From assembly GCA_947494305.1 (NCBI GenBank), contig CANLUL010000001.1, positions 1,178,001 through 1,242,000 on the forward strand: a stretch of 64,000 bases of DNA, in the 5' to 3' direction. The notes under the pieces are model-generated. The model saw only the letters and a program-made list of their open reading frames with translations. It was not told the DNA's origin and did not search any database. The stretch is from an uncultured Sphingomonadaceae bacterium. GTDB lineage: Bacteria; Pseudomonadota; Alphaproteobacteria; Sphingomonadales; Sphingomonadaceae. Below are positions 1-64,000 of this stretch, piece by piece (position 1 is the stretch's first letter; each line of letters opens with the position of its first letter). A program made the position numbers and the translations under genes.

Positions 1-2011
1 GTTGCTCACCGCGATATCCATGTTTTAGCAGGTCCTCTTGCGACCAGCCCAACAAAGGCGATACCAATAGGCTGGCCAGGTTGAGATCGTCATTGGGCTG
101 CAAGACAAAGCGGATGGCTGACAGCAGATCCTGCACGACCAGTGGTTGATTAAGACGAATGCGATCAATACCCGCAACAGGCACATTTTCAGCGAACAGG
201 CGCGCCACGATCAACGCACTGAGTTCATCTCTTTTGCTGACTAATATTAGCACATCTTTGGGTTCGAGCGGCCGCCCTTCCCTTGCCAGCCACAGCGGAT
301 TGTCCGGAGAAAGCCAGTTTTTGATTTGAAGCGCTAACTTGTTGGCAAAAAGACGCTTTTCATCGTTTATCCAGCTTTCTTCATCATCAGGATCAGCACC
401 GGCACCATATGCTATGGGGCGCCAAAGCGAAACGCTGCCCGGTTTCCCAGCAAAGTGGCTGCGATGCGGTGGCACCACTTCATCCAACCCCAATTGATCA
501 TGACCAATATTCCGCAATGTTTCATCTACCACTTTTAAGATCGGTGGTGTCGAACGGAAACTGCGATCAAGCGACAGTGGATTGAATGGCTTTTCAGAAG
601 CCTCCGCCTTGGTGAAAAATTCTTCACGTGCTTTGGTGTAGTTGTGCGGACTGGTTCCCTGAAATCCAAAGATTGCCTGTTTAAAATCGCCCACAGTGAA
701 CAGCGTACGCAATTTATCATCCTGCGCGCCTTTCCCGGCAAAAAACTCTTCCGCCAAAGCATCGACAATTTCCCATTGCGCCAAATTGGTGTCCTGCGCC
801 TCGTCAACCAGAATATGATCGGTACGTTGGTCCAGTTTGTAGCGGATCCACTGGGCCATATCACCCTGGCCCAGCAGTTTCGCAGTCATCCGGATCATGT
901 CATCAAAATCGACTACGCCCCGCAATTTTTTGGCACGGGTATAGCGATGATAAAATGACCGACCCGCGTTCAACGCTCCGGATAAAAGGTCAGCATATTC
1001 AAACAGCGTCGCTGTCTCCAACAACTCACCACTCCACGCCATAAGTACTTCAGCCACAGCATCGTAGTCAGGAAAGGCTGCCAGCAAGCCCTTGGTTGGT
1101 TTTTGCGGCGCACCTGTAGTCTTTGTAGCCCACGCATGATGAAGGTCCGGTAGCGCTGCTGCCCGTTCTTGATCGTTAAGCACCAGCCACTGGCGAATGA
1201 TCAATTGGCGCTCTTGCTCTTTCTTGCCGCCATTTTCTGTCATCGCGTCACGCAATGATGTCATTGCAGAACGATTAATCACATCATCCGAACATCGATC
1301 GGCCAGCCAGTCTTCGGCATCTCCCTCAATCGGTAGGCCGAGCAATCGCCTCACAAAAGGCAATAGGGGGCCTTCCGGCAAAGCTTCCATGGCGTCTGCC
1401 TTGGAAGCGCATCGCATCAGATATTGCTCGGCGGCCTCTTCTCCCATCCGGATGGATAAAGCCTGGATTGCGGATGTAATCTCGGCCTGTCCGCCTGCCT
1501 CTTCCTCCAGTAACATTTCACCCAATGCCTGCCGCGCCAATATTTTCTGATCACGCTCTTCAATAGGCGTAAAAGACGATGCAATACCCGCTTCTTCCGG
1601 AAATGAGCCCAGCAAGGCCTGGCAAAAACTGTGAATGGTCATGATCCTGAGGCCGCCGCCACGTGCATCCAAAACCCGCGCGAACAATGTCCTTGCCCGT
1701 TCCTGTGTAGGAGGATCATTGGATGCGCCAATGGCAAATAATTGTTGGCGCAATTCCTTTTGCGGCATTCGCACCCACGCTGCCAGTTGCCGATGCACAC
1801 GCTCGGCCATCTCTGCTGCGCCAGCTTTCGTAAAGGTCAGACACAGGATATGTTCCGGATCAACATTTTCACGCAACAGCAGGCGAAAAACCCGTGCCGT
1901 CAAAACTTGCGTCTTGCCCGTTCCCGCCGAAGCGCTCAGCCAGATATTATCCTCAGGGATAACCGCATCGGCCTGTTTGTCGGCTAGCGGATGAAGCGTT
2001 GTATCAGCCAT
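1..2011 (-). CDS. addA: AddA helicase-nuclease subunit, N-terminal part (runs off left edge)
   Basis: Double-strand-break repair helicase AddA, partner of AddB in the RecBCD-like end-resection nuclease. About 670 codons of the N-terminal half are in the window; the gene leaves at base 1. Translation from ATG at 2011 shows a UvrD-type Walker A (SASAGTGKT, residues 26-34), a Walker B DEAQDT near residue 400 and the helicase motif VGDFKQAIFGF shortly after. The C-terminal helicase part and nuclease domain lie outside. The start overlaps the addB stop by 8 bases (ATGGCTGA), implying translational coupling. It is the last visible gene of the divL-tsaE-amgK-murU-addB-addA operon. No internal stop was seen in the stretch I translated. 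Confidence 0.93.
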   Translation of the reverse strand, partial: MADTTLHPLADKQADAVIPEDNIWLSASAGTGKTQVLTARVFRLLLRENVDPEHILCLTFTKAGAAEMAERVHRQLAAWVRMPQKELRQQLFAIGASNDPPTQERARTLFARVLDARGGGLRIMTIHSFCQALLGSFPEEAGIASSFTPIEERDQKILARQALGEMLLEEEAGGQAEITSAIQALSIRMGEEAAEQYLMRCASKADAMEALPEGPLLPFVRRLLGLPIEGDAEDWLADRCSDDVINRSAMTSLRDAMTENGGKKEQERQLIIRQWLVLNDQERAAALPDLHHAWATKTTGAPQKPTKGLLAAFPDYDAVAEVLMAWSGELLETATLFEYADLLSGALNAGRSFYHRYTRAKKLRGVVDFDDMIRMTAKLLGQGDMAQWIRYKLDQRTDHILVDEAQDTNLAQWEIVDALAEEFFAGKGAQDDKLRTLFTVGDFKQAIFGFQGTSPHNYTKAREEFFTKAEASEKPFNPLSLDRSFRSTPPILKVVDETLRNIGHDQLGLDEVVPPHRSHFAGKPGSVSLWRPIAYGAGADPDDEESWINDEKRLFANKLALQIKNWLSPDNPLWLAREGRPLEPKDVLILVSKRDELSALIVARLFAENVPVAGIDRIRLNQPLVVQDLLSAIRFVLQPNDDLNLASLLVSPLLGWSQEDLLKHGYRGEQ

Positions 2012-4991
2012 CGACTGGTTCCACCGCATCAGCTTGCCCATACCATTCTTCAAGCCGCATCAATTGGTCATAGTCACCATAAGGCGCATATTCCGGATGC
2101 AGTTTCGCCACCATAGACTCGCTGCCCAAAATGTACTTATCAACTGCGTCATTGAAATGTGCCACGGCATGATCGACCATAGCATCAGCTTCAATTCGGT
2201 CTTTGCTACGCGGATTGGTTGGCGAAGCGGTATAGCCAAATTCATCAAATTTCTTGGCCAATGACCAATATTCAAAGGCGGTCACCTGACCGGAAACGTC
2301 TTTGATTTTCCCACTTTCTGCTATAGCTGCGAGCAAGCCAAGTTGCAGATTAAACCCTTCTTTCACAGCGCGGTTACTTGGCGGTCCACCCGTTTTGTAA
2401 TCAACAATGGCAAGGCCGCCATCAGGCATCCGGTCAATTCGGTCAGCAATACCGGAGAGGCTAACGCCGGCAATCTCAGTCTCACCGTACTGTTCCGATT
2501 TCAATGGTTCCCTGCCGGCCTTACGATCCATCGCCACTTTTTCGGCAACCCACAGCAAACCTTGCATTAGTCGCGGTGACCAAAGTGTGCGCAATAGAGG
2601 GTGAGAGGAACGATCATTGAGGAACGCTTCCGCGCGCTCTTTCAGGGCGTCAGGCTGATAGTTGTCTTGCTTCGCCCATTTGTCCAATATGTCGTGAATG
2701 ATCGTGCCACGCCAAGCCGCACTGGGTTCAGCATCAATCAGATCGAATGATCGCAGTTTGAGAATGCGATAGGCGTAGAAAGCAAAAGGGTCCGCAATCA
2801 GTCGATCCACATGTGTGACGGACAGATTTACATTGCGCTGCTTGGCGCTTGGTAGCGGGGCTGGACGTGCGGCGGGATTGTATTTTTTGGGACGATCCAA
2901 TTCACCAGCCCAAACCGAAGCAAACGGATGTTCTTTCAGATTATCACCGCACATTGCCTTTAATCGGAGCAAGAACCGGGATGCCAGTTCGGGTCCAGAT
3001 CCATCTCTCTTGGCCCTCGTCAAAATGACATTGTTCGCACCCATCGCGCCAACCAAATCATGTGCTGACAATCCAATCTGTCGTTCCTGTGCCGGTAGTC
3101 CCAGTGATTTACGCACCATAGGTGCCAACCAAGGGTCAGGTGAAATTGCCTGGGGCCAACTACCTTCATTCAGACCGCTACAAATCACCAAATCCGCCTG
3201 TTGGAGACGCGCCTCCAACAAACCGTAAATGGCAATACGGGGGTGTCCTCCATAAGCGGGGCGGTCGGAAATACCGGAAAGGAAAATATCAAACCAGGCT
3301 TCCATCTCGTCCAGCTTGATCGAGATTGGTCCCAGATCTGGACGCTGTTCCAGCTCCGCAAGAAAGTCGGCCAGCTCCCGCCCCGCCGAACCCGCCCAGA
3401 TTTCTCCCTCGGTCAATCGATCAGAAAGCTGACGAATTTCGGAGAGTAAAGCCGGCCAGGTTGATTGCTTGCTCAGCAGCTTGGTGATGGGTTCGAATAG
3501 AGTGCGCGTTTCTTGCCACCAAGGTAACACCTCTTCTCGCAAACGCCTTGTCCGCTTTTCATCACTGTGAAACATTGCATCAATGCCATCTAGGCCTGGC
3601 GCTGGCCTTGGACCGCGCAACAGCTGGTCAAATTTACGAACCTTGTCGAGCCACATCACCCGATGATTCCCAGCCATTACCAGTGGATGTTTTAGCAAGG
3701 CCAAAAACTGTGCGGGTGCGAATTCGTCAGCGACTGTTGACAGTAGATTGAGGAAAAACACTCCTGCAGGTGTTTTTGACAAAGGCTGTCCAGCGGTATC
3801 GTTTGCCTGAATGCCCCAGCGCTTTAGATGAGAAGAAATCCTCTGGGCCAGTGAACGATCTGGCGTAATTATTGCCACTCTTTTTCCAGACTCCTCCAAA
3901 GCCTCTCGCGCCAACAAGGCAACAGTTTGTGCTTCCTCTGCACTGTGTCTGGCTTCAACAATCTGCACGCCAGCAAGACTGCGATCCTGACTTTCCAATT
4001 CCTGCCAGCGAGCGGTTAGATTGGGTATGGTAAAAGCATTGCTGAGGGCACGGCTGCGTTTGGCGAGAGCGCCACTGTCGCCGGTACGCGGCCAGCGTAT
4101 AACTTCCGCACGGGCAATTGACATACGATTGAGCAACAGTTTCAAATGATATTGCGGATGTGTCTCTTGAGAACTCCTAGCCTTGCCGGTTTCCGGATCG
4201 GGTTCAAAGGGGCCAAGCGAATCCCATTCTTCATCAGGCATGATCAAGTCCAGATCAGGCATAACTACCAGTCCAGTGGGCAAGAACGCTATGACGCGTA
4301 AAAAGTTTGCTATTGCGGGGGCAGACGTTGTTACACCAGCAGCCACCACAAAGTTTTCAGGCGGATTGTGCTTCCAATTCTCCGATATGTTATCGAACAG
4401 CGCGTTTCTACGGCTAGCCTCATCGACCACGCCCATTTGCTCCAACTTCTTCTGCCACTGCTCTGCAATTGCCCGAAAAAATCCTAAAGAATCCTGCCAA
4501 TGAGCAGCCAATTCCGGTTCGACGTCCAAATCCAGCAAATCACGCAAGGAAAGGCGCTCGACGGTCAACTGATCCAATGTGCGAGTGAATTCTGCAGCCA
4601 ATCGCAAAGCATCTTGAGCAAGAACCAGATCGTCACGCCTTCGGCTCTCCGTTTCAATCATTTGTGCCAGCATCAAATGCCGATCTAGCGGATTGATCGC
4701 CGGTGGAACATCTAGCGCCAAATCTCCTCGATCCAGCGCTACTCCGACCGACTCATCTAATTCAAGATCACCGATTACAGCCATTTGAGGCAGTAAAAGA
4801 CCATCTTCACTCAACCGCACAAAGGCATCATGGACCGCGCGGCGCGCACGGTTATTGGGAAGAATGACCATACCACGCGCGAGACCAAATGGGTCTTTGC
4901 CAAATCGATCAATCAATCCCTGTGCCAAAGCATCGGCAAATCCGCCATGAGCAGCGATATTATAAATGGATGGATTGTCCGGTCTAGACAC
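2004..4991 (-). CDS. addB: AddB, double-strand break repair nuclease subunit
   Basis: AddB (995 aa), the second subunit of the AddAB helicase-nuclease that resects double-strand ends for RecA. The N-terminal two thirds is an inactivated helicase-like fold; the C-terminal part is a PD-(D/E)XK nuclease with IVDYKTGG near residue 865 as the catalytic Asp-x-Lys strand. The length fits the alphaproteobacterial AddB family. I see no cysteine quartet for the iron-sulfur staple known from Bacillus AddB. The start is GTG at 4991, overlapping the murU stop by 8 bases; no ATG in frame would keep the N-terminus. It overlaps addA by 8 bases, so the two are coupled. Family assignment is by recognition of sequence character and context. 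Confidence 0.92.
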   Translation of the reverse strand: MSRPDNPSIYNIAAHGGFADALAQGLIDRFGKDPFGLARGMVILPNNRARRAVHDAFVRLSEDGLLLPQMAVIGDLELDESVGVALDRGDLALDVPPAINPLDRHLMLAQMIETESRRRDDLVLAQDALRLAAEFTRTLDQLTVERLSLRDLLDLDVEPELAAHWQDSLGFFRAIAEQWQKKLEQMGVVDEASRRNALFDNISENWKHNPPENFVVAAGVTTSAPAIANFLRVIAFLPTGLVVMPDLDLIMPDEEWDSLGPFEPDPETGKARSSQETHPQYHLKLLLNRMSIARAEVIRWPRTGDSGALAKRSRALSNAFTIPNLTARWQELESQDRSLAGVQIVEARHSAEEAQTVALLAREALEESGKRVAIITPDRSLAQRISSHLKRWGIQANDTAGQPLSKTPAGVFFLNLLSTVADEFAPAQFLALLKHPLVMAGNHRVMWLDKVRKFDQLLRGPRPAPGLDGIDAMFHSDEKRTRRLREEVLPWWQETRTLFEPITKLLSKQSTWPALLSEIRQLSDRLTEGEIWAGSAGRELADFLAELEQRPDLGPISIKLDEMEAWFDIFLSGISDRPAYGGHPRIAIYGLLEARLQQADLVICSGLNEGSWPQAISPDPWLAPMVRKSLGLPAQERQIGLSAHDLVGAMGANNVILTRAKRDGSGPELASRFLLRLKAMCGDNLKEHPFASVWAGELDRPKKYNPAARPAPLPSAKQRNVNLSVTHVDRLIADPFAFYAYRILKLRSFDLIDAEPSAAWRGTIIHDILDKWAKQDNYQPDALKERAEAFLNDRSSHPLLRTLWSPRLMQGLLWVAEKVAMDRKAGREPLKSEQYGETEIAGVSLSGIADRIDRMPDGGLAIVDYKTGGPPSNRAVKEGFNLQLGLLAAIAESGKIKDVSGQVTAFEYWSLAKKFDEFGYTASPTNPRSKDRIEADAMVDHAVAHFNDAVDKYILGSESMVAKLHPEYAPYGDYDQLMRLEEWYGQADAVEPVDG

Positions 4992-5700
4992 TCGCTAAAG
5001 CAGCTTCGGTCGGAGCAATCGCTTCTGGCGAACCAACTTCATACCATTCGCCCAGGTGAACGAGACCAAACAACCTTTTCTCGGCAATGGCGCGCTCCCA
5101 AAGCTTCATTGTGGAAAATGGTCCATCCGGAGCATCTCGCAGCAAGCGTTTTGAAATCAGCTGGATACCAGTGTAAATATAGGGAGCCTCACCACCTTGC
5201 GCTTTTCTGCTGATACGACCGTCTTCATCAAGAAGGAAATCCCCATTGCCCTTGTAGTTGCGCGCACCGGAATGCGGTACGATCAGTAACAACGCATCCA
5301 TCTTTTCGTCATCCCATATGTCCATCAGCCGTTCCAGACTGGTCGACGCTGCATCGCTCCACAAATTGTCGCTATTGATACAGAAAAACAAATGCTCATC
5401 GGTCAATGATTGCGCCTGAATCAGTCCGCCACCTGTTTCCATCAACTGGGTACGCTCATCCGAAATTCGAAACTCGAATGGATAATCGGCAGATTCCAAA
5501 TGTGCTTCCAGCATGTCCGGGAAATAGTGGACATTCACGATCACTTTTTCGACACCTGCTGCTTCCAACTTGTCAAAGCAATGGTCGATCATCGCTTTTC
5601 CCGCCACTTTAACAAGTGGTTTGGGCTTGTCGTTGGTCAACGGCCTCATACGCGTACCCAGGCCGGCCGCCATAACCATAGCTGTCGTTACCCTGGTCAT
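4984..5700 (-). CDS. murU: MurNAc-1-phosphate uridylyltransferase-like nucleotidyltransferase
   Basis: GT-A nucleotidyltransferase of 238 aa. The N-terminus has the family signature AAGLGTRMRPLT followed by KPKPLVKVAGK (residues 11-33), and NSDN near residue 108 supplies the metal-binding Asp. In Pseudomonas MurU makes UDP-MurNAc from MurNAc-1-phosphate in cell-wall recycling, and AmgK supplies the substrate. Here the AmgK-like gene lies immediately upstream with an ATGA overlap (5697-5700), which supports that role rather than a generic sugar-phosphate uridylyltransferase. If so, the host can bypass de novo UDP-MurNAc synthesis. The substrate is inferred from family and context, not seen directly. 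Confidence 0.85.
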   Translation of the reverse strand: MTRVTTAMVMAAGLGTRMRPLTNDKPKPLVKVAGKAMIDHCFDKLEAAGVEKVIVNVHYFPDMLEAHLESADYPFEFRISDERTQLMETGGGLIQAQSLTDEHLFFCINSDNLWSDAASTSLERLMDIWDDEKMDALLLIVPHSGARNYKGNGDFLLDEDGRISRKAQGGEAPYIYTGIQLISKRLLRDAPDGPFSTMKLWERAIAEKRLFGLVHLGEWYEVGSPEAIAPTEAALASV

Positions 5701-6692
5701 GCTTTTGCTTTCGCACTTATCACTTTTGAACGGACATCCCGAGGGATATTCTGTTCAAACCAATCCGTTACAGGTTCGAGAGCGGGATGACGCAAATCCT
5801 TCTCCAGCAACCCCCACATTCGGGGAAGGAAATCCAGGTAGCGATCCTTACCATCACGCACGAACAGCCGGGTAAATATCCCAATGATTTTGGTGTTTCG
5901 TTGCGCCCCTAAAACCGCATAGTGACTTCGGAAATCCGCTGCCTCCTCATCGCTTTGATCGGTTAAATAATAGCTAAGCATGGCCTCTTCCAACTCATCA
6001 GAAACATCACGGCGAGCATCTTGTAGCATCGAAACCAAATCATATGCGGGGTGTCCGACCAGTGCATCTTGGAAGTCAAGTAGTCCCAAGCGACCATCAT
6101 CAAGCAGCATTATATTCTCTGCATGATAGTCGCGCATCACGGTTACCGGATTAACCTGTGCGGCTAGGACCGGTTGTAGAACCATTTGCCAAGCATCGAC
6201 AAATCCATCAACGTCTGCATCAACTCCAATGGCCGGACAATACCATTCGACTAGTAACTTTACTTCGCGAAGATACTGATCCCAATCATAGGCACCCAGC
6301 TTAGCGGCGGGTTTAGAATGCAGATCACTTATCAAATCGATGGTTTGGCGATAGATTCTCTCTTCATCCGCAGGCTTTGCATCCAAATGCTCACGCATTC
6401 TGTGGTCGCCAAAATCTTCTAACAGAATCAAACCATGTTCCAGATTTTCAGCCAATATATCAGGCGCAGAAAAACCTTGGTCTCTTAAATATCTGGCCAT
6501 CATAATGTAAGGCTTCGGATCTTCATACGGTGGCGGAGCATCCATCAAAATTGCCACATCATTTCCTCTTATCGCGCGAAAGTAGCGACGAAAGGAAGCA
6601 TCCCCTGCAACCGGAACAATCTCTGCTCCAATCCACCCAGCTTTTTCCAAAAATTCCTGCGCCGCTTCAGGCGGTGTCATGTCAATGGCCAT
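5697..6692 (-). CDS. amgK: AmgK-like anomeric sugar kinase (aminoglycoside phosphotransferase family)
   Basis: APH-fold kinase of 331 aa. The N-terminal GDASFRRYFR segment is characteristic of the AmgK group; the catalytic loop reads YHAENIMLL (His-x-x-x-Asn) and the metal-binding motif is LLDFQDA. AmgK phosphorylates MurNAc/GlcNAc at the anomeric position for MurU. The frame is open up to a TTG at 6704, but ATG at 6692 has GGAAAGACAG directly before it and is preferred; ATG at 6680 would give an ATGA overlap with tsaE but lacks a ribosome binding site. It overlaps murU by 4 bases. Annotation tools often call this family an aminoglycoside phosphotransferase, which would be misleading here. 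Confidence 0.85.
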   Translation of the reverse strand: MAIDMTPPEAAQEFLEKAGWIGAEIVPVAGDASFRRYFRAIRGNDVAILMDAPPPYEDPKPYIMMARYLRDQGFSAPDILAENLEHGLILLEDFGDHRMREHLDAKPADEERIYRQTIDLISDLHSKPAAKLGAYDWDQYLREVKLLVEWYCPAIGVDADVDGFVDAWQMVLQPVLAAQVNPVTVMRDYHAENIMLLDDGRLGLLDFQDALVGHPAYDLVSMLQDARRDVSDELEEAMLSYYLTDQSDEEAADFRSHYAVLGAQRNTKIIGIFTRLFVRDGKDRYLDFLPRMWGLLEKDLRHPALEPVTDWFEQNIPRDVRSKVISAKAKA

Positions 6693-7120
6693 CTGTCTTT
6701 CCAAGCCTCACCCGCGATCCAAGTCAACAACCTCGTTTCATCCGGTTCAATTTTTATGTCTATCTGCAATGCGTCCGTCCAGTAACTCTGTGGCAAACGG
6801 TCTGGCCATTCCGCAAGAAGAGCTCCATCGATCAGACTATCATCCAGTCCCAATTCATGCACTTCATCCGGATCCTCAATACGATAAAAATCAACATGCG
6901 CTAGTGGCAAGGAGACCTCAGGCAATTCATATTGCTGTACAATAGCAAAAGTTGGACTCGGGACTTCTTCAGGAAACCCCAAACCGTGCAATACGCCGCG
7001 CGCAAAAGTCGTTTTGCCCGCTCCTAGCGTTCCAGACAAAGCGACCTTGTCTCCTGGTTTAAGTGTTGTCGCTAATCGTTGACCCAACTTAAGCATCATA
7101 TTTTCGTTGTTTACAATCAT
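6677..7120 (-). CDS. tsaE: TsaE, tRNA t6A threonylcarbamoyl transfer ATPase
   Basis: TsaE (YjeE family), 147 aa, the P-loop ATPase that works with TsaB and TsaD to make the t6A modification at position 37 of ANN-decoding tRNAs. Walker A is SGTLGAGKTTFARG near residues 29-42, and the family motif PSPTFAIVQQYE follows near residue 55. The length matches the family. The start ATG at 7118-7120 overlaps the divL stop in an ATGA arrangement; the end overlaps amgK. A tsaE gene directly after divL is, to my knowledge, a recurrent alphaproteobacterial order. Confidence 0.95.
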   Translation of the reverse strand: MIVNNENMMLKLGQRLATTLKPGDKVALSGTLGAGKTTFARGVLHGLGFPEEVPSPTFAIVQQYELPEVSLPLAHVDFYRIEDPDEVHELGLDDSLIDGALLAEWPDRLPQSYWTDALQIDIKIEPDETRLLTWIAGEAWKDRWPLT

Positions 7121-9468
7121 TGGCGCGGCAAATGAATGGAAACCAAAGTACCCTGTCCTGGTTCCGATGTAAGCGTTAGTTCGCCACCATGTGCTATGAC
7201 CAATTGACGCGCCAGAGGGAGTCCCAAACCGCCCGATTTCTCTCCCGTTTTTTGTTTTTGCGAGCGTGCAAAGCTATCAAAGGCCTTTGATTGTTGTCCA
7301 GCTGACATACCCGGACCATTATCCGAAATATGAATAACAGCCTTCCTGATATTACCTGTACCGTTAACTAGAATGCGACCACCGTTGTCTGTATAGCGAA
7401 TGGCATTGTCCATGATCTGAGATATGGCCTGCGTCAGGCGTTTCTTGTCTGCCAAAGCTGAGCCCAGTTTTTCTTCCAACTGCAGTTCAACCTCAATTTC
7501 TTTTTCCTTGGCAGCATCGGAAAACTTGCCAGCGGTGGTTTCGATCAATTGGTTGAGGTTCACCTTTTCCTTAGCAATGGGAAGCGCACCGGCTTCACTT
7601 TGACTCAAATCCAGAACATTGTCGATTTGATTGCCAAGTCGTTTCACTGATTGCAAAATTGCTTTTGTGTATTCCTGACCTTGCTCGGTCAGCGGTCCGG
7701 CAACACCGCTGTCAAGCAATTCGGCAAATCCACCTATTGATGTCAAAGGTGTCCTAAATTCATAACTCATGTTCGAGAGGAAACTAGCCTTGATCGAATC
7801 TGCCTCAACCAGAGCCTCATTGCGCTCTCTAAGAGCTTGTTCGATGCGATGACTATCCGAGATATCGAGCATAGTGAAAAGCGCATTACCATCTGGCAGC
7901 GGAATTGCGGCATATTCAAAACGGCGCCCATCGTTGAAGCTAATTCTACCGGCTTGTTGAGTCCGCTCTGATGTCGCCGTTCGGATTTTCTCTCGTACTT
8001 CGGATATCTTAGCGGATTGCTTAAGCTGCACGGCCATTCGTTGCATCAATGCGTCAACACGCGGATGTTTGCCCAATTCCTCTTCTTCAAGCGCCCAATT
8101 GCTCGCGAATTGATGATTCCAAATGTTCAGTTTTCCATCAGCTGCGAACACAGCCAGAGATTCAAATAGATTGTCGAACGTAGCTGTACGAACTCTAAGG
8201 AGGGTATCCCGTGCACTAGCGAGCTGCACTTGCTCAGTGCGGTCCTCAAATATAACCAGCAAGCCGCCGTCGGGCGTAGGATTAGCAATAACCCGCAAAT
8301 GGGTACCGTCTGCCAACAGCCAATTTTCTTCCACTGGTTCACTGGATTGGAACCAAGCCGTCTTCTCTTCGCGCCACTCTGGAAATTCTCTGACCTCCGG
8401 AATACGGTTCATTTCCCGCATGCGATCAAGAACCCTCGGAAACTCGGGACGCTCAGCAATCCATTGTTGGCGCATCGAAAAAATCCGCTGAAATGGCTGG
8501 TTGCAAAATTTTAACGATTTTTCCGAATCAAATTGAGCAACACCAGCCGATATTTTGTCCAGCATTTCGCGTTGAGACTCTCCAAAACGTTGCTGTTCAC
8601 GCCGAGCATCTTCCAATTCCTGAATATCAATAGCATATCCCGCAATGCCCGATTTACCCAAAGGCACATCGACAACTTGGGTCATGCGTCGTTCCTCGCC
8701 AATCGTTGTCGCAACAAAACGCTCAATCGGCTGCCCCTTTTCTTTTGCTTGGGCAGCTGCATTGATCGGACTGACCCCATTGATTGTCTCAACGAGTTCG
8801 ATGCCTTCCGAAATCACTTGTGCTCCATCCTCGGCGTCAACGGCATTTACATAGGCGCTATTGACCAGAGTCAGGCGTAGATCGGGAGAGCGATGCCACA
8901 TCGGGACAGGCGCAGCTTCAATAAGCGATGAAAGCGCATCAAAGGCAGCCCTTGCTTGCTGATTTTCTTCCTGCAGCTGTTCTATCTGTCCTTCGCTATC
9001 GGTGGCATCAAATACCCAAAGCAAGGCACTACCGTTGGGCGATATTTTTTGATCCGCCAAACCTCCACGGATAAGGAGCGCCTTATCTGAACCAGCCACT
9101 TTAACCGCTCGAGTAAAACCACTTCCTGATTTCTGAGCCAGACTTACATCTTGTGTCAGACCTTCCAGGTCTTCCCGGCTCATACCTGCATCTTTGGTAT
9201 GCAATTCAGAGATATGGGCCGGCAAGTGATCAAACCCTAACCAGTGCATCAGGCGTTGTGATGCCTCCAATTTGCCATCTGATCTAACCAGTAATGGCAA
9301 GGCTGGTGACGTTTCCAATAGACGCCCCAATCGGCCCGATTGCCGTAGCGTTTTTTCCGCCTTGCTTTTCATCGCCAGACCGGACCATACCGCCCAAGCA
9401 GCGCCGGCCAGCCAAGCTGCTAGTATTAGCCCCAATATTACGGCTGTTAGATCAGGAACGTTCGACAT
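7117..9468 (-). CDS. divL: DivL-like PAS sensor pseudo-histidine kinase with Tyr at the phospho-acceptor site
   Basis: Membrane-anchored kinase-like protein of 783 aa: one N-terminal transmembrane segment (about residues 8-29), several PAS-type segments (about 50-540), a DHp helix pair (about 560-625) and a HATPase domain (N-box Asn688, DNGPG at 716-720, GGLGL at 746-750). The phospho-acceptor motif reads MSYEFRTPL, with Tyr569 where kinases have His. This substitution, the length (Caulobacter DivL is 769 aa) and the neighbouring tsaE identify DivL, which regulates CckA and the CtrA pathway as a binding protein rather than a classical kinase. First gene of the minus-strand operon; it diverges from moaB across 113 bases. 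Start ATG at 9468. Confidence 0.88.
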   Translation of the reverse strand: MSNVPDLTAVILGLILAAWLAGAAWAVWSGLAMKSKAEKTLRQSGRLGRLLETSPALPLLVRSDGKLEASQRLMHWLGFDHLPAHISELHTKDAGMSREDLEGLTQDVSLAQKSGSGFTRAVKVAGSDKALLIRGGLADQKISPNGSALLWVFDATDSEGQIEQLQEENQQARAAFDALSSLIEAAPVPMWHRSPDLRLTLVNSAYVNAVDAEDGAQVISEGIELVETINGVSPINAAAQAKEKGQPIERFVATTIGEERRMTQVVDVPLGKSGIAGYAIDIQELEDARREQQRFGESQREMLDKISAGVAQFDSEKSLKFCNQPFQRIFSMRQQWIAERPEFPRVLDRMREMNRIPEVREFPEWREEKTAWFQSSEPVEENWLLADGTHLRVIANPTPDGGLLVIFEDRTEQVQLASARDTLLRVRTATFDNLFESLAVFAADGKLNIWNHQFASNWALEEEELGKHPRVDALMQRMAVQLKQSAKISEVREKIRTATSERTQQAGRISFNDGRRFEYAAIPLPDGNALFTMLDISDSHRIEQALRERNEALVEADSIKASFLSNMSYEFRTPLTSIGGFAELLDSGVAGPLTEQGQEYTKAILQSVKRLGNQIDNVLDLSQSEAGALPIAKEKVNLNQLIETTAGKFSDAAKEKEIEVELQLEEKLGSALADKKRLTQAISQIMDNAIRYTDNGGRILVNGTGNIRKAVIHISDNGPGMSAGQQSKAFDSFARSQKQKTGEKSGGLGLPLARQLVIAHGGELTLTSEPGQGTLVSIHLPRQ

Positions 9469-9581
9469 ATTACAAAGCGATTAGACGGTTAGTAGCGTTG
9501 CGAAAAGCCCCGATTTTCATTGGCTTCTATTTGCTTCCTAATATAAGTTTATCCTTTGCCCCCAACATAAGGAATTTTGGC

Positions 9582-10109
9582 ATGCCCATTGATGAAAGCC
9601 GAGAGTTCAAACCCATAAACATTGCTCTTCTAACCGTGTCAGATACCCGTTCGATTGAAGAAGATAGTTCCGGCGATATTTTGGCTGATCGCATAGCCAG
9701 AAAAGGTCATAATTTGATTGAGCGTAACCTGCTCAAAGATGACAAATCCAAAATTATTGCTCAACTTCATCAATGGATTGATGACTTAAATGTAGACATC
9801 GTAATTACAACCGGCGGAACGGGACTCACCGGACGTGACTTAATGCCAGAAGCTCTGGATGCAGTTAAGGACAAAGACATCCCAGGATTTGGCGAACTGT
9901 TCCGCTGGCTTAGCTATGAAAAGATCGGCACATCGACAGTACAATCTCGGGCATGTGCGGTTTTATCGCGAGGCACATATATATTCGCTCTTCCTGGTTC
10001 AAATGGTGCGGTTAAAGACGGATGGGATGCCATCTTGGACACCCAATTGGATAGTCGGCATCGTCCCTGCAACTTTGTAGAATTGATGCCTAGACTATTG
10101 GAAAAATAA
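9582..10109 (+). CDS. moaB: MoaB/MogA-type molybdopterin adenylyltransferase
   Basis: Molybdenum cofactor protein of 175 aa. The sequence shows IALLTVSDTRS near the start, TTGGTGLTGRD near residues 72-82 and FALPGSNGAVKDGWD near residue 140, all typical of the MoaB/Mog fold that binds molybdopterin. The frame is open far upstream into divL on the other strand, but ATG at 9582 is preceded by AAGGAA at a good distance and gives the usual N-terminus. It belongs to the same pathway as moaC and moeA at 37.4-39.1 kb. Whether it adenylylates MPT as Mog does or is a structural MoaB cannot be told from sequence alone. Confidence 0.92.
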   Translation: MPIDESREFKPINIALLTVSDTRSIEEDSSGDILADRIARKGHNLIERNLLKDDKSKIIAQLHQWIDDLNVDIVITTGGTGLTGRDLMPEALDAVKDKDIPGFGELFRWLSYEKIGTSTVQSRACAVLSRGTYIFALPGSNGAVKDGWDAILDTQLDSRHRPCNFVELMPRLLEK

Positions 10110-10122
10110 CTCTCCAATTCAT

Positions 10123-10152
10123 TTGTTCTTTATATGTTCTTTATGCTATAGA
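10123..10152 (+). promoter_or_regulatory. SOS promoter with LexA box before the radical SAM gene
   Basis: GTTC at 10125-10128 and GTTC at 10136-10139 are separated by exactly seven bases, the alphaproteobacterial LexA operator. It overlaps a plausible promoter: -35 TTGTTC (10123-10128), 18-base spacer, -10 TATAGA (10147-10152). Transcription would then start only a base or two before the ATG at 10159, so the mRNA would be nearly leaderless. The same box type is present before lexA in this window. Confidence 0.7.
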
Positions 10153-10158
10153 AAGCTC

Positions 10159-11250
10159 ATGTCCAAATCAATCGATCAAAGACCCCTCGCCAAAGGGCGT
10201 GGAGCGATCACCAACGATTCGAGCAACCGTTTCAACCTCCCTTCGCGGGAAATGGACGGGGATTGGCTGGATGATTGCAGACTAATTGATGATCCCGTCA
10301 AACTTCGCACAGAGATTACTTCAGAATTTCCAAGATCGATCATCAACTTCAACAGTTCACCTGACCTGCCATTTGATCGCTCGATTAATGCCTACCGGGG
10401 TTGCGAACATGGATGCATCTATTGCTATGCTAGACCGACCCATGCCTATTACGATCTCTCCCCTGGCCAGGATTTTGAAACCAAGCTGTTCACAAAACCA
10501 AACGCAGCAGAATTGCTGCTTCAGACTTTTGCGAAACCAAGTTACCAGCCGGCACCTTTGGCAATTGGAACCAATACCGATCCTTATCAGCCAATAGAAA
10601 GACAATTTCGAATAACTCGTGCGATATTGGAAGTGATGTTTCAGACGCGACATCCAGTTGGGATCACCACCAAATCTGATAAATTAATGGATGATTTGGA
10701 TTTGCTATCGGAATTGGCAAAACTTCAACTAACAGCCGTTGCTATTTCAGTAACAACTCTCAATCCCGCCACTGCAAGACTGTTGGAACCACGGGCGCCG
10801 TCACCGTCAAAACGTCTCGCTGCGGTTGAGCGATTGCGAATTGCCGGCATACCAGTTCATGTTAACATCGCTCCGGTAGTTCCGGCCATCACAGATCATG
10901 AACTGGAAGATATTGTTAAAATATCAGCTGAAAAAGGAGCGCAAAGCGTGTCCTTCATTCCGGTCCGCTTGCCACATGAAGTTGCGCCCCTGTTTGAAGA
11001 GTGGCTGGAAGCCCATTTCCCCGATCGCAAGGATAAGGTTTTGAACATCATCGCATCCATGCGCAGCGGGAAACGAAACGACCCCAACTTCTATTCACGC
11101 ATGCGTGGCAAAGGACCGTGGGCCGATCTTATTAGAACACGCCTCAAAGTCGCTGCAAGCAAACATGGATTGAACAAAGGTCGGTTTGAACTGCGAACTG
11201 ATTTGTTCAAACGACCTTTGGTCAAAGGCAGTCAGATGGAACTATTCTAA
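10159..11250 (+). CDS. PA0069-family / SPL-like radical SAM protein
   Basis: Radical SAM protein of 363 aa. The iron-sulfur motif is GCEHGCIYCYARP, with Cys82, Cys86 and Cys89 in CxxxCxxC spacing, followed by a TIM-barrel region. The CxxxCxxCYAR pattern and overall length match the PA0069 family, related to spore photoproduct lyase-like proteins; its substrate is not established. ATG at 10159 was chosen over the upstream 10123 codon because the latter lies inside the promoter/LexA box. The SOS-type promoter suggests a part in DNA damage response. The 3' end overlaps the convergent acyl-CoA ligase gene by a few bases. Confidence 0.88.
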   Translation: MSKSIDQRPLAKGRGAITNDSSNRFNLPSREMDGDWLDDCRLIDDPVKLRTEITSEFPRSIINFNSSPDLPFDRSINAYRGCEHGCIYCYARPTHAYYDLSPGQDFETKLFTKPNAAELLLQTFAKPSYQPAPLAIGTNTDPYQPIERQFRITRAILEVMFQTRHPVGITTKSDKLMDDLDLLSELAKLQLTAVAISVTTLNPATARLLEPRAPSPSKRLAAVERLRIAGIPVHVNIAPVVPAITDHELEDIVKISAEKGAQSVSFIPVRLPHEVAPLFEEWLEAHFPDRKDKVLNIIASMRSGKRNDPNFYSRMRGKGPWADLIRTRLKVAASKHGLNKGRFELRTDLFKRPLVKGSQMELF

Positions 11251-12854
11251 GCCTCTTCTAAACTTTTTAGTTTGTAGTCCTTATATTCATCACGCAGCGA
11301 ACGCTTCAGGATTTTTCCAGTCGCTGTGTGCGGCAGTTCTTCGACGAATTTCACTTCATCCGGCAACCACCATTTCGCCACTTTGTCATTGAGATATGCG
11401 ATGACATCTTCCTGAGAAACATCTGTGTCAGGTTTTTTCACCGCCAGCAGCAATGGTCGTTCGTCCCATTTCGGGTGATAGACGCCTACAGCTGCGGCTT
11501 CCGCGATGCCAGGGCATCCGACGGCGGCATTTTCGAGTTCAATCGAACTGATCCACTCACCGCCAGATTTGATGACGTCTTTGGCGCGATCAGTAATCTG
11601 CATGGTACCATCTGGGTGCAGTACAGCAACATCTCCAGTATCGAACCAACCGTCATCCTCAACTGCATCCTCGTCGGCGCGGTAATAGCGCTGAATAATC
11701 CACGGGCCCCTAATTTCAAGAGATCCGCTAGTTTCACCATCGCGAGGCGCAACATTGCCTTCTTCATCGATTACCCGCAGTTCGACACCGAAAGGTGGTC
11801 GGCCCTGCTTGCATACAACATCGACTTGCTCATCAAAGCTCAAGCTGTCCCAATGGGCTGGCAAAGCACCAGTAGTTCCGATGGGAGAAGTCTCGGTCAT
11901 ACCCCAAGCATGAGCCACACGGACACCGTTTTTCATCAAGCGTTCTACCATTGCACGAGGGGCAGCAGATCCTCCGATAACAACTACTTTCAAGTCTCCA
12001 TAGTCTCCGCCATTCTGATCCATATCCGCGAACATCGAAAGCCATACGGTCGGGACACCAGCACTGTGTGTGACGCCTTCTTCACGCATCAACTTCCACA
12101 AGACCGGCGCTTCATTGCTGGCAGAGAAGACCATCTTTGCACCCACAGCCGCGCATGCAAAGGGTAATCCCCATGCATTGGCATGAAACATCGGTACGAC
12201 TGGTAACATCACCGACCGAGTAGACAGATCCATGACATCAGGCTGTGTTTCGGTGATGGCGTGAATCACATTTGAACGATGCTCATAAAGCACCCCTTTA
12301 GGGTTCCCAGTCGTCCCACTTGTATAACAAAGCCCACAGGGGTCGTTCTCATCAACATCCACCCAATCAAAATTGCCATCTTCCGCATCTACCAATTCGC
12401 GAAATGTTGGGTAGTCACCTTTTTCGCCATCGAACTGGATATAGTGTTCAACGGTTTTCAACTGCGGTTTCAACATTTCAACAATTGGTGCGAACATTTT
12501 GTCGAACAGCAACACACGGTCTTCCGCATGATTGATTATATAAACCAATTGCTCTTCAAAGAGACGCGGGTTCACAGTGTGCAGAATACCGCCAATGCCT
12601 GCACTACCATACCAACTGACCAAGTGATGGACATGGTTCATCGCTATCGTCGCAATGCGGTCACCTTTCTGCATTCCCAGTCGATGGAGCGCTTGCGAAA
12701 ATTTGCGCGCTTCCAGACCTACCTCACCCCAATTGCTGCGGGTTGTGTTGCCATCTGCCCAATAGCTTACGATTTCGCGATCGCTATGCTCTCGAGCGGC
12801 ATGATCTATTAGGTTAGTGATTTTTAGTGCGCTAGCCTGCATTGCTCCAGCCAT
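11247..12854 (-). CDS. Medium/long-chain fatty acid-CoA ligase
   Basis: AMP-forming acyl-CoA synthetase of 535 aa. The AMP-binding loop [11 protein letters not shown] lies at about residues 177-187, the GMTETSP motif near 320, [18 protein letters not shown] near 390-410 and the C-terminal KSGGEWISS hinge region near 440. It activates a carboxylic acid, most likely a medium or long fatty acid, as the acyl-adenylate and then the CoA thioester. Substrate length cannot be read from the sequence. Start ATG at 12854; another in-frame ATG is four codons in. It stands alone between the radical SAM gene (convergent) and dnaE (55 bases upstream, same strand). Confidence 0.9.
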
Positions 12855-12909
12855 TATACTCTCCGATTTTACCTGATTATGATTTGGGGCGTTTTTCGAA
12901 TGTTTCTAG

Positions 12910-15900
12910 CTAACTGACAAGCCTTAAATTTGGTTTCGATACACGCTTAGGCCTTGCGGCACCAGCTGGCCCCAGTTTCACATTTTCAATGCCGTTTATC
13001 TTGCTGAGCGTTTCAACAATCTCTGCATCTAGTTGGAACGATCGTCCGAGACTCAAAAGAGAGAACTTATCATCAAGACTAGCTACCTTTATAACAAGTT
13101 CGCTCTTTCCGCCTGCCAACGGCGCTAGCAGGTTCTTAAGTTCCTGAAGTGCATCCAAATTTCGAACGTCCAATTCCATCTTGGTCCGGGTGATTTTCTC
13201 CAGATTATCGAGCGGGCGCACTTGCCTGATGGCTACTCTTGGGTTTTCATCTGCGGAGAGCTGATCCAATTCCACATCAAGCAAAGCACAACGGCCTTCT
13301 TTCGCCAATTCGGCCAAACTGTTACAATGATCCTCTTCAAAACAGCTTCCAGAAAACTGGCCGCTACTATCGGACAGGTCACATAATACGAAACGATTGC
13401 CCCGTTTGCTTTCCCGCCAACGAACACCTTCTATTAGAGCCGCCATCTTTGCTGGCTTTCGCTGTCCCTCACCGATGGGATCACCCTCACAAAGCGAAGC
13501 ATAAGTTTGCGCTCCATGTGACGTTGTAACAGCTTGAAACTGCGTAATTGGGTGCGAAGCAAAATAGAAACCAAATGCATCCCGTTCATGCACCATGGTC
13601 TCGCTCAAATTCCATGAGGCATCCTGCGGCAATCGGATTGCTTGCATGGCATCACTGCTACCTTCACCAAATAGTCCGCCCTGCCCGCTTTCACGAGCAT
13701 CCGCTGCACTATTGGCGACAGATAGAATTATATCCGCTCCATCATGGACCGCCGCCCTATTCGGTTCCAAATCATCAAATGCACCAGCAGCAGATAGACT
13801 TTCAATCTGGCGCTTGTTCAACCCATGTGGATCAATCCGGCCAGCAAAGTCATCAACGGATGTATAAGGTCCGCCGGATGTGCGTTCTTCAACCAATTGT
13901 TGCATAGCCTTTTCACCGACATTTTTAAGACCGGCCAAAGCATATCTAACCGCAAGCAAAGCGCCTTCTTGCTCTTCAACCGCAAATGAGGGGCGACTCT
14001 TATTGATAGATGGCGGCAGGACCGCCACTCCAAGCCGTTTCATATCATCCACAAAAATACTAAGTTTTTCAGATTGATGCATGTCGAAACACATAGATGC
14101 CGCATAAAATTCATGCGGATAATGTGCTTTCAACCAAGCGGTTTGATAAGCAAGCAATGCATACGCCGCCGCGTGAGACTTGTTAAAACCATAGCCCGCA
14201 AATTTATCGATCAAATCGAATAGTTCATTAGCTTGTGGTGCGGACAGATCCTTTTCCGCTGCGCCCTCGACAAAGCGGCTGCGCTGCGCATCCATTTCCG
14301 CCTGAATCTTTTTGCCCATCGCACGGCGGAGCAAATCCGCTTCTCCAAGCGAGTAACCGGCAATCACCTGTGCCGCCTGCATCACCTGTTCCTGATAAAC
14401 AAAGATACCGTAGGTCTCTTTCAAAATACCCTCGAGCAACGGATGTGGATAGGCCAATTCTGCGCGCCCGTTTTTCCGATCACCAAATAACGGAATGTTA
14501 TCCATTGGGCCTGGTCGATATAGAGAAACCAGCGCAATAATATCGCCGAAATTTGTGGGTTTCACAGCCGCCAACGTGCGACGCATTCCTTCCGATTCAA
14601 GCTGAAAAACTCCAACCGTGTCGCCGCTTTGGAGCAATTCAAACACCTTGGGATCATCCCATGTGAGCCCATCCAGATCGACTTCAATATTGCGTTCGGA
14701 AAGCAGTTCGACAGCCTTTTTAAGAACCGAGAGGGTCTTCAACCCAAGAAAGTCAAACTTGACCAGCCCCGCTTTCTCGACAAACTTCATATCGAATTGC
14801 GTAACCGGTAAATCAGATCGAGGGTCACGATATAGCGGTACCAATTGATCCAATGGACGGTCACCGATAACCACACCGGCAGCATGAGTAGAGCTATGTC
14901 TCGGCAAGCCTTCCAGTTTCATGGCCAGGTCGAATAGGCGCCGCACATCTGCTTGTTTGTATTCCTGAACAAGTTCTGAAATGCCGTTTAGCGCGCGCTT
15001 TAGGTCCCACGGGTCTGTCGGATGATTGGGAACTAACTTGGTCAGCCTGTCCACTTGACCATAAGGCATCTGCAGAACACGTCCCACATCTCGAAGCACC
15101 GCGCGTGCTTTCAATTTTCCGAACGTAATTATCTGTGCGACCTGGCCGGAACCATATTTCTCTTGGACATAGCGAATAACTTCGCCGCGACGGGTTTCAC
15201 AAAAGTCGATATCGAAATCCGGCATCGACACACGTTCGGGGTTTAGAAACCGCTCAAATAGCAATCCCAATTCTATTGGATCTAGATCGGTAATAGTAAG
15301 CGCCCAAGCGACAACCGAGCCTGCACCCGATCCACGGCCGGGACCAACCGGAATATCCTGTTCCTTTGCCCACTTAATAAAATCAGCAACAATCAAAAAA
15401 TAGCCGGGAAAGCCCATTTTCATGATAACATCTAATTCAAAGTCTAACCGGTCAAAATAGACTTTCCTGTCATCCGTCGATAGCGCACCAGTGCGCGCCA
15501 GACGTAATTCCAGACCACTATGCGCATCCCTGCGCAATTGGTCCGCTTCGCCAGCTAGGTCCCCCGCCAAGCTAGGCAAAATAGGGTCGCGTTTCGGTGG
15601 AGAGTAAGCACAGCGCTGAGCGATCACTGCGGTATTTTCTAAGGCCTCGGGAATGTCAGAGAATAGATCCTCCATCACCAATGCACTTTTTATCCAAAGA
15701 TGCGGTGACGGCTTCTCTCGGTCATCGCTCTCAATATAGGTCGAACTTGCGATACACTTCATGGCGTCGTGTGCTTCATGAAAATCGGGCTCTGCGAAAC
15801 AACTCGGATTGGTTGCAACCATCGGAATGTTTCGATCCATTGCCAGTTTGATCAAGCCAGCCTCAGCCGCTTCCTCTACCGGATTATCGCGGCGAGATAG

Positions 15901-16413
15901 CTCCATATACAGCCTGCTCGGGAAATATTGCTGTAACTGGCTAAGATAGGCTTCTGCATCTGACTGTTGTTCTTCAGCAATCAACTTGGTGACTGCACCT
16001 TCTCCCCCACCCGTCAATGCAAGCAAGCCGTCACTATGCTCCGCAAGCATATCCAAAGCTATGTGAGCATCAAGTTCAGACGGTCGATCCAGATGGGATG
16101 CCGAGACCAACCGGCATAAGTTTTCATACCCCTTTTCGTTCTGCGCAAAGAGCGCGAGCCAGTCGAACATCGGCTTTTCGCGTTCGCCAGGACGAGCAAT
16201 TCTCAGAAAACAGCCAGTGATCGGTTGAACACCTTCACTACGACAACCGTCGTCAAATGCCATCGAAGCAAAAAGTCCAATCCGATCGCATAGCGCAACG
16301 GCTGGAAAACCACGCTCTTTCGCAGCCGATCCAATTGCTTTCGGTTCTATGGCACCATCCAAAATGGTATAAGCCGAAAAAGCGCGCAAATGTACAAAGG
16401 GTGATTCAGCCAT
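12910..16413 (-). CDS. dnaE: DNA polymerase III alpha subunit
   Basis: Replicative polymerase DnaE (1167 aa, full length for DnaE1). The N-terminal PHP domain opens with FVHLRAFSAYTILDGA; the palm contains GPGRGSGAGSVVAWAL and the catalytic Asp pair in SMPDFDIDFCE near residues 395-405; a helix-hairpin-helix follows in the 800s and an OB domain towards the C-terminus. It polymerises both strands in the replisome with DnaN. The upstream 89 bases separate it from the gpx pair on the same strand, so cotranscription is possible. No LexA box was seen upstream, unlike the ImuC/DnaE2 paralogue expected in an SOS cassette. Confidence 0.96.
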   Translation of the reverse strand: MAESPFVHLRAFSAYTILDGAIEPKAIGSAAKERGFPAVALCDRIGLFASMAFDDGCRSEGVQPITGCFLRIARPGEREKPMFDWLALFAQNEKGYENLCRLVSASHLDRPSELDAHIALDMLAEHSDGLLALTGGGEGAVTKLIAEEQQSDAEAYLSQLQQYFPSRLYMELSRRDNPVEEAAEAGLIKLAMDRNIPMVATNPSCFAEPDFHEAHDAMKCIASSTYIESDDREKPSPHLWIKSALVMEDLFSDIPEALENTAVIAQRCAYSPPKRDPILPSLAGDLAGEADQLRRDAHSGLELRLARTGALSTDDRKVYFDRLDFELDVIMKMGFPGYFLIVADFIKWAKEQDIPVGPGRGSGAGSVVAWALTITDLDPIELGLLFERFLNPERVSMPDFDIDFCETRRGEVIRYVQEKYGSGQVAQIITFGKLKARAVLRDVGRVLQMPYGQVDRLTKLVPNHPTDPWDLKRALNGISELVQEYKQADVRRLFDLAMKLEGLPRHSSTHAAGVVIGDRPLDQLVPLYRDPRSDLPVTQFDMKFVEKAGLVKFDFLGLKTLSVLKKAVELLSERNIEVDLDGLTWDDPKVFELLQSGDTVGVFQLESEGMRRTLAAVKPTNFGDIIALVSLYRPGPMDNIPLFGDRKNGRAELAYPHPLLEGILKETYGIFVYQEQVMQAAQVIAGYSLGEADLLRRAMGKKIQAEMDAQRSRFVEGAAEKDLSAPQANELFDLIDKFAGYGFNKSHAAAYALLAYQTAWLKAHYPHEFYAASMCFDMHQSEKLSIFVDDMKRLGVAVLPPSINKSRPSFAVEEQEGALLAVRYALAGLKNVGEKAMQQLVEERTSGGPYTSVDDFAGRIDPHGLNKRQIESLSAAGAFDDLEPNRAAVHDGADIILSVANSAADARESGQGGLFGEGSSDAMQAIRLPQDASWNLSETMVHERDAFGFYFASHPITQFQAVTTSHGAQTYASLCEGDPIGEGQRKPAKMAALIEGVRWRESKRGNRFVLCDLSDSSGQFSGSCFEEDHCNSLAELAKEGRCALLDVELDQLSADENPRVAIRQVRPLDNLEKITRTKMELDVRNLDALQELKNLLAPLAGGKSELVIKVASLDDKFSLLSLGRSFQLDAEIVETLSKINGIENVKLGPAGAARPKRVSKPNLRLVS

Positions 16414-16502
16414 TGGATGAACCTAATGGCGGCAGGAGGTTTTCGCCATCTATTTAGCGTTTTCGAATCCTCTATCGACTAGTTTTCCACAACTTCGTTG
16501 GG

Positions 16503-16826
16503 CTATTTCTCTTCACTGACCTTTCGCCGAACATCTCGAATTGTAGACCACGCCCCATAAACAACGAGAATTGCGAGAAATATCCAAACCCAAAGCGGTA
16601 TATTTTTTCCAGCAACGGCCAAATACAAATAGGCTGAGATAAAAAAGAAACCCGCGCTGAGCACAGGAAGTACGATAGACTTACCTGCCTTCTTAAACTT
16701 CACAAGCCACGCGATAGAGGCCAAGAAAAACGGGATCGCGCCGATATATATTGCGCCGAAAATCCATGGGTTCACACCGTAATTCTGGCCGAGCGATAGA
16801 AACCATTCCTGAAACCCCTCAATCAT
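16503..16826 (-). CDS. Small three-helix membrane protein of unknown function
   Basis: 107-residue protein with three predicted membrane segments (about 18-42, 51-72 and 77-95) and a basic C-terminal tail (TIRDVRRKVSEEK). I do not recognise a family with a known function. The start ATG at 16826 overlaps the stop of the glutathione peroxidase gene (ATGA), so the two are almost certainly cotranscribed and translationally coupled. Context alone would hint at an envelope or oxidative-stress role, but nothing in the sequence proves it. Confidence 0.75.
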   Translation of the reverse strand: MIEGFQEWFLSLGQNYGVNPWIFGAIYIGAIPFFLASIAWLVKFKKAGKSIVLPVLSAGFFFISAYLYLAVAGKNIPLWVWIFLAILVVYGAWSTIRDVRRKVSEEK

Positions 16827-17296
16827 AGAAGTGCTTCAATTTCGGATTTTAACTGCTCCGGTTTAACAGCCGGCCCATGCCTTGCGACAACATTGCCTTC
16901 GCGGTCGACCAAAAATTTGGTGAAATTCCATTTGATACGCGATCCTAGAAGCCCGCCTTTTTCCTCACGCAAAAATTCCCAAAGAGGGTCAGCATTTTTA
17001 CCGTTTACGTCAATTTTACCCATGAGTGGAAAACTGACTTCATAGTTTAAAGTGCAGAAGTTTTTGATTTCTTCGGCATCACCGGGCTCCTGATTGCCAA
17101 ATTGATTACAGGGGAATGCCAAAATCTCGAGGCCTTGATCTTTATATTCGCGATACAAAGCTTCCAATCCTTCATATTGCGGAGTGAAGCCGCATTTCGA
17201 AGCTGTGTTGACGATCAACAGCACTTTGCCATCATATTTAGCTAGGCTTTCCGGAGATCCATCAGCCTGCTTCACTTCAAATCCATTTACTTGCAT
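16823..17296 (-). CDS. Glutathione peroxidase family protein
   Basis: Thiol peroxidase of the glutathione peroxidase family, 157 aa. The peroxidatic Cys is in TASKCGFTPQYEGL (about Cys36), the second signature is LAFPCNQFGNQEPG (about residues 64-77) with the resolving-type Cys/Gln region, and the catalytic Trp/Asn element is IKWNFTKFLVD near residue 125. It is a cysteine, not selenocysteine, enzyme; many bacterial members use thioredoxin rather than glutathione. Cytoplasmic, no signal peptide. First gene of a two-gene unit with the small membrane protein. Confidence 0.93.
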   Translation of the reverse strand: MQVNGFEVKQADGSPESLAKYDGKVLLIVNTASKCGFTPQYEGLEALYREYKDQGLEILAFPCNQFGNQEPGDAEEIKNFCTLNYEVSFPLMGKIDVNGKNADPLWEFLREEKGGLLGSRIKWNFTKFLVDREGNVVARHGPAVKPEQLKSEIEALL

Positions 17297-17382
17297 GTTG
17301 CGCCCTGTCTATTTTCTTAACTGTCGAAACTTGGGTCTTTGATAGCAAAAGTCAAAACTTAATTGTCTAGCCCCTGAAAACG

Positions 17383-18057
17383 CTAGCTTAATATCCCATC
17401 GTGCAGGCGAACAACCCGGTCCATCTTTGCCGCTAGACGTTCGTTATGCGTCGCGATAAGTGCTGCACTACCCTCTTCCCGGACAAGTGCCATCATTTCT
17501 TCTAGCACAATATCTGCCGTCTTCTCATCAAGATTGCCAGTCGGCTCATCTGCAAGAACAAGTTTTGGAGCATTAGCCAATGCGCGCGCAACGGCGACCC
17601 GTTGTTGTTCACCCCCGGACAATTTACTTGGTTTATGCTCCAATCGATCACCCAATCCCAGGCTTGTCAATAACGTACTAGCGCGATGATCAGCATCATT
17701 CGGTTCAGTCCCATAGATAAGTTGTGGCATAACGACATTTTCAAGTGCCGAAAAATCCGGAAGCAAGTGATGGAATTGATAGACAAAGCCGAGCAGCTCA
17801 CGGCGAATTCGGGTATGACCGCTAGCCGACATCTGGGACGTCTCTTCGCCGCACAGTTTTATTGAGCCTTCAAATCCTCCCTCCAGCAATCCAACAGCCT
17901 GAAGCAATGTTGATTTACCCGAACCAGAGGGTCCTAGTAAGGCTACAATTTCCTGAGGCTTGATATCCAAATTCACGCCCCTCAGAACATCAATCTGTAT
18001 TTCACCCTGCACAAAGCTACGCCGGACATCATGCAATTGAACAACAAGATCATTCAT
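17383..18057 (-). CDS. lolD: Lipoprotein-releasing ABC transporter ATP-binding protein LolD
   Basis: ABC ATPase of 224 aa. Walker [10 protein letters not shown] (about residues 42-50), Q-loop region, signature [15 protein letters not shown] (about 145-159) and Walker [16 protein letters not shown] are all intact. The LolD/MacB type and the adjacent FtsX-like permease identify the system that extracts outer-membrane-destined lipoproteins from the inner membrane. The start overlaps the permease stop by 8 bases, so subunits are produced together. Confidence 0.93.
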
Positions 18058-19300
18058 AGCGCAAAACCTGCACTGGATCAGTACTCGCTGCCTTATAGGC
18101 AGGATAGAGGGTTGCTAGAAAGCTGAAGAACAACGCTAGTGAACAAATACCAAAAACTTCGAACGGGTCTGTGCGTGCCGGTAACTCGGTAAGAAACCGA
18201 ATAGATGGATCCCAAAGATTTTGTCCTGTGACAAACTGAACAAAATTAATCACGTTTTGCCGAAAGTAGATCGCGATGAGACCCAAAATCACCCCTGCCA
18301 GTATACCAAGAAATCCAATAGACGTTCCTACAACTACAAATATTCGGGTAAGCGATACCCGCGTTGCACCCATAGTCCGCAAAATCGCGATGTCCCGGGT
18401 TTTCGCCCTTACCAGCATGATTAGCGAAGATAAGATATTAAACACCGCTACCAGAATAATGATCGACAATATTACAAACATAACAACTCGCTCAACCTGA
18501 AGAGTCTCAAACAGCGAGGCATTCATGGTTTGCCAATCGGTAATGACAGCTCGATCAGCTACTTTTGGTACTAAGGGCGCCAGTATCTGTCCGACTTTGT
18601 CAGCGTCTTCAGTTTTGATTTCGATCATTCCTATTTGATCACCCAATAGAAGTAATGTCTGCGCATCCTCCATCGGCATGAAAACATAGGCTTTATCATA
18701 GTCGTAAACGCCAACCTCGAATATTGCCACGACTTCATATGCGATTTCTCGCGGGACGGTGCCAAAAGGCGTCGATCGCCCTTGTGGATTTATGATCGTA
18801 ATCCGGCTTCCTACTTGAGCGCCCAGGGTTGTGGCCAACCGGCTACCAATGCCTACACGGCTCGCTCCCGGTTCCAGACGGTTGAGATCACCAGCAACAG
18901 TTTTCCCATCTAAAGTATCATTATTCACGATGTCTGACACTTGCATTCCGCGAACCATCACAGCTTCAACTCGGCCGTTAAACGTTCCCAATAGCGGTTG
19001 CTCTATCATCGGAGAGGCTGAAACTACTCCTTCAGTTTTTCTGGTGTCTTCGAGGAGATCGCGCCATTCTGGAAGTCTGCCACCATATCCTTGAACCACG
19101 GCGTGTCCATTTAAGCCGACAATCTTGTCAAAAAGCTCGGCTCGAAAACCGTTCATAACGCTCATAACTACGATAAGAGCTGCCACTCCCAGCATAACTG
19201 CAACCAAACTGATACTGGCAACCAGGAAGATAAAACCCTCCCCCTTGCCCGGTAACAAATAGCGTTTTGCAATGACCCATTCATAACGGGATAAGAACAT
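18050..19300 (-). CDS. lolC: Lipoprotein-releasing permease LolC/LolE
   Basis: Inner-membrane permease of 416 aa. It has an N-terminal transmembrane helix (about 22-47) preceded by [23 protein letters not shown], a large periplasmic MacB-like domain (about 50-265), and three C-terminal helices of the FtsX fold. There is a single permease gene here rather than separate lolC and lolE, as in LolCDF-type species where one protein serves as homodimer; that reading is an inference. With LolD it passes lipoproteins to LolA. The start ATG is at 19300, with a large inverted repeat 60-100 bases upstream. Confidence 0.9.
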
Positions 19301-19361
19301 GCGGTTGGGAACTTCCAGTTGTTTTCACGTCGGCTTTAGAATTGCCTCGTCACGCAAGCAA

Positions 19362-19399
19362 GTGTCATCATAGTTAATATGCTGTTGCTATAATGACAC
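19362..19399. repeat. 12-base inverted repeat with 14-base spacer
   Basis: Left arm GTGTCATCATAG (19362-19373), right arm CTATAATGACAC (19388-19399); the arms pair at 11 of 12 positions. The right arm includes TATAAT (19389-19394). On the minus strand it lies 62-99 bases before the lolC start. It could be an operator or an mRNA hairpin. Confidence 0.65.
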
Positions 19400-19489
19400 A
19401 AAGCTGAACGAATATGCCTCACACGCAATAATTGCCATGACAAATTTGTTACATTCGATCACATAAGATGCAGAATCAATCGCCGTTAA

Positions 19490-19630
19490 AGGCCATGGTT
19501 CAGGGATCTTTTCTGGTTCCGCCCAGTGTTGGGGGACAAGGGGCGTTGAATAGGAAGAGAAAACAGGGGTCGATTTTATCGTCACCATTATCGCCCGGAT
19601 GTTTAACGACATCCGGGCGTTTTTCTTTTA
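19490..19630 (+). ncRNA. Candidate small RNA ending in a rho-independent terminator
   Basis: No gene on the plus strand precedes the strong terminator at 19592-19630, so it must end a transcript that starts within the preceding 300 bases. The stretch before it contains a possible CGCCC...GGGCG hairpin (around 19526-19552) and G-rich runs. No Rfam family was recognised and the 5' end is not defined; a promoter could be the TATAAT at 19389-19394 or another site. Low confidence. Confidence 0.35.
19592..19630 (+). terminator. Strong rho-independent terminator
   Basis: Perfect 11-base stem CGCCCGGATGT / ACATCCGGGCG (19592-19602 and 19609-19619) with a six-base loop, followed by TTTTTTCTTTT. Plus strand. 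Confidence 0.9.
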
Positions 19631-19668
19631 AGCTATTGATTTCGCTGTTCTTAAAATCAGCTCCACCT

Positions 19669-19700
19669 CTTGAAAATCTCAAAATTGTGCATATCTTTTG
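19669..19700 (+). promoter_or_regulatory. Probable RpoH (sigma-32) promoter of hsp20
   Basis: CTTG (19669-19672) followed after 17 bases by CATATCTTTT (19690-19699), close to the alphaproteobacterial heat-shock consensus CTTG-N17/18-CYTATNTNNG. It would place the transcript start about 90 bases before the hsp20 ATG. Confidence 0.6.
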
Positions 19701-19702
19701 AT

Positions 19703-19792
19703 TTGTGAGGCGCCACTATGGGCTTCACATTGTTAAATCGGATGCCGTTTTACGGGTCCACCATTTTAATTGCTCAATATGAGGATATAGAT
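19703..19792 (+). promoter_or_regulatory. ROSE-like RNA thermometer in the hsp20 leader
   Basis: The leader can form successive hairpins: TGTGAGGC / GCTTCACA (about 19704-19729, one G-U pair), GGA..CCG / CGG..TCC (about 19739-19759), and a last hairpin in which TTGCTC (about 19770-19775) faces the Shine-Dalgarno GAGGA (19781-19785). A UUGCU element opposite the ribosome binding site of a small heat shock gene is the hallmark of ROSE elements. Folding was done by eye. Confidence 0.5.
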
Positions 19793-20272
19793 ATGAACCG
19801 TTTTGATTTTACCCCCTATCGTCGCTCAACCGTTGGTTTTGATCGACTTTTTGACCTCCTTGAAAATAACGCTCGCGCGCAGCAGTCTGAGAACTATCCT
19901 CCGTTCAACATAGAACGTAGCGGAGAGGATAATTACCGGATCACGCTAGCAGTCGCCGGATTCAAGGAGAATGAGATAGAAATTACCGCCCAACAGAATC
20001 TTTTGCTAGTTGCCGGTAACAAAGACACGCACAATGTTGATGGAACAGAATTTCTGCATATGGGAATTGCCAATCGCAATTTTGAAAGACGCTTTGAATT
20101 GGCCGACTTCGTCCGTGTTGAGAATGCTGCACTTGCGGATGGATTGTTGATCATTGATCTGGTGCGCGAAATTCCAGACGCAATGAAACCGCAGAGTATT
20201 GCTATCAACAATGATGCGAATGTGACTAAAATTTCCGACAAACGGAAAAAGAAAGAAAACAAGGCCGCTTAA
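19793..20272 (+). CDS. Hsp20-family small heat shock protein
   Basis: Small heat shock protein of 159 aa. The IbpA-like N-terminus (FDFTPYRRSTVGFDRLFDLLE) is followed by an alpha-crystallin domain from about residue 37 (PPFNIERSGEDNYRITLAVAGF) to about 130, with LLVAGNKD and the FERRFELADFVRVENAALADGLLIIDLVREIP strands, and a basic C-terminal tail. It is an ATP-independent holdase for unfolding proteins. ATG at 19793 with GAGGA before it is the start; the upstream ATG at 19718 is in frame but sits inside the structured leader and would add 25 non-family residues. Regulation is likely by RpoH and by the leader structure. A rho-independent terminator follows. Confidence 0.93.
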   Translation: MNRFDFTPYRRSTVGFDRLFDLLENNARAQQSENYPPFNIERSGEDNYRITLAVAGFKENEIEITAQQNLLLVAGNKDTHNVDGTEFLHMGIANRNFERRFELADFVRVENAALADGLLIIDLVREIPDAMKPQSIAINNDANVTKISDKRKKKENKAA

Positions 20273-20296
20273 GCTAGGCTTAAATTGAAAATTTTG

Positions 20297-20327
20297 AGGC
20301 AGCCAGACTAGTTTGGCTGCCTTTTTC
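20297..20327 (+). terminator. Rho-independent terminator of hsp20
   Basis: Stem AGGCAGCCA / TGGCTGCCT (about 20297-20305 and 20314-20322) followed by TTTTTCTT. Located 25 bases after the hsp20 stop. Confidence 0.9.
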
Positions 20328-20455
20328 TTGTCAGAGTGGATTAATGCAGATGTCCAGCTATTAGAAAATAGGGTGGCCGGAAGAACTATTGCGTGTCAAG
20401 GATGGATAAGAACAAAAATAATTTATCGCCAGCAACGCAGATTTGGAGAGAACCA

Positions 20456-21880
20456 ATGGATAGTTACGAACAAAATTACATCAACGGACAATGGGTCGAT
20501 TCTATCGGAGGTACCGCTCATCAAGTCATCAATCCAGCCACAGAAGAACCTGGTACAAAAATCACGATGGGTACTGCTGCAGATGTGGATGCGGCAGTTG
20601 CAGCTGCAAAAGAAGCTTTTAAGACCTTTAGTCAAACAACCCGCGAAGAAAGATTGGCGCTTCTTGGACGCATCGTCGAGGAATACCAAAAACGTATGCC
20701 GGAAATTGCAGCATCTTTGGCGATTGAAATGGGCGCCCCGGTTAGCTTGGGCAATGCAGCGCAAGCTCCCGCAGGGTTGGGAGGCTTCATTAGTACCATT
20801 GAAGCATTAAAGAATTTCGAGTTTTCAGAGCAACAAGGTGCAAGCACGGTTGTTTACGAACCAATTGGCGTTGTCGGAATGATTACCCCTTGGAATTGGC
20901 CCTTAAATCAAATTTCACTAAAAGTGGCTCCCGCTCTTGCAGGGGGGAACACAATGATACTGAAACCATCCGAAGAATGCCCAGGAAGCGCTGCAATATT
21001 TGCGGAAGTCATGGATGCAGCTGGTGTTCCAGCAGGTGTTTTTAACCTCATTCAAGGTGATGGACCGACGGTAGGAGCCAGACTTTCATCTCACCCTGAT
21101 GTCGATATGATCAGCTTTACCGGTTCAACCCGTGCCGGTATTCTTGTCGCTAAAGCGGCGGCGGAAACGGTGAAACGCGTTCATCAAGAACTGGGCGGAA
21201 AGTCACCTAATGTTGTGTTGCCAGGGGCCAATTTGGAAGAAGTCTTGCCTCCAACCATCGGCGGCGTGATGATCAATTCTGGACAAAGCTGCATCGCTCC
21301 AACGCGCGTATTGGTCCACAAAGATCAAAAAGACGATGCAGTAAATGTTGTGAAAGCAATTGTTGATAGTCAGGAAGTTGGCGATCCTACAATGGAAGGC
21401 GGCCATATGGGACCAGTCGTTAACAAGGCTCAGCACAGCAAGATTCAGGACCTTATTCAGTCGGCAATTGACGAAGGAGCCACGCTGGAGACAGGTGGCA
21501 CAGATCTACCAACCAATGTAAACCGCGGTTATTACGTCAAACCTACGGTATTCAGCGGCGTAACACCCGACATGCGTATTGCAAAAGAAGAGGTCTTCGG
21601 CCCCGTAGTTACCCTGATGAGTTATGACCATCTTGATGAAGCAATCGAAACAGCAAATGACACTGAATATGGTCTATCTGCAGTTATCTCTGGTGACCCG
21701 GTTGAAGCATCAAAAGTAGCACCTAAACTGCGAGCTGGCATGGTCATTGTTAATGACTGGGGACCAGCGCCCGGAGCGCCATTTGGCGGTTACAAGCAAT
21801 CCGGAAACGGCCGCGAAGGCGGAGCACATGGCTTGAAAGACTTTATGGAAGTGAAGTCGATTACAGGTATTCCGGCATAA
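20456..21880 (+). CDS. NAD(P)-dependent aldehyde dehydrogenase
   Basis: ALDH superfamily enzyme of 474 aa that oxidises an aldehyde to the acid. Visible motifs: TPWNWPLNQISLKVAPALAGG substrate/cofactor region (about 144-164), GFTGSTRAG-type Rossmann loop (SFTGSTRAG, about 220-228), catalytic Glu245 in ELGGKSPNV and nucleophile Cys279 in GQSCIAPTR; C-terminal PFGGYKQSGNGREGG. The substrate is not evident. ATG at 20456 follows TTGGAGAGAACC, a good ribosome binding site; the frame extends upstream to 20393 without support. It is monocistronic, between the hsp20 terminator and the convergent crp gene. Confidence 0.92.
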   Translation: MDSYEQNYINGQWVDSIGGTAHQVINPATEEPGTKITMGTAADVDAAVAAAKEAFKTFSQTTREERLALLGRIVEEYQKRMPEIAASLAIEMGAPVSLGNAAQAPAGLGGFISTIEALKNFEFSEQQGASTVVYEPIGVVGMITPWNWPLNQISLKVAPALAGGNTMILKPSEECPGSAAIFAEVMDAAGVPAGVFNLIQGDGPTVGARLSSHPDVDMISFTGSTRAGILVAKAAAETVKRVHQELGGKSPNVVLPGANLEEVLPPTIGGVMINSGQSCIAPTRVLVHKDQKDDAVNVVKAIVDSQEVGDPTMEGGHMGPVVNKAQHSKIQDLIQSAIDEGATLETGGTDLPTNVNRGYYVKPTVFSGVTPDMRIAKEEVFGPVVTLMSYDHLDEAIETANDTEYGLSAVISGDPVEASKVAPKLRAGMVIVNDWGPAPGAPFGGYKQSGNGREGGAHGLKDFMEVKSITGIPA

Positions 21881-21912
21881 ACAAATCTATGTTTCAAAGC
21901 CCCAAATAAAAT

Positions 21913-21961
21913 GGGGCAGCCGGATGAGGATCCGACTGCCCCTGACACCCGCTTGGTGTCA
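21913..21961 (-). terminator. Terminator hairpin of the crp-like gene, next to a second hairpin
   Basis: GGGGCAG-C-CGGAT-GAGG-ATCCG-A-CTGCCCC (21913-21942) forms a 12-pair stem with one internal mismatch. Read on the minus strand it is followed by ATTTTATTT, so it can end the crp transcript. Directly adjacent is TGACACC / GGTGTCA (21943-21961). The two lie between convergent genes; a CCCC at 21899-21902 can compete for the GGGG arm. Confidence 0.65.
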
Positions 21962-22002
21962 CTCTCGACGAAATTAGCCCGGGTCGCAAATGGCCAACCT
22001 CA

Positions 22003-22689
22003 TCAAGAATCTGCTTCAGCAATACTGGAAAGTAAGGCGTGATTTAGAATCCGCACTTTCCCACTTTCAACTGATACGATATTGTCTTCTGACCAGGCTG
22101 AAAGTTGCCGATTAATATGTTCACGAGACATTCCGGCAAAGTTGCCGAGCTCGCTTTGACTCAAATCTAGTTTTAAGCGCCCCTCTTCTGCACCCACTAC
22201 AGATAACCTCATCAAGTAGCGAGCAAGTCTTGGACCAGATGTATATGCTCTGTCTCCTTCGATCATGGTATTCGCAGTTCTAATGCGATGCGCCATGACC
22301 TTAAGTACCCGTAATGCCATATTTTTATGTTTCTGTAAAATATCGCCAAATGCATCACGTGTAATAGTTAATGCCGAACTTGCTTCTATTGCGGTCACTG
22401 TCGCTGTCCGTTCACCGCCATCCAGCAGCGCAATTTCTCCCAGCACTTGACCTGGCTCTGCATAATCAAGGACAATTTCATGACCATTGCTGGCGATCAT
22501 ACTGGTACGCGCATTGCCTGATAGTAATATCAATAGCGAGTTGCCAGGATCCCCCTGCAATATCATGTCATCCCCTTTTCCATATTCAACAAAATGCCCG
22601 CGAAGAATTAGGTCAGCCAATTCAGCTTCGTCACAGTCTGCAAACAAACTATGTTCTGCCAATATACCTGCTAGTTCTTCCGCTTTCAC
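22003..22689 (-). CDS. Crp/Fnr-family transcriptional regulator
   Basis: Regulator of 228 aa from the proposed GTG at 22689. It has a cNMP-binding beta barrel (about residues 10-125, with GEIALLDGGERTATV as the phosphate-binding cassette) and a C-terminal winged helix with LSQSELGNFAGMSREHINRQLSAW. The recognition helix keeps Arg-Glu-x-x-x-Arg as in E. coli CRP (SRETVGR), so a TGTGA half-site is expected. There is no FNR-type N-terminal cysteine cluster. The frame is open to TTG at 22755, but only GTG at 22689 has a good ribosome binding site (GGAG, 8 bases before). A CRP-like palindrome lies about 60 bases upstream, suggesting autoregulation. Confidence 0.88.
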   Translation of the reverse strand: MKAEELAGILAEHSLFADCDEAELADLILRGHFVEYGKGDDMILQGDPGNSLLILLSGNARTSMIASNGHEIVLDYAEPGQVLGEIALLDGGERTATVTAIEASSALTITRDAFGDILQKHKNMALRVLKVMAHRIRTANTMIEGDRAYTSGPRLARYLMRLSVVGAEEGRLKLDLSQSELGNFAGMSREHINRQLSAWSEDNIVSVESGKVRILNHALLSSIAEADS

Positions 22690-22747
22690 TTTACTAGCTC
22701 CAACCCCATTGCAATTAACTCTGTTTATCGAGTTCTCATTGCTTGCA

Positions 22748-22763
22748 TGTGACAATAGTCACT
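22748..22763. promoter_or_regulatory. CRP-like operator upstream of the crp-family gene
   Basis: TGTGA-CAATAG-TCACT (22748-22763) matches TGTGA-N6-TCACA at nine of ten specified bases. It is 59-74 bases before the proposed GTG start of the regulator. Fits the recognition helix of the adjacent gene product. Confidence 0.5.
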
Positions 22764-22831
22764 AAATGTAAATTTGATTGGACAAAATGGACATCGAACT
22801 CAAACTATTTCTGAAAATTGCACAATTTGGA

Positions 22832-24460
22832 CTAGACAAGCCGGCTTTGTTTCACTGCAGCGGCGACAAAGGATGCAAAAAGAGGGTGTGGGTCAAATGG
22901 CTTACTTTTGAGCTCTGGGTGATATTGTACACCTATAAACCATGGATGATCCGGTCTTTCGATTGTTTCAGGCAATAGACCGTCGGGAGACATGCCAGAG
23001 AAAATCAGTCCATCTTGTTCCAACTTTTCAGTATAGGCATTGTTGACTTCATAGCGATGACGATGGCGTTCAGATATTTCGGTGGTGCCATAGATTTTGG
23101 CAATCAAGCTGTCAGAACGAAGGTTTGCCGGATATGCTCCCAAGCGCATCGTACCTCCCAGATCACCACCCTCTTCGCGTTTTTCTATTCCCTCTTCGGT
23201 CATCCATTCTGTAATCAAGCCAACCACAGGTTCGGACGTTTCTCCAAATTCGGTGGTCGATGCACCGGCAACGCCCGCCGAACGAAGGCCCTCAATACAG
23301 GCCATATGCAATCCCAGACAGATACCAAAGAAGGGAACTTGCCGTTCACGCGCAAAGCGGACGGCGGCAATCTTACCCTCAGAACCGCGGCTACCGAATC
23401 CACCGGGAACCAAAATGGCATGTAACGGCTCCAATTCATTGAGATCGGGCGCATCTCCTTCAAAAAGTTCCGCATCCAACCACTTGACCTTTACTTTGAC
23501 CCGATTGGCAAGGCCGCCATGAAACAATGCCTCTTGCAGCGATTTGTAAGCATCTTGCAGGCCGACATATTTCCCAACGACACCAACAATCACTTCACCT
23601 TCAGGGTTTTCGATGCGTTCCATTACATCGGCCCATTTGGACATATCCGGTTCGGGCGCATCGGTTACGCCAAAAGCACGGAGAACCTCTCCATCCAAAC
23701 CTTCTTTGTGATATTGTAGCGGTACGTTGTAGATATTGCTGGCATCTAAGGCGGGAATAACCGCTTCTTTGCGAACGTTGCAGAATTGCGCAATTTTTGC
23801 TCGCTCGCCATCGGGCAACGGCTGTTCACAGCGGCATAGCAGTATATCAGGTTGAATACCCAAGGAAGTAAGTTCCCGGACGCTATGCTGAGTGGGTTTC
23901 GTTTTTAATTCACCAGCAGCGGCGATGAAAGGTACCAATGTAACGTGCACCGAAATAGCGTTGTCCCGACCCACTTTGTTTCGCAATTGCCGTAAGGCTT
24001 CAATAAATGGCAAACTTTCAATATCGCCCACGGTACCGCCAATTTCGCACAACACAAAATCAACATCATCAAGCTGATCCTGGGCAAATTCCTGAATGGC
24101 ATCGGTTACATGCGGAATGACCTGAACCGTAGCGCCCAAATAATCTCCTCGCCGTTCTTTGGTGATGATGGATTGATAGATCCTACCTGAGGTTACATTG
24201 TCGGATTGCAATGAAGGAACGCCTGTAAACCGTTCATAGTGTCCCAGATCCAGATCTGTCTCTGCTCCGTCATCGGTCACATAGACTTCACCATGTTGAT
24301 ATGGAGACATCGTCCCCGGATCGACGTTTAAATAAGGGTCCAATTTCCGGATTCGCACTGAATAACCGCGAGCTTGGAGCAATGCTCCCAAGCTTGCTGC
24401 CATCAGACCTTTTCCCAGTGAAGAAACCACACCGCCGGTTATAAATATATATCGCGCCAT
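22832..24460 (-). CDS. pyrG: CTP synthase
   Basis: CTP synthetase of 542 aa, converting UTP to CTP with glutamine and ATP. The N-terminal amidoligase domain begins [17 protein letters not shown] (P-loop) and has the [21 protein letters not shown] stretch; the C-terminal glutaminase domain has the nucleophile in [13 protein letters not shown] (about residue 385) and the His-x-Glu of [12 protein letters not shown] near 515. Full length. It follows secG on the same strand by 96 bases. Two short in-frame tails on the opposite strand are shadows. Confidence 0.97.
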
Positions 24461-24556
24461 GGGAGGAGAGGCTTAAGCGGTAACCATAGCAATTGGCAAT
24501 CCCGCGAATCCGGAAAAGTGAAATTTATCTGTTGATAAGTCTCTTATCCGATCAAA

Positions 24557-24982
24557 TTACTGGTCGATTGGTATTGCGCCGCTTCCGTCTTGCGGTGCCG
24601 ATTGCTCACTGCCACCTTCTGCCGCAGCGGCCGCAGCGGCGGCCAGTGGATCATCGCCTGCCAATGGTACGGGATCATTGGATGGCGCTATTGGCTCAGC
24701 AGGTGCCGTAGGAGCAGCGGTATTGCGCTCCAGGCTCTGATCAATGGTTTCGGGCTTTCCTTCGGCAGCAGCCAAAACTGCCAAAGTAATAGACAATACA
24801 ACGAACAAGACAGCCAAAACAGCTGTTGAACGTGTAAGCAAATCCGAAGCACCGCGCGCGGACATCATGCCAGATGGAGAACCACCTACGCCCAAACCGC
24901 CGCCCTCTGACTTCTGCATAAGAATAATGCCGACGAGCATCGCTGCAACAATGGCTTGTAATACGGTTAGAAAGAGAAACAT
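24557..24982 (-). CDS. secG: Preprotein translocase subunit SecG
   Basis: SecG of 141 aa, the small accessory subunit of SecYEG. Two membrane helices (about residues 2-22 and 52-73) flank the family motif MQKSEGGGLG with the GG-rich cytoplasmic loop, followed by a long Ala/Pro-rich C-terminal tail common in alphaproteobacteria. ATG at 24982 with CCGGAA before it is preferred to the TTG five codons upstream. In related genomes it is, from general knowledge, the neighbour of tpiA and pyrG; here tpiA is 3.5 kb away because other genes lie between. Confidence 0.92.
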   Translation of the reverse strand: MFLFLTVLQAIVAAMLVGIILMQKSEGGGLGVGGSPSGMMSARGASDLLTRSTAVLAVLFVVLSITLAVLAAAEGKPETIDQSLERNTAAPTAPAEPIAPSNDPVPLAGDDPLAAAAAAAAEGGSEQSAPQDGSGAIPIDQ

Positions 24983-25118
24983 GGTGGTTCCGGACAAGTC
25001 TGATTAATTGGTGCAGCGCACATAGCGATTGGTTGATCGTTATTCAAGCGGCGATAGACCGGCAAATTATACAATGTATACACCAAAACGACGTTAGAAT
25101 GGGCAATCACTTCGGTCT

Positions 25119-25706
25119 TTACCGTGACTTACGCTCGTCGCCGGATATCTCCCACATCCAACCCCGCGCATATTCGCTGTTTCTTTCCAGATGATTGTTA
25201 ACCGCTTCATCCATCTCCGGATCGTCTTTCATGGTTTCATCTGTCACATTCCAATCAAGAGCGCCCTTTTCGACACGATCCAGCATAGCATCCCAATTCA
25301 GCAAGGCATGCTCCCGGGCCAGCGGCTGCCGACCAAAACGCGATGGATTATCCAATATCAACCGGGTTAGGTTTTCATTGAAAACGCGCCGTTCACCAAC
25401 CTCTTCGCCCTTATAATATACCGGCTGAACCACGCCGTTAATGGCACGATCAATCGCCTCATGCGCAACCTGTCTTATGCCATTTTCCAACGCCCCTTCC
25501 CAGGCCAGATCAAACGGCGTCCCCGCCAACCGCGCGCGAAGCTTGTAAGCACTGTCCCGCGACATATGCACCGCTTTCGCGGCAGCGGTCACAGAACCCG
25601 ATCCAGCCAGCGCCTCCAGAAACTGCCGCATTTTCGGTTTGCTCCACCCATTATGACGGGATCGTGGCAGGTCGGGCAGTTGATGGGAATTGTCGTCACT
25701 AGGCAT
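25119..25706 (-). CDS. Helix-turn-helix protein of unknown function
   Basis: 195-residue protein. Residues about 18-55 form an apparent helix-turn-helix (WSKPKMRQFLEALAGSGSVTAAAKAVHMSRDSAYKLR), followed by a helical region with RFGRQPLAREHALLNWDAMLDRVEKGALDW. The HTH resembles terminase-small-subunit or Fis-like folds, but the C-terminal part does not show a known catalytic motif. ATG at 25706 gives an N-terminus ahead of the HTH; the frame is open to 25820 with unconvincing sequence. I do not know the function. It is one of four genes placed between secG and tpiA. Confidence 0.75.
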   Translation of the reverse strand: MPSDDNSHQLPDLPRSRHNGWSKPKMRQFLEALAGSGSVTAAAKAVHMSRDSAYKLRARLAGTPFDLAWEGALENGIRQVAHEAIDRAINGVVQPVYYKGEEVGERRVFNENLTRLILDNPSRFGRQPLAREHALLNWDAMLDRVEKGALDWNVTDETMKDDPEMDEAVNNHLERNSEYARGWMWEISGDERKSR

Positions 25707-26034
25707 GGGCGCGGTCTTTCCGATGATGAAATTTACTCGTTTTAACCGATTTGGTTCATTGTAGGAAAGCGGTTTTGATTTTGGGATTGGCAGTGGCGGA
25801 CAACAAGCAATCACTCGCAAGAGGAACCGTATTGCTGTTTACCTACACTGGCTAACACGCTTTCTTTCCAAGGATCAATTTGACGACATAGTTTATATGA
25901 TGTTATATCATTACACATAGTATCTATAGTATTCGCTTAACACACATACCATTGTTTGTTGCGACCATGTTCTTGGACCGCCAGCGACTAGTGAATCTAA
26001 TTGAATAACAACCGTGATTGAAAATGGATTATCG
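25707..26034. other. Divergent intergenic region without genes
   Basis: 328 AT-rich bases between the HTH gene and the DUF418 gene, presumably holding both promoters. The only structure seen is a short inverted repeat ATGAT-gttat-ATCAT (25897-25911). No convincing -35/-10 pair or ORF was identified. Confidence 0.5.
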
Positions 26035-27249
26035 ATGCCAGCCAAGCAATCTACCAAAAGTCGCATACATGCTCTCGACTTTCTCAGAGGTATAGCAGTA
26101 CTTGGAATGTTGATCGCTAATGTTCCGTGGCATGCTGGCGATTCCATGTCGCGCATCAATGATCCCGACATATCAAGTGTAGCAGCTTGGTTGTTTCAAT
26201 ATGTGATTGTAGATCAGCGGTTTATGCCGATATTTGCCATGCTGTTTGGTGCCGGATTACTACTGATGTGCCAGCCAACAGTGCGATCGGAACCCTTTGT
26301 TCGCTATTACCTCAAACGCATGATTATCCTCTTGGGCCTTGGTGTCATCCATGCCTACATAATTTGGCCAGGCGACATTTTAATTACCTATGCAATTTGC
26401 GGCCCGTTCTTGCTGTTAGCGATACACCATTCACCGATCCGATTGCTAATATTTGCTTTCATATTGCAAACCATCAACTTGCTCTTTGCGCAATGGCCGC
26501 AAATTTATGACGCGACACTGGGCGCTATTCTGTTCGATTGGTGGGTTGACTATGGTGATGCACCTTCAACGATCCAACAGGCTTATGCCGGCAGTTATGA
26601 GGATTTGTTTCGTTACAATGCGTGGCGGAATCAGTTCATTCAGTGGACTGGTTTGACCAGTTTTCGCGTCTGGAATGCGTTAAGCTTCATGCTCATCGGC
26701 ATGGCCCTTTTCAAAACAGGTGTGCTCCAAGGTGAGCGAAGTTCTAACTTTTATCGCAAGCTTGCCCTCTATGCCGTGGCTTTGGGAGGGCCGTTTGTAA
26801 TTTATGGCCTGTTGGCACGTATCGGAGCCAATGAGACAGTCGGACCATATCTGAGTTTCACTATGGAATTGCCGTTGTCACAATTCACTTTCATCATCGG
26901 TTGTGCAGTCACTTCGTTAGCAATGCTTTCGGCCTTACATTTGCTTTACAGCGTCAGTCCTGATTGGTGGCGGAAGAGTATTGAGGGTGTCGGACGCATG
27001 GCGTTATCAAATTACTTGTTGCAATCGGTTTTGTTTCTTCTGCTTTTCCATGGCCTGAAGATCATTCCTTTCGACAGCCTCGACCATGATAGTATGCTTG
27101 GATTGGTTCTGATCGTCTGGGCGATCCAGATCGTGACAAGTAAAGTGTGGCTTTCGAATTTTGGTCAAGGGCCGATGGAGATGCTATGGCGACTTTTTGC
27201 TGGCCCAAATCCTTCATCACAATCTATGAAAAAAGTACAAAAGGACTAA
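26035..27249 (+). CDS. DUF418-type multi-pass membrane protein
   Basis: Membrane protein of 404 aa. It begins SRIHALDFLRGIAVLGMLIANV, the N-terminal signature of the DUF418/heparan-alpha-glucosaminide acyltransferase-like (YeiB) family, and has about nine to ten hydrophobic helices with the C-terminal DUF418 domain around GVGRMALSNYLLQSVLF. Related proteins are thought to be acyltransferase-like, but no substrate is known. ATG at 26035 is chosen; GTG at 26014 is an alternative, neither has a strong ribosome binding site. It is the only plus-strand gene in the 25-28.5 kb accessory block, and its 3' end is 21 bases from the convergent cytochrome b gene. Confidence 0.85.
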   Translation: MPAKQSTKSRIHALDFLRGIAVLGMLIANVPWHAGDSMSRINDPDISSVAAWLFQYVIVDQRFMPIFAMLFGAGLLLMCQPTVRSEPFVRYYLKRMIILLGLGVIHAYIIWPGDILITYAICGPFLLLAIHHSPIRLLIFAFILQTINLLFAQWPQIYDATLGAILFDWWVDYGDAPSTIQQAYAGSYEDLFRYNAWRNQFIQWTGLTSFRVWNALSFMLIGMALFKTGVLQGERSSNFYRKLALYAVALGGPFVIYGLLARIGANETVGPYLSFTMELPLSQFTFIIGCAVTSLAMLSALHLLYSVSPDWWRKSIEGVGRMALSNYLLQSVLFLLLFHGLKIIPFDSLDHDSMLGLVLIVWAIQIVTSKVWLSNFGQGPMEMLWRLFAGPNPSSQSMKKVQKD

Positions 27250-27270
27250 AAAGTCTCAAACTAAAGCCCA

Positions 27271-27945
27271 TCACACCGCATTCAAAACTGAGTAGACACA
27301 CCCCGCCGCAATGCCCGCAGACAGGACAAATGCCCAGAACCCAGCTTTGATCGATGGCAAAGATGATGCTGCAAAATCACTGCGCGGACGTTTTCCGGTC
27401 ACCATTGGCGGGATCAGATTGTCTTTCAAAATGAATTGATACACCAATATCGCCACGACATGCAGGCTGATCAGCGTGCTTAATATGTCAAAATTCAACT
27501 CATGAATGTCGGCTATATCCCGGCCTGTGCTAAACGACACCCAAATCGCCAGAGGACCGGATTCCAGTCCGTCGACATCAACCGAGAATAATCCCGTTCC
27601 GACCTGGACAGACAAGGCGCCCAGCAGAGCAAACACGCTGAGTATGCCCAGCGGGCCATGTCCAAATACGGGCTTATGCGAACCGTTTTTCAAATCGCGC
27701 ACATAGCCACCCAGCGAACCCAATCGGCGGAACATGGGCACGAAACGCGCGGTCCAGCTACCGGAAAAGCCCCATATTATGCGGAATATGACAAGCCCAA
27801 GCATCGTGAGGCCGCAGCGCTTGTGCCAGTCCATCATTCCTTCTTCCGCTGTCCACCAGAGCAGCAGGACAAGAATGACCATCAACCAATGGACAAGACG
27901 AACCGTCCAATCCCAGACCACATGATGCTCAGGATTGGTGGCCAT
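27271..27945 (-). CDS. Cytochrome b561-type membrane protein
   Basis: 224-residue protein of the prokaryotic cytochrome b561 / Ni-Fe hydrogenase b-subunit type. It opens WDWTVRLVHWLMVILVLLLWW with His19 in the first membrane helix, has DWHKRCGLTMLGLVIFRIIWG (His41) in the second, and HELNFDILSTLISLHVVAILVYQF in the fourth, giving His residues for two b hemes. It follows the cytochrome c' gene by six bases. The pair would carry electrons between a quinone and the periplasmic cytochrome c'; that is inferred from the gene pair. Confidence 0.88.
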   Translation of the reverse strand: MATNPEHHVVWDWTVRLVHWLMVILVLLLWWTAEEGMMDWHKRCGLTMLGLVIFRIIWGFSGSWTARFVPMFRRLGSLGGYVRDLKNGSHKPVFGHGPLGILSVFALLGALSVQVGTGLFSVDVDGLESGPLAIWVSFSTGRDIADIHELNFDILSTLISLHVVAILVYQFILKDNLIPPMVTGKRPRSDFAASSLPSIKAGFWAFVLSAGIAAGCVYSVLNAV

Positions 27946-27951
27946 TGTCTA

Positions 27952-28482
27952 TCAGTCGTCATCTTTCCGGTATTTGTCGTGACAGGCTTTACATGTGCCG
28001 CCGAGTTCTTTCATCGCGCCGCCAATAGCTGCTGCGTCGCCGCCTTGCGCCGCTTCACTAAATTTTGCGGCCGCGCCCTGCATATCAGAAACTTTGGTGA
28101 GAAAGTCTGGTTTATCTTCCCAGATCACAGCCAGTGCATCGGTTTCAACGCCAGAATCAGGGCCTGTTCCTTCTGGAAACCAATCCTCCATCCCGGTAGA
28201 TTTTTCGACGACACTCGCCGCCGCGGCCTGGATAACGGCCATGTCCGGGCTGCCAGATTTCAATTGGTCGCCAGCGCCTTTCAACGCATCACCGATAGCT
28301 TCGAGTGCATCATGGCGTAGTTTAATCTGTTCGGCGACTGTCATCCCATTGGCCAGAACCGTTGTACCCGCGTCGCTTGTGGCTTCCGATGCCGCTTCTG
28401 AATCTCCACTTTGTCCACATGCTGATAGTAAAACAACACCAGCGACTGATGTGCACAAAAGACCAATTTTCCGATTAAGCAT
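27952..28482 (-). CDS. Lipoprotein cytochrome c'
   Basis: 176-residue c-type cytochrome of the four-helix cytochrome c' type. An N-terminal signal with lipobox LLSAC marks it as a lipoprotein; the linker is Ser/Ala-rich. The helical domain starts near residue 50 with MTVAEQIKLRHDALEAIG, and the single heme site CKACH is at residues 164-168, close to the C-terminus as expected. ATG at 28482 has GGAG six bases upstream and gives the cleaner signal; ATG at 28494 is an alternative. Cytochromes c' bind NO or act as electron carriers; this one is coupled with a cytochrome b561. It starts 73 bases after tpiA and might be read from its promoter. Confidence 0.9.
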   Translation of the reverse strand: MLNRKIGLLCTSVAGVVLLSACGQSGDSEAASEATSDAGTTVLANGMTVAEQIKLRHDALEAIGDALKGAGDQLKSGSPDMAVIQAAAASVVEKSTGMEDWFPEGTGPDSGVETDALAVIWEDKPDFLTKVSDMQGAAAKFSEAAQGGDAAAIGGAMKELGGTCKACHDKYRKDDD

Positions 28483-28555
28483 CAAATTCTCCATTTTTGC
28501 GATGAGTTTGAGGGTAACGAACCTATATCAAATTACAAGGGAAACGCAGTTCTGA

Positions 28556-29302
28556 TCAAAAAGCCGACGCAGCTTCGATAATCGGCCCAAATTTTTCAGC
28601 ATTCAAACTAGCACCGCCAACAAGTCCTCCATCTACGTTAGGGACGGCCAAAAGCTCTGACGCATTGCCACCATTCATTGAACCACCATAGAGAATGCGA
28701 ACGGCATCGCTGCCCTCGCCCATCAATGCACCAAGTTTGTTACGTATCGCTGCGTGCATTTCTTCAACATCCGAAGCCTCCGGAACGCGCCCGGTGCCGA
28801 TTGCCCAGACCGGTTCATATGCAATTGTTAGCCATGAAGCATCAGCGCCTTCGGGAAATGAGCCTGACAATTGGCCCGTGACGACAGCCACGGCTTGTCC
28901 AGCATCTCGCTCTTCTTCCGTCTCTCCCACACAGATGATCGCGCCCAAGCCTGCCGCATGGGCGGCTTCTGCTTTGGCTTTTACATCCTCATCGGATTCG
29001 CCATGATCTGCGCGGCGTTCACTATGCCCCAAAATCGAATAAGTCGCACCGGCTTCCTTGATCATCGCGGCGGACAAGTTTCCAGTATGGGCACCGTTTT
29101 CGTTAAAATGGCAATCCTGTGCGCCGATGGCGAACCCCGGATTAGCAGCGTTCGCAGAAGCGATTAGCGTGGCTGGCGGGCAAATTCCTGCATCCACATT
29201 ATCATGTTTTGCGGCAACTGCTGCTATCGCTGCTATATCAGACAGCTGCTGCTGCAGACCGTTCATCTTCCAGTTTCCAACAATATATTTGCGGTTTGCC
29301 AT
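28556..29302 (-). CDS. tpiA: Triose-phosphate isomerase
   Basis: TIM of 248 aa, interconverting dihydroxyacetone phosphate and glyceraldehyde 3-phosphate. Visible motifs are VGNWKMNG (Lys near residue 12), SILGHSERR (catalytic His near 92), the catalytic Glu in [12 protein letters not shown] (about 164) with the mobile loop, and the phosphate-binding [14 protein letters not shown] and [10 protein letters not shown] near the end. It diverges from ppiD across about 150 bases that contain a heat-shock-like promoter for ppiD. Confidence 0.97.
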
Positions 29303-29384
29303 GACTTTGCCCTGTTCTTTTGGTTTGATTTACATCGTCGCTAACAAAAAAAACCGTCCTTGCCAATTTGCTTGCGCCGTTTCT

Positions 29385-29413
29385 CTTGAACCCGGATAGC
29401 AAGACCCCTAAAG
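29385..29413 (+). promoter_or_regulatory. Heat-shock-like promoter before ppiD
   Basis: CTTGAA (29385-29390) and CCCCTAAAG (29405-29413) are separated by 14 bases, close to the E. coli sigma-32 pattern CTTGAA-N13/14-CCCCATNT. It lies 43 bases before the ppiD start. The E. coli ppiD gene is a known heat-shock regulon member. Confidence 0.5.
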
Positions 29414-29455
29414 CAATCGGATTGTGGTTCCCCTGAAACAGGTTGTTTGAACAAT

Positions 29456-31408
29456 ATGATTAGTTTTTTCCGGCGCATATTCGCATCCAAAATTGGATTG
29501 GCGCTCACTTTGGGCTTTGTAGGTCTTATCGCATTTGCGTTTGCTACTGCAGATGTGTCGAGCTCAGGCTCATTTGGTGGTGTTACGGGCTCCGGAACTG
29601 CCGCAACGGTTGGTGAACTCGAACTGACCACCGCTGAACTAAATCAATCGGTCAACAACGCTTTTCGCGCAGAGCAACGCGAGAACACTCAGTTGGATTT
29701 AAAATCCTATATCGACGGAGGCGGGTTTGACAGCGTGTTGGATCGTCTGATCAACAGCTTTGCCATAGCCGCCTTTGGTGAGAAATATGGCATGACTGCC
29801 GGCAAGCGACTTGTTGATGCAGAGATTGCAGACATTCCTTCTTTTCAAGGCGCAGATGGTCAATTTAGCGAAGAGAATTTTCGGCGCGCGCTGCAACAGC
29901 AAGGCATCAATGAAAAGCAAATCCGCGATGACTTTACGCGCAACCTTCTCGCAGAACAGCTATTAACACCTGCCGGATTTGGCGCTTTTGTGCCCCAAAA
30001 ACTGGTTGTGCCTTACGCTTCTCTATTGCTGGAAGGACGTGAAGGACAAATTGCCGTTGTTCCATCAACCGCATTTATTGATCAAACGAAGCCAGCTGAA
30101 GCTGCGGTCAAAGCCTTCTATAGCAAGAATAGCGAGCGCTACACGATCCCGGAACGCAGAACGATTAGCTATGCTCTGTTCGACAAATCGCGCTTCAACG
30201 ACAAGATCAAACCGACTGACAAGGAAATTGAGGGCTACTATAACCTCAACAAGGATACCTATGCAGCCAGTGAAACACGCAATCTGCAACAAGTTATTCT
30301 TCCCACAGAAGCCGCAGCGAAAGCATTGGTAGATCAAATAAATGGTGGCAGTGCCATGACCGAAGCAGCGCAGGCCGTCGGCCTGTCAGCTGCTGAGATT
30401 GGATCTGTGAGCAAATCCAGTTTTGCCGAAACAGCATCGCAAGCAGTTGCAGATGCCGTATTTTCAATCGGCGCCGGTAAAGTATCGACACCTGCCCAGA
30501 GTGCACTGGGGTGGCATATCGTCCGCGTTGTAAGTGTGGATCAAGTCGCTGGAAAAACGCTCGCACAAGCACGTACCGAAATTGTCCAGCAGCTGACTGC
30601 TGAAAAAACTGATGAAGCTCTCGCCGAGTTGACCGTACGAATGGAAGATGAGTTTGCGGCAGGCTCTTCACTGAGTGATGTAGCGAAAGCTGAAGAATTG
30701 CAGATAGAGTCAACTCCGGCGTTGTTGGCCAACGGACAAAATCCAAATGATCAAAATTATCGACCTATCCCAGAAATGCAGCGCATATTGCCTCTCGCTT
30801 TTTCTGTTGAAGAGGATTCATCTGCACAAGTGGTCGAGATCGTTCCCGGTCAACAATATGCAATCATGGCAGTAACCAATATTCAGGAAGCTGCACCTCC
30901 ACCACTCGACTCTATCAAGTCGTTGGTAGAACGCGATTTTGTGCTTGATCAGGGGTCGAAGAAAGCAAAAGCAGTTGCTGATAAGATCGCCAAGCAGGTC
31001 AGTGAGGGAACGGCTCTTTCTAAAGCTATTGCAGATGCGAAGGTCAATCTACCTGCGATCGATCGGGTAAAGAGTACACGGGCAGAACTGGCGCAGATGA
31101 GCCAACAAGGGCAGGTTCCTCCTCCTCTATCCCTCATGTTCTCCATGGCGGAAGGTACCGCTAAGGCACTGCGTGCTCCCCGTGATCAAGGATGGTTTAT
31201 TGTGGCTCTAGACAAGGTAATTCCTGGCGAGGCAGCTGCACGACAAGACTTGTTGGCTGCTACCACAGCCCAGTTCAAGCAAGTGTTTGGCAACGAATAT
31301 ACCGAGCAATTTGTCAATGCGATGAAAGAAGATGTTGGTGTTGAGCGCAATGAGAGCGCACTTAGAACCACAAAAAGCCAGTTAACCGGCCGCAACAGAC
31401 GCAATTGA
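29456..31408 (+). CDS. ppiD: PpiD/SurA-like periplasmic peptidylprolyl isomerase
   Basis: Inner-membrane anchored chaperone of 650 aa. Order: short cytoplasmic basic tail, one membrane helix (about residues 12-33), SurA_N-type region (about 50-200), a parvulin (rotamase) domain in the 250-370 region ending GWHIVRVVSV, and a second parvulin-like C-terminal part. The role, by family, is folding of newly exported proteins at the Sec exit. The ATG at 29456 was chosen; a TTG three codons upstream is in frame. It overlaps the trpE region at 31405-31408 and so may share its transcript with trpE. A heat-shock-type promoter is upstream. Confidence 0.88.
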   Translation: MISFFRRIFASKIGLALTLGFVGLIAFAFATADVSSSGSFGGVTGSGTAATVGELELTTAELNQSVNNAFRAEQRENTQLDLKSYIDGGGFDSVLDRLINSFAIAAFGEKYGMTAGKRLVDAEIADIPSFQGADGQFSEENFRRALQQQGINEKQIRDDFTRNLLAEQLLTPAGFGAFVPQKLVVPYASLLLEGREGQIAVVPSTAFIDQTKPAEAAVKAFYSKNSERYTIPERRTISYALFDKSRFNDKIKPTDKEIEGYYNLNKDTYAASETRNLQQVILPTEAAAKALVDQINGGSAMTEAAQAVGLSAAEIGSVSKSSFAETASQAVADAVFSIGAGKVSTPAQSALGWHIVRVVSVDQVAGKTLAQARTEIVQQLTAEKTDEALAELTVRMEDEFAAGSSLSDVAKAEELQIESTPALLANGQNPNDQNYRPIPEMQRILPLAFSVEEDSSAQVVEIVPGQQYAIMAVTNIQEAAPPPLDSIKSLVERDFVLDQGSKKAKAVADKIAKQVSEGTALSKAIADAKVNLPAIDRVKSTRAELAQMSQQGQVPPPLSLMFSMAEGTAKALRAPRDQGWFIVALDKVIPGEAAARQDLLAATTAQFKQVFGNEYTEQFVNAMKEDVGVERNESALRTTKSQLTGRNRRN

Positions 31409-31416
31409 TTCGAGAT

Positions 31417-32940
31417 ATGGCGGGCAGTTCCAATATTGACGCTGCTAGCGATGCGCTAAATTCTGGCAAACCGTCACTTATTTGGCGCAAACAGGTTGCC
31501 GATACCGAAACACCGGTGTCCGCCGCGCTTAAGCTTATGGAAAGCGAACGCGGCGATTTCCTGCTCGAGTCAGTCGAGGCTGGTGAAACGCGGCGCCGTC
31601 ATAGCTTAATCGGCCTGGCTCCAGATTTAGTTTTCCGGGCAGATGATGAGAGCGCCGCAATCAATCGAAAATGGTTATCCGATCGCAATGCTTTTGAAAG
31701 CGAAGAAGCCGATAGCCTCAAAGCGTTGCGCAGTCTCGTCAATGATTGTCAAATGCACGTCCCTGAGGAACTTCCGCGTGCCCTCGCCTGTTTGGTCGGA
31801 TATTTTGGATATGAAACCATTGGGCTAGTCGAAAAATTACCGCGCGCATCACAATCGGAACTAGATTTACCCGATATGCTTTTTGTCAGACCAACCGTCA
31901 TATTGATATTTGACCGATTGGCGGACGAACTTTTTATGGTTGCACCTGTTTGGCCGGAAACCAAAGGTGATGCACAAACCAAAATTGCCCGAGCAGAAGA
32001 CCGCCTGGACGAGGTTGAACGGAAACTAGCCGCAGCAGTCCCGTTCGCGAGCAAAACTCAAAAACAAAGTTTCGATCCTGGTAGCATCAGTTATCAACCC
32101 CAGATTGATCCAAAGCAATATGAGAAAATGGTCCTAAGCGCCAAGGAGTATATTGAGGCCGGCGATATCTTTCAGGTCGTTTTGGCACAGCGATTTACTA
32201 CGCCTTTCGAACTGCCACCCATTGAGCTATATCGAGCTTTGCGGCGAATAAATCCCTCTCCGTTTTTATTTTTCCTCGATCTACCTGGATTTGCACTGAC
32301 TGGATCTAGCCCGGAAATTTTGGTGCGCTCTCGTGATGGTGAGGTTACAATCCGTCCAATAGCCGGCACGCGACCACGAGGACAAAGCGCTGCAGAAGAC
32401 AAGATTAATCGTGATAGTTTACTCGCTGATCCCAAAGAACGCGCCGAGCATCTTATGCTTCTTGATCTCGGTCGAAATGATGTTGGCCGGGTAGCCACGG
32501 CAAACAGCGTTGAAGTGACAGATAGCTATACGGTCGAGTTTTATAGTCATGTCATGCATATCGTTTCCAACGTGGTCGGAGAACTTGCGCCAGACAAGGA
32601 TGCCCTAGACGCACTTTTCGCTGGCTTTCCAGCAGGAACAGTCAGCGGTGCGCCGAAGGTTCGTGCTTGTGAGATTATTGCCGAGTTAGAACCAGAAACG
32701 CGAGGCGCTTATGCAGGCGGAGTCGGCTATTTCTCTCCCGATGGCAGCATGGATAGCTGTATTGTTTTGAGAACCGGAATTGTGAAGGACGGCACCCTAC
32801 ATGTTCAAGCAGGAGCGGGCATAGTTGCGGATAGCAATCCAGCTTACGAACAAGCGGAATGCGAAGCAAAGGCCGGTGCGTTGTTGGCTGCTGCCAAAGA
32901 AGCCGTGAAACGAGCGCAAGATATTGGATTTGGCCAGTAG
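31417..32940 (+). CDS. trpE: Anthranilate synthase component I
   Basis: TrpE of 507 aa, which makes anthranilate from chorismate using ammonia from TrpG. The chorismate-binding C-terminal half is complete: FQVVLAQRF, SPEILVRSRDGEVTIRPIAGTRPRG, LADPKERAEHLMLLDLGRNDVGRV, and FPAGTVSGAPKVRACEIIAELEPETRGAYAGGVGYF. N-terminal residues LESVEAGETRRRHSLIG are in the tryptophan feedback region of the family. ATG at 31417; TTG at 31405 overlaps the ppiD stop and is possible. No leader-peptide attenuator was seen. The subunit gene trpG is 1.6 kb downstream, separated by four genes or intergenic elements. Confidence 0.95.
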   Translation: MAGSSNIDAASDALNSGKPSLIWRKQVADTETPVSAALKLMESERGDFLLESVEAGETRRRHSLIGLAPDLVFRADDESAAINRKWLSDRNAFESEEADSLKALRSLVNDCQMHVPEELPRALACLVGYFGYETIGLVEKLPRASQSELDLPDMLFVRPTVILIFDRLADELFMVAPVWPETKGDAQTKIARAEDRLDEVERKLAAAVPFASKTQKQSFDPGSISYQPQIDPKQYEKMVLSAKEYIEAGDIFQVVLAQRFTTPFELPPIELYRALRRINPSPFLFFLDLPGFALTGSSPEILVRSRDGEVTIRPIAGTRPRGQSAAEDKINRDSLLADPKERAEHLMLLDLGRNDVGRVATANSVEVTDSYTVEFYSHVMHIVSNVVGELAPDKDALDALFAGFPAGTVSGAPKVRACEIIAELEPETRGAYAGGVGYFSPDGSMDSCIVLRTGIVKDGTLHVQAGAGIVADSNPAYEQAECEAKAGALLAAAKEAVKRAQDIGFGQ

Positions 32941-33269
32941 GTTCGCGGTGATTGGCAGGCAAATCTCCTGCTCCATAAGACGCGTTCAACCCAATTCAGA
33001 TATTCAAGTTTATTGTAACTTTGCATAGAAAAAGCGAGTTTACGGAACGGCAAAATTTTGCCGCCATCTGGCAAAACTCTGCCTCTTTCCCTTCCAATTA
33101 GTTGTAATACTAAACGGCCATAAACCCCAGTAATTTGGGATTTATCTCCCAAAGCCCACAATGGCACGAGTGTTGCTAATCTATCTGCAACTTAACAATC
33201 CAGTTGAGAATTACAGGGATCGTATCGCTCATTGGCGTTGACCCAAACTAAAAAGGAAGGGCAGCCCGA
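32941..33269. other. Intergenic region with two palindromes and one hairpin
   Basis: 329 bases after trpE with no gene. It contains CGGCAAAATTTTGCCG (33048-33063), a perfect 16-base palindrome; GGCAAAACTCTGCC (33070-33083), an imperfect copy whose centre is 21 bases from the first; and TTTGGGA-tttatc-TCCCAAA (33134-33153), a 7-pair hairpin without a T tract. The repeated palindromes look like operator sites for the following gene. Confidence 0.55.
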
Positions 33270-33464
33270 ATGGCTATCACAACAACTTTTATTTTACCTC
33301 TAAGCTTAGCGGTGTTTGGTAACGTGCTTGCAGATAACCCATCCATTTCCTTTTCCCAAATTCAAAGCTTGGACGAGAAAGTGCTCATTCAGTGCACAGA
33401 GGTTACTCTGCAGTACAAGGCGGGCAACAAGGTTAAAAACACGACCAGCAATGACTGCGAATAA
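33270..33464 (+). CDS. Small exported protein, unknown function
   Basis: 64-residue protein with a signal peptide (MAITTTFILPLSLAVFGNVLA) and probable cleavage after residue 21, leaving about 43 residues with two cysteines (CTEVTLQYKAGNKVKNTTSNDC) that could form a disulfide. AAGGAAGG upstream is a good ribosome binding site. I do not recognise the family. It is followed after 51 bases by a second exported protein on the same strand, so they may form an operon. Small size limits confidence. Confidence 0.6.
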   Translation: MAITTTFILPLSLAVFGNVLADNPSISFSQIQSLDEKVLIQCTEVTLQYKAGNKVKNTTSNDCE

Positions 33465-33515
33465 CGTCAGCAATAAAGACAGAAAGTATCAAACGATATG
33501 GAAAGGATAGTGACC

Positions 33516-34079
33516 ATGCTTCACGCAAAAACACTGACTTCAACAATTGCCGTATTCGGTTTTAGCTTGGCAACACCAATATCTGCACAATCACCGGATA
33601 GCGCGCCTTCTTTGGAGGAATATGAAGACGTTGGCCGCGGAATGGGTATGGCGTGGTATTTCCATACAAATGATGGCAATCCCATCCTGGAATTTGGCGT
33701 AAAAGAAACCAGCCATCGGCTCGATCGACTATGGGAATTTTCATGTGCGAATTTGGCGGATGACAATAGTACCATTTCCAACACCATTTTTGCCAAACCT
33801 CGTGAAGTTAGGCGAAATGATCAATTTGGCTTTTCCATTCGCATTGACAATGGAAAGTCATTTGGACTGGTTGGCCGGCGAGCGGCCTTTGATATTCAAG
33901 GCACTGAAACCTATTTTCCTCAGTTTAAAATTCCGGAAAACCATAGCCTCTGGAATGCTTTGCAACGTGGGGAGCGCGCCTTTGTCAATTTGAATGGAAA
34001 CAAGTTTTCAATCCATCTCGATGGATCCTCGCGGGCCATCAATGCTTTCCTAACCGCCTGTAAAAGTGGTTCTCTTTGA
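33516..34079 (+). CDS. Exported protein of unknown function
   Basis: 187-residue protein. The N-terminus LHAKTLTSTIAVFGFSLATPISAQ is a signal peptide with a probable cleavage after about residue 24. The mature part has no motif I recognise: a WYFHTNDGNPILEFG segment, two Cys in the mature protein, and an ending SRAINAFLTACKSGSL. ATG at 33516 follows AAGGATAGTGACC; the in-frame ATG at 33498 adds six residues. It forms a pair with the small exported protein upstream, in the gap that separates trpE from trpG. Confidence 0.72.
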   Translation: MLHAKTLTSTIAVFGFSLATPISAQSPDSAPSLEEYEDVGRGMGMAWYFHTNDGNPILEFGVKETSHRLDRLWEFSCANLADDNSTISNTIFAKPREVRRNDQFGFSIRIDNGKSFGLVGRRAAFDIQGTETYFPQFKIPENHSLWNALQRGERAFVNLNGNKFSIHLDGSSRAINAFLTACKSGSL

Positions 34080-34092
34080 AGCGTTAGATTGA

Positions 34093-34113
34093 TCTATATA
34101 ATGATGATATAGA
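34093..34113. repeat. AT-rich hairpin between convergent genes
   Basis: TCTATAT (34093-34099) and ATATAGA (34107-34113) pair perfectly around a seven-base loop. No T tract follows on either strand, so it is a weak terminator candidate at best. Confidence 0.4.
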
Positions 34114-34135
34114 CCAAGCGGCTATCTTTCACGCT

Positions 34136-34438
34136 CTATTCAAGCATCTTCGGTGCTTCTTTCTGAAGCTTTTCCTTAATTTTGTTGGCAAACATCGCCA
34201 GCATGGGTGGTAGATCGAATATCCCGTAAACCTCATCCTCACGCACTTGCATTTCGCAACCGATCCGCTGACCAAGCGCTTCGATTGTGCAATGCATATG
34301 ATCCCCTTGCCAGTGATGATCAGACAACGTCGCTCCCGGAATCACTTCGCTCAACGTATGGATGCCGCTGCCAATCCGACTCTTGGCTTCGTCTAGTCCA
34401 ATTTCATGCGGGATGTTGACGGTTAAAGGTTGACCCAT
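34136..34438 (-). CDS. Polyhydroxyalkanoic acid system (PHA_gran_rgn) family protein
   Basis: 100-residue protein of the family annotated polyhydroxyalkanoic acid system protein / PHA granule regulator. It opens MGQPLTVNIPHEIGLDEAKSRI, has a central HHWQGDHMHCTIEALGQRIGCEMQVREDEV beta-rich stretch and ends FANKIKEKLQKEAPKMLE. The fold resembles the START-like/phasin-associated group in sphingomonads; its role is not proven. It is on the minus strand against its neighbours, between the exported pair and trpG. Confidence 0.8.
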   Translation of the reverse strand: MGQPLTVNIPHEIGLDEAKSRIGSGIHTLSEVIPGATLSDHHWQGDHMHCTIEALGQRIGCEMQVREDEVYGIFDLPPMLAMFANKIKEKLQKEAPKMLE

Positions 34439-34550
34439 ATTGATGCTCCTGTTGATGCAACTGTATCAACATACCCATACACGTCAACGATCAACAATTG
34501 TCGTCGACAAATGCTTGGCCTGAGCCGGTTTTGCCATTAGGCAACTGGGC

Positions 34551-35135
34551 ATGATCCTCGTTATCGACAACTATGACAGCTTTACCTTCAACCTGGTCCA
34601 CTATTTGATGGAATTGGGTGCAGAGGTGCAAGTGGAGCGCAATGATGCGCTGACCGCCAAACAGGCGCTGGAAACCGGCGCCGACGCTTTTTTGATTTCT
34701 CCTGGACCCTGTACACCGAACGAGGCCGGCGTTTCTCTTGATCTGGTTGCAGCCTGTGCAGACGCCGAGAAACCTCTTTTGGGAGTTTGTCTGGGACATC
34801 AGAGTATTGGTCAACATTTTGGTGGTAAAGTTGTGCGGGGCGGGTTGATGCATGGCAAGACATCACCCGTAAGCCATGACAATAGCGGCGTGTTCCATGA
34901 CATTCCATCGCCTTACACGGCGACCCGCTATCACTCTTTAATTGTTGAACAGATTCCTGATTGTTTGATCACAAACGCATCTGCCGATGATGGATCTGTC
35001 ATGGGATTTCGGCATGAGAGTCTGCCAATTCACGGCGTACAATTTCATCCCGAAAGCATCGCCACAGAACATGGCCATGCCTTGCTAGCCAATTTTATGA
35101 ACATTGCGGGATTGAGACCCAAACAGCTGGCTTAA
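34551..35135 (+). CDS. trpG: Anthranilate synthase component II (glutamine amidotransferase)
   Basis: TrpG/PabA type glutaminase of 194 aa. [14 protein letters not shown] begins the domain, [11 protein letters not shown] and [15 protein letters not shown] (catalytic Cys near residue 84) follow, and [13 protein letters not shown] carries the catalytic His-Glu pair near 168-170. It feeds ammonia to TrpE and may also serve folate synthesis. Its stop overlaps by one base the ATG of the YcxB-like gene, and trpD and trpC follow. Confidence 0.95.
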
Positions 35136-35668
35136 TGGAAAAGATTGTTTTCACTCCCTCCGAACAGGATTTGATGAGCGCCTATGGACTGCACATAGGG
35201 CGTTATAGCGGGAAGCGTTTAATCTGGATGCTGGCTATTGGCCTTATGATCGGCGTCGGATTGGCCGTGATGGATGGTTTCTCAGATCCTTTCGCCTCAA
35301 TAATCACCATTTTGAGTATGGTCATCTGGGCCGCCATCGTGGTGGCTATCATACAGTTTCTCATACCGCGCTATTGGGTGCCGCGGCTGGCGCGAAAGAC
35401 GTATGCACAGCAAAAAGATCTCCGCTTAGAGACAACAACCTGGTGGGATGACGAGAAACTATTTTCCAGCAATGAGCAAACCAAGGCGCATTTCGAGTTT
35501 GTCGATATGGTGAAATGGTTGGCAAATGATGATACGCTGCTCATCTACCGTTCGGACCATCTGTTCAATTTCTTGCCGGTCCGCGTTTTTCGAAACAACG
35601 CAGAATTGGATGCTCTAATTCGCAGATTGCAAGATGCAGGTATCACTGGGGAAAGAAAAACAAAATGA
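35135..35668 (+). CDS. YcxB-like membrane protein inserted between trpG and trpD
   Basis: 177-residue protein with an N-terminal soluble segment, two membrane helices (about residues 26-47 and 52-75) and a C-terminal soluble domain containing TTWWDDEKLFSSNEQTKAHFEFVDMVKWLANDDTLLIYRS. That arrangement and the last segment are typical of the YcxB family, whose function is unknown. The start overlaps the trpG stop by one base and the end overlaps the trpD start by four, so it is made together with tryptophan enzymes although it has no obvious link to that pathway. Confidence 0.78.
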   Translation: MEKIVFTPSEQDLMSAYGLHIGRYSGKRLIWMLAIGLMIGVGLAVMDGFSDPFASIITILSMVIWAAIVVAIIQFLIPRYWVPRLARKTYAQQKDLRLETTTWWDDEKLFSSNEQTKAHFEFVDMVKWLANDDTLLIYRSDHLFNFLPVRVFRNNAELDALIRRLQDAGITGERKTK

Positions 35669-36654
35669 ATAGCTTGCCTGATCCGCAATCCGACCTGTCC
35701 GTTGATGATGCCAGGGCTGCTTTTTCCGCCATATTGGATGGACAGTGCGATACGGATACCATCAAAAGCTTCCTGACTGGACTGGCTGATCGCGGTGAAA
35801 CGGCGACTGAAATCGCAGCCGCCGCAACAGAGATGCGCGCGCGGATGATCACTGTGAACGCGCCATCCAACGCCATTGATGTGTGCGGCACTGGCGGCGA
35901 CGGTAGCCATAGTCTGAATATCTCGACTGCCACCGCGTTGGTTGTCGCGGCCTGTGATGTGCCGATGGCCAAACATGGGAATCGTGCTGCATCGAGCAAA
36001 TCGGGCGCTGCGGACACATTGGAGGCTTTGGGCCTCGATTTGGCAAAGGCGGCCAACAATGGCGAAGAAAGTTTACGCGAAATCGGTATCGCATTTTTCT
36101 TTGCGCCCAATCATCACCCGGCATTGGGGCCACTCGCACCAATCCGTAAGGAAATTGGCAGGCGCACAATATTCAACCTGCTTGGCCCCCTATGTAACCC
36201 AGCGCAGGTAAGGCGCCAGTTAATCGGCGTTGCTTCTCCCGATTTGGTGGAACGATATGCGGCGGCGGCAAGCCAGTTGGGCTATGATAAAGTGATGATC
36301 GTTTCGGGAGAGGAAGGGCTCGACGAGTTGAGTATCTCTGGACCATCTAAGATAGCGCTTGTCGAAAATGGCAATGTTACTTTGAACCGCATCAGACCGG
36401 ATGATATTGGATTACAGATGCATGGTGCGGAAGCGATAAAAGGCGGCGATGCGCAATTTAACGCTGCGGCCCTTCGTGATCTACTGATGGGTGAAAAATC
36501 AGCCCATCGCGATGCGGTATTGCTCAACAGCGCGGGCGCATTGATGGTTGCGGGTGAAGTGGATAGCTGGGAAGAAGGCGTCGAAGAAGCCGCAGAAGCC
36601 ATTGACAAAGGCCTTGCAAAAGCGCTCCTGGACTGCTGGATTGCCAACCAATGA
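35665..36654 (+). CDS. trpD: Anthranilate phosphoribosyltransferase
   Basis: TrpD of 329 aa, transferring phosphoribose from PRPP to anthranilate. The PRPP loop [15 protein letters not shown] (about residues 74-88), [22 protein letters not shown] and NLLGPLCNP motifs are intact. The ATG at 35665 overlaps the YcxB-like gene and the end overlaps trpC by 4 bases. Confidence 0.96.
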
Positions 36655-37445
36655 GCGATAAACTTGCAGAAATTTGTGATGCGAAAAGAGAGCATGTAAG
36701 AAAGCGTAAGGCGCTTATCAATCATTCCGATATGCACCAGCAGATCCTGCAACAAGATCCGCCGCGCGGCTTTATCAATGCGATCAAATCAAAAGCCGCC
36801 AATGGCTTTGCCCTTATTGCTGAAATCAAGAAAGCTAGTCCGTCCAAAGGATTGATTAGGGAAGATTTCGATCCCCCAACCCATGCCCAAGCCTATACTG
36901 CCGGCGGAGCCGCTTGCCTCTCTGTATTAACCGACATCCCCTATTTCCAGGGTAGCGATAACTATCTTGTGGCCGCGCGGGCTGCAACTAACCTACCTTG
37001 CTTGCGAAAGGATTTCATGGTTGATCCATGGCAGGTCGCGGAATCTCGTGCGTTAGGCGCTGATGCCATATTGATTATTATGGCCGCTCTCGATGATGCC
37101 ACGGCGGCTGAGATTGAGGCTGAGGCAATTGAGCAGGGTATGGATGCGTTGATCGAAGTCCATGATGAGATAGAACTGGAACGGGCGCTACGACTGCAAT
37201 CTCCACTATTGGGCATCAACAATCGCAACCTGAAGACATTTGAGACTAGCCTGGCGCAAACCGAACGACTGGCCAAGCTTGTACCCGATGACCGGATCAT
37301 GGTTTCGGAAAGTGGAATATTTACCCATGCCGATTGTGAACGATTGGCGCAAAGCGGTGCCCGGGCATTTTTGGTGGGTGAATCCCTTATGCGACAAGAT
37401 AATGTCGAAGCCGCAACTCGTACCCTTTTGACAGGCATAGAATGA
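36651..37445 (+). CDS. trpC: Indole-3-glycerol phosphate synthase
   Basis: TrpC of 264 aa, a single-domain IGPS without a TrpF fusion. [14 protein letters not shown] (about 55-68), [32 protein letters not shown] and the C-terminal [12 protein letters not shown] identify it. It closes CdRP to indoleglycerol phosphate. Coupled to trpD before it (ATGA) and moaC after it (ATGA). The tryptophan synthase genes are not in the window. Confidence 0.96.
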
Positions 37446-37909
37446 GCAAACTAACGCATATTGACGGCGACGGCGCGGCCCATATGGTCGACGTAGGTGA
37501 CAAAACCGAAACCGTTCGGGAGGCGCGCGCACAAGGCACCATCTCCATGGCAATGGAAACATTGGAAGCCATAAAGGCCAATGCGATGAAGAAGGGCGAC
37601 GTGTTGGCGACAGCCCGGATTGCAGGTATTATGGCGGCAAAAAAAACCAGCGATCTAATCCCGCTTTGCCACCCATTGGCGTTGAGCAAAGTTGCTGTTG
37701 AATTTGAGTTTCTAGATGATGGTATTCGTGTCCAATCCATGGCAAAACTGACTGGCAAAACTGGTGTTGAAATGGAAGCTTTAACAGCTTGTTCTGTCGC
37801 ACTTTTAACAGTCTATGACATGTCAAAAGCGATGCAAAAAGATATGATCATGAGCGACATCAGGTTGCTATCAAAATCTGGCGGAAAATCCGGGAACTGG
37901 ACCGCGTAA
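37442..37909 (+). CDS. moaC: Cyclic pyranopterin monophosphate synthase
   Basis: MoaC of 155 aa, forming cyclic pyranopterin monophosphate in molybdenum cofactor synthesis. The [18 protein letters not shown] and [25 protein letters not shown] motifs are complete. Coupled to trpC by ATGA overlap and to moeA by one base, so the Moco genes ride on the trp operon. Confidence 0.96.
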
Positions 37910-39093
37910 TGCCCGCACTGATCCCTCTCGAAGAGGCGCAAAAGCGGCTGATCGCACTGGCTTCGAGACTGGATTCAGAAACACTTTCAATTCATGATGC
38001 GCTAGGAAGATATCTGGCGAGCGATTTAATTGCCAAGCGTGATCAGCCGGCTGCCGATATGTCGGCGATGGATGGTTACGCGATCCGATATGATGATCGT
38101 AATGGCCCCTGGAAGCTGATCGGTGAATGCAAAGCCGGTAGCCCCCCGTGCAGCCCCATAAAAGCAGGAGAGACTGCGCGTATCTTTACCGGCGCTCTTC
38201 TTCCCGAGGGTGCGGACACCGTGGTGATGCAGGAAAATGTTAAAAGCGACGGCGCGACAATCAAGCTGATTGCCGAGCCATCCTCCTTTAAAGGGCGCCA
38301 TGTCCGTCACAAAGGCAGTGATTTTTCCAAAGACGAGTTGGCCCTGAAAGCTGGTTCCCCGCTAAACGCTGCGGCACTCGGACACGCGGTTATAGCTGGA
38401 TATGGCGAAGTTTCGGTAGGCCGGCTTCCTAAAGTTGCTGTTGTTTCAACCGGTGATGAGTTGATCGAGCCAGGAGGCGATCCCCTGCCCCACCAAATTC
38501 CCGCCAGTAACGATGTGATGGTGTCCGCGATGATTGCCGGAAAGACCGCTGAAACACGCAGTTTAAGCCGGATATCCGATGACCTGGATATACTCTGCCA
38601 AGCGCTTGAAAGCGCCAAAGATTGCGATATCATTGTTACGATCGGCGGAGCGTCGGTGGGTGATCACGATCTCATTGGTCCGGCCTTTGAAAAACTTGGC
38701 GCCGAAATTGATTTCTATAAAATTGCCATGCAACCGGGAAAGCCGGTTATGGCGGGAAAATATGGTGATGCCCTCATTCTCGCTCTACCTGGAAACCCTG
38801 CGTCCGCCTTTGTCAGTGCCACCCTGTTCCTGTTACCTCTGATCAAATATCTATCCGGAGCGGAACACTATATTCCCATCCAAAAAATGGCTGAGACAAC
38901 AGCCGATTTAGATGCGATATCAACGCGGACCAAGTTTTTGCGGGCTATTGTCAATCAGGATGGAATCACGCCTTTCAATAGTCAGGACAGCGCAAAACTA
39001 TCAGTCCTTGCCGCTTCCAATGCGCTGCTAGTGCGGCCAGCACATTCTCCAGCAGCAGCAGCCGGAGCTCTGGTTCCCTATATTTCAATCTGA
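37909..39093 (+). CDS. moeA: Molybdopterin molybdenumtransferase MoeA
   Basis: MoeA of 394 aa, inserting molybdate into adenylylated molybdopterin. DQPAADMSAMDGYAIR (about residues 44-59), FTGALLPEGADTVVMQE, GDELIEPGGD, ITIGGASVGDHD and LPGNPASAF loops are visible, in domain order of the family. It follows moaC with a one-base overlap. LexA is next on the strand but with its own promoter. Confidence 0.96.
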   Translation: MPALIPLEEAQKRLIALASRLDSETLSIHDALGRYLASDLIAKRDQPAADMSAMDGYAIRYDDRNGPWKLIGECKAGSPPCSPIKAGETARIFTGALLPEGADTVVMQENVKSDGATIKLIAEPSSFKGRHVRHKGSDFSKDELALKAGSPLNAAALGHAVIAGYGEVSVGRLPKVAVVSTGDELIEPGGDPLPHQIPASNDVMVSAMIAGKTAETRSLSRISDDLDILCQALESAKDCDIIVTIGGASVGDHDLIGPAFEKLGAEIDFYKIAMQPGKPVMAGKYGDALILALPGNPASAFVSATLFLLPLIKYLSGAEHYIPIQKMAETTADLDAISTRTKFLRAIVNQDGITPFNSQDSAKLSVLAASNALLVRPAHSPAAAAGALVPYISI

Positions 39094-39113
39094 CCGGGAT
39101 AATCACTAACAAC

Positions 39114-39156
39114 TTGACACGACCCGTTTTGTTTCATAATTGTTCCGTATACGTTC
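39114..39156 (+). promoter_or_regulatory. lexA promoter with LexA box
   Basis: -35 TTGACA (39114-39119), -10 around CATAAT (39135-39140, short spacer; TAATTG at 39137 gives 17). The LexA box is GTTC-cgtatac-GTTC (39142-39156), overlapping the start site region. This is the normal autorepression arrangement. Confidence 0.85.
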
Positions 39157-39175
39157 CAATACGGAGACTGATGAC

Positions 39176-39886
39176 ATGCTCACTCAAAAGCAACATGAGC
39201 TGCTTTGTTTTATTGATGATAGATTGAAGGAATCCGGCGTTTCTCCCTCTTTTGAGGAGATGAAGGACGCGTTGGATCTGAAATCCAAATCCGGGATCCA
39301 CCGTTTAATCAGTGCTTTGGAAGAGCGTGAGTTTATCAGGCGGCTTCCTAATCGGGCGCGCGCCTTGGAAGTTATCAAGCTTCCGGAAGGTGGCGTGTCA
39401 GCTGGGGATGCCTCCAACATCGTGTCTCTGCAGCAATCCGCACAAGCGGAAAGCAGCTCTCCCGGGAATGTTGGCTCCCATATTCCATTGGCGGCGAACG
39501 ATGATGTCATGGCAATTCCGTTGCATGGTAAAATTGCTGCGGGCGCCCCGATTGAAGCTATTGAAGGTCAGTCGGAGCTCAGTGTTCCTGCAGCACTGCT
39601 TGGTCCTGGTAAACATTATGCTTTGGAAGTTTCTGGCGATTCCATGATAGATGCGGGAATTCTGGATGGCGACTATGCGCTAATTGAAGAATGCAGTACC
39701 GCTCGCGATGGCGAAATCATCGTTGCGTTGGTCCGAAATGAAGAAGCCACTTTAAAGACCCTCCGCCGCAAGGATGGACGGGTCGAACTGGAACCAGCCA
39801 ACTCCTATTATGAAACACAAGTCTACGGGCCGGATGAGGTTCAGATTCAGGGGAAAATGGCTGGTTTGTTGCGCCGCTATAACTAA
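39176..39886 (+). CDS. lexA: SOS repressor LexA
   Basis: LexA of 236 aa. The N-terminal winged helix ([28 protein letters not shown], about 23-50) is followed by a linker of the longer alphaproteobacterial type and the S24 peptidase fold. Self-cleavage would occur at Ala122-Gly123; the catalytic dyad is Ser156 (SGDSM) and Lys194 ([10 protein letters not shown]). ATG at 39176 has GGAG before it; the open frame to 39140 runs through its own operator. It represses itself through the box at 39142-39156, and, in this window, probably the radical SAM gene at 10159. Confidence 0.97.
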
Positions 39887-39918
39887 CTCTTGATCGGCAA
39901 ATTTGATTGGCTACTGGA

Positions 39919-42123
39919 TCAATTCGCCTGATCACTAAACCCAGTCCACTGATGCTGTCCGGACCATTGCCTGACGGTCGAGATTTTTAGCTTCTCAAGA
40001 TTGATTGTCATGCCGCCAGTCTGACCGAGCATGGTTCGATCTGCTTTGATCCAGCGCGGTTCACAACTCTTGGGCAACCGTCTCTCACTGATGACAATAT
40101 CAGCACGTCGGCAGGCAGCAGACAACGCAATGGCGGGAATATAATGACTACTGCGGGTGGCCAATATGACCCATTTCCTGTCCGCTGTGTCCACGGTTAT
40201 TGTGCAGCTGTCTGTATTACAGTTAGCATTTGACCATTGATCAATTGCTTCCGCTTCACCATCAACCCCCGCATTCTCCAGAATGATGCCCCTGATAAAA
40301 TCACCACTGCGTGTCCGCAACATTGCCAAATCTCCGGCCTCGCTGCGAACAGCAACATGGCGACCATCACCAGTGATATAAACATCCGGAGCCCGTGTTC
40401 CGAATATCCAGATTGCGCCGATGGTTACAGGGACAAAGCCAAGATAACGCCATTTTTGCTTCCATATGCAGAGCCATAGTCCACCCGCAATTGTCAGCGC
40501 AAAAGCGGCTTTCGAGAAGGTTGGCAACATGGTCACGGCACCCGGACTGGAAGACACAAAATGCGCTAATCCTATGAGCGACAGCAGCATTTTTTCACAT
40601 AACCACCAAATGGGGCCGCCCAGTCCAACGCTGTCTAACATCAATGCCAAAGCCTCCAGCGGCATGATGATGAAAGTTGTCAATGGAATGGCGATGATAT
40701 TGGCTAGTGCGCCGTAAACCCCGGCTTTATGAAAATGAAACAACGCGATGGGCATCAATGCAATTTCCACCACCAATCCAGTTAGAAACAGCGCGAAGAC
40801 AAAGCGCCCTGTCCGTTTGCCAACGCTTTCGTCTCGTTTCGCAACCAATGCCTTCACTCTAGGATGCTCATGCAGCGCGATAATCGCAGTAACCGCCGCG
40901 AAACTGAGCTGGAAACTTGGACCAACCAGCGACTCTGGCCAGAGAATAAGAACAAACAGCGCGCCGGCAGCGACCATGCGAAGCGTGATAGCGCTTCTTC
41001 CCATCATCAAAGCGATAAGAACGAGCAATGCCGCAACACAAGCTCTGATGGTTGGTACTTGAGCACCCGTGAGCAGTGTATAACCAAGCGCTGCCGCCGC
41101 AGCAAAACCGGCGGCCACAATGGGCAAACGGAATCGCAACGCAAGTGATGGAAACAGCGCCAATAACTTGAGTACAAACAGGTATGTTGCTCCCACCACA
41201 GCTGTCACATGCAATCCGCTGATCGAGAGCAAGTGCGCCAGGCCGCTACGCCGCATTGCTTCGGCATCTTCCTCGGCGATGGCCCCGCGATCGCCAGTAG
41301 CCAATGTCGCTGCTATCGCCCCAGCCCCGCCGGTCATTTGTGATTGTATGTGATCAGAGAGTGAACCGCGGATATCATCAAATGCAAAAAATGGCTCGGC
41401 CGATTGTGTGATTTTTACATCGCCCAGGACTTGGCCAGTCGCGCCAAGCCCCATGAACCAGGCTCTTCTGGAAAAATCATACGCTCCCGGCAGCGCCGCT
41501 TGTGCCGGCGGCATTAAGCGAGCGCGTAATTTTATGATTGCACCGGGTCTAAGCTTTTCATCCATCTTATCGAGCGACAAGTTTACCCGTACGCGAGGAG
41601 GGAGACCTTGCTTTCCCTGGGTATCAAGCAATAGCCGCACCTGATCGCGTGCTGCGATAATCTCGACATTTTCTATCTCTGCATGGAATCGCGTCACGAT
41701 AGGTTTTTCGAGAACGGGCGCCGCGACACTCCACGAACGAAACCAGATCAATGCACATCCCAAAGCCGCAAGCATGGAAAACCAGAACATCGACCGCATC
41801 CAACGTGTTTCACTACCCAATATTCTCGACATCACAGCAATGCCGACACACATCAGAATGAAAGCAATCCACCAACTCTCATTGGCAAGTGCAAACCAGC
41901 TAGCAACCCCGCAGCCTATAGCGACTGGCGACCAAAGCATGAGTTGATCCCGCTCCTGATCAAGCAGATTTTCCACCCGTTTCCCCATAGCCTTCCATTT
42001 TGGGGATTCGGGGAATTGTAGACCGCCCAACCCCGTGCTAAGGGCCGCTACAACTGAGCTTAACCAGCCACTGCGAGTTGCAGCAACTGGACCATCTGGG
42101 CTCAACTCTTTGGGCATGATCAT
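39919..42123 (-). CDS. comEC: ComEC/Rec2-type competence DNA channel
   Basis: Membrane protein of 734 aa. It has N-terminal helices and a DUF4131-like OB-fold (residues about 60-230), then the competence domain with [25 protein letters not shown] near residue 290, a run of about eight helices (to about 560), and a C-terminal region without a clear beta-lactamase motif (I see no HxHxDH). ComEC conducts single-stranded DNA across the inner membrane. ATG at 42123; divergent from gltX by 26 bases. The loss of the metallo-lactamase signature is seen in other alphaproteobacterial members. Confidence 0.86.
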
Positions 42124-42149
42124 GCCATATCACAGGAAAGCAACATTTC

Positions 42150-43568
42150 GTGAATCCTAATCCCCCTGACACTATCGTTACCCGTTTCGCTCCATCGCCA
42201 ACCGGTTTTCTACATATAGGCGGAGCACGGACGGCCATGTTTAATTGGCTGTTTGCCCGCCATCACGGCGGCAAGGCACTGCTGCGAATTGAAGACACCG
42301 ACAAGGCTCGATCAACCCAGGAAGCGATTGATGCGATCATTGAAGGGCTAGACTGGCTTGGCCTGGATTGGGATGACAATCCCGTTTTCCAATCTGAACA
42401 AGCAGAGCGCCATGTTGAAGTTGCCAATCAACTGTTGGCGTCTGGCAATGCCTATAAATGCTTTGCTACCCCGGAAGAACTGGAAGAGATGCGGGCACAG
42501 CAGCGGGCGGAAAAGAAACCCATGCGCTATGATGGTCGTTGGCGCGACCGCGATCCATCCGAAGCACCGGATGGAGCGTCTTATGCTATCCGTCTAAAAA
42601 CCGAACAGGGTGGAAAAGTCACCATTAGTGACGCCGTGCAAGGTGATGTTTCTGTTCAAAACAGTGAGATTGACGATTTCATTTTACTGCGATCCGACGG
42701 TACACCAACATATATGCTGGCCGTTGTTGTCGACGACCATGATATGGGCGTGACACACCTGATCCGCGGAGATGATCATCTCAACAATGCTTTTCGCCAA
42801 TTGGCTTTGATTCGCGCGATGGGTTGGGCTGAACCAATATATGCCCATATACCGCTTATCCACGGCAATGATGGTGCGAAACTATCCAAGCGACATGGCG
42901 CGCTGGGTGTCGAAGCATATCGCGACATGGGTATCCTGTCCGATGCGATGTTCAACTATCTGCTGCGCCTCGGGTGGGGACATGGCGATGACGAGATTAT
43001 CTCGCGCAAACAAGCGGTCGAATGGTTTGACATCGACGGGGTTGGCAAATCCCCTTCCCGGTTCGATCAGAAAAAGCTGCAAAATCTCAATGGGCAATAT
43101 ATTCGGGAAGCTGAAGACACAGATTTGGTGGCCTTGACGAAGCCCTGGATCGAAGCTTCACTCAGCATTGAATTGACCGAAGAAAAGCTTGATTTGCTCT
43201 CCCAAGCCATGCCCGTCCTCAAAAGTCGCGCAAAAAACCTCATCGAATTGGCGGATGGAAGCCTTTTTCTCTTTAAAAATCGACCACTTGGCCTCGACGA
43301 ACGGGCTGCTTCTCTGCTAGATGATGATGCACGGCAGCTGCTTACGTCGATTCACGCAGCTTTGATTGATCTGGAAGACTGGACACTCGAAGCCACCGAA
43401 GAGTCTATAAAGGCGATAGCAGAGGCCGCGGAATTGGGGTTAGGAAAGCTCGCACAACCTATGCGCGCCGCCTTGACTGGCAGCACCAGTTCACCCGGAA
43501 TTTTTGACGTACTAGTTCTCCTAGGCAAACAGGAGTCACTGGATCGTCTCGCAGATCAAATAGAATAA
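42150..43568 (+). CDS. gltX: Glutamyl-tRNA synthetase
   Basis: Class I glutamyl-tRNA synthetase of 472 aa. [17 protein letters not shown] (HIGH-type motif near residues 11-27), [12 protein letters not shown] and KLSKRHG (KMSKS-type, about 247-253) are present. The start is GTG at 42150, after AGGAAAG. It charges tRNA-Glu; alphaproteobacteria often have two gltX paralogues, one of which may mischarge tRNA-Gln for GatCAB. Which this is cannot be told from sequence. It is followed by gltA in 34 bases. Confidence 0.95.
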
Positions 43569-43602
43569 TCCTGACATATTCAGGAGCAGAAAGGACATAA
43601 AA

Positions 43603-44889
43603 GTGGGCGAAGAAACAGCAAAATTCAATTTGGGCGGAAAAGAGCATGAATTTGCGGTGTTCAAAGGAACGGAAGGCCCTGATGTTGTCGATATCCGCAA
43701 GCTCTATGGTCAAACTGGTGCCTTCACCTATGATCCTGGATTTAAATCCACAGCGAGCTGTGAATCTGAGCTAACCTTCATCGATGGCGGTGAAGGCATT
43801 TTGCTCCATCGCGGTTATCCAATTGGACAGCTAGCTGAAAAAAGCAGCTTTATGGAAGTTGCGCATTTGCTTTTGCGCGGAGAGCTTCCAACCGCTGACG
43901 AATATGCCAGCTTCACCAACACGATCACACGGCACACAATGTTGCATGATCAATTCTCCACTTTTTACAACGGTTTCCGGCGTGACGCCCACCCGATGGC
44001 AATTATGTGCGGTGTAGTGGGTGCACTATCGGCTTTTTATCACGACAGCACCGATATCAGCGATCCTGAGCAACGAATGATTGCCAGCCATCGCCTAATC
44101 GCAAAAATGCCGACAATCGCCGCCATGGCTTACAAATATGCTGTGGGCCAACCGTTCATGCATCCGGATAACAGCCTTTCATACACCGGTAATTTCTTGC
44201 GCATGACGTTTGGCGTTCCGGCTGAACCATATGAAGTTATTCCCGCAGTTGAGCGCGCAATGGACAAGATTTTCATTCTGCATGCTGATCATGAGCAAAA
44301 TGCGTCAACTTCAACCGTTCGGCTTGCTGGTTCGTCCGGCGCGAACCCATTTGCGTGTATTGCGGCAGGCATAGCCTGCTTATGGGGCCCTGCGCATGGC
44401 GGTGCCAATGAAGCCGCTTTGAATATGCTGCATGAAATCGGAACGCCTGACCGCATTCCAGAATATATCGAACGCGCAAAAGACAAAAATGATCCATTCC
44501 GTCTGATGGGTTTTGGGCATCGTGTTTACAAAAATCATGACCCGCGTGCGACGGTGATGCAAAAAACAGTTCGCGAAGTATTTGATGCTCTGAAGGTCAC
44601 TGACCCAGTCTTTGAGGTTGCACTGCAACTTGAAGAAATGGCGCTCAACGATGACTATTTCAAAGAGAAGAAACTCTTCCCGAACGTTGATTTCTATTCC
44701 GGCATCATCCTGTCAGCAATAGGCTTCCCAACATCGATGTTCACAGCATTGTTCGCTTTGGCTCGCACCGTTGGGTGGGTTGCGCAGTGGAATGAGATGA
44801 TTTCCGACCCAGGTCAAGTTATCGGACGTCCACGTCAGCTTTACACTGGTCCAAATCAGCGCGATTATGTTGAGATTGGCGACCGGTAG
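43603..44889 (+). CDS. gltA: Citrate synthase
   Basis: Type II citrate synthase of 428 aa, condensing acetyl-CoA and oxaloacetate. [16 protein letters not shown] (about 67-82), [16 protein letters not shown] (active His near 226-229), [15 protein letters not shown] and [14 protein letters not shown] (active site) and the C-terminal [10 protein letters not shown] are all intact. Start GTG at 43603 after AAAGGACATAAAA. Terminated by a hairpin at 44912. Confidence 0.97.
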
Positions 44890-44911
44890 AAAATCAAAAT
44901 TGTGAATTGGA

Positions 44912-44939
44912 AAGGGAGCGTTATTCGCTCCCTTTTTTT
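44912..44939 (+). terminator. Rho-independent terminator of gltA, overlapping the 3' end of the next gene
   Basis: AAGGGAGCG-ttatt-CGCTCCC (about 44914-44932) followed by TTTTTTT. The right half lies inside the last codons of the convergent kinase-like gene, whose stop is at 44921-44923. Confidence 0.9.
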
Positions 44940-46318
44940 GTTCGCAATGGGAGAGAAAGCGTAAACGTTGCCCCCTTCCCCTTTGCGCTTTTCACAGACA
45001 AGCTGCCATCCATGGCTTTCGCCAATCGGCGGGAGATAAACAGTCCAAGACCACTTCCTCCATCACCAGAGCGACCCAGACGTTCAAATTTTTCAAATAT
45101 CTTGTGCTGATCCTCTTCGGGAATACCGTCACCCTGATCACTGACGGAAATCTCTGCTCTATCACCATTCCGATCAACCCGGATTTTAATTACCGAACCA
45201 TCCGGAGAATAGCGGATGGCATTGCCCAAAAGATTTACGAGAATTTGAAGAACTCTTCGAAATTCACCCAATGCCGGCATCTCACTATCTTCATCCGGCA
45301 AATCCACTCGAATTTGATGATCTGCTGCTTTTACCGTCAATAATCCCGACGCGCGGTGTGCCAAGTCGATCAAATCTATCTCATCAGGCGCAACCGTGAA
45401 TTCCGGACGCTCTATTGCTTCCAGGTCTGAAAGGTCGTTGACCAAATCCATCAGATGGCGGCCCGCCGCCGCGATGTCTTTTGCATAGCTGGCATAGTCG
45501 CCGCGAAGAGGACCTTCGAGCTGGCTACCAATAGTTTCAGCATTGGCAATGATTTTTCCAAGTGGTTGCCGCAATGCAGGACCAAGTTGCGCGCCGAACA
45601 AGGAATCGCTGATTAAACTAGGTTTTGTACTTTCAGAGTTTCCAGAATCTGAGCTTTCGTCATTCAGTTTCTCAACCGAGAACCGATACCCCGAATAGAC
45701 ACCCAAATTGTCGACAAGCGGTTGACCAGACAAGATATATTTAGAATCTGGGTCTAACAACAGAGATACATGGTGATTTCTGACCGGCTGACGTTCAGCG
45801 ATTGATTCAGTAAAAAGCGTTGGTTTTGAAGGCTTCACGACAGCGAACACATCAAGCAGAGCACTACCAATTGAATGCTCTGAAAGCCTAACCTTGCCCG
45901 GCAGGGAGATAGATGTAATCCGAAGAGCAGTATCGGTCCGAATCATTCCTCGCGCATTTAGTCTATCAAAATCACGCTGCCTTTGTTCGTCGTTATTATA
46001 GTTGCGTGAAAGAGGTGTTTCTTTCCAATCAACAATCGAAATGGACAATCCGCCGTCGCTGTCAGGCTCAATCCGCGTTTCAACCCAAAGGTTTAAATTG
46101 TTGTCATCATCCGCTGCTTTAACCGGGCGTGACAGGTTCATCCCCAGTTTTTTGCTCAATCTACATAAATTCGCAAGTTGAGGAATGGCCAGAGGACCAC
46201 CTTCAAAACCGCCACTGTGTAAATGTAATCGTAACAGTAATGGATCAGCGGAAACAAGCCGACCGTCAACATCCAGGCGCCCTTTAATTGGTTCTGCAAG
46301 ATTGTGTGCGGAAGACAT
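44921..46318 (-). CDS. Histidine-kinase-like protein without phospho-acceptor His
   Basis: Soluble protein of 465 aa, with no membrane segment. An N-terminal PAS-like region (about 1-230) leads to a HisKA-like helix pair (241-306) and an intact HATPase domain: N-box Asn366, DQGDGIP at 394-400, GGSGLGLF at 420-427. In the DHp first helix the expected S-H-E-L-R-T-P-L reads G-P-A-L-R-Q-P-L (246-253): Pro247 replaces His. ATP binding is likely but autophosphorylation on His is not. Its ATG overlaps the DUF2336 gene stop by one base (TAATG). Part of a minus-strand group with DUF2336, a degenerate transferase and an Hpt-like gene. Confidence 0.85.
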   Translation of the reverse strand: MSSAHNLAEPIKGRLDVDGRLVSADPLLLRLHLHSGGFEGGPLAIPQLANLCRLSKKLGMNLSRPVKAADDDNNLNLWVETRIEPDSDGGLSISIVDWKETPLSRNYNNDEQRQRDFDRLNARGMIRTDTALRITSISLPGKVRLSEHSIGSALLDVFAVVKPSKPTLFTESIAERQPVRNHHVSLLLDPDSKYILSGQPLVDNLGVYSGYRFSVEKLNDESSDSGNSESTKPSLISDSLFGAQLGPALRQPLGKIIANAETIGSQLEGPLRGDYASYAKDIAAAGRHLMDLVNDLSDLEAIERPEFTVAPDEIDLIDLAHRASGLLTVKAADHQIRVDLPDEDSEMPALGEFRRVLQILVNLLGNAIRYSPDGSVIKIRVDRNGDRAEISVSDQGDGIPEEDQHKIFEKFERLGRSGDGGSGLGLFISRRLAKAMDGSLSVKSAKGKGATFTLSLPLRTKKGSE

Positions 46319-47373
46319 TATCCGTCTATTTCCGGATGGTTGGAAGCCAATTTCCGTTCAGCGGTTTGGAATGCGGATGGCTTCGACCAGTTATCGGTCA
46401 TGACAATGGCCTGATCTCGGGATATCTCTTTGTAGGAAGCTGGCGTGAGAATATTACCGCTACCGTCAAGCGCCGTAAAAACCGAAATTGCATCAATCTC
46501 TGTGATACCCAAAGCGCGCATAACAACCACCAAGCGAGCCATATTCGGCTCTGCCGTGAATATCGTAAGTTGATTAATACTCAATTGGGAGCGCAACGCG
46601 ATACGCGCCAAGAAAAGATCCAACCCATCTTTTATTGGGTGAGGAATAGTCGCACTCGCTTCTGCGTGATCCAATAATCCTGCCAGGCGCTGTGCGCGGT
46701 TATCAATCGATTGACTTTCATCATGCCCCGCCAGCAACAATTCCGCTGCGGCCAGCAGTTTCGGTTCTGAACAGCCGGAAATTTTCTGAACAGCGGCCGT
46801 TACTGACCAAACTAGATCATGATAAATTTCTACCGGAACGTCTGACAATCGACATGAAATCTGCCCGATTTGAAATCCGGATCTGTTTCTAGACACCAGC
46901 AAAGCCATTGCCGCTTCTGCAACATTTTGATCTTCGTGATCGAGGTGACTTGCCAAGCTATTCTCAAGATTTTCCTGCGAAAATTTCTGTAGCAAACGAT
47001 TTGTTAGCTCAACCTTTTGTGCCTGAACGAATACATGTTCAAGCAAGTCGGATTGGTTCAGCAACCCCGCATTGCGGAGATGATCATGGCAATAGACCAT
47101 TGAGCTATTGCCAATTTCAACGATTGAAGCGTGAACGACGCCCAGATTCTCTACCGCTTTTAGGCAAAGTTGCGACTCAATTTCACCGATCATTGATCGT
47201 AGATATTGCCGAGAATTCGACAGTAATCTGTCGGATAAATATAGTCCGGATTCAGGAAAAAGTGCGTTGGAAAGATCGGATGTTAAAAAGGCACTGGACG
47301 CACCATATTCTCCTGCCTTTTTGGCAAGATCAAATCCGTCATTCTCAACCGCCGAAAAATCGCGTTTTTCCAT
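46318..47373 (-). CDS. DUF2336 domain protein
   Basis: 351-residue soluble protein of the alphaproteobacterial DUF2336 group, largely alpha-helical with repeated HEAT-like helices (for example LASHLDHEDQNVAEAAMALLV near residue 155). Function unknown; members occur with signalling genes. The start ATG at 47373 is 78 bases from the preceding gene, with a CtrA-like motif (47398-47412) in that gap. Its end is coupled to the kinase-like gene by a one-base overlap, so the products are likely partners. Confidence 0.75.
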   Translation of the reverse strand: MEKRDFSAVENDGFDLAKKAGEYGASSAFLTSDLSNALFPESGLYLSDRLLSNSRQYLRSMIGEIESQLCLKAVENLGVVHASIVEIGNSSMVYCHDHLRNAGLLNQSDLLEHVFVQAQKVELTNRLLQKFSQENLENSLASHLDHEDQNVAEAAMALLVSRNRSGFQIGQISCRLSDVPVEIYHDLVWSVTAAVQKISGCSEPKLLAAAELLLAGHDESQSIDNRAQRLAGLLDHAEASATIPHPIKDGLDLFLARIALRSQLSINQLTIFTAEPNMARLVVVMRALGITEIDAISVFTALDGSGNILTPASYKEISRDQAIVMTDNWSKPSAFQTAERKLASNHPEIDG

Positions 47374-47451
47374 AGCTTTCGCTGTAATCCAATGTGGTTA
47401 ATAACCTGCTAAGCTTCTTATCATCAATTGATCAAGGCTCTCACGCAGTAT

Positions 47452-48633
47452 TCACTCATCCGTTTGATCGAATTGACTGATCAACAAATAAGCCATTCCT
47501 AACAAAGCAATGACGTAGATTCCCAAAGTGAACGAACCAAAGATCGAGAATCCAAAAAGGATAACAAGCGACAACCCGATATCCGGTTTAGTCAAATCCC
47601 ATTTCGTCTCCACTGTGTTTCGATGGATCAACCAGGTTGTCCCGATTACCAACGCAAAAATTACAAGATTTGCTGGCATAGAAACAGGAATTGATTGTTG
47701 AATAGTGATCCCGGCAATAACGATGATCGAGATGATGAGGGTCGCTACAAACACCCCATCTATGCCTTTGTTAAAATTGGAAAATACTCCAATTTTTCCA
47801 TAAATATATACTATCAGCATTCCCAAAATAAGTAGGGCTATAGCCGCGACTACTGGTAGTTTTAGTAAGATCAAGCACCCTGCCAGAATTCCGGCAGCAG
47901 GCGCAGCCCACCCCAGATAGTTTCGTGCTGAAGGTGCTTTCCACAGTCTTGGCAGAAGCGTTTTGGTAAAAGGCCAGACCAAGGTTTTTTCGAGAATATT
48001 TCTGCGATTTCCCCCGACATACTGGAGGCACTTCTTTGAAAATTTAGAAATATCAGTGTCATCGGTCAAAACCGAAACTGCACCGTCAGATAAGTTCGAT
48101 TCTGTTACCACTTCCCTAATACATCCAGATTGCACCGCACCGCGTAACAACGCTGACCCTACATCCCAATCTTCTGGAAGATCGATAAATTCAGATAATC
48201 TGGACGTCTTCAACTTGGCGACCCCAAGCCAACGATCATTTCGATCAATGCGCTCAAACTCCGTCGCTTGCGGTGACTCCGGCGTAACGAATATAATTTC
48301 ACCCTGGAAGCTGGATAACTTTTCGATTGTGCTGCGATCAGGCAAAATACCGTCGTTCAAATATATGAGTTCATTTTCCGGCGCTACAAACTGCACCAAA
48401 TCATGACCGCTTCTAACGATCTCTATGTCGATGCCCTGCCCCTGCAACCTATCGACATATTGCAAAACCATATTGTTCATGGTTGGGGAAACCAATATTA
48501 TCTTATTGGCCCCGGCGTTTACAACCGACTGAATTTGTTGATCAATTACATGCCCATCAAAAAGCGGTAACAGCCCAATAGGGCCCGAATTATCTGGCAA
48601 ATCCTTGGACAGGGAAATCAGAGCCAGCTTCAC
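47452..48633 (-). CDS. Membrane protein resembling a cytidylyltransferase/CDP-alcohol phosphotransferase fusion, catalytic motifs missing
   Basis: 393-residue protein (from GTG at 48633, which follows GAGG at eight bases; GTG codons at 48636 and 48642 are alternatives). The N-terminal half looks like a GT-A fold (LPLFDGHVIDQQIQSVVNAGANKIILVSP, then LIYLNDGILPD) but lacks the GxGTR loop. After a LWKAPSARNYLGW linker the C-terminal half has about five membrane helices, laid out as in IPCT-DIPPS proteins that make inositol phosphodiesters, yet without DGxxARxxxxxxxxGxxxDxxxD. So it appears catalytically inactive. The similarity is by architecture and weak sequence only. Confidence 0.6.
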   Translation of the reverse strand: MKLALISLSKDLPDNSGPIGLLPLFDGHVIDQQIQSVVNAGANKIILVSPTMNNMVLQYVDRLQGQGIDIEIVRSGHDLVQFVAPENELIYLNDGILPDRSTIEKLSSFQGEIIFVTPESPQATEFERIDRNDRWLGVAKLKTSRLSEFIDLPEDWDVGSALLRGAVQSGCIREVVTESNLSDGAVSVLTDDTDISKFSKKCLQYVGGNRRNILEKTLVWPFTKTLLPRLWKAPSARNYLGWAAPAAGILAGCLILLKLPVVAAIALLILGMLIVYIYGKIGVFSNFNKGIDGVFVATLIISIIVIAGITIQQSIPVSMPANLVIFALVIGTTWLIHRNTVETKWDLTKPDIGLSLVILFGFSIFGSFTLGIYVIALLGMAYLLISQFDQTDE

Positions 48634-48727
48634 CACATACACCTCGCAACACCTGCGGATAGCTAATAGTGGTTGGACTTCCTATTGCAAAGCGATTTGG
48701 TAGAGAAAACTGACCGTCAAAAAGAAA

Positions 48728-49036
48728 TCAATCTCGATGCGCTTCGATTGCAGCAATCGCACGTTCCAGTTTCCGTAAGATGACAGGATCACCTGGAGCA
48801 GAACGCGCAGCGTCATCGGCTAGATCCAAAAGATTGGTTGCACCAAAGCTCGCTGCCAGACCTTTAAGCCGCCATGCGGCATATTCCCAATTGGCGTCAC
48901 AGCGCGAACGATGCAGCAGATCAACCTGCCGATTTGCGCTTTCCAGGAATGCTGTTCGTAGTTCTGCAATTAGTGACTGATCATCGCCAACTGCGGCCGT
49001 CAAAGCGGCATCTAAAGCTCCATAGTCGAAAGACAT
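48728..49036 (-). CDS. Hpt-domain-like protein with Trp in place of the phospho-His
   Basis: 102-residue helical protein. It has the Hpt core with A-A-W-R-L-K-G-L-A-A-S-F-G-A at 53-66, matching AHxLKGxxxxxGA, but the phosphorylated His is Trp55 (codon TGG). It starts at ATG 49036 with no clear Shine-Dalgarno. It is the promoter-proximal gene of the minus-strand group and diverges from the coiled-coil gene by 69 bases. A binding or competing role is more likely than phosphotransfer. Confidence 0.72.
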   Translation of the reverse strand: MSFDYGALDAALTAAVGDDQSLIAELRTAFLESANRQVDLLHRSRCDANWEYAAWRLKGLAASFGATNLLDLADDAARSAPGDPVILRKLERAIAAIEAHRD

Positions 49037-49105
49037 ATGTGCGTTATATACGCCGTATAGTTAACTAATGGTTTCTCGATCAGAAAATTATGGTAAATAA
49101 GATGC

Positions 49106-51442
49106 ATGACAGGTGGATCAAAGATAATTGGCATGTGGAAAGATCGGGATGAGAATACCGATCCTGATACCGAACATGCGGAAGAATTGGAAAACAGCGA
49201 CACCCTAGTTCTGGGTATTGGAGATCGCGCTTTTTCTGCGGAAAATGAGTCAGTTAGCACTGAAAGTGCAGAAGACGACTGGGGTGAGTATTACGAGGCT
49301 GAAACCCCAAATGTGGCAATCGGCACAAAAATTGAGATCGCATTGGTTTCGATTTTGGCAGCTGGTTGGACTGGTTTTTTTCTCTGGGTTAACCGCGACA
49401 TTTTTACAACATTGGTGCCCGCAGAAACAGCCATAGCTCTAGTGTCACAATGGAGCATGCCGTTAATCTTGATTGCTGTTTTCCATTTGCTGTTCACGCG
49501 CAACAGCATCAAGGAAACCAATCGCTTTGCTGATGCCGCCAGTTCGCTACGGACCGAGTCCGAACAGCTTGAAGCTCGTCTAAAGACCGTCAACAATGAA
49601 CTGACCATAGCTCGTGAATTTCTGGCCAATGAGACACGTGAATTGGAATTTCTTGGGGATCAATCCTCCCAGAAACTGACGACGGCGGCCGATCGGATCA
49701 AATCTTCCTTGGAAGATGGTCTCTCAAGCATGCGAAAATTGGATGAAGTTGGAGAATCTGCTTTTAACAATCTGGACCAGCTAAGAGAGCATCTTCCCGT
49801 TGTCATCAACACGGCGAAAGATGTGACCAACCAGATTGGCAATACAGGCCGCGCATCACAAACCGAAATGGCGGCTATGGTCGCTACCCTTAAAAGGGTG
49901 GGCGAAGTTGGTACCAGTGCAAAACAGAGCATTGACGGCTTAACCGAAAGCTCCAATCAATCTCTTACCAAATTGACCGAGTTGGCCGATGAAGCCAAAA
50001 CCTCATTCGCAAATCAGTTTTCAGAATCTGAAAATGAAGCGCAACGCATTTCCAAAGTCTTGCAGGACAGTGCCGGAGAAGTCATCGAGGCGCTTCAGTC
50101 TACTCGTGCGGAATTGGCGGCTGAGACAGCGACTTCTGCAAAGGCTATCAAAACCGAATTGGAGGACTTGGAAGCCACTTTAGCAGATTTGGGCAAAACC
50201 GCAGATGAAGAGGAAATGCGATTAAAAGCGCTAATCACCGAACTTCAACAGGCCATTGCAACAATCAATGAAGATGTTTCCAGTTTAGACAATGAAAGCG
50301 GAGAAAAAACAGCAAAGCTAGCATTTGCGCTAAAAGCAATGGAAGAAAATAATTCTTCGCTTCGAGAGAGTCTAGAGCAAGGCCATGGCGTTGCTGACGG
50401 TATGATCGAAAGAATGGAGAAATTGCTGCAGGCACTCGATAGCAGCACACGCGAAATGGATGAAACCATTCCTGCTGCCCTGCAACGCGTTGATGATCAT
50501 AGCCAAACCAGCATGATCGCTCTCGAAAAGTTGAATGAAGAGGCAACGGCAGCCGGTGCCAAAGCCGACGCAATAGCGACACAGATAGAGCAGACAAATA
50601 CTTCGCTTGAAGATCAAAACATGCGCTTGACGGCTTTGAAAGATGATGGCGCCGCGATCTCCGACGACTTATTGTCTCAAATCAGCAATTTGACGGCGCA
50701 GCTGAAAGACGTCCAAACCCAAAACGAAGCTTTAACTGAAAGCGCTGGAGAAAAGCTTATCAATGCACTTTTGCGGGTCAGAGAAACGGCTAAGCAAGCA
50801 TCTGAACATAGCCGGGAAGCCTTGGAAAAATCGATCACTGGATCGGCGGAAAAGTTTGAGCAAATTAGCGAAGAAACTCTAAACCGGATCATCGATGAGA
50901 AAATCGGCTCGATCGCGCCAAAACTGGAAGAGGCCGTTGCCAATGCCGTTGCGACGACCGAAACTACTGCTGGTCATCTTGCAGGTCAGTTAAACTCAAT
51001 TGAGGAAATGACCACCCAGCTTGAACAGCGGATATTGTTCGCGAAAGAAAAAGCCGAACAAAGCAGCGAGGAGAATTTCACACGGCGTGTTGCTCTACTG
51101 ACTGAATCGCTCAACTCAACAGCCATTGATGTTAGCAAAATTCTGTCCAACGACGTCACAGACACCGAATGGGCCGCCTATCTAAAAGGTGATCGCGGAA
51201 TATTTACCCGCCGCGCAGTGCGGTTACTCGACAGCGGAGAAGTGCGGGAAATTCTTACACAGTATGATGCCAATGATGAATTCCGTGAACATGTAAACCG
51301 CTATATTCACGACTTCGAAGCAATGTTGCGTGGGGTGTTATCCACCCGCGATGGAAGCGCTATTAGCGTTACCCTGCTCTCTTCAGATATTGGGAAGCTC
51401 TATGTTGCCTTGGCACAAGCGATCGAGCGCTTGCGAGCTTAA
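49106..51442 (+). CDS. Two-TM long coiled-coil protein of unknown function
   Basis: 778-residue protein. An acidic N-terminal stretch (about 1-70) precedes two membrane helices (about 76-95 and 107-131), then a very long helical, Glu/Ala/Lys/Thr-rich region (about 135-690) with heptad-like spacing, e.g. AIEKLNEEATAAGAKAD-type repeats, and a globular C-terminal part (about 695-778). The arrangement resembles chemoreceptors or membrane scaffold proteins, but I see no receptor signalling hairpin. ATG at 49106; ATG at 49133 is an alternative. It diverges from the Hpt-like gene. Its 3' end overlaps the convergent DUF1467 gene by 4 bases. Confidence 0.75.
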   Translation: MTGGSKIIGMWKDRDENTDPDTEHAEELENSDTLVLGIGDRAFSAENESVSTESAEDDWGEYYEAETPNVAIGTKIEIALVSILAAGWTGFFLWVNRDIFTTLVPAETAIALVSQWSMPLILIAVFHLLFTRNSIKETNRFADAASSLRTESEQLEARLKTVNNELTIAREFLANETRELEFLGDQSSQKLTTAADRIKSSLEDGLSSMRKLDEVGESAFNNLDQLREHLPVVINTAKDVTNQIGNTGRASQTEMAAMVATLKRVGEVGTSAKQSIDGLTESSNQSLTKLTELADEAKTSFANQFSESENEAQRISKVLQDSAGEVIEALQSTRAELAAETATSAKAIKTELEDLEATLADLGKTADEEEMRLKALITELQQAIATINEDVSSLDNESGEKTAKLAFALKAMEENNSSLRESLEQGHGVADGMIERMEKLLQALDSSTREMDETIPAALQRVDDHSQTSMIALEKLNEEATAAGAKADAIATQIEQTNTSLEDQNMRLTALKDDGAAISDDLLSQISNLTAQLKDVQTQNEALTESAGEKLINALLRVRETAKQASEHSREALEKSITGSAEKFEQISEETLNRIIDEKIGSIAPKLEEAVANAVATTETTAGHLAGQLNSIEEMTTQLEQRILFAKEKAEQSSEENFTRRVALLTESLNSTAIDVSKILSNDVTDTEWAAYLKGDRGIFTRRAVRLLDSGEVREILTQYDANDEFREHVNRYIHDFEAMLRGVLSTRDGSAISVTLLSSDIGKLYVALAQAIERLRA

Positions 51443-51714
51443 AGCCGATCGCGCGCACCAAAAAAGTCGATGTCATCGACGGTTATCCAGCCATTGACAT
51501 AGTTGAAATAAAACAAAACGAACAAAGTTGTAGCCAATAATGTGGTGCGCAATAGCACTTGCAAGGGCCTAAAATTAGTTGGTGCACCATCGGCTTGCCC
51601 ATCAACCATCTGTTCACCGGTTTCAAAATGGTTCTTTATTCCCACCGGCAATATGAGAAATGCTGCAAGCACCCAGAACAAGACATAGATCGCAACAATT
51701 GAAGTCCATTCCAT
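51439..51714 (-). CDS. DUF1467 family membrane protein
   Basis: 91-residue protein with two membrane helices (about residues 5-26 and 55-75). The N-terminal VLFWVLAAFLILPVGIK and the TNFRPLQVLLRTTLLATTLF segment are typical of DUF1467, a small alphaproteobacterial family next to rnj or nuo genes. Function unknown. It follows the ribonuclease J gene by six bases on the same strand. Confidence 0.85.
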   Translation of the reverse strand: MEWTSIVAIYVLFWVLAAFLILPVGIKNHFETGEQMVDGQADGAPTNFRPLQVLLRTTLLATTLFVLFYFNYVNGWITVDDIDFFGARDRL

Positions 51715-51720
51715 AGCGTA

Positions 51721-53361
51721 TCAGGCTTCCACTAAGAGTACGGTTACCACTGGCTTTTTACCCGTCCATTCTGTTGCCGCACGCCGAACAAGTAAGCGAA
51801 CTTCTTCATTGAATTTTCCGACATCACCAACAGGCTTTCGATATTTTCCAGTAATCTGATCAACTACTTCATCGAGAAAGTCTTCCTCATCTTCCTCGAG
51901 TGGAACGCCATTTAATTTTAGCGTAGGTTGGCCAAATATTCTTCCTTTTTCATCAAGCGCAATCGCCACGGAAATGAGACCATTATAGGCTGATTTGCGG
52001 CGCTGGTTGAGTGTTTGACCGTCAGCTGGAATAATGACATCGCCATCCAAAACAAGCCTACCAGTGCGTTCCTGCCGCAAAATTTTCGGCGCGCCTGGGG
52101 CCAAGCGCACAACATCGCCATTTTCCTGGAAAACGGCATTTGGAACACCCTGTTCCAAACTGAAGCGTGCTTGTTCTTTCATATGCCGGATTTCGCCATG
52201 AACAGGTACGAGAATATCCGGTCTTATCCAACTGTACATATCTGCCAGTTCCGGGCGACCTGGATGACCGGATACATGAATATGCTCTTGTCGTTCGGTG
52301 ATCATCACAATGCCTTTGGCTGCCAACTGATTTTGAATGCGGCCAATGGCTATTTCGTTACCCGGGATTTGTTTGGAAGAAAACAACACATGATCGCCCT
52401 CAGTCAGTTTGATCTTGTGGCTGTTACCGGCGATCCGGCCCAGTGCTGCACGAGATTCACCCTGCCCACCTGTAGCAATAATCATTACATCGCTTCGCGG
52501 TAGGTTCATTGCCTCTTCAAAGCTTACCGTAGGAGGAAAGTCTTTAAAATATCCTGCTTCCCGGCCATTTTCGATGATCCGATCTAGAGAACGCCCGGCG
52601 ACACAAAGCGTACGCCCACTATGTTTAGCCACCTCGCCCAGTGTCTGTAATCGAGCGGCATTGGATGCGAAGGTTGTCACCAAAACGCGGGTATCAATAT
52701 TCTCGACCACGCGCATCAGGTTGCGCTTCACTTTACCTTCAGAGCCAGAGGCTTTATCATTGAAAACATTGGTGGAATCGCAAACCATCGCGAGAATACC
52801 ATCGTCGCCAATAGCTTTCAGTTCTTCTGGCGTGGATGGCACACCCAGCAATGGTTCTTTATCCAGTTTCCAGTCACCGGTGTGAAAAATCCGCCCATGC
52901 GGGGTATCAATCAACATGGCATTGCCCTCGGCAATACTATGAGCAATAGGTATGTAACGGAATCCAAATGGACCCAGCTCAAAACTGCCTTCATTCGGAA
53001 TAATGTTTAACTCAACATCATTCTCAATTCCGGCTTCTTCCAGTTTTCGGCTGATCAGCCCAGCAGTAAAAGGTGTAGCAAACAAAGGAACTCCCAGTTC
53101 ACCTGCAAAATAAGGGACAGCGCCGATATGATCTTCATGCCCGTGTGTCAGTACAATCCCGAGCAAATCATCAGCACGCTTTTCGATGAATTCAAGATCA
53201 GGTAAAACCAGGTCAATGCCAGGATAGCCGGGATCCGCGAACGTCATCCCAAGGTCAACCATGACCCATTTTCCGTCACAACCATATAAGTTGACGTTCA
53301 TGCCGATTTCACCCGACCCGCCAAGGGCCAGAAATAATAACTCGTCTTTTGGTTTTGTCAT
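51721..53361 (-). CDS. rnj: Ribonuclease J
   Basis: Metallo-beta-lactamase RNase of 546 aa, with both endo- and 5'-exonuclease activity in the family. The [11 protein letters not shown] motif (His73, His75, Asp77, His78) supplies the zinc site; [15 protein letters not shown] and the beta-[17 protein letters not shown] stretches follow. The extended C-terminal region is usual. It processes 5' ends of mRNA and rRNA. Start ATG overlaps the coaX stop (ATGA). Confidence 0.95.
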
Positions 53362-54140
53362 TTAGTTTGGGTTGCTCTTTGATAGAGTATAAATAAGCCT
53401 TGTAGCGTTAGATCAGATTCCAGATGATCAAATACGTCCGTATGTTCATCAAACAATACTGCTAGGCCGCCAGTTGCAATAATTTTGGTTGGTCGGCCAA
53501 TTTGTGTTTTAGTGCGTTCCACCAATCCTTCAATCATGGCCACATAACCCCAGAATATGCCGATTAGCATCTGTGTTTCAGTAGTGGTTCCGATTACATT
53601 GTCGCTACCGGGAGATTCCAGCGCTATGCGAGGTAATTGTGCTGTTTTGCCAACGAGAGCATCTAGCGAAAGGTTGATCCCAGGTGCGATCACCCCGCCT
53701 TTATAGGCACCTTCATAGTCGGCTACATCAAATGTTGTCGCTGTACCGAAATCGATGATAACCACATCTTGTTTGTATTTTTCATGGGCAGCGATGACAT
53801 TGAGTGCGCGATCAGCGCCCAATGAATCGGGTTGTGGAATATCTAGTGCAATGCCCCAGCCAGCATCACCGCGACCGGCTACAATCGGCGTGACCCCAAA
53901 ATATTTTTCTGACAGCACAGTCAGATTATGTAGAGCACGCGGCACTACCGTTCCGACAATCACAGCGTCTACATCGCTAATACCGAGGCCTTCCAACTCG
54001 AGCAATTGCCGCAGCCAGACAACATATTCATCAGCAGTGCGGCGTGCATCGGTTGCAATCCGCCAGCGTGCGCGCACCTCATCTCCCTCAAAAAGGGCAA
54101 AAACGACATTCGTATTTCCGGCATCAATCGCAAGAAGCAT
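53358..54140 (-). CDS. coaX: Type III pantothenate kinase
   Basis: CoaX of 260 aa, phosphorylating pantothenate in the first step of CoA synthesis. [15 protein letters not shown] at the N-terminus (Asp6 in the phosphate loop), [15 protein letters not shown] and DFGTATTFD are the ASKHA-type motifs. The family depends on a monovalent cation and is not inhibited by CoA. It starts 15 bases after the birA stop and is coupled to rnj by ATGA. Confidence 0.95.
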
Positions 54141-54155
54141 GCGCGTTCCTTTCGT

Positions 54156-54875
54156 TTAAGATGGCTCTACATCACCGGCATGTATCTCTACAAGCGATCC
54201 GTCTGGCTTTTTCAATCGTAGGGCTCCACTGTCGGTCAGGCCGGCAAACTCACCCTGAATTCGAGTATCCTTGTCAATGGAAGCCGATAGTAAAGCACCA
54301 ATTGGATGTGCAAATTCTTGCCAGTCGCTCAATATGGATTGAGCGCCCTTTGATCGCCATTGCTGCAATCTTTTGGCAAAGCTATCGCAAAGCAAGTTCA
54401 GGAAATCGGCGGCCGTCAAGGCGGTCATTGCCCCAGCTCCATGCAGACTGATGGTCACTTTGTCCTCAACTTGAGGCGCAACAGCGACATTAATTCCCAT
54501 CCCGACAACCACAGAGTCATTCACCTGCTCGAGCAATATTCCACAGACTTTCGCGTCATTGAGCAAGACGTCATTGGGCCACTTCAGTAGCAACTGTCCA
54601 TTAGGCACACATTTTTTCATTGCCTCATGCACCGCTAAAGATGCGACGAATGACAGCGATGATGGAGATGGATCACCATCATTCGTTTGTACAACCGTAC
54701 TGCAATAAAGATTGCCTTCGGGGCTCTCCCATTTGCGCCCCAACCGGCCAATACCGCCGGATTGCCGTTCAGCACGCAGCCAATGACCTTCCTCGACATT
54801 TCCCGAAAGAACGCGATCTTTTAGGTCCGCGTTGGTCGATGCGGTTACGGCGACAGTCTCTATATGAGTGGTCAG
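54156..54875 (-). CDS. birA: Biotin-[acetyl-CoA-carboxylase] ligase, proposed CTG start
   Basis: Biotin protein ligase without the N-terminal repressor HTH; about 239 aa from the proposed start. Upstream of TTG at 54743 the frame still codes typical BirA sequence: HIETVAVTASTNADLKDRVL with the STN motif and RQSGGIGRLGRKWESP, the biotin-binding loop (GRGRxG type). The TTG start would cut this loop off. The nearest in-frame initiator is CTG at 54873-54875, overlapping the nuoN stop (CTGA). Further motifs are LLKWPNDVLL (Lys near 115) and GMGINV. It attaches biotin to BCCP. No strong Shine-Dalgarno was found before the CTG. Confidence 0.85.
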   Translation of the reverse strand: MTTHIETVAVTASTNADLKDRVLSGNVEEGHWLRAERQSGGIGRLGRKWESPEGNLYCSTVVQTNDGDPSPSSLSFVASLAVHEAMKKCVPNGQLLLKWPNDVLLNDAKVCGILLEQVNDSVVVGMGINVAVAPQVEDKVTISLHGAGAMTALTAADFLNLLCDSFAKRLQQWRSKGAQSILSDWQEFAHPIGALLSASIDKDTRIQGEFAGLTDSGALRLKKPDGSLVEIHAGDVEPS

Positions 54876-56326
54876 AACAACGCCGCCGCAGCTGCGTTCG
54901 CAATTGGCGCGATGGAAGGTATTGCAAGATAACCAAGCGGTGAAACGATCAAAGCCAGCACCAATATCAAACCATTTTCAGTTTTATGACCGGTCGCTGC
55001 AATCTCATTTGAAGGCTCGTCGAAATAGATGATTTTGACAACCTTAATGTAATAGAAAGCGCCAATAACCGATGCCGCGATACCGATTACCGCCAATGGC
55101 AGCATACCTGCCGCAACAGCGGCATCAAAGACCAGGAATTTACCCCAGAAACCGAACAGCGGTGGAATACCGGCCAGCGAGAACATAAACACAGCAAAAG
55201 CTGCGGCCAGTCCAGGGCGCGTTTGTGACATGCCAGCCAAGCTCGAAAGCGTTTCCAGCGGCTTGCCCTCGCTATCACGCATTTCCATCACACAGATAAA
55301 GCTACCCAATGTCATAACGGTATATATCAGCAAATAGAACATCATTGCCGATACGCCTTGCGCAGTACCAGCAGCGAGGCCGATCAACATGAAACCGACA
55401 TTGTTGATGGAACTATAGGCGAGCAAACGTTTTATGTTTTGCTGCCCGATGGCAGCAACAGCACCCAGAACAATCGATGCCAATGCAACGAAGACGATAA
55501 TCTGCTGCCAAGCTTCGGTCTGCCCACCAAATGCGTCAATGATCACGCGGGTGGTCATTGCAATGGCGGCAACTTTTGGCGCACTAGCGAAGAAGGTTGT
55601 GACCGGCGTTGGTGCGCCTTCATAAACATCGGGCGTCCACATATGAAATGGAACCGCACTGATTTTGAATGCCAGGCCAGACAAAACCAGCACCAGACCA
55701 ATAAGCGGGCCAGTGGCAAGATCTCCGGTTAAAGTCTCGCCAATTACAGCGAAATTCGTCGATCCAGCAAAGCCATACACAAGAGATATGCCAAATAGCA
55801 GCATGCCGCTAGCGAGTGCACCAAGCACAAAATACTTAAGGCCCGCTTCTGCCGATCTATCATCAGTCCTCAAGAAACTGGCCAAAACATAGGCCGACAG
55901 GCTGTTCAACTCGAGGCCAATATACAATGTCAGCATGTCCGTTGCCGACACCATGATCCCCATGCCAATCGCGGCGAACAACACCAAAACCGGATATTCA
56001 GGACGATATTTTCCTGCATCCTTAAAGTAGCGCGGGGCAATCATCAGCGCGATAATCGCCGCAAAATAGATCAGGAATTTGGCCGCACTACCGAAATTGT
56101 CCATTCGGTAAAGTCCATCAAAAGCATATGTCCCATCCTTAAACTCAGGGTTATGCGCCAATATCATCAGTAAGATGGCAGCACCAAAAAGAGAGGCGGC
56201 CGATAATATCGTCACAAGCCGGGCAGATTTTTCACCACCCCATGCAGCGACGATAAGCAGGACCAAACTGGCACAGGTCAGCAATATTTCAGGAGACGTC
56301 AGCCAAAGAGAGGTTGCAAGTTCCAT
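54872..56326 (-). CDS. nuoN: NADH dehydrogenase subunit N
   Basis: NuoN of 484 aa, an antiporter-like subunit of respiratory complex I in the inner membrane with about fourteen helices. The MGS-type family motif LKYFVLGALASGMLLFG and the loop KISAVPFHMWTPDVYEGAPTPVT (broken TM7-type helix) are present, and the conserved Lys in the helices. Its start overlaps the nuoM stop (TAATG). Last nuo gene before birA. Confidence 0.95.
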   Translation of the reverse strand: MELATSLWLTSPEILLTCASLVLLIVAAWGGEKSARLVTILSAASLFGAAILLMILAHNPEFKDGTYAFDGLYRMDNFGSAAKFLIYFAAIIALMIAPRYFKDAGKYRPEYPVLVLFAAIGMGIMVSATDMLTLYIGLELNSLSAYVLASFLRTDDRSAEAGLKYFVLGALASGMLLFGISLVYGFAGSTNFAVIGETLTGDLATGPLIGLVLVLSGLAFKISAVPFHMWTPDVYEGAPTPVTTFFASAPKVAAIAMTTRVIIDAFGGQTEAWQQIIVFVALASIVLGAVAAIGQQNIKRLLAYSSINNVGFMLIGLAAGTAQGVSAMMFYLLIYTVMTLGSFICVMEMRDSEGKPLETLSSLAGMSQTRPGLAAAFAVFMFSLAGIPPLFGFWGKFLVFDAAVAAGMLPLAVIGIAASVIGAFYYIKVVKIIYFDEPSNEIAATGHKTENGLILVLALIVSPLGYLAIPSIAPIANAAAAALF

Positions 56327-57864
56327 TAGTGCGCCTCCCCTTCAGAATGATCTTTGATCACAGCTTTTGCCTCACCCATTTTAAGATGCGCATCGCCTTC
56401 CGGAGCAGCGCGATCAATGCGCGCAACCAATGCGCCCACATCGCCGCGGATCGGTGCCATAAAGCTTTCCGGATATACCCCCATCCATAGGACAGCAGCA
56501 GCAATTGGGGCCAGCAAGGCCATCTCGCGAGCGGACAAATCTGGCATTTCCTTCACATCATCATGGACCAATTCACCAAAGGCAACGCGGCGATAAAGAT
56601 AAAGCATATAGCCAGCCCCCAGGATGACGCCCGTTGTAGCCACCAAGGTGACCCAGCTATTCACTTTGTAGAGGCCCACCAGCGATAGGAACTCGCCGAC
56701 AAAACCGCTGGTTCCGGGCAGCCCGATCGACGCCATTGTGAACAACATGAAGAGTATCGCATATTTGGGCATATTGATTGATAGACCGCCATAACGGTCA
56801 ATTTCTCGCGTATGAAGGCGATCATAAATCACGCCAACGCACAGGAACAGCGCACCAGAGACCAGCCCGTGACTAAGCATCACGATGATCGCCCCTTCAA
56901 TACCCTGGCGGTTGAATGCAAACAGACCAAGCGTCACAATCGCCATATGGGCGACCGAGGAATAAGCGATGAGCTTCTTCATATCCTGCTGCACCAGCGC
57001 GACCAACGATGTGTAGACGACCGCAACCATTGAAAGCCCAAAGACCAGCCAGATGAACTGCTCGGAAGCTTCCGGGAACATGGGGATGGAGAAACGCAGA
57101 AATCCATAACCACCCATTTTCAAGAGGACACCTGCCAGAATGACCGAACCCGCAGTAGGCGCCTGCACGTGCGCATCTGGTAGCCAGGTATGCACAGGCC
57201 ACATGGGCATTTTAACCGCAAAACTGGCGAAGAAGGCCAGCCAGAGCCATGTCTGCGCAGCGGGATCGAAATCATAGTTTAGCAAGGTTGGGATATCCGC
57301 AGTGCCCGCATCTTGTACCATCCACAGCATCGCAATCAGCATCACAACCGATCCTAACAATGTGTAGAGGAAGAATTTATAGCTTGCGTAAATCCGGTTG
57401 GCACCGCCCCAAATACCAATGATCAAGTACATTGGAATTAGGCCGGCTTCGAACAATATATAGAACAAGAAGATATCTTGCGCCGCAAATACGCCGATCA
57501 TCAGCACTTCCATGAATAGGAAGGCCGCCATATATTCGCCCACACGCTCCTGAATGGCTTCCCAACTGGCACCGATGCAGATCGGCATCAGGAACACAGT
57601 GAGCATGATCAACATCATCGAAATGCCGTCAATACCAAGCGCCCAGGCAAAATTGCCGAACAGTTCTGCCCGCTCGACATACTGCCATTGCGGACCACCA
57701 ATATCGTAGTTCGCCCAAAGCACGATACCGAGAGCAAATAGTACAAGAGTCGTTAAAAGTGCCAGCCAACGCGCTGCCTGTGCGTTGAGGAACAAACAGA
57801 TAATAGCTGCCAGCATGGGCAGACCCATCATCAACGATAGAATTGGGAAATCAAGCTGGTTCAT
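56326..57864 (-). CDS. nuoM: NADH dehydrogenase subunit M
   Basis: NuoM of 512 aa, an antiporter-like proton-pumping subunit of complex I. The signature [35 protein letters not shown] (about residues 225-260), with the conserved Lys and His, is present. The Met at 57864 overlaps the nuoL stop by one base (TAATG) and has GGGGGG seven bases upstream; a start nine codons earlier is less likely. Full length for the family. Confidence 0.95.
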
Positions 57865-59870
57865 TAGCTGGCCCCCCGCACAATAATCCATGTCGCTGCG
57901 GCTGCGAGGCCAAGCAGCATGACCAGCGCATAAGTATACAGATACCCGCTCTGGAACCTTTTCGCGACGCCAGCGCCACTAGCAACCACTGCGGCAATGC
58001 CATTGGGACCGAAGCGGTCAATCGTACCCTCATCGCCTTTTTTCCAGAACAGACGTCCAAGCCAAAAGGCGGGTTTGATGAAGATCAGATTGTACAGTTC
58101 ATCAAAATACCACTTGTTGAAGAAGAATTGATAAACTGGCTGGAACGTCGCTGCGAGGCGCGCGGGACGTTCTGTTCCGCGGAAGTACATGAAGTACGCC
58201 GTCGATAATCCGATCAGCATCGCAATTGTAGAAGCCAGTTTCACCCACAGCGGCACAGCACGCGCAGCATCCATCAATTCAGCGTTAAAGGCGATACTAC
58301 CAGCCCAGAACTCAGCGCCTTCTTTCGCGCCTGTAAAAGGATAGTAGAAGAAATAACCCGCAAGAACGGCTCCAACGGACAGGACAACAAGCGGAATCAG
58401 CATCGTCACAGGGCTTTCATGAGGATGATAGCCTCCGGTCTGGTCGTCGCCCGCTTCTTCCGGTGTTTTGTGAACGCTATGCTGAATATGCTCGGATTGG
58501 ATCCAGCGCGGTTTGCCCCAGAACGTCAGGAACATCAAACGCCAGCTATAGAAACTTGTCAGCAATGCTGCGAGCACGCCGATAAAGAAGGCAAATTGTC
58601 CAACCTCGGTCCCGCTCGCAAAAGCGCTCTCGATAATCATATCTTTGGAATAGAACCCGGCAAATCCGAATACGCCGACAATGCCAACTCCAGTAATCGC
58701 CAAAGTTCCCGCCATCATCGCCCAGAACGTAATCGGAATTTCTTTCCGCAAGCCGCCATAATAGCGCATATCCTGCTCGTGATGCATGGCATGAATGACA
58801 CTGCCAGCCCCGAGGAAAAGCAATGCCTTGAAGAAAGCATGGGTGAACAGGTGGAACATCGCAACGTTATAGGCTCCAACCCCAGCGGCGAAGAACATAT
58901 AGCCCAGTTGTGAGCATGTGGAATAGGCAATGACACGTTTAATGTCATGTTGAACCAAACCAACAGTGGCTGCAAAAATCGCGGTGCAAGCGCCCACAAC
59001 AGTCACAACGGTTAGCGCTACATCACTGGTTTCAAACATCGGCGACAGACGGCAAACCATGAACACGCCTGCGGTTACCATCGTTGCAGCATGGATAAGG
59101 GCAGACACAGGAGTCGGACCTTCCATCGCATCAGGTAACCATGTGTGCAGCCCCAATTGAGCCGACTTGCCCATTGCACCGATAAACAGCAACAGACAGA
59201 GAATCGTCATTGTATCAAGTCGCATGCCAGCAAAGGTGATCGTCGACCCCGCCATGCCAGGAGCAGCCTCTAGAATTTCCGGAATGGAAACGGTGCCAAA
59301 GACCAGAAAGGTCCCAAAAATCCCGAGCATGAACCCTAAGTCACCAACCCGGTTAACAACAAAAGCTTTGATCGCGGCGGCATTGGCAGACGGTTTTTTG
59401 AACCAGAATCCAATAAGAAGATAGGACGCGAGGCCCACCCCTTCCCAACCGAAAAACATCTGAACAAGGTTGTCGGCTGTAACCAGCATCAACATTGCGA
59501 AAGTGAATAGCGACAAATAGGCGAAGAAACGCGGTTGATCGGGATCTTCATCCATATAGCCCCAACTATACAGATGCACCAAAGCCGACACGCTAGTCAC
59601 AACCACCAACATCACAGCGGTCAGCGTGTCTACCCGCAGCGACCAATCAAACTGCAAGTCACCAGACATGATCCAGGTTAAAACCGGAACCACTTGCTCC
59701 GTCTGCGCACCGGTTAGAAAGCCGATAAAGATCGGCCAACTCAGCGCACAAGCAGCGAACAACGCGCCGGTCGTGACGACTTTAGCCGCAAAATTCCCAA
59801 TCACCCGGTTGCCAAAACCGGCGACAATCGCTGCCAATAGAGGCAGGAAAACGATAAGCTGGATCGACAA
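57864..59870 (-). CDS. nuoL: NADH dehydrogenase subunit L, TTG start
   Basis: NuoL of 668 aa, the distal antiporter-like subunit of complex [43 protein letters not shown] (about 230-272) is the signature; the C-terminal lateral amphipathic helix region follows with a long His/Glu-rich loop (about 460-500). The codon at 59870 is TTG with AAGG at a workable distance; no closer ATG is in frame. Four bases separate it from the nuoK stop. Coupled to nuoM by one base. Confidence 0.94.
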
Positions 59871-59874
59871 GTCC

Positions 59875-60180
59875 CTAACCCTTCATCCGGTTGACATCAT
59901 CGACGGCAATTGTGCCGCGTTGACGGAAGTAAATGACCAAAATGGCTAGACCAATTGCCGCTTCCCCAGCGGCAACGGTCAGGATAAACATTGCGAAGAC
60001 CTGTCCGGTCATGTCGCCCAGAAAAGCGCTGAAAGCCACGAAGTTCAGGTTCACAGCCAGCAAGATCAATTCAATCGCCATCAGGATGACGATGATATTC
60101 TTCCGATTGAGGAAGATACCCAACATACCCATGACAAATAGGATAGTGCTGACAACCAGATAATGTTCGATACCAATCAT
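59875..60180 (-). CDS. nuoK: NADH dehydrogenase subunit K
   Basis: NuoK of 101 aa, three membrane helices with the conserved Glu in [17 protein letters not shown] (about residue 36) and Glu near 72 ([16 protein letters not shown]). Homologue of ND4L. Coupled to nuoJ by ATGA overlap and followed by nuoL. Length matches the family exactly. Confidence 0.96.
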
Positions 60181-60791
60181 AGCTCGACCCCCTTACCAAC
60201 TTCGGGTTGGGTGTTGCGTGTCGCATCTTCGGGGCGGCGGGCAACCTGATCGGCAATTTTCTGGATACGGACACCACCTCGTTTACGATTGGTAAGAACG
60301 ATGGCACCAACCATAGCGACCAACAGGATCATGCCGGCAGCTTCAAACAGGAATATGTATTTTGTATAGAGGATCGCCCCCAATTGCTCGATATTGGAAG
60401 GCGCACCTTCCTGCGGCCCCACGACAGCCGTTGCTTCCCCTACTCCGGCGGAGGACCAAGTCATGACGCCAAAGACGATAATCTCTGCGGCCAATACAAT
60501 CGCTAGCAACAAGCCCAAAGGCAGGTTTTTCATGAAACCAGCGCGAAGTTCTGCGAAATCAATATCCAGCATCATCACGACGAACAAGAACAAGACCGCA
60601 ACGGCACCGACATAGACGATGACCAATAGAGCAGCGATAAACTCTGCGCCCACCAACAACATCAAACCCGCAGCGTTAAAAAACGCCAAAATCAGCCACA
60701 ATACGCTGTGCACGGGATTGCGCGCAAAGATGCAGAAAGCACCGCTGGCAATCACAAAAGTTGCGAAAAGATAGAATGCGAATATTTGCAT
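60177..60791 (-). CDS. nuoJ: NADH dehydrogenase subunit J
   Basis: NuoJ of 204 aa, ND6 homologue with about five membrane helices. [53 protein letters not shown] (about 24-76) is the signature with the pi-bulge helix. A polar C-terminal tail follows. Overlaps nuoK by 4 bases; 41 bases after nuoI. Confidence 0.95.
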
Positions 60792-60832
60792 TAGACTAGC
60801 TTCTTATCCCCCATTCGAATCCTGTTTGGCCC

Positions 60833-61318
60833 TTAACGGTAAGGCGCATCGGCAGCAAGGTTTGCCGCAATTGCCCGTTCCCATTTGTCACCATTTTCCA
60901 ACAGCTTCGATTTGTCGTAAATCAATTCTTCTCGTGTTTCGGTCGAATATTCAAAATTCGGCCCTTCAACAATTGCATCAACTGGACAGGCTTCCTGGCA
61001 GAAACCGCAGTAAATACATTTGGTCATATCAATATCGTAACGTGTGGTGCGGCGAGAGCCATCATCGCGCGGCTCGGCCTCTATCGTTATCGCCTGTGCC
61101 GGACAAACGGCCTCACACAGCTTACACGCGATACAGCGTTCTTCTCCATTGGGATACCGACGCAGCGCGTGCTCCCCCCGAAACCTTGGAGAGATTGGAT
61201 TTTTCTCAAAAGGATAGTTGATCGTCTTCTTCGCCTTGAAGAAATATTTCAGCGTCTTTGCATGTGCGCCGATAAACTCGAACAATGTGAACGCTTTGAT
61301 ATGTTGCGCGATACTCAT
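60833..61318 (-). CDS. nuoI: NADH dehydrogenase subunit I (2 x 4Fe-4S)
   Basis: NuoI of 161 aa with two ferredoxin-type clusters: Cys62, Cys65, Cys68, Cys72 ([12 protein letters not shown]) and Cys101, Cys104, Cys107, Cys111 ([12 protein letters not shown]). It carries electrons from NuoG towards NuoB. The frame extends to 61402, but the ATG at 61318 ([15 protein letters not shown]) gives the family N-terminus and overlaps the nuoH stop by ATGA. Confidence 0.96.
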
Positions 61319-62370
61319 AGCGGCCACCCAAATTTTTGAACCATCACAAATCCGCTTACCAAGACAACCCAGATTAGACTCAATGGCAGGAATATCTTCC
61401 AACCCAAACGCATCAGCTGATCATAGCGATAGCGCGGTACAGTGGCCATCACCCAGCTAAACACGAAGAAGAAGAAGAACATTTTACCGAACAGCCAGAA
61501 TATGCCCGGAATATCGAACCACGGAATCCAATCCACGTTGAGCGGTGGCAACCACCCACCCCAGAACAATATCGCGTTAAGCGCGCACATCAGCAGGATG
61601 TTTGCATATTCACCAAGCCAGAACAGCGCAAAGCTCATCGAGCTATATTCGGTCTGATAACCAGCGACCAATTCCGATTCCGCTTCGGTCAAATCAAATG
61701 GATGGCGCGCAGTTTCGGCCATGGAGGCTATCAGAAACACAACCGCCATCGGGAAGATCAATGGGTTTACCGCGAACGCGTTGACGATCCCGAAAATATA
61801 TCCTTCTTGAGCTTTGATAATTTCTTGCAGGTTAAAAGTCCCTGCCAACAGAACAACTGAAATCAGGATGAAGCCAATGGAGACCTCATAGGAAATCATC
61901 TGCGCCGCCGCCCGCATAGCTGAGAAAAACGGGTATTTAGAGTTACTTGCCCAACCAGATATCACAACGCCGTAAACACCCAGCGAACTAATTGCGAGTA
62001 TGTACAACAAACCGATATTGATATTTGCGAGCACCATATCTTCGCCAAACGGGATCACCGCCCAGGCCAGTAAAGCAACGGTGAAGGTAATTATTGGCGC
62101 GAGCAGAAACAGGCCTTTATTGGCGCTAGATGGAATGATCGTTTCCTGCAGGAACACTTTGATGCCATCGGCGAAGCTCTGCAGTAACCCAAATGGTCCC
62201 ACCACATTGGGTCCCCGGCGCAGGGCCATAGCCGCCCAGATTTTGCGGTCGACGTAAATTATCATTGCGACGCCGAGCATCAGCGGAAGCGCAATGAGCA
62301 ATATTAATGCAAGGGTGGCTAACAACCAACCTGCTTCATAGCCGAGAAGGTTTTGGAGAAACTCGGTCAT
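61315..62370 (-). CDS. nuoH: NADH dehydrogenase subunit H
   Basis: NuoH of 351 aa, ND1 homologue near the quinone site, with eight or nine helices. [43 protein letters not shown] (about 40-82) and [28 protein letters not shown] (about 215-242) are the signatures, including the acidic loop. Start ATG overlaps the nuoG stop by 4 bases, and the end overlaps nuoI. Confidence 0.96.
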
Positions 62371-64000
62371 TCCGCTGCCTCCAGAACTTCATCATCGGCA
62401 TGCAACAACTCCGCAGAACAACGCTGCATAGTTGCACTAGCGCGGGCAATGCTGTTGGTCAGGTAAAAATCCTTGATCGGATGAACCCCCTGCCCTTTGG
62501 GTTTGTCTGGCAATCCGGTCGGCGGAGACCACTCAAACGAAACCAGACCTTCTTCGGCTAGTTCGGGATGATCCTTTGCCATTTTTGTGCGTAGTTCATC
62601 AAAACTGTCAAATGGCAAAGTCTTACCCATCACTTCGGACAGAGCTCGCAAAATGCCCCAGTCTTCGCGCGCATCGCCAGGTGCAAAAATCGCCTTGTTG
62701 GAACGCTGCACACGCCCCTCAAGATTAACATAAGTGCCATTTTTCTCGGTATATGCTGACGCTGGCAAGATCACATCTGCGGCATGTGCGCCCGCGTCGC
62801 CGTGATGACCAATGAACACCTTAAAGCTCTCATCGAATAGAGCATGATCCATTTCGTCGGCGCCCAAAGCGAACAGCAATTTTGGTTTTTTGGCCGCGAT
62901 TGCTTTAATCCCGCCGTCATAGGCATAGCCAAGCATCAAACCACCAGTGCGAGAAGCACCAATGTGCAGGACATTGAAGCCATTCCAACCATCGCGAACC
63001 AATTTATACTTTGTCGCGAGTTTCAAGGCTGCTCCATGAGTACCCTCAACGCTAAGCGCCCCCCCACCAAGTATCAAAGCTGGCTTTTCAGCATTTTTTA
63101 AAGCATCCGCAGCCGCCTTCGGCAGCTTGGTGAGCAAGCTCATATCATCACCGAGCCATTCGACCGGATAGGTCAAATCAACCTCAGGACCAATGGCAAA
63201 CACCTTCGCATGGCCTTTGCGCACCGCTTTGCGAATGCGCGTGTTGACCAGTGATGCCTCCCAACGTGGGTTGGTCGACACCAGAACAATTACATCGGCT
63301 TGCTCAACATTGGCTATGCCAGTGTTGAAATTCACTGCTGCAAGGCTGGACACATCATATTGCAAGCCGGTCTGACGCCCTTCAAGCATCTCCGACTTCA
63401 TCGATTTCAGCAGCTTCTTGGCTGCATACATTGTTTCGCAGTCAACCAGGTCACCGGCTATTGCAGCAACTGAGTTACCGGCTTTCACATCCGCGATCGC
63501 CTGAAATGCCTCTCCCCAGCTAACCGCCTCAAGTTTACCATTTTTGCGAACATAGGGCTTGTCGAGCCGCCGTTTCATTAAACCATCTACGGCGTGGCGT
63601 GTTTTGTCGGTAGCCCACTCTTCATTCACGTCATCATTGACGCGGGGGAGTGCGCGCAGCACTTCGCGGCCGCGTGAATCGATGCGGATATTGGTGCCAA
63701 CACCATCCATCACATCGATGCCAAGAGTCTTGGTTAGTTCCCAAGGGCGGGCTTCAAACGCGTAGGGTTTGCTGGTCAATGCACCAACGGGGCAGAGATC
63801 GACAACATTGCCCGATAGTTCGCTATGCACCGCATGTTCAAGATAGGATGTGATCTGCATCCCCTCACCGCGCCCAATGGCGCCAATTTCCTCAACGCCA
63901 GCGACTTCCTCGGCAAAACGCACACAACGGGTGCAGTGAATACAGCGGGTCATCACGGTTTTGACCACCGGTCCCATGTATTTTTCAGTTACCGCGCGCT
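62367..64000 (-). CDS. nuoG: NADH dehydrogenase subunit G, C-terminal part (runs off right edge)
   Basis: NuoG, the large iron-sulfur subunit of complex I; about 544 residues are in the window and the N-terminal ferredoxin domain lies beyond 64000. The frame continues from the first internal Met (63977) to the edge as [18 protein letters not shown]. Visible: [10 protein letters not shown] (cluster ligands), [22 protein letters not shown], and a molybdopterin-oxidoreductase-like domain that no longer binds the cofactor. Coupled to nuoH by ATGA. It is the first gene of the nuoG-H-I-J-K-L-M-N-birA-coaX-rnj unit in this window. Confidence 0.95.

Follow-up and report, generated by a model that had tools for sequence, protein, structure and literature searches.

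What can a compact cluster of signaling and membrane genes do when several of its products appear to lack the residues needed for catalysis? This question is raised by five genes in the window, the whole 64,000-nucleotide stretch of DNA analyzed here, which comes from an uncultured Sphingomonadaceae bacterium. They encode a histidine-kinase-like (HK) protein, a DUF2336-like protein, a membrane protein, an Hpt-like protein and a coiled-coil protein (CC). All five genes of the original prediction, four on the minus strand and one divergent in a tight arrangement, were recovered as open reading frames (ORFs) where it had placed them, and its expectation of membrane proteins among their products was borne out. 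The features are as follows.

43603-44889, plus strand: gltA (citrate synthase), the usual neighbor, probably outside the five-gene set.
44921-46318, minus strand: HK-like protein, 465 aa (ORF and Pfam).
46318-47373, minus strand: divergent DUF2336-related protein, 351 aa (ORF and profile comparison).
47452-48642, minus strand: membrane pseudoenzyme, 396 aa (fold of both halves, motif patterns).
48728-49036, minus strand: Hpt-like protein, 102 aa, with Trp at the phospho-His site (ORF, Pfam and alignment).
49106-51442, plus strand: CC, transcribed divergently from the other four genes (ORF and hydropathy).
51014-51442, plus strand: C-terminal domain of CC, 142 aa, conserved and without a Pfam match.

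In the window, gltA flanks the set on one side and a DUF1467-rnj-coaX block on the other. The DUF2336 stop and the HK start overlap by 1 base, and the remaining intergenic gaps measure 78, 85 and 69 bases.

The HK-like protein begins with two predicted α/β modules, presumably PAS-like, followed by a DHp domain without the phospho-His and a HATPase domain with intact boxes. HATPase_c is recognized at 104.4 bits (Pfam cut-off 26.4) and HisKA at 25.5 bits, slightly below its cut-off of 26.9. In the alignment, Pro replaces the His of SHELRTPL, and the window protein has the ATP-binding boxes of an active histidine kinase without its phospho-acceptor, as had been predicted. Among 88 aligned HKs this His occurs once, at a locus described below (L125); without L125 the column (n=87) holds Pro in 61 proteins and R, A, G, Q, E, N, K, V or S in the rest, while the N, G1, F and G2 boxes were found by pattern in 81, 86, 84 and 86 of the 87. 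Seventeen further HKs, from genomes listed by a 119-genome profile search, have at the same column P 5, R 3, K 2, Q 2, A 1, T 1, D 1 and His 2. The two with His are window-type HKs of one genus (G024 and G109), and the stretch around the aligned site is otherwise window-like in both.

The Hpt-like protein scores 18.4 bits, below the Pfam cut-off of 24.6, and profile comparison with His-bearing Hpts places it in their family (probability 98.7, E 3.6e-16). It thus belongs to the sequence family of active Hpts and carries Trp, as originally noted, in place of the phospho-His of HxLKG. Only two of 80 aligned proteins (L125 and L075) have His there, or one of 79 without L125, where the column reads L 24, W 15, M 15, Q 14 and others. 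Over these 79 sequences its entropy reaches 2.69 bits, whereas the two adjacent columns have 0.46 and 0.10. A functional role for Trp was considered and rejected because the site drifts across homologues. The Pro of the HK and the Trp of the Hpt are accordingly present in the window but not themselves conserved, both columns being variable and both flanked by conserved positions. AHP6, a plant pseudo-HPt that inhibits cytokinin signaling, likewise has the Hpt fold without the His, but shares no genomic context with the window protein.

The DUF2336-like protein reaches 20.9 bits, below the Pfam gathering score of 34.6 (PF10098), and is remotely homologous to strong DUF2336 members by profile comparison (probability 99.3, E 2.2e-20). 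Our literature search found no paper on DUF2336 and none joining Sphingomonadaceae with a pseudokinase.

The membrane protein matched no Pfam family and no PDB sequence at E≤1. Its N-terminal half is NTP-transferase-like and its other half helical and CDP-alcohol-phosphotransferase-like, both halves matching the fold of IPCT-DIPPS, whose motifs we take to be DxxDGxxAR...GxxxDxxxD (CDP) and GxGxR...K (NTP). Consistent with the predicted lack of either catalytic signature in the window, a pattern search found the full CDP-alcohol motif in 0/86 and the full NTP-transferase motif in 0/86 membrane proteins, with the looser DGxxAR in 5 and GxGxR in 12. A relaxed CDP core was present only in L125 among the 86 and only in L249 among 13 further proteins. 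Cytidylyltransferase activity appears unlikely, given that the full NTP motif is absent even from CDP-core proteins (four tested, and L125; L249 lacks GxGxR). The protein thus shares the two-half architecture and fold of IPCT-DIPPS (PDB 4mnd; NCBIfam NF041135) but differs from it in lacking both signatures and in having no adjoining inositol genes in the window. This inositol-lipid ancestry had not been seen earlier.

By hydropathy, CC has hydrophobic regions at about 70-94 and 108-126, and on this basis its two N-terminal transmembrane (TM) segments and long cytoplasmic coiled coil correspond to the TipN/GPR layout. Its sequence matches are weak and of coiled-coil type, including apolipoprotein and SMC-like ones; Pfam apolipoprotein repeats gave one weak match among four long homologues and none in a homologue of 1,990 aa (L185). 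TipN and PodJ are described in sections of PMC7083601 as polar coiled-coil scaffolds, and sections of PMC7327166 describe GPR and RgsE as very large growth-pole proteins (GPR/RgsE about 2,100 aa), RgsE having two predicted TM helices and a coiled coil that is apolipoprotein-like and SMC-like. We liken CC, as a predicted membrane-anchored cytoplasmic coiled coil, to GPR/RgsE (PMC7327166, in part) and TipN (PMC7083601 and PMC10127582, in part) by layout and not by sequence; GPR/RgsE, at about 2,100 aa, differ from CC, whose gene spans 49106-51442. For the C-terminal domain, Pfam offered no family, and a PDB sequence search with its profile returned four matches, all at E 0.29 or worse. The domain occurs in 133/147 genomes of the order and in 89/240 alphaproteobacterial genomes, 3 of which are Sphingomonadaceae. 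The scaffold-like family of CC had also escaped the original prediction.

Conservation was assessed in 92 loci, comprising the window, 11 contigs from one contig scan (18 loci, of which 7 distant kinase-only loci were excluded) and 80 further stretches, the latter picked by matches to the window's own proteins, which favors the window type. The order HK, DUF2336, membrane protein, Hpt, CC is kept in 68 of the 92 loci, including L125 with inserted genes, and the set is in this sense co-conserved across related genomes. The HK was not found in 4 stretches, DUF2336 in 7, the membrane protein in 6, the Hpt in 12 and CC in 9, in part owing to stretches that stop short, and a small number of the DUF2336 matches are weak. 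Since the order is so widely kept and the entropy peak is confined to the His column of the Hpt, the cluster is not a product of chance. Window-type loci are under purifying selection: dN/dS is below 0.5, and mostly below 0.25, for all five genes in eight close pairs, some with high dS, one DUF2336 pair yielding no value and ORF starts being set mechanically; such low ratios do not identify which function is kept. Recent loss or decay in the window was rejected, as window-type loci nearly all lack the His and are under this selection.

The five genes are nevertheless divisible. Of 119 family genomes, searched at differing thresholds with models built from window-type rows (again favoring the window type), 117 gave a match for CC, 109 for the membrane protein, 95 for the HK and 77 for the Hpt, so that the HK and Hpt are not indispensable. 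Because seven loci (L229, L231-L235 and L242) retain a membrane protein without the CDP core adjoining CC, with neither HK nor Hpt detected at the thresholds used, this pair may be the core of the set. In three genomes (G042, G044 and G091) the Hpt adjoins CC and the HK lies elsewhere. The proposal that the five form a unit therefore holds for their widely kept order, but not for their inseparability.

Part of the Sphingomonadaceae carries a His-bearing HK-DUF2336 pair or an inositol-lipid set, near CC or at the gltA-rnj place. Near gltA, L125 (genome G085) encodes an HK with SHELRTPL, a strong DUF2336 protein (178.8 bits), a Wzi-like protein, an NTP transferase, an inositol-phosphate synthase, a CDP-core membrane protein, a second CDP-alcohol enzyme, an Hpt with His and then the start of CC. 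HKs with SHELRTPL adjoin DUF2336 in six genomes (G085, G052, G040, G056, G012 and G007), their ORFs of 365-901 aa indicating that not all are plain full-length copies, and His-bearing Hpts occur in G085, G005, G099, G056 and G040, with a short one in G007. Six membrane-protein homologues (L125, L241, L243, L244, L245 and L249) combine D..DG..AR with a second half GDLEHV(A/L)DK; an inositol-phosphate synthase lies near all six and a separate NTP-transferase gene near five, none being seen at L244. Because the second half lacks the classical spacing, these homologues are only presumed to be active. Mixed states also occur. Between gltA and rnj, G017 (L249) has an HK with Asp at the His site, DUF2336, Wzi, an NTP transferase, an inositol-phosphate synthase, a CDP-core membrane protein, a second CDP enzyme and CC, with no Hpt detected at this locus, whereas in G012, G056 and G052 the HK has its His and the CDP core was not found; the order of loss therefore differs between lineages. 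The concern that homologues might carry the canonical residues is thus answered in two parts: close homologues lack the His while other family members have it, and the loss in the window is for that reason not recent.

Twelve sister-family loci, two of them short contigs, contain near CC a receiver and second Hpt (10 loci), a first, His-bearing Hpt (6) and DUF2336 (8), counted with receiver, second-Hpt, His-Hpt and strong-DUF2336 profiles built partly from the loci in which they were counted. At L205 the receiver matches PF00072 with 72.8 bits; the second Hpt falls below the Pfam cut-off in the two tested, and its His lies in AHD(M/L)(K/Q)GQGGTFGY in 7/7 aligned copies. The receiver and second Hpt are also found near CC in G040, G056, G052 and G007. 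In other families of the class, an Hpt match lies near CC in 6/20 loci, all six with His. FlbT and FlaF are present at L205, and flagellin-like neighbors were recognized by eye elsewhere.

The number of losses was approached with trees of gltX, gltA, rnj and coaX rooted on eight sister-family loci. Seven near-identical loci (L033-L038 and L040, not L039) were dropped from the later two trees, as were loci with too few marker genes, including L075; G052, G007 and L075 are in none of the trees. A first tree with CC as sole outgroup marker was set aside as unreliable for the family root. Most His- or CDP-bearing genomes form a group of 14 loci (support 0.994; 1.0 in the enlarged tree, with partly different membership). 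Before enlargement, the tree places this group as the sister of 81 window-type loci, joined with support 0.58, and leaves G077 outside; a smaller tree made earlier gave the group the same position, with support 0.83 for the rest. Once 14 of the 17 further loci are included, the group instead falls within the window-type loci and G012 shifts elsewhere. With a tree this unstable there is no support for loss in a single event, and the idea that a "dead clade" lost its residues once, at its base, was abandoned when the 17 further loci were considered. If the His/CDP group is real, the place of G017 beside G085 suggests that the kinase His was lost in parallel at least once.

The most secure step is that catalytic residues are absent under constraint across window-type loci: the HK, Hpt and membrane enzyme keep fold and sequence, but not these residues. 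Neighbors, folds and mixed states support an origin in a phosphorelay linked to a scaffold and in a set of inositol-lipid genes. The original idea of an ATP-gated, non-phosphorelay complex is thus partly supported: co-conservation, missing residues and intact ATP boxes were seen, whereas binding among the proteins and gating by ATP are presumptive. For the present function our answer is tentative, with a chance slightly short of even: the cluster may be a membrane-attached, non-catalytic signaling scaffold built on CC. Loss of the receiver would have freed the His sites to drift, with binding as the reason for retaining the proteins. The pseudo-kinase would take up ATP and shift its conformation along with its N-terminal modules, docking would fall to the Hpt-like and DUF2336 proteins as adaptors, and CC would have the dead IPCT-DIPPS as its partner in the membrane. 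The whole complex could place or time a process at the pole or in division; ATP gating and polar placement are the least secure steps. The His of the G024 and G109 HKs and of the L075 Hpt counts against such a scaffold, as do the dispensability of the HK and Hpt and the instability of the tree.

Rather unlikely, though the strongest competitor, is a decoy of the DivL/AHP6 kind, in which a receiver from another locus, once phosphorylated, would be bound by the dead HK and Hpt and so be sensed or sequestered, with the membrane protein as an anchor of its own; signaling would remain tied to phosphorelays with the HK and Hpt doing no chemistry. The HK model matches the HK853 and DivL (4q20) structures, and the conserved flanks of both His columns fit this role. 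According to parts of PMC4211667, Caulobacter DivL has neither kinase nor phosphatase activity, stabilizes DivK~P, binds ATP weakly and, with an HK fold that like the window HK lacks the phospho-His, acts in cell-cycle signaling. The ATP boxes are intact here, however, and a profile search found no sister-type receiver or second Hpt in the 92 loci or at the 17 further ones. DivL, as those parts describe it, is a dead kinase in a live relay, whereas here the HK, Hpt and lipid enzyme all lack catalytic residues and no receiver lies near the window set.

We consider it improbable that these are conserved neighbors with no common function, each gene having its own role in a slowly rearranging gltX-gltA...rnj region. 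The conserved order does extend to gltX, gltA, rnj and coaX, and there are genomes that keep the membrane protein without the HK and Hpt; yet all five genes occur together without gltA at five loci, of which L063, L065 and L117 also lack rnj (L056 and L121 keep it), and Hpt-CC and HK-DUF2336-membrane protein are found as separate pieces. Hidden catalysis, with the kinase targeting another residue or protein or the membrane protein having an altered lipid or nucleotide activity, is very improbable: the intact HATPase boxes, new near-invariant positions in the membrane-protein N-terminal half (e.g., the ERID..WxG stretch) and the His in two HKs of one genus speak for it, but the full motifs are absent from 86/86 membrane proteins, the relaxed CDP core is limited to L125 and L249, and the lost His position drifts in the Hpt.

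Returning to the scaffold built on CC, the position of gltA beside the set is suggestive only, by analogy with the citrate synthase CitA, which controls the cell cycle and came from a reporter screen with a tipN cpdR double mutant (PMC7083601, in part). A broader account, which we regard as doubtful, is that within one family a phosphorelay and inositol-lipid neighborhood beside a polar scaffold became a pseudoenzyme complex, through several loss orders and with surviving intermediates, ATP-driven shape change and docking replacing phosphate transfer. Single pseudo-kinases (DivL) and pseudo-Hpts (AHP6) are already known. The conserved neighborhood described here, where catalytic residues are missing from the kinase, the Hpt and a lipid enzyme alike, provides with its working-looking relatives and mixed states a series for catalytic signaling turning into scaffolding. 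The C-terminus of CC suggests a scaffold domain that is widespread and has no Pfam family, and the role of this domain becomes testable in ordinary laboratory sphingomonads.

The five-gene set is usually accompanied by gltA, and on its other side the end of CC, the coiled-coil gene for a putative scaffold, shares four bases with a DUF1467 gene on the opposite strand.

window 43603-44889, gltA, the usual neighbour of the set
window 51439-51714, DUF1467 gene, strand opposite to CC

In Caulobacter, a screen carried out in a tipN cpdR mutant yielded the citrate synthase CitA, which is reported to control the cell cycle (PMC7083601).

At the aligned phospho-acceptor site, histidine is found in two histidine-kinase-like proteins of a single genus, where the surrounding stretch (RIDHSFK) resembles that of the window.

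L250 3898-5322, kinase with His at the aligned site
L261 8294-9748, kinase with His at the aligned site

At another locus, L075, the kinase carries valine at this site, while the window-type Hpt has histidine at its own.

The vicinity of the scaffold gene holds genes for inositol-phosphate synthase, NTP transferase and CDP-alcohol enzymes and Wzi-like genes at six loci (L125, L241, L243, L244, L245 and L249), in combinations that differ by locus.

L125 7449-13047, stretch with genes of these types
L249 7092-12717, stretch with genes of these types

The C-terminal domain of CC, which matches no Pfam family, occurs in 117 of 119 genomes of the Sphingomonadaceae and in 89 of 240 of the Alphaproteobacteria.

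window 51014-51442, C-terminal domain of CC

Across the Sphingomonadales, CC belongs to a module that also contains a receiver and a second Hpt with His; a first Hpt and DUF2336 are frequent further members (loci L204-L212 and L215).
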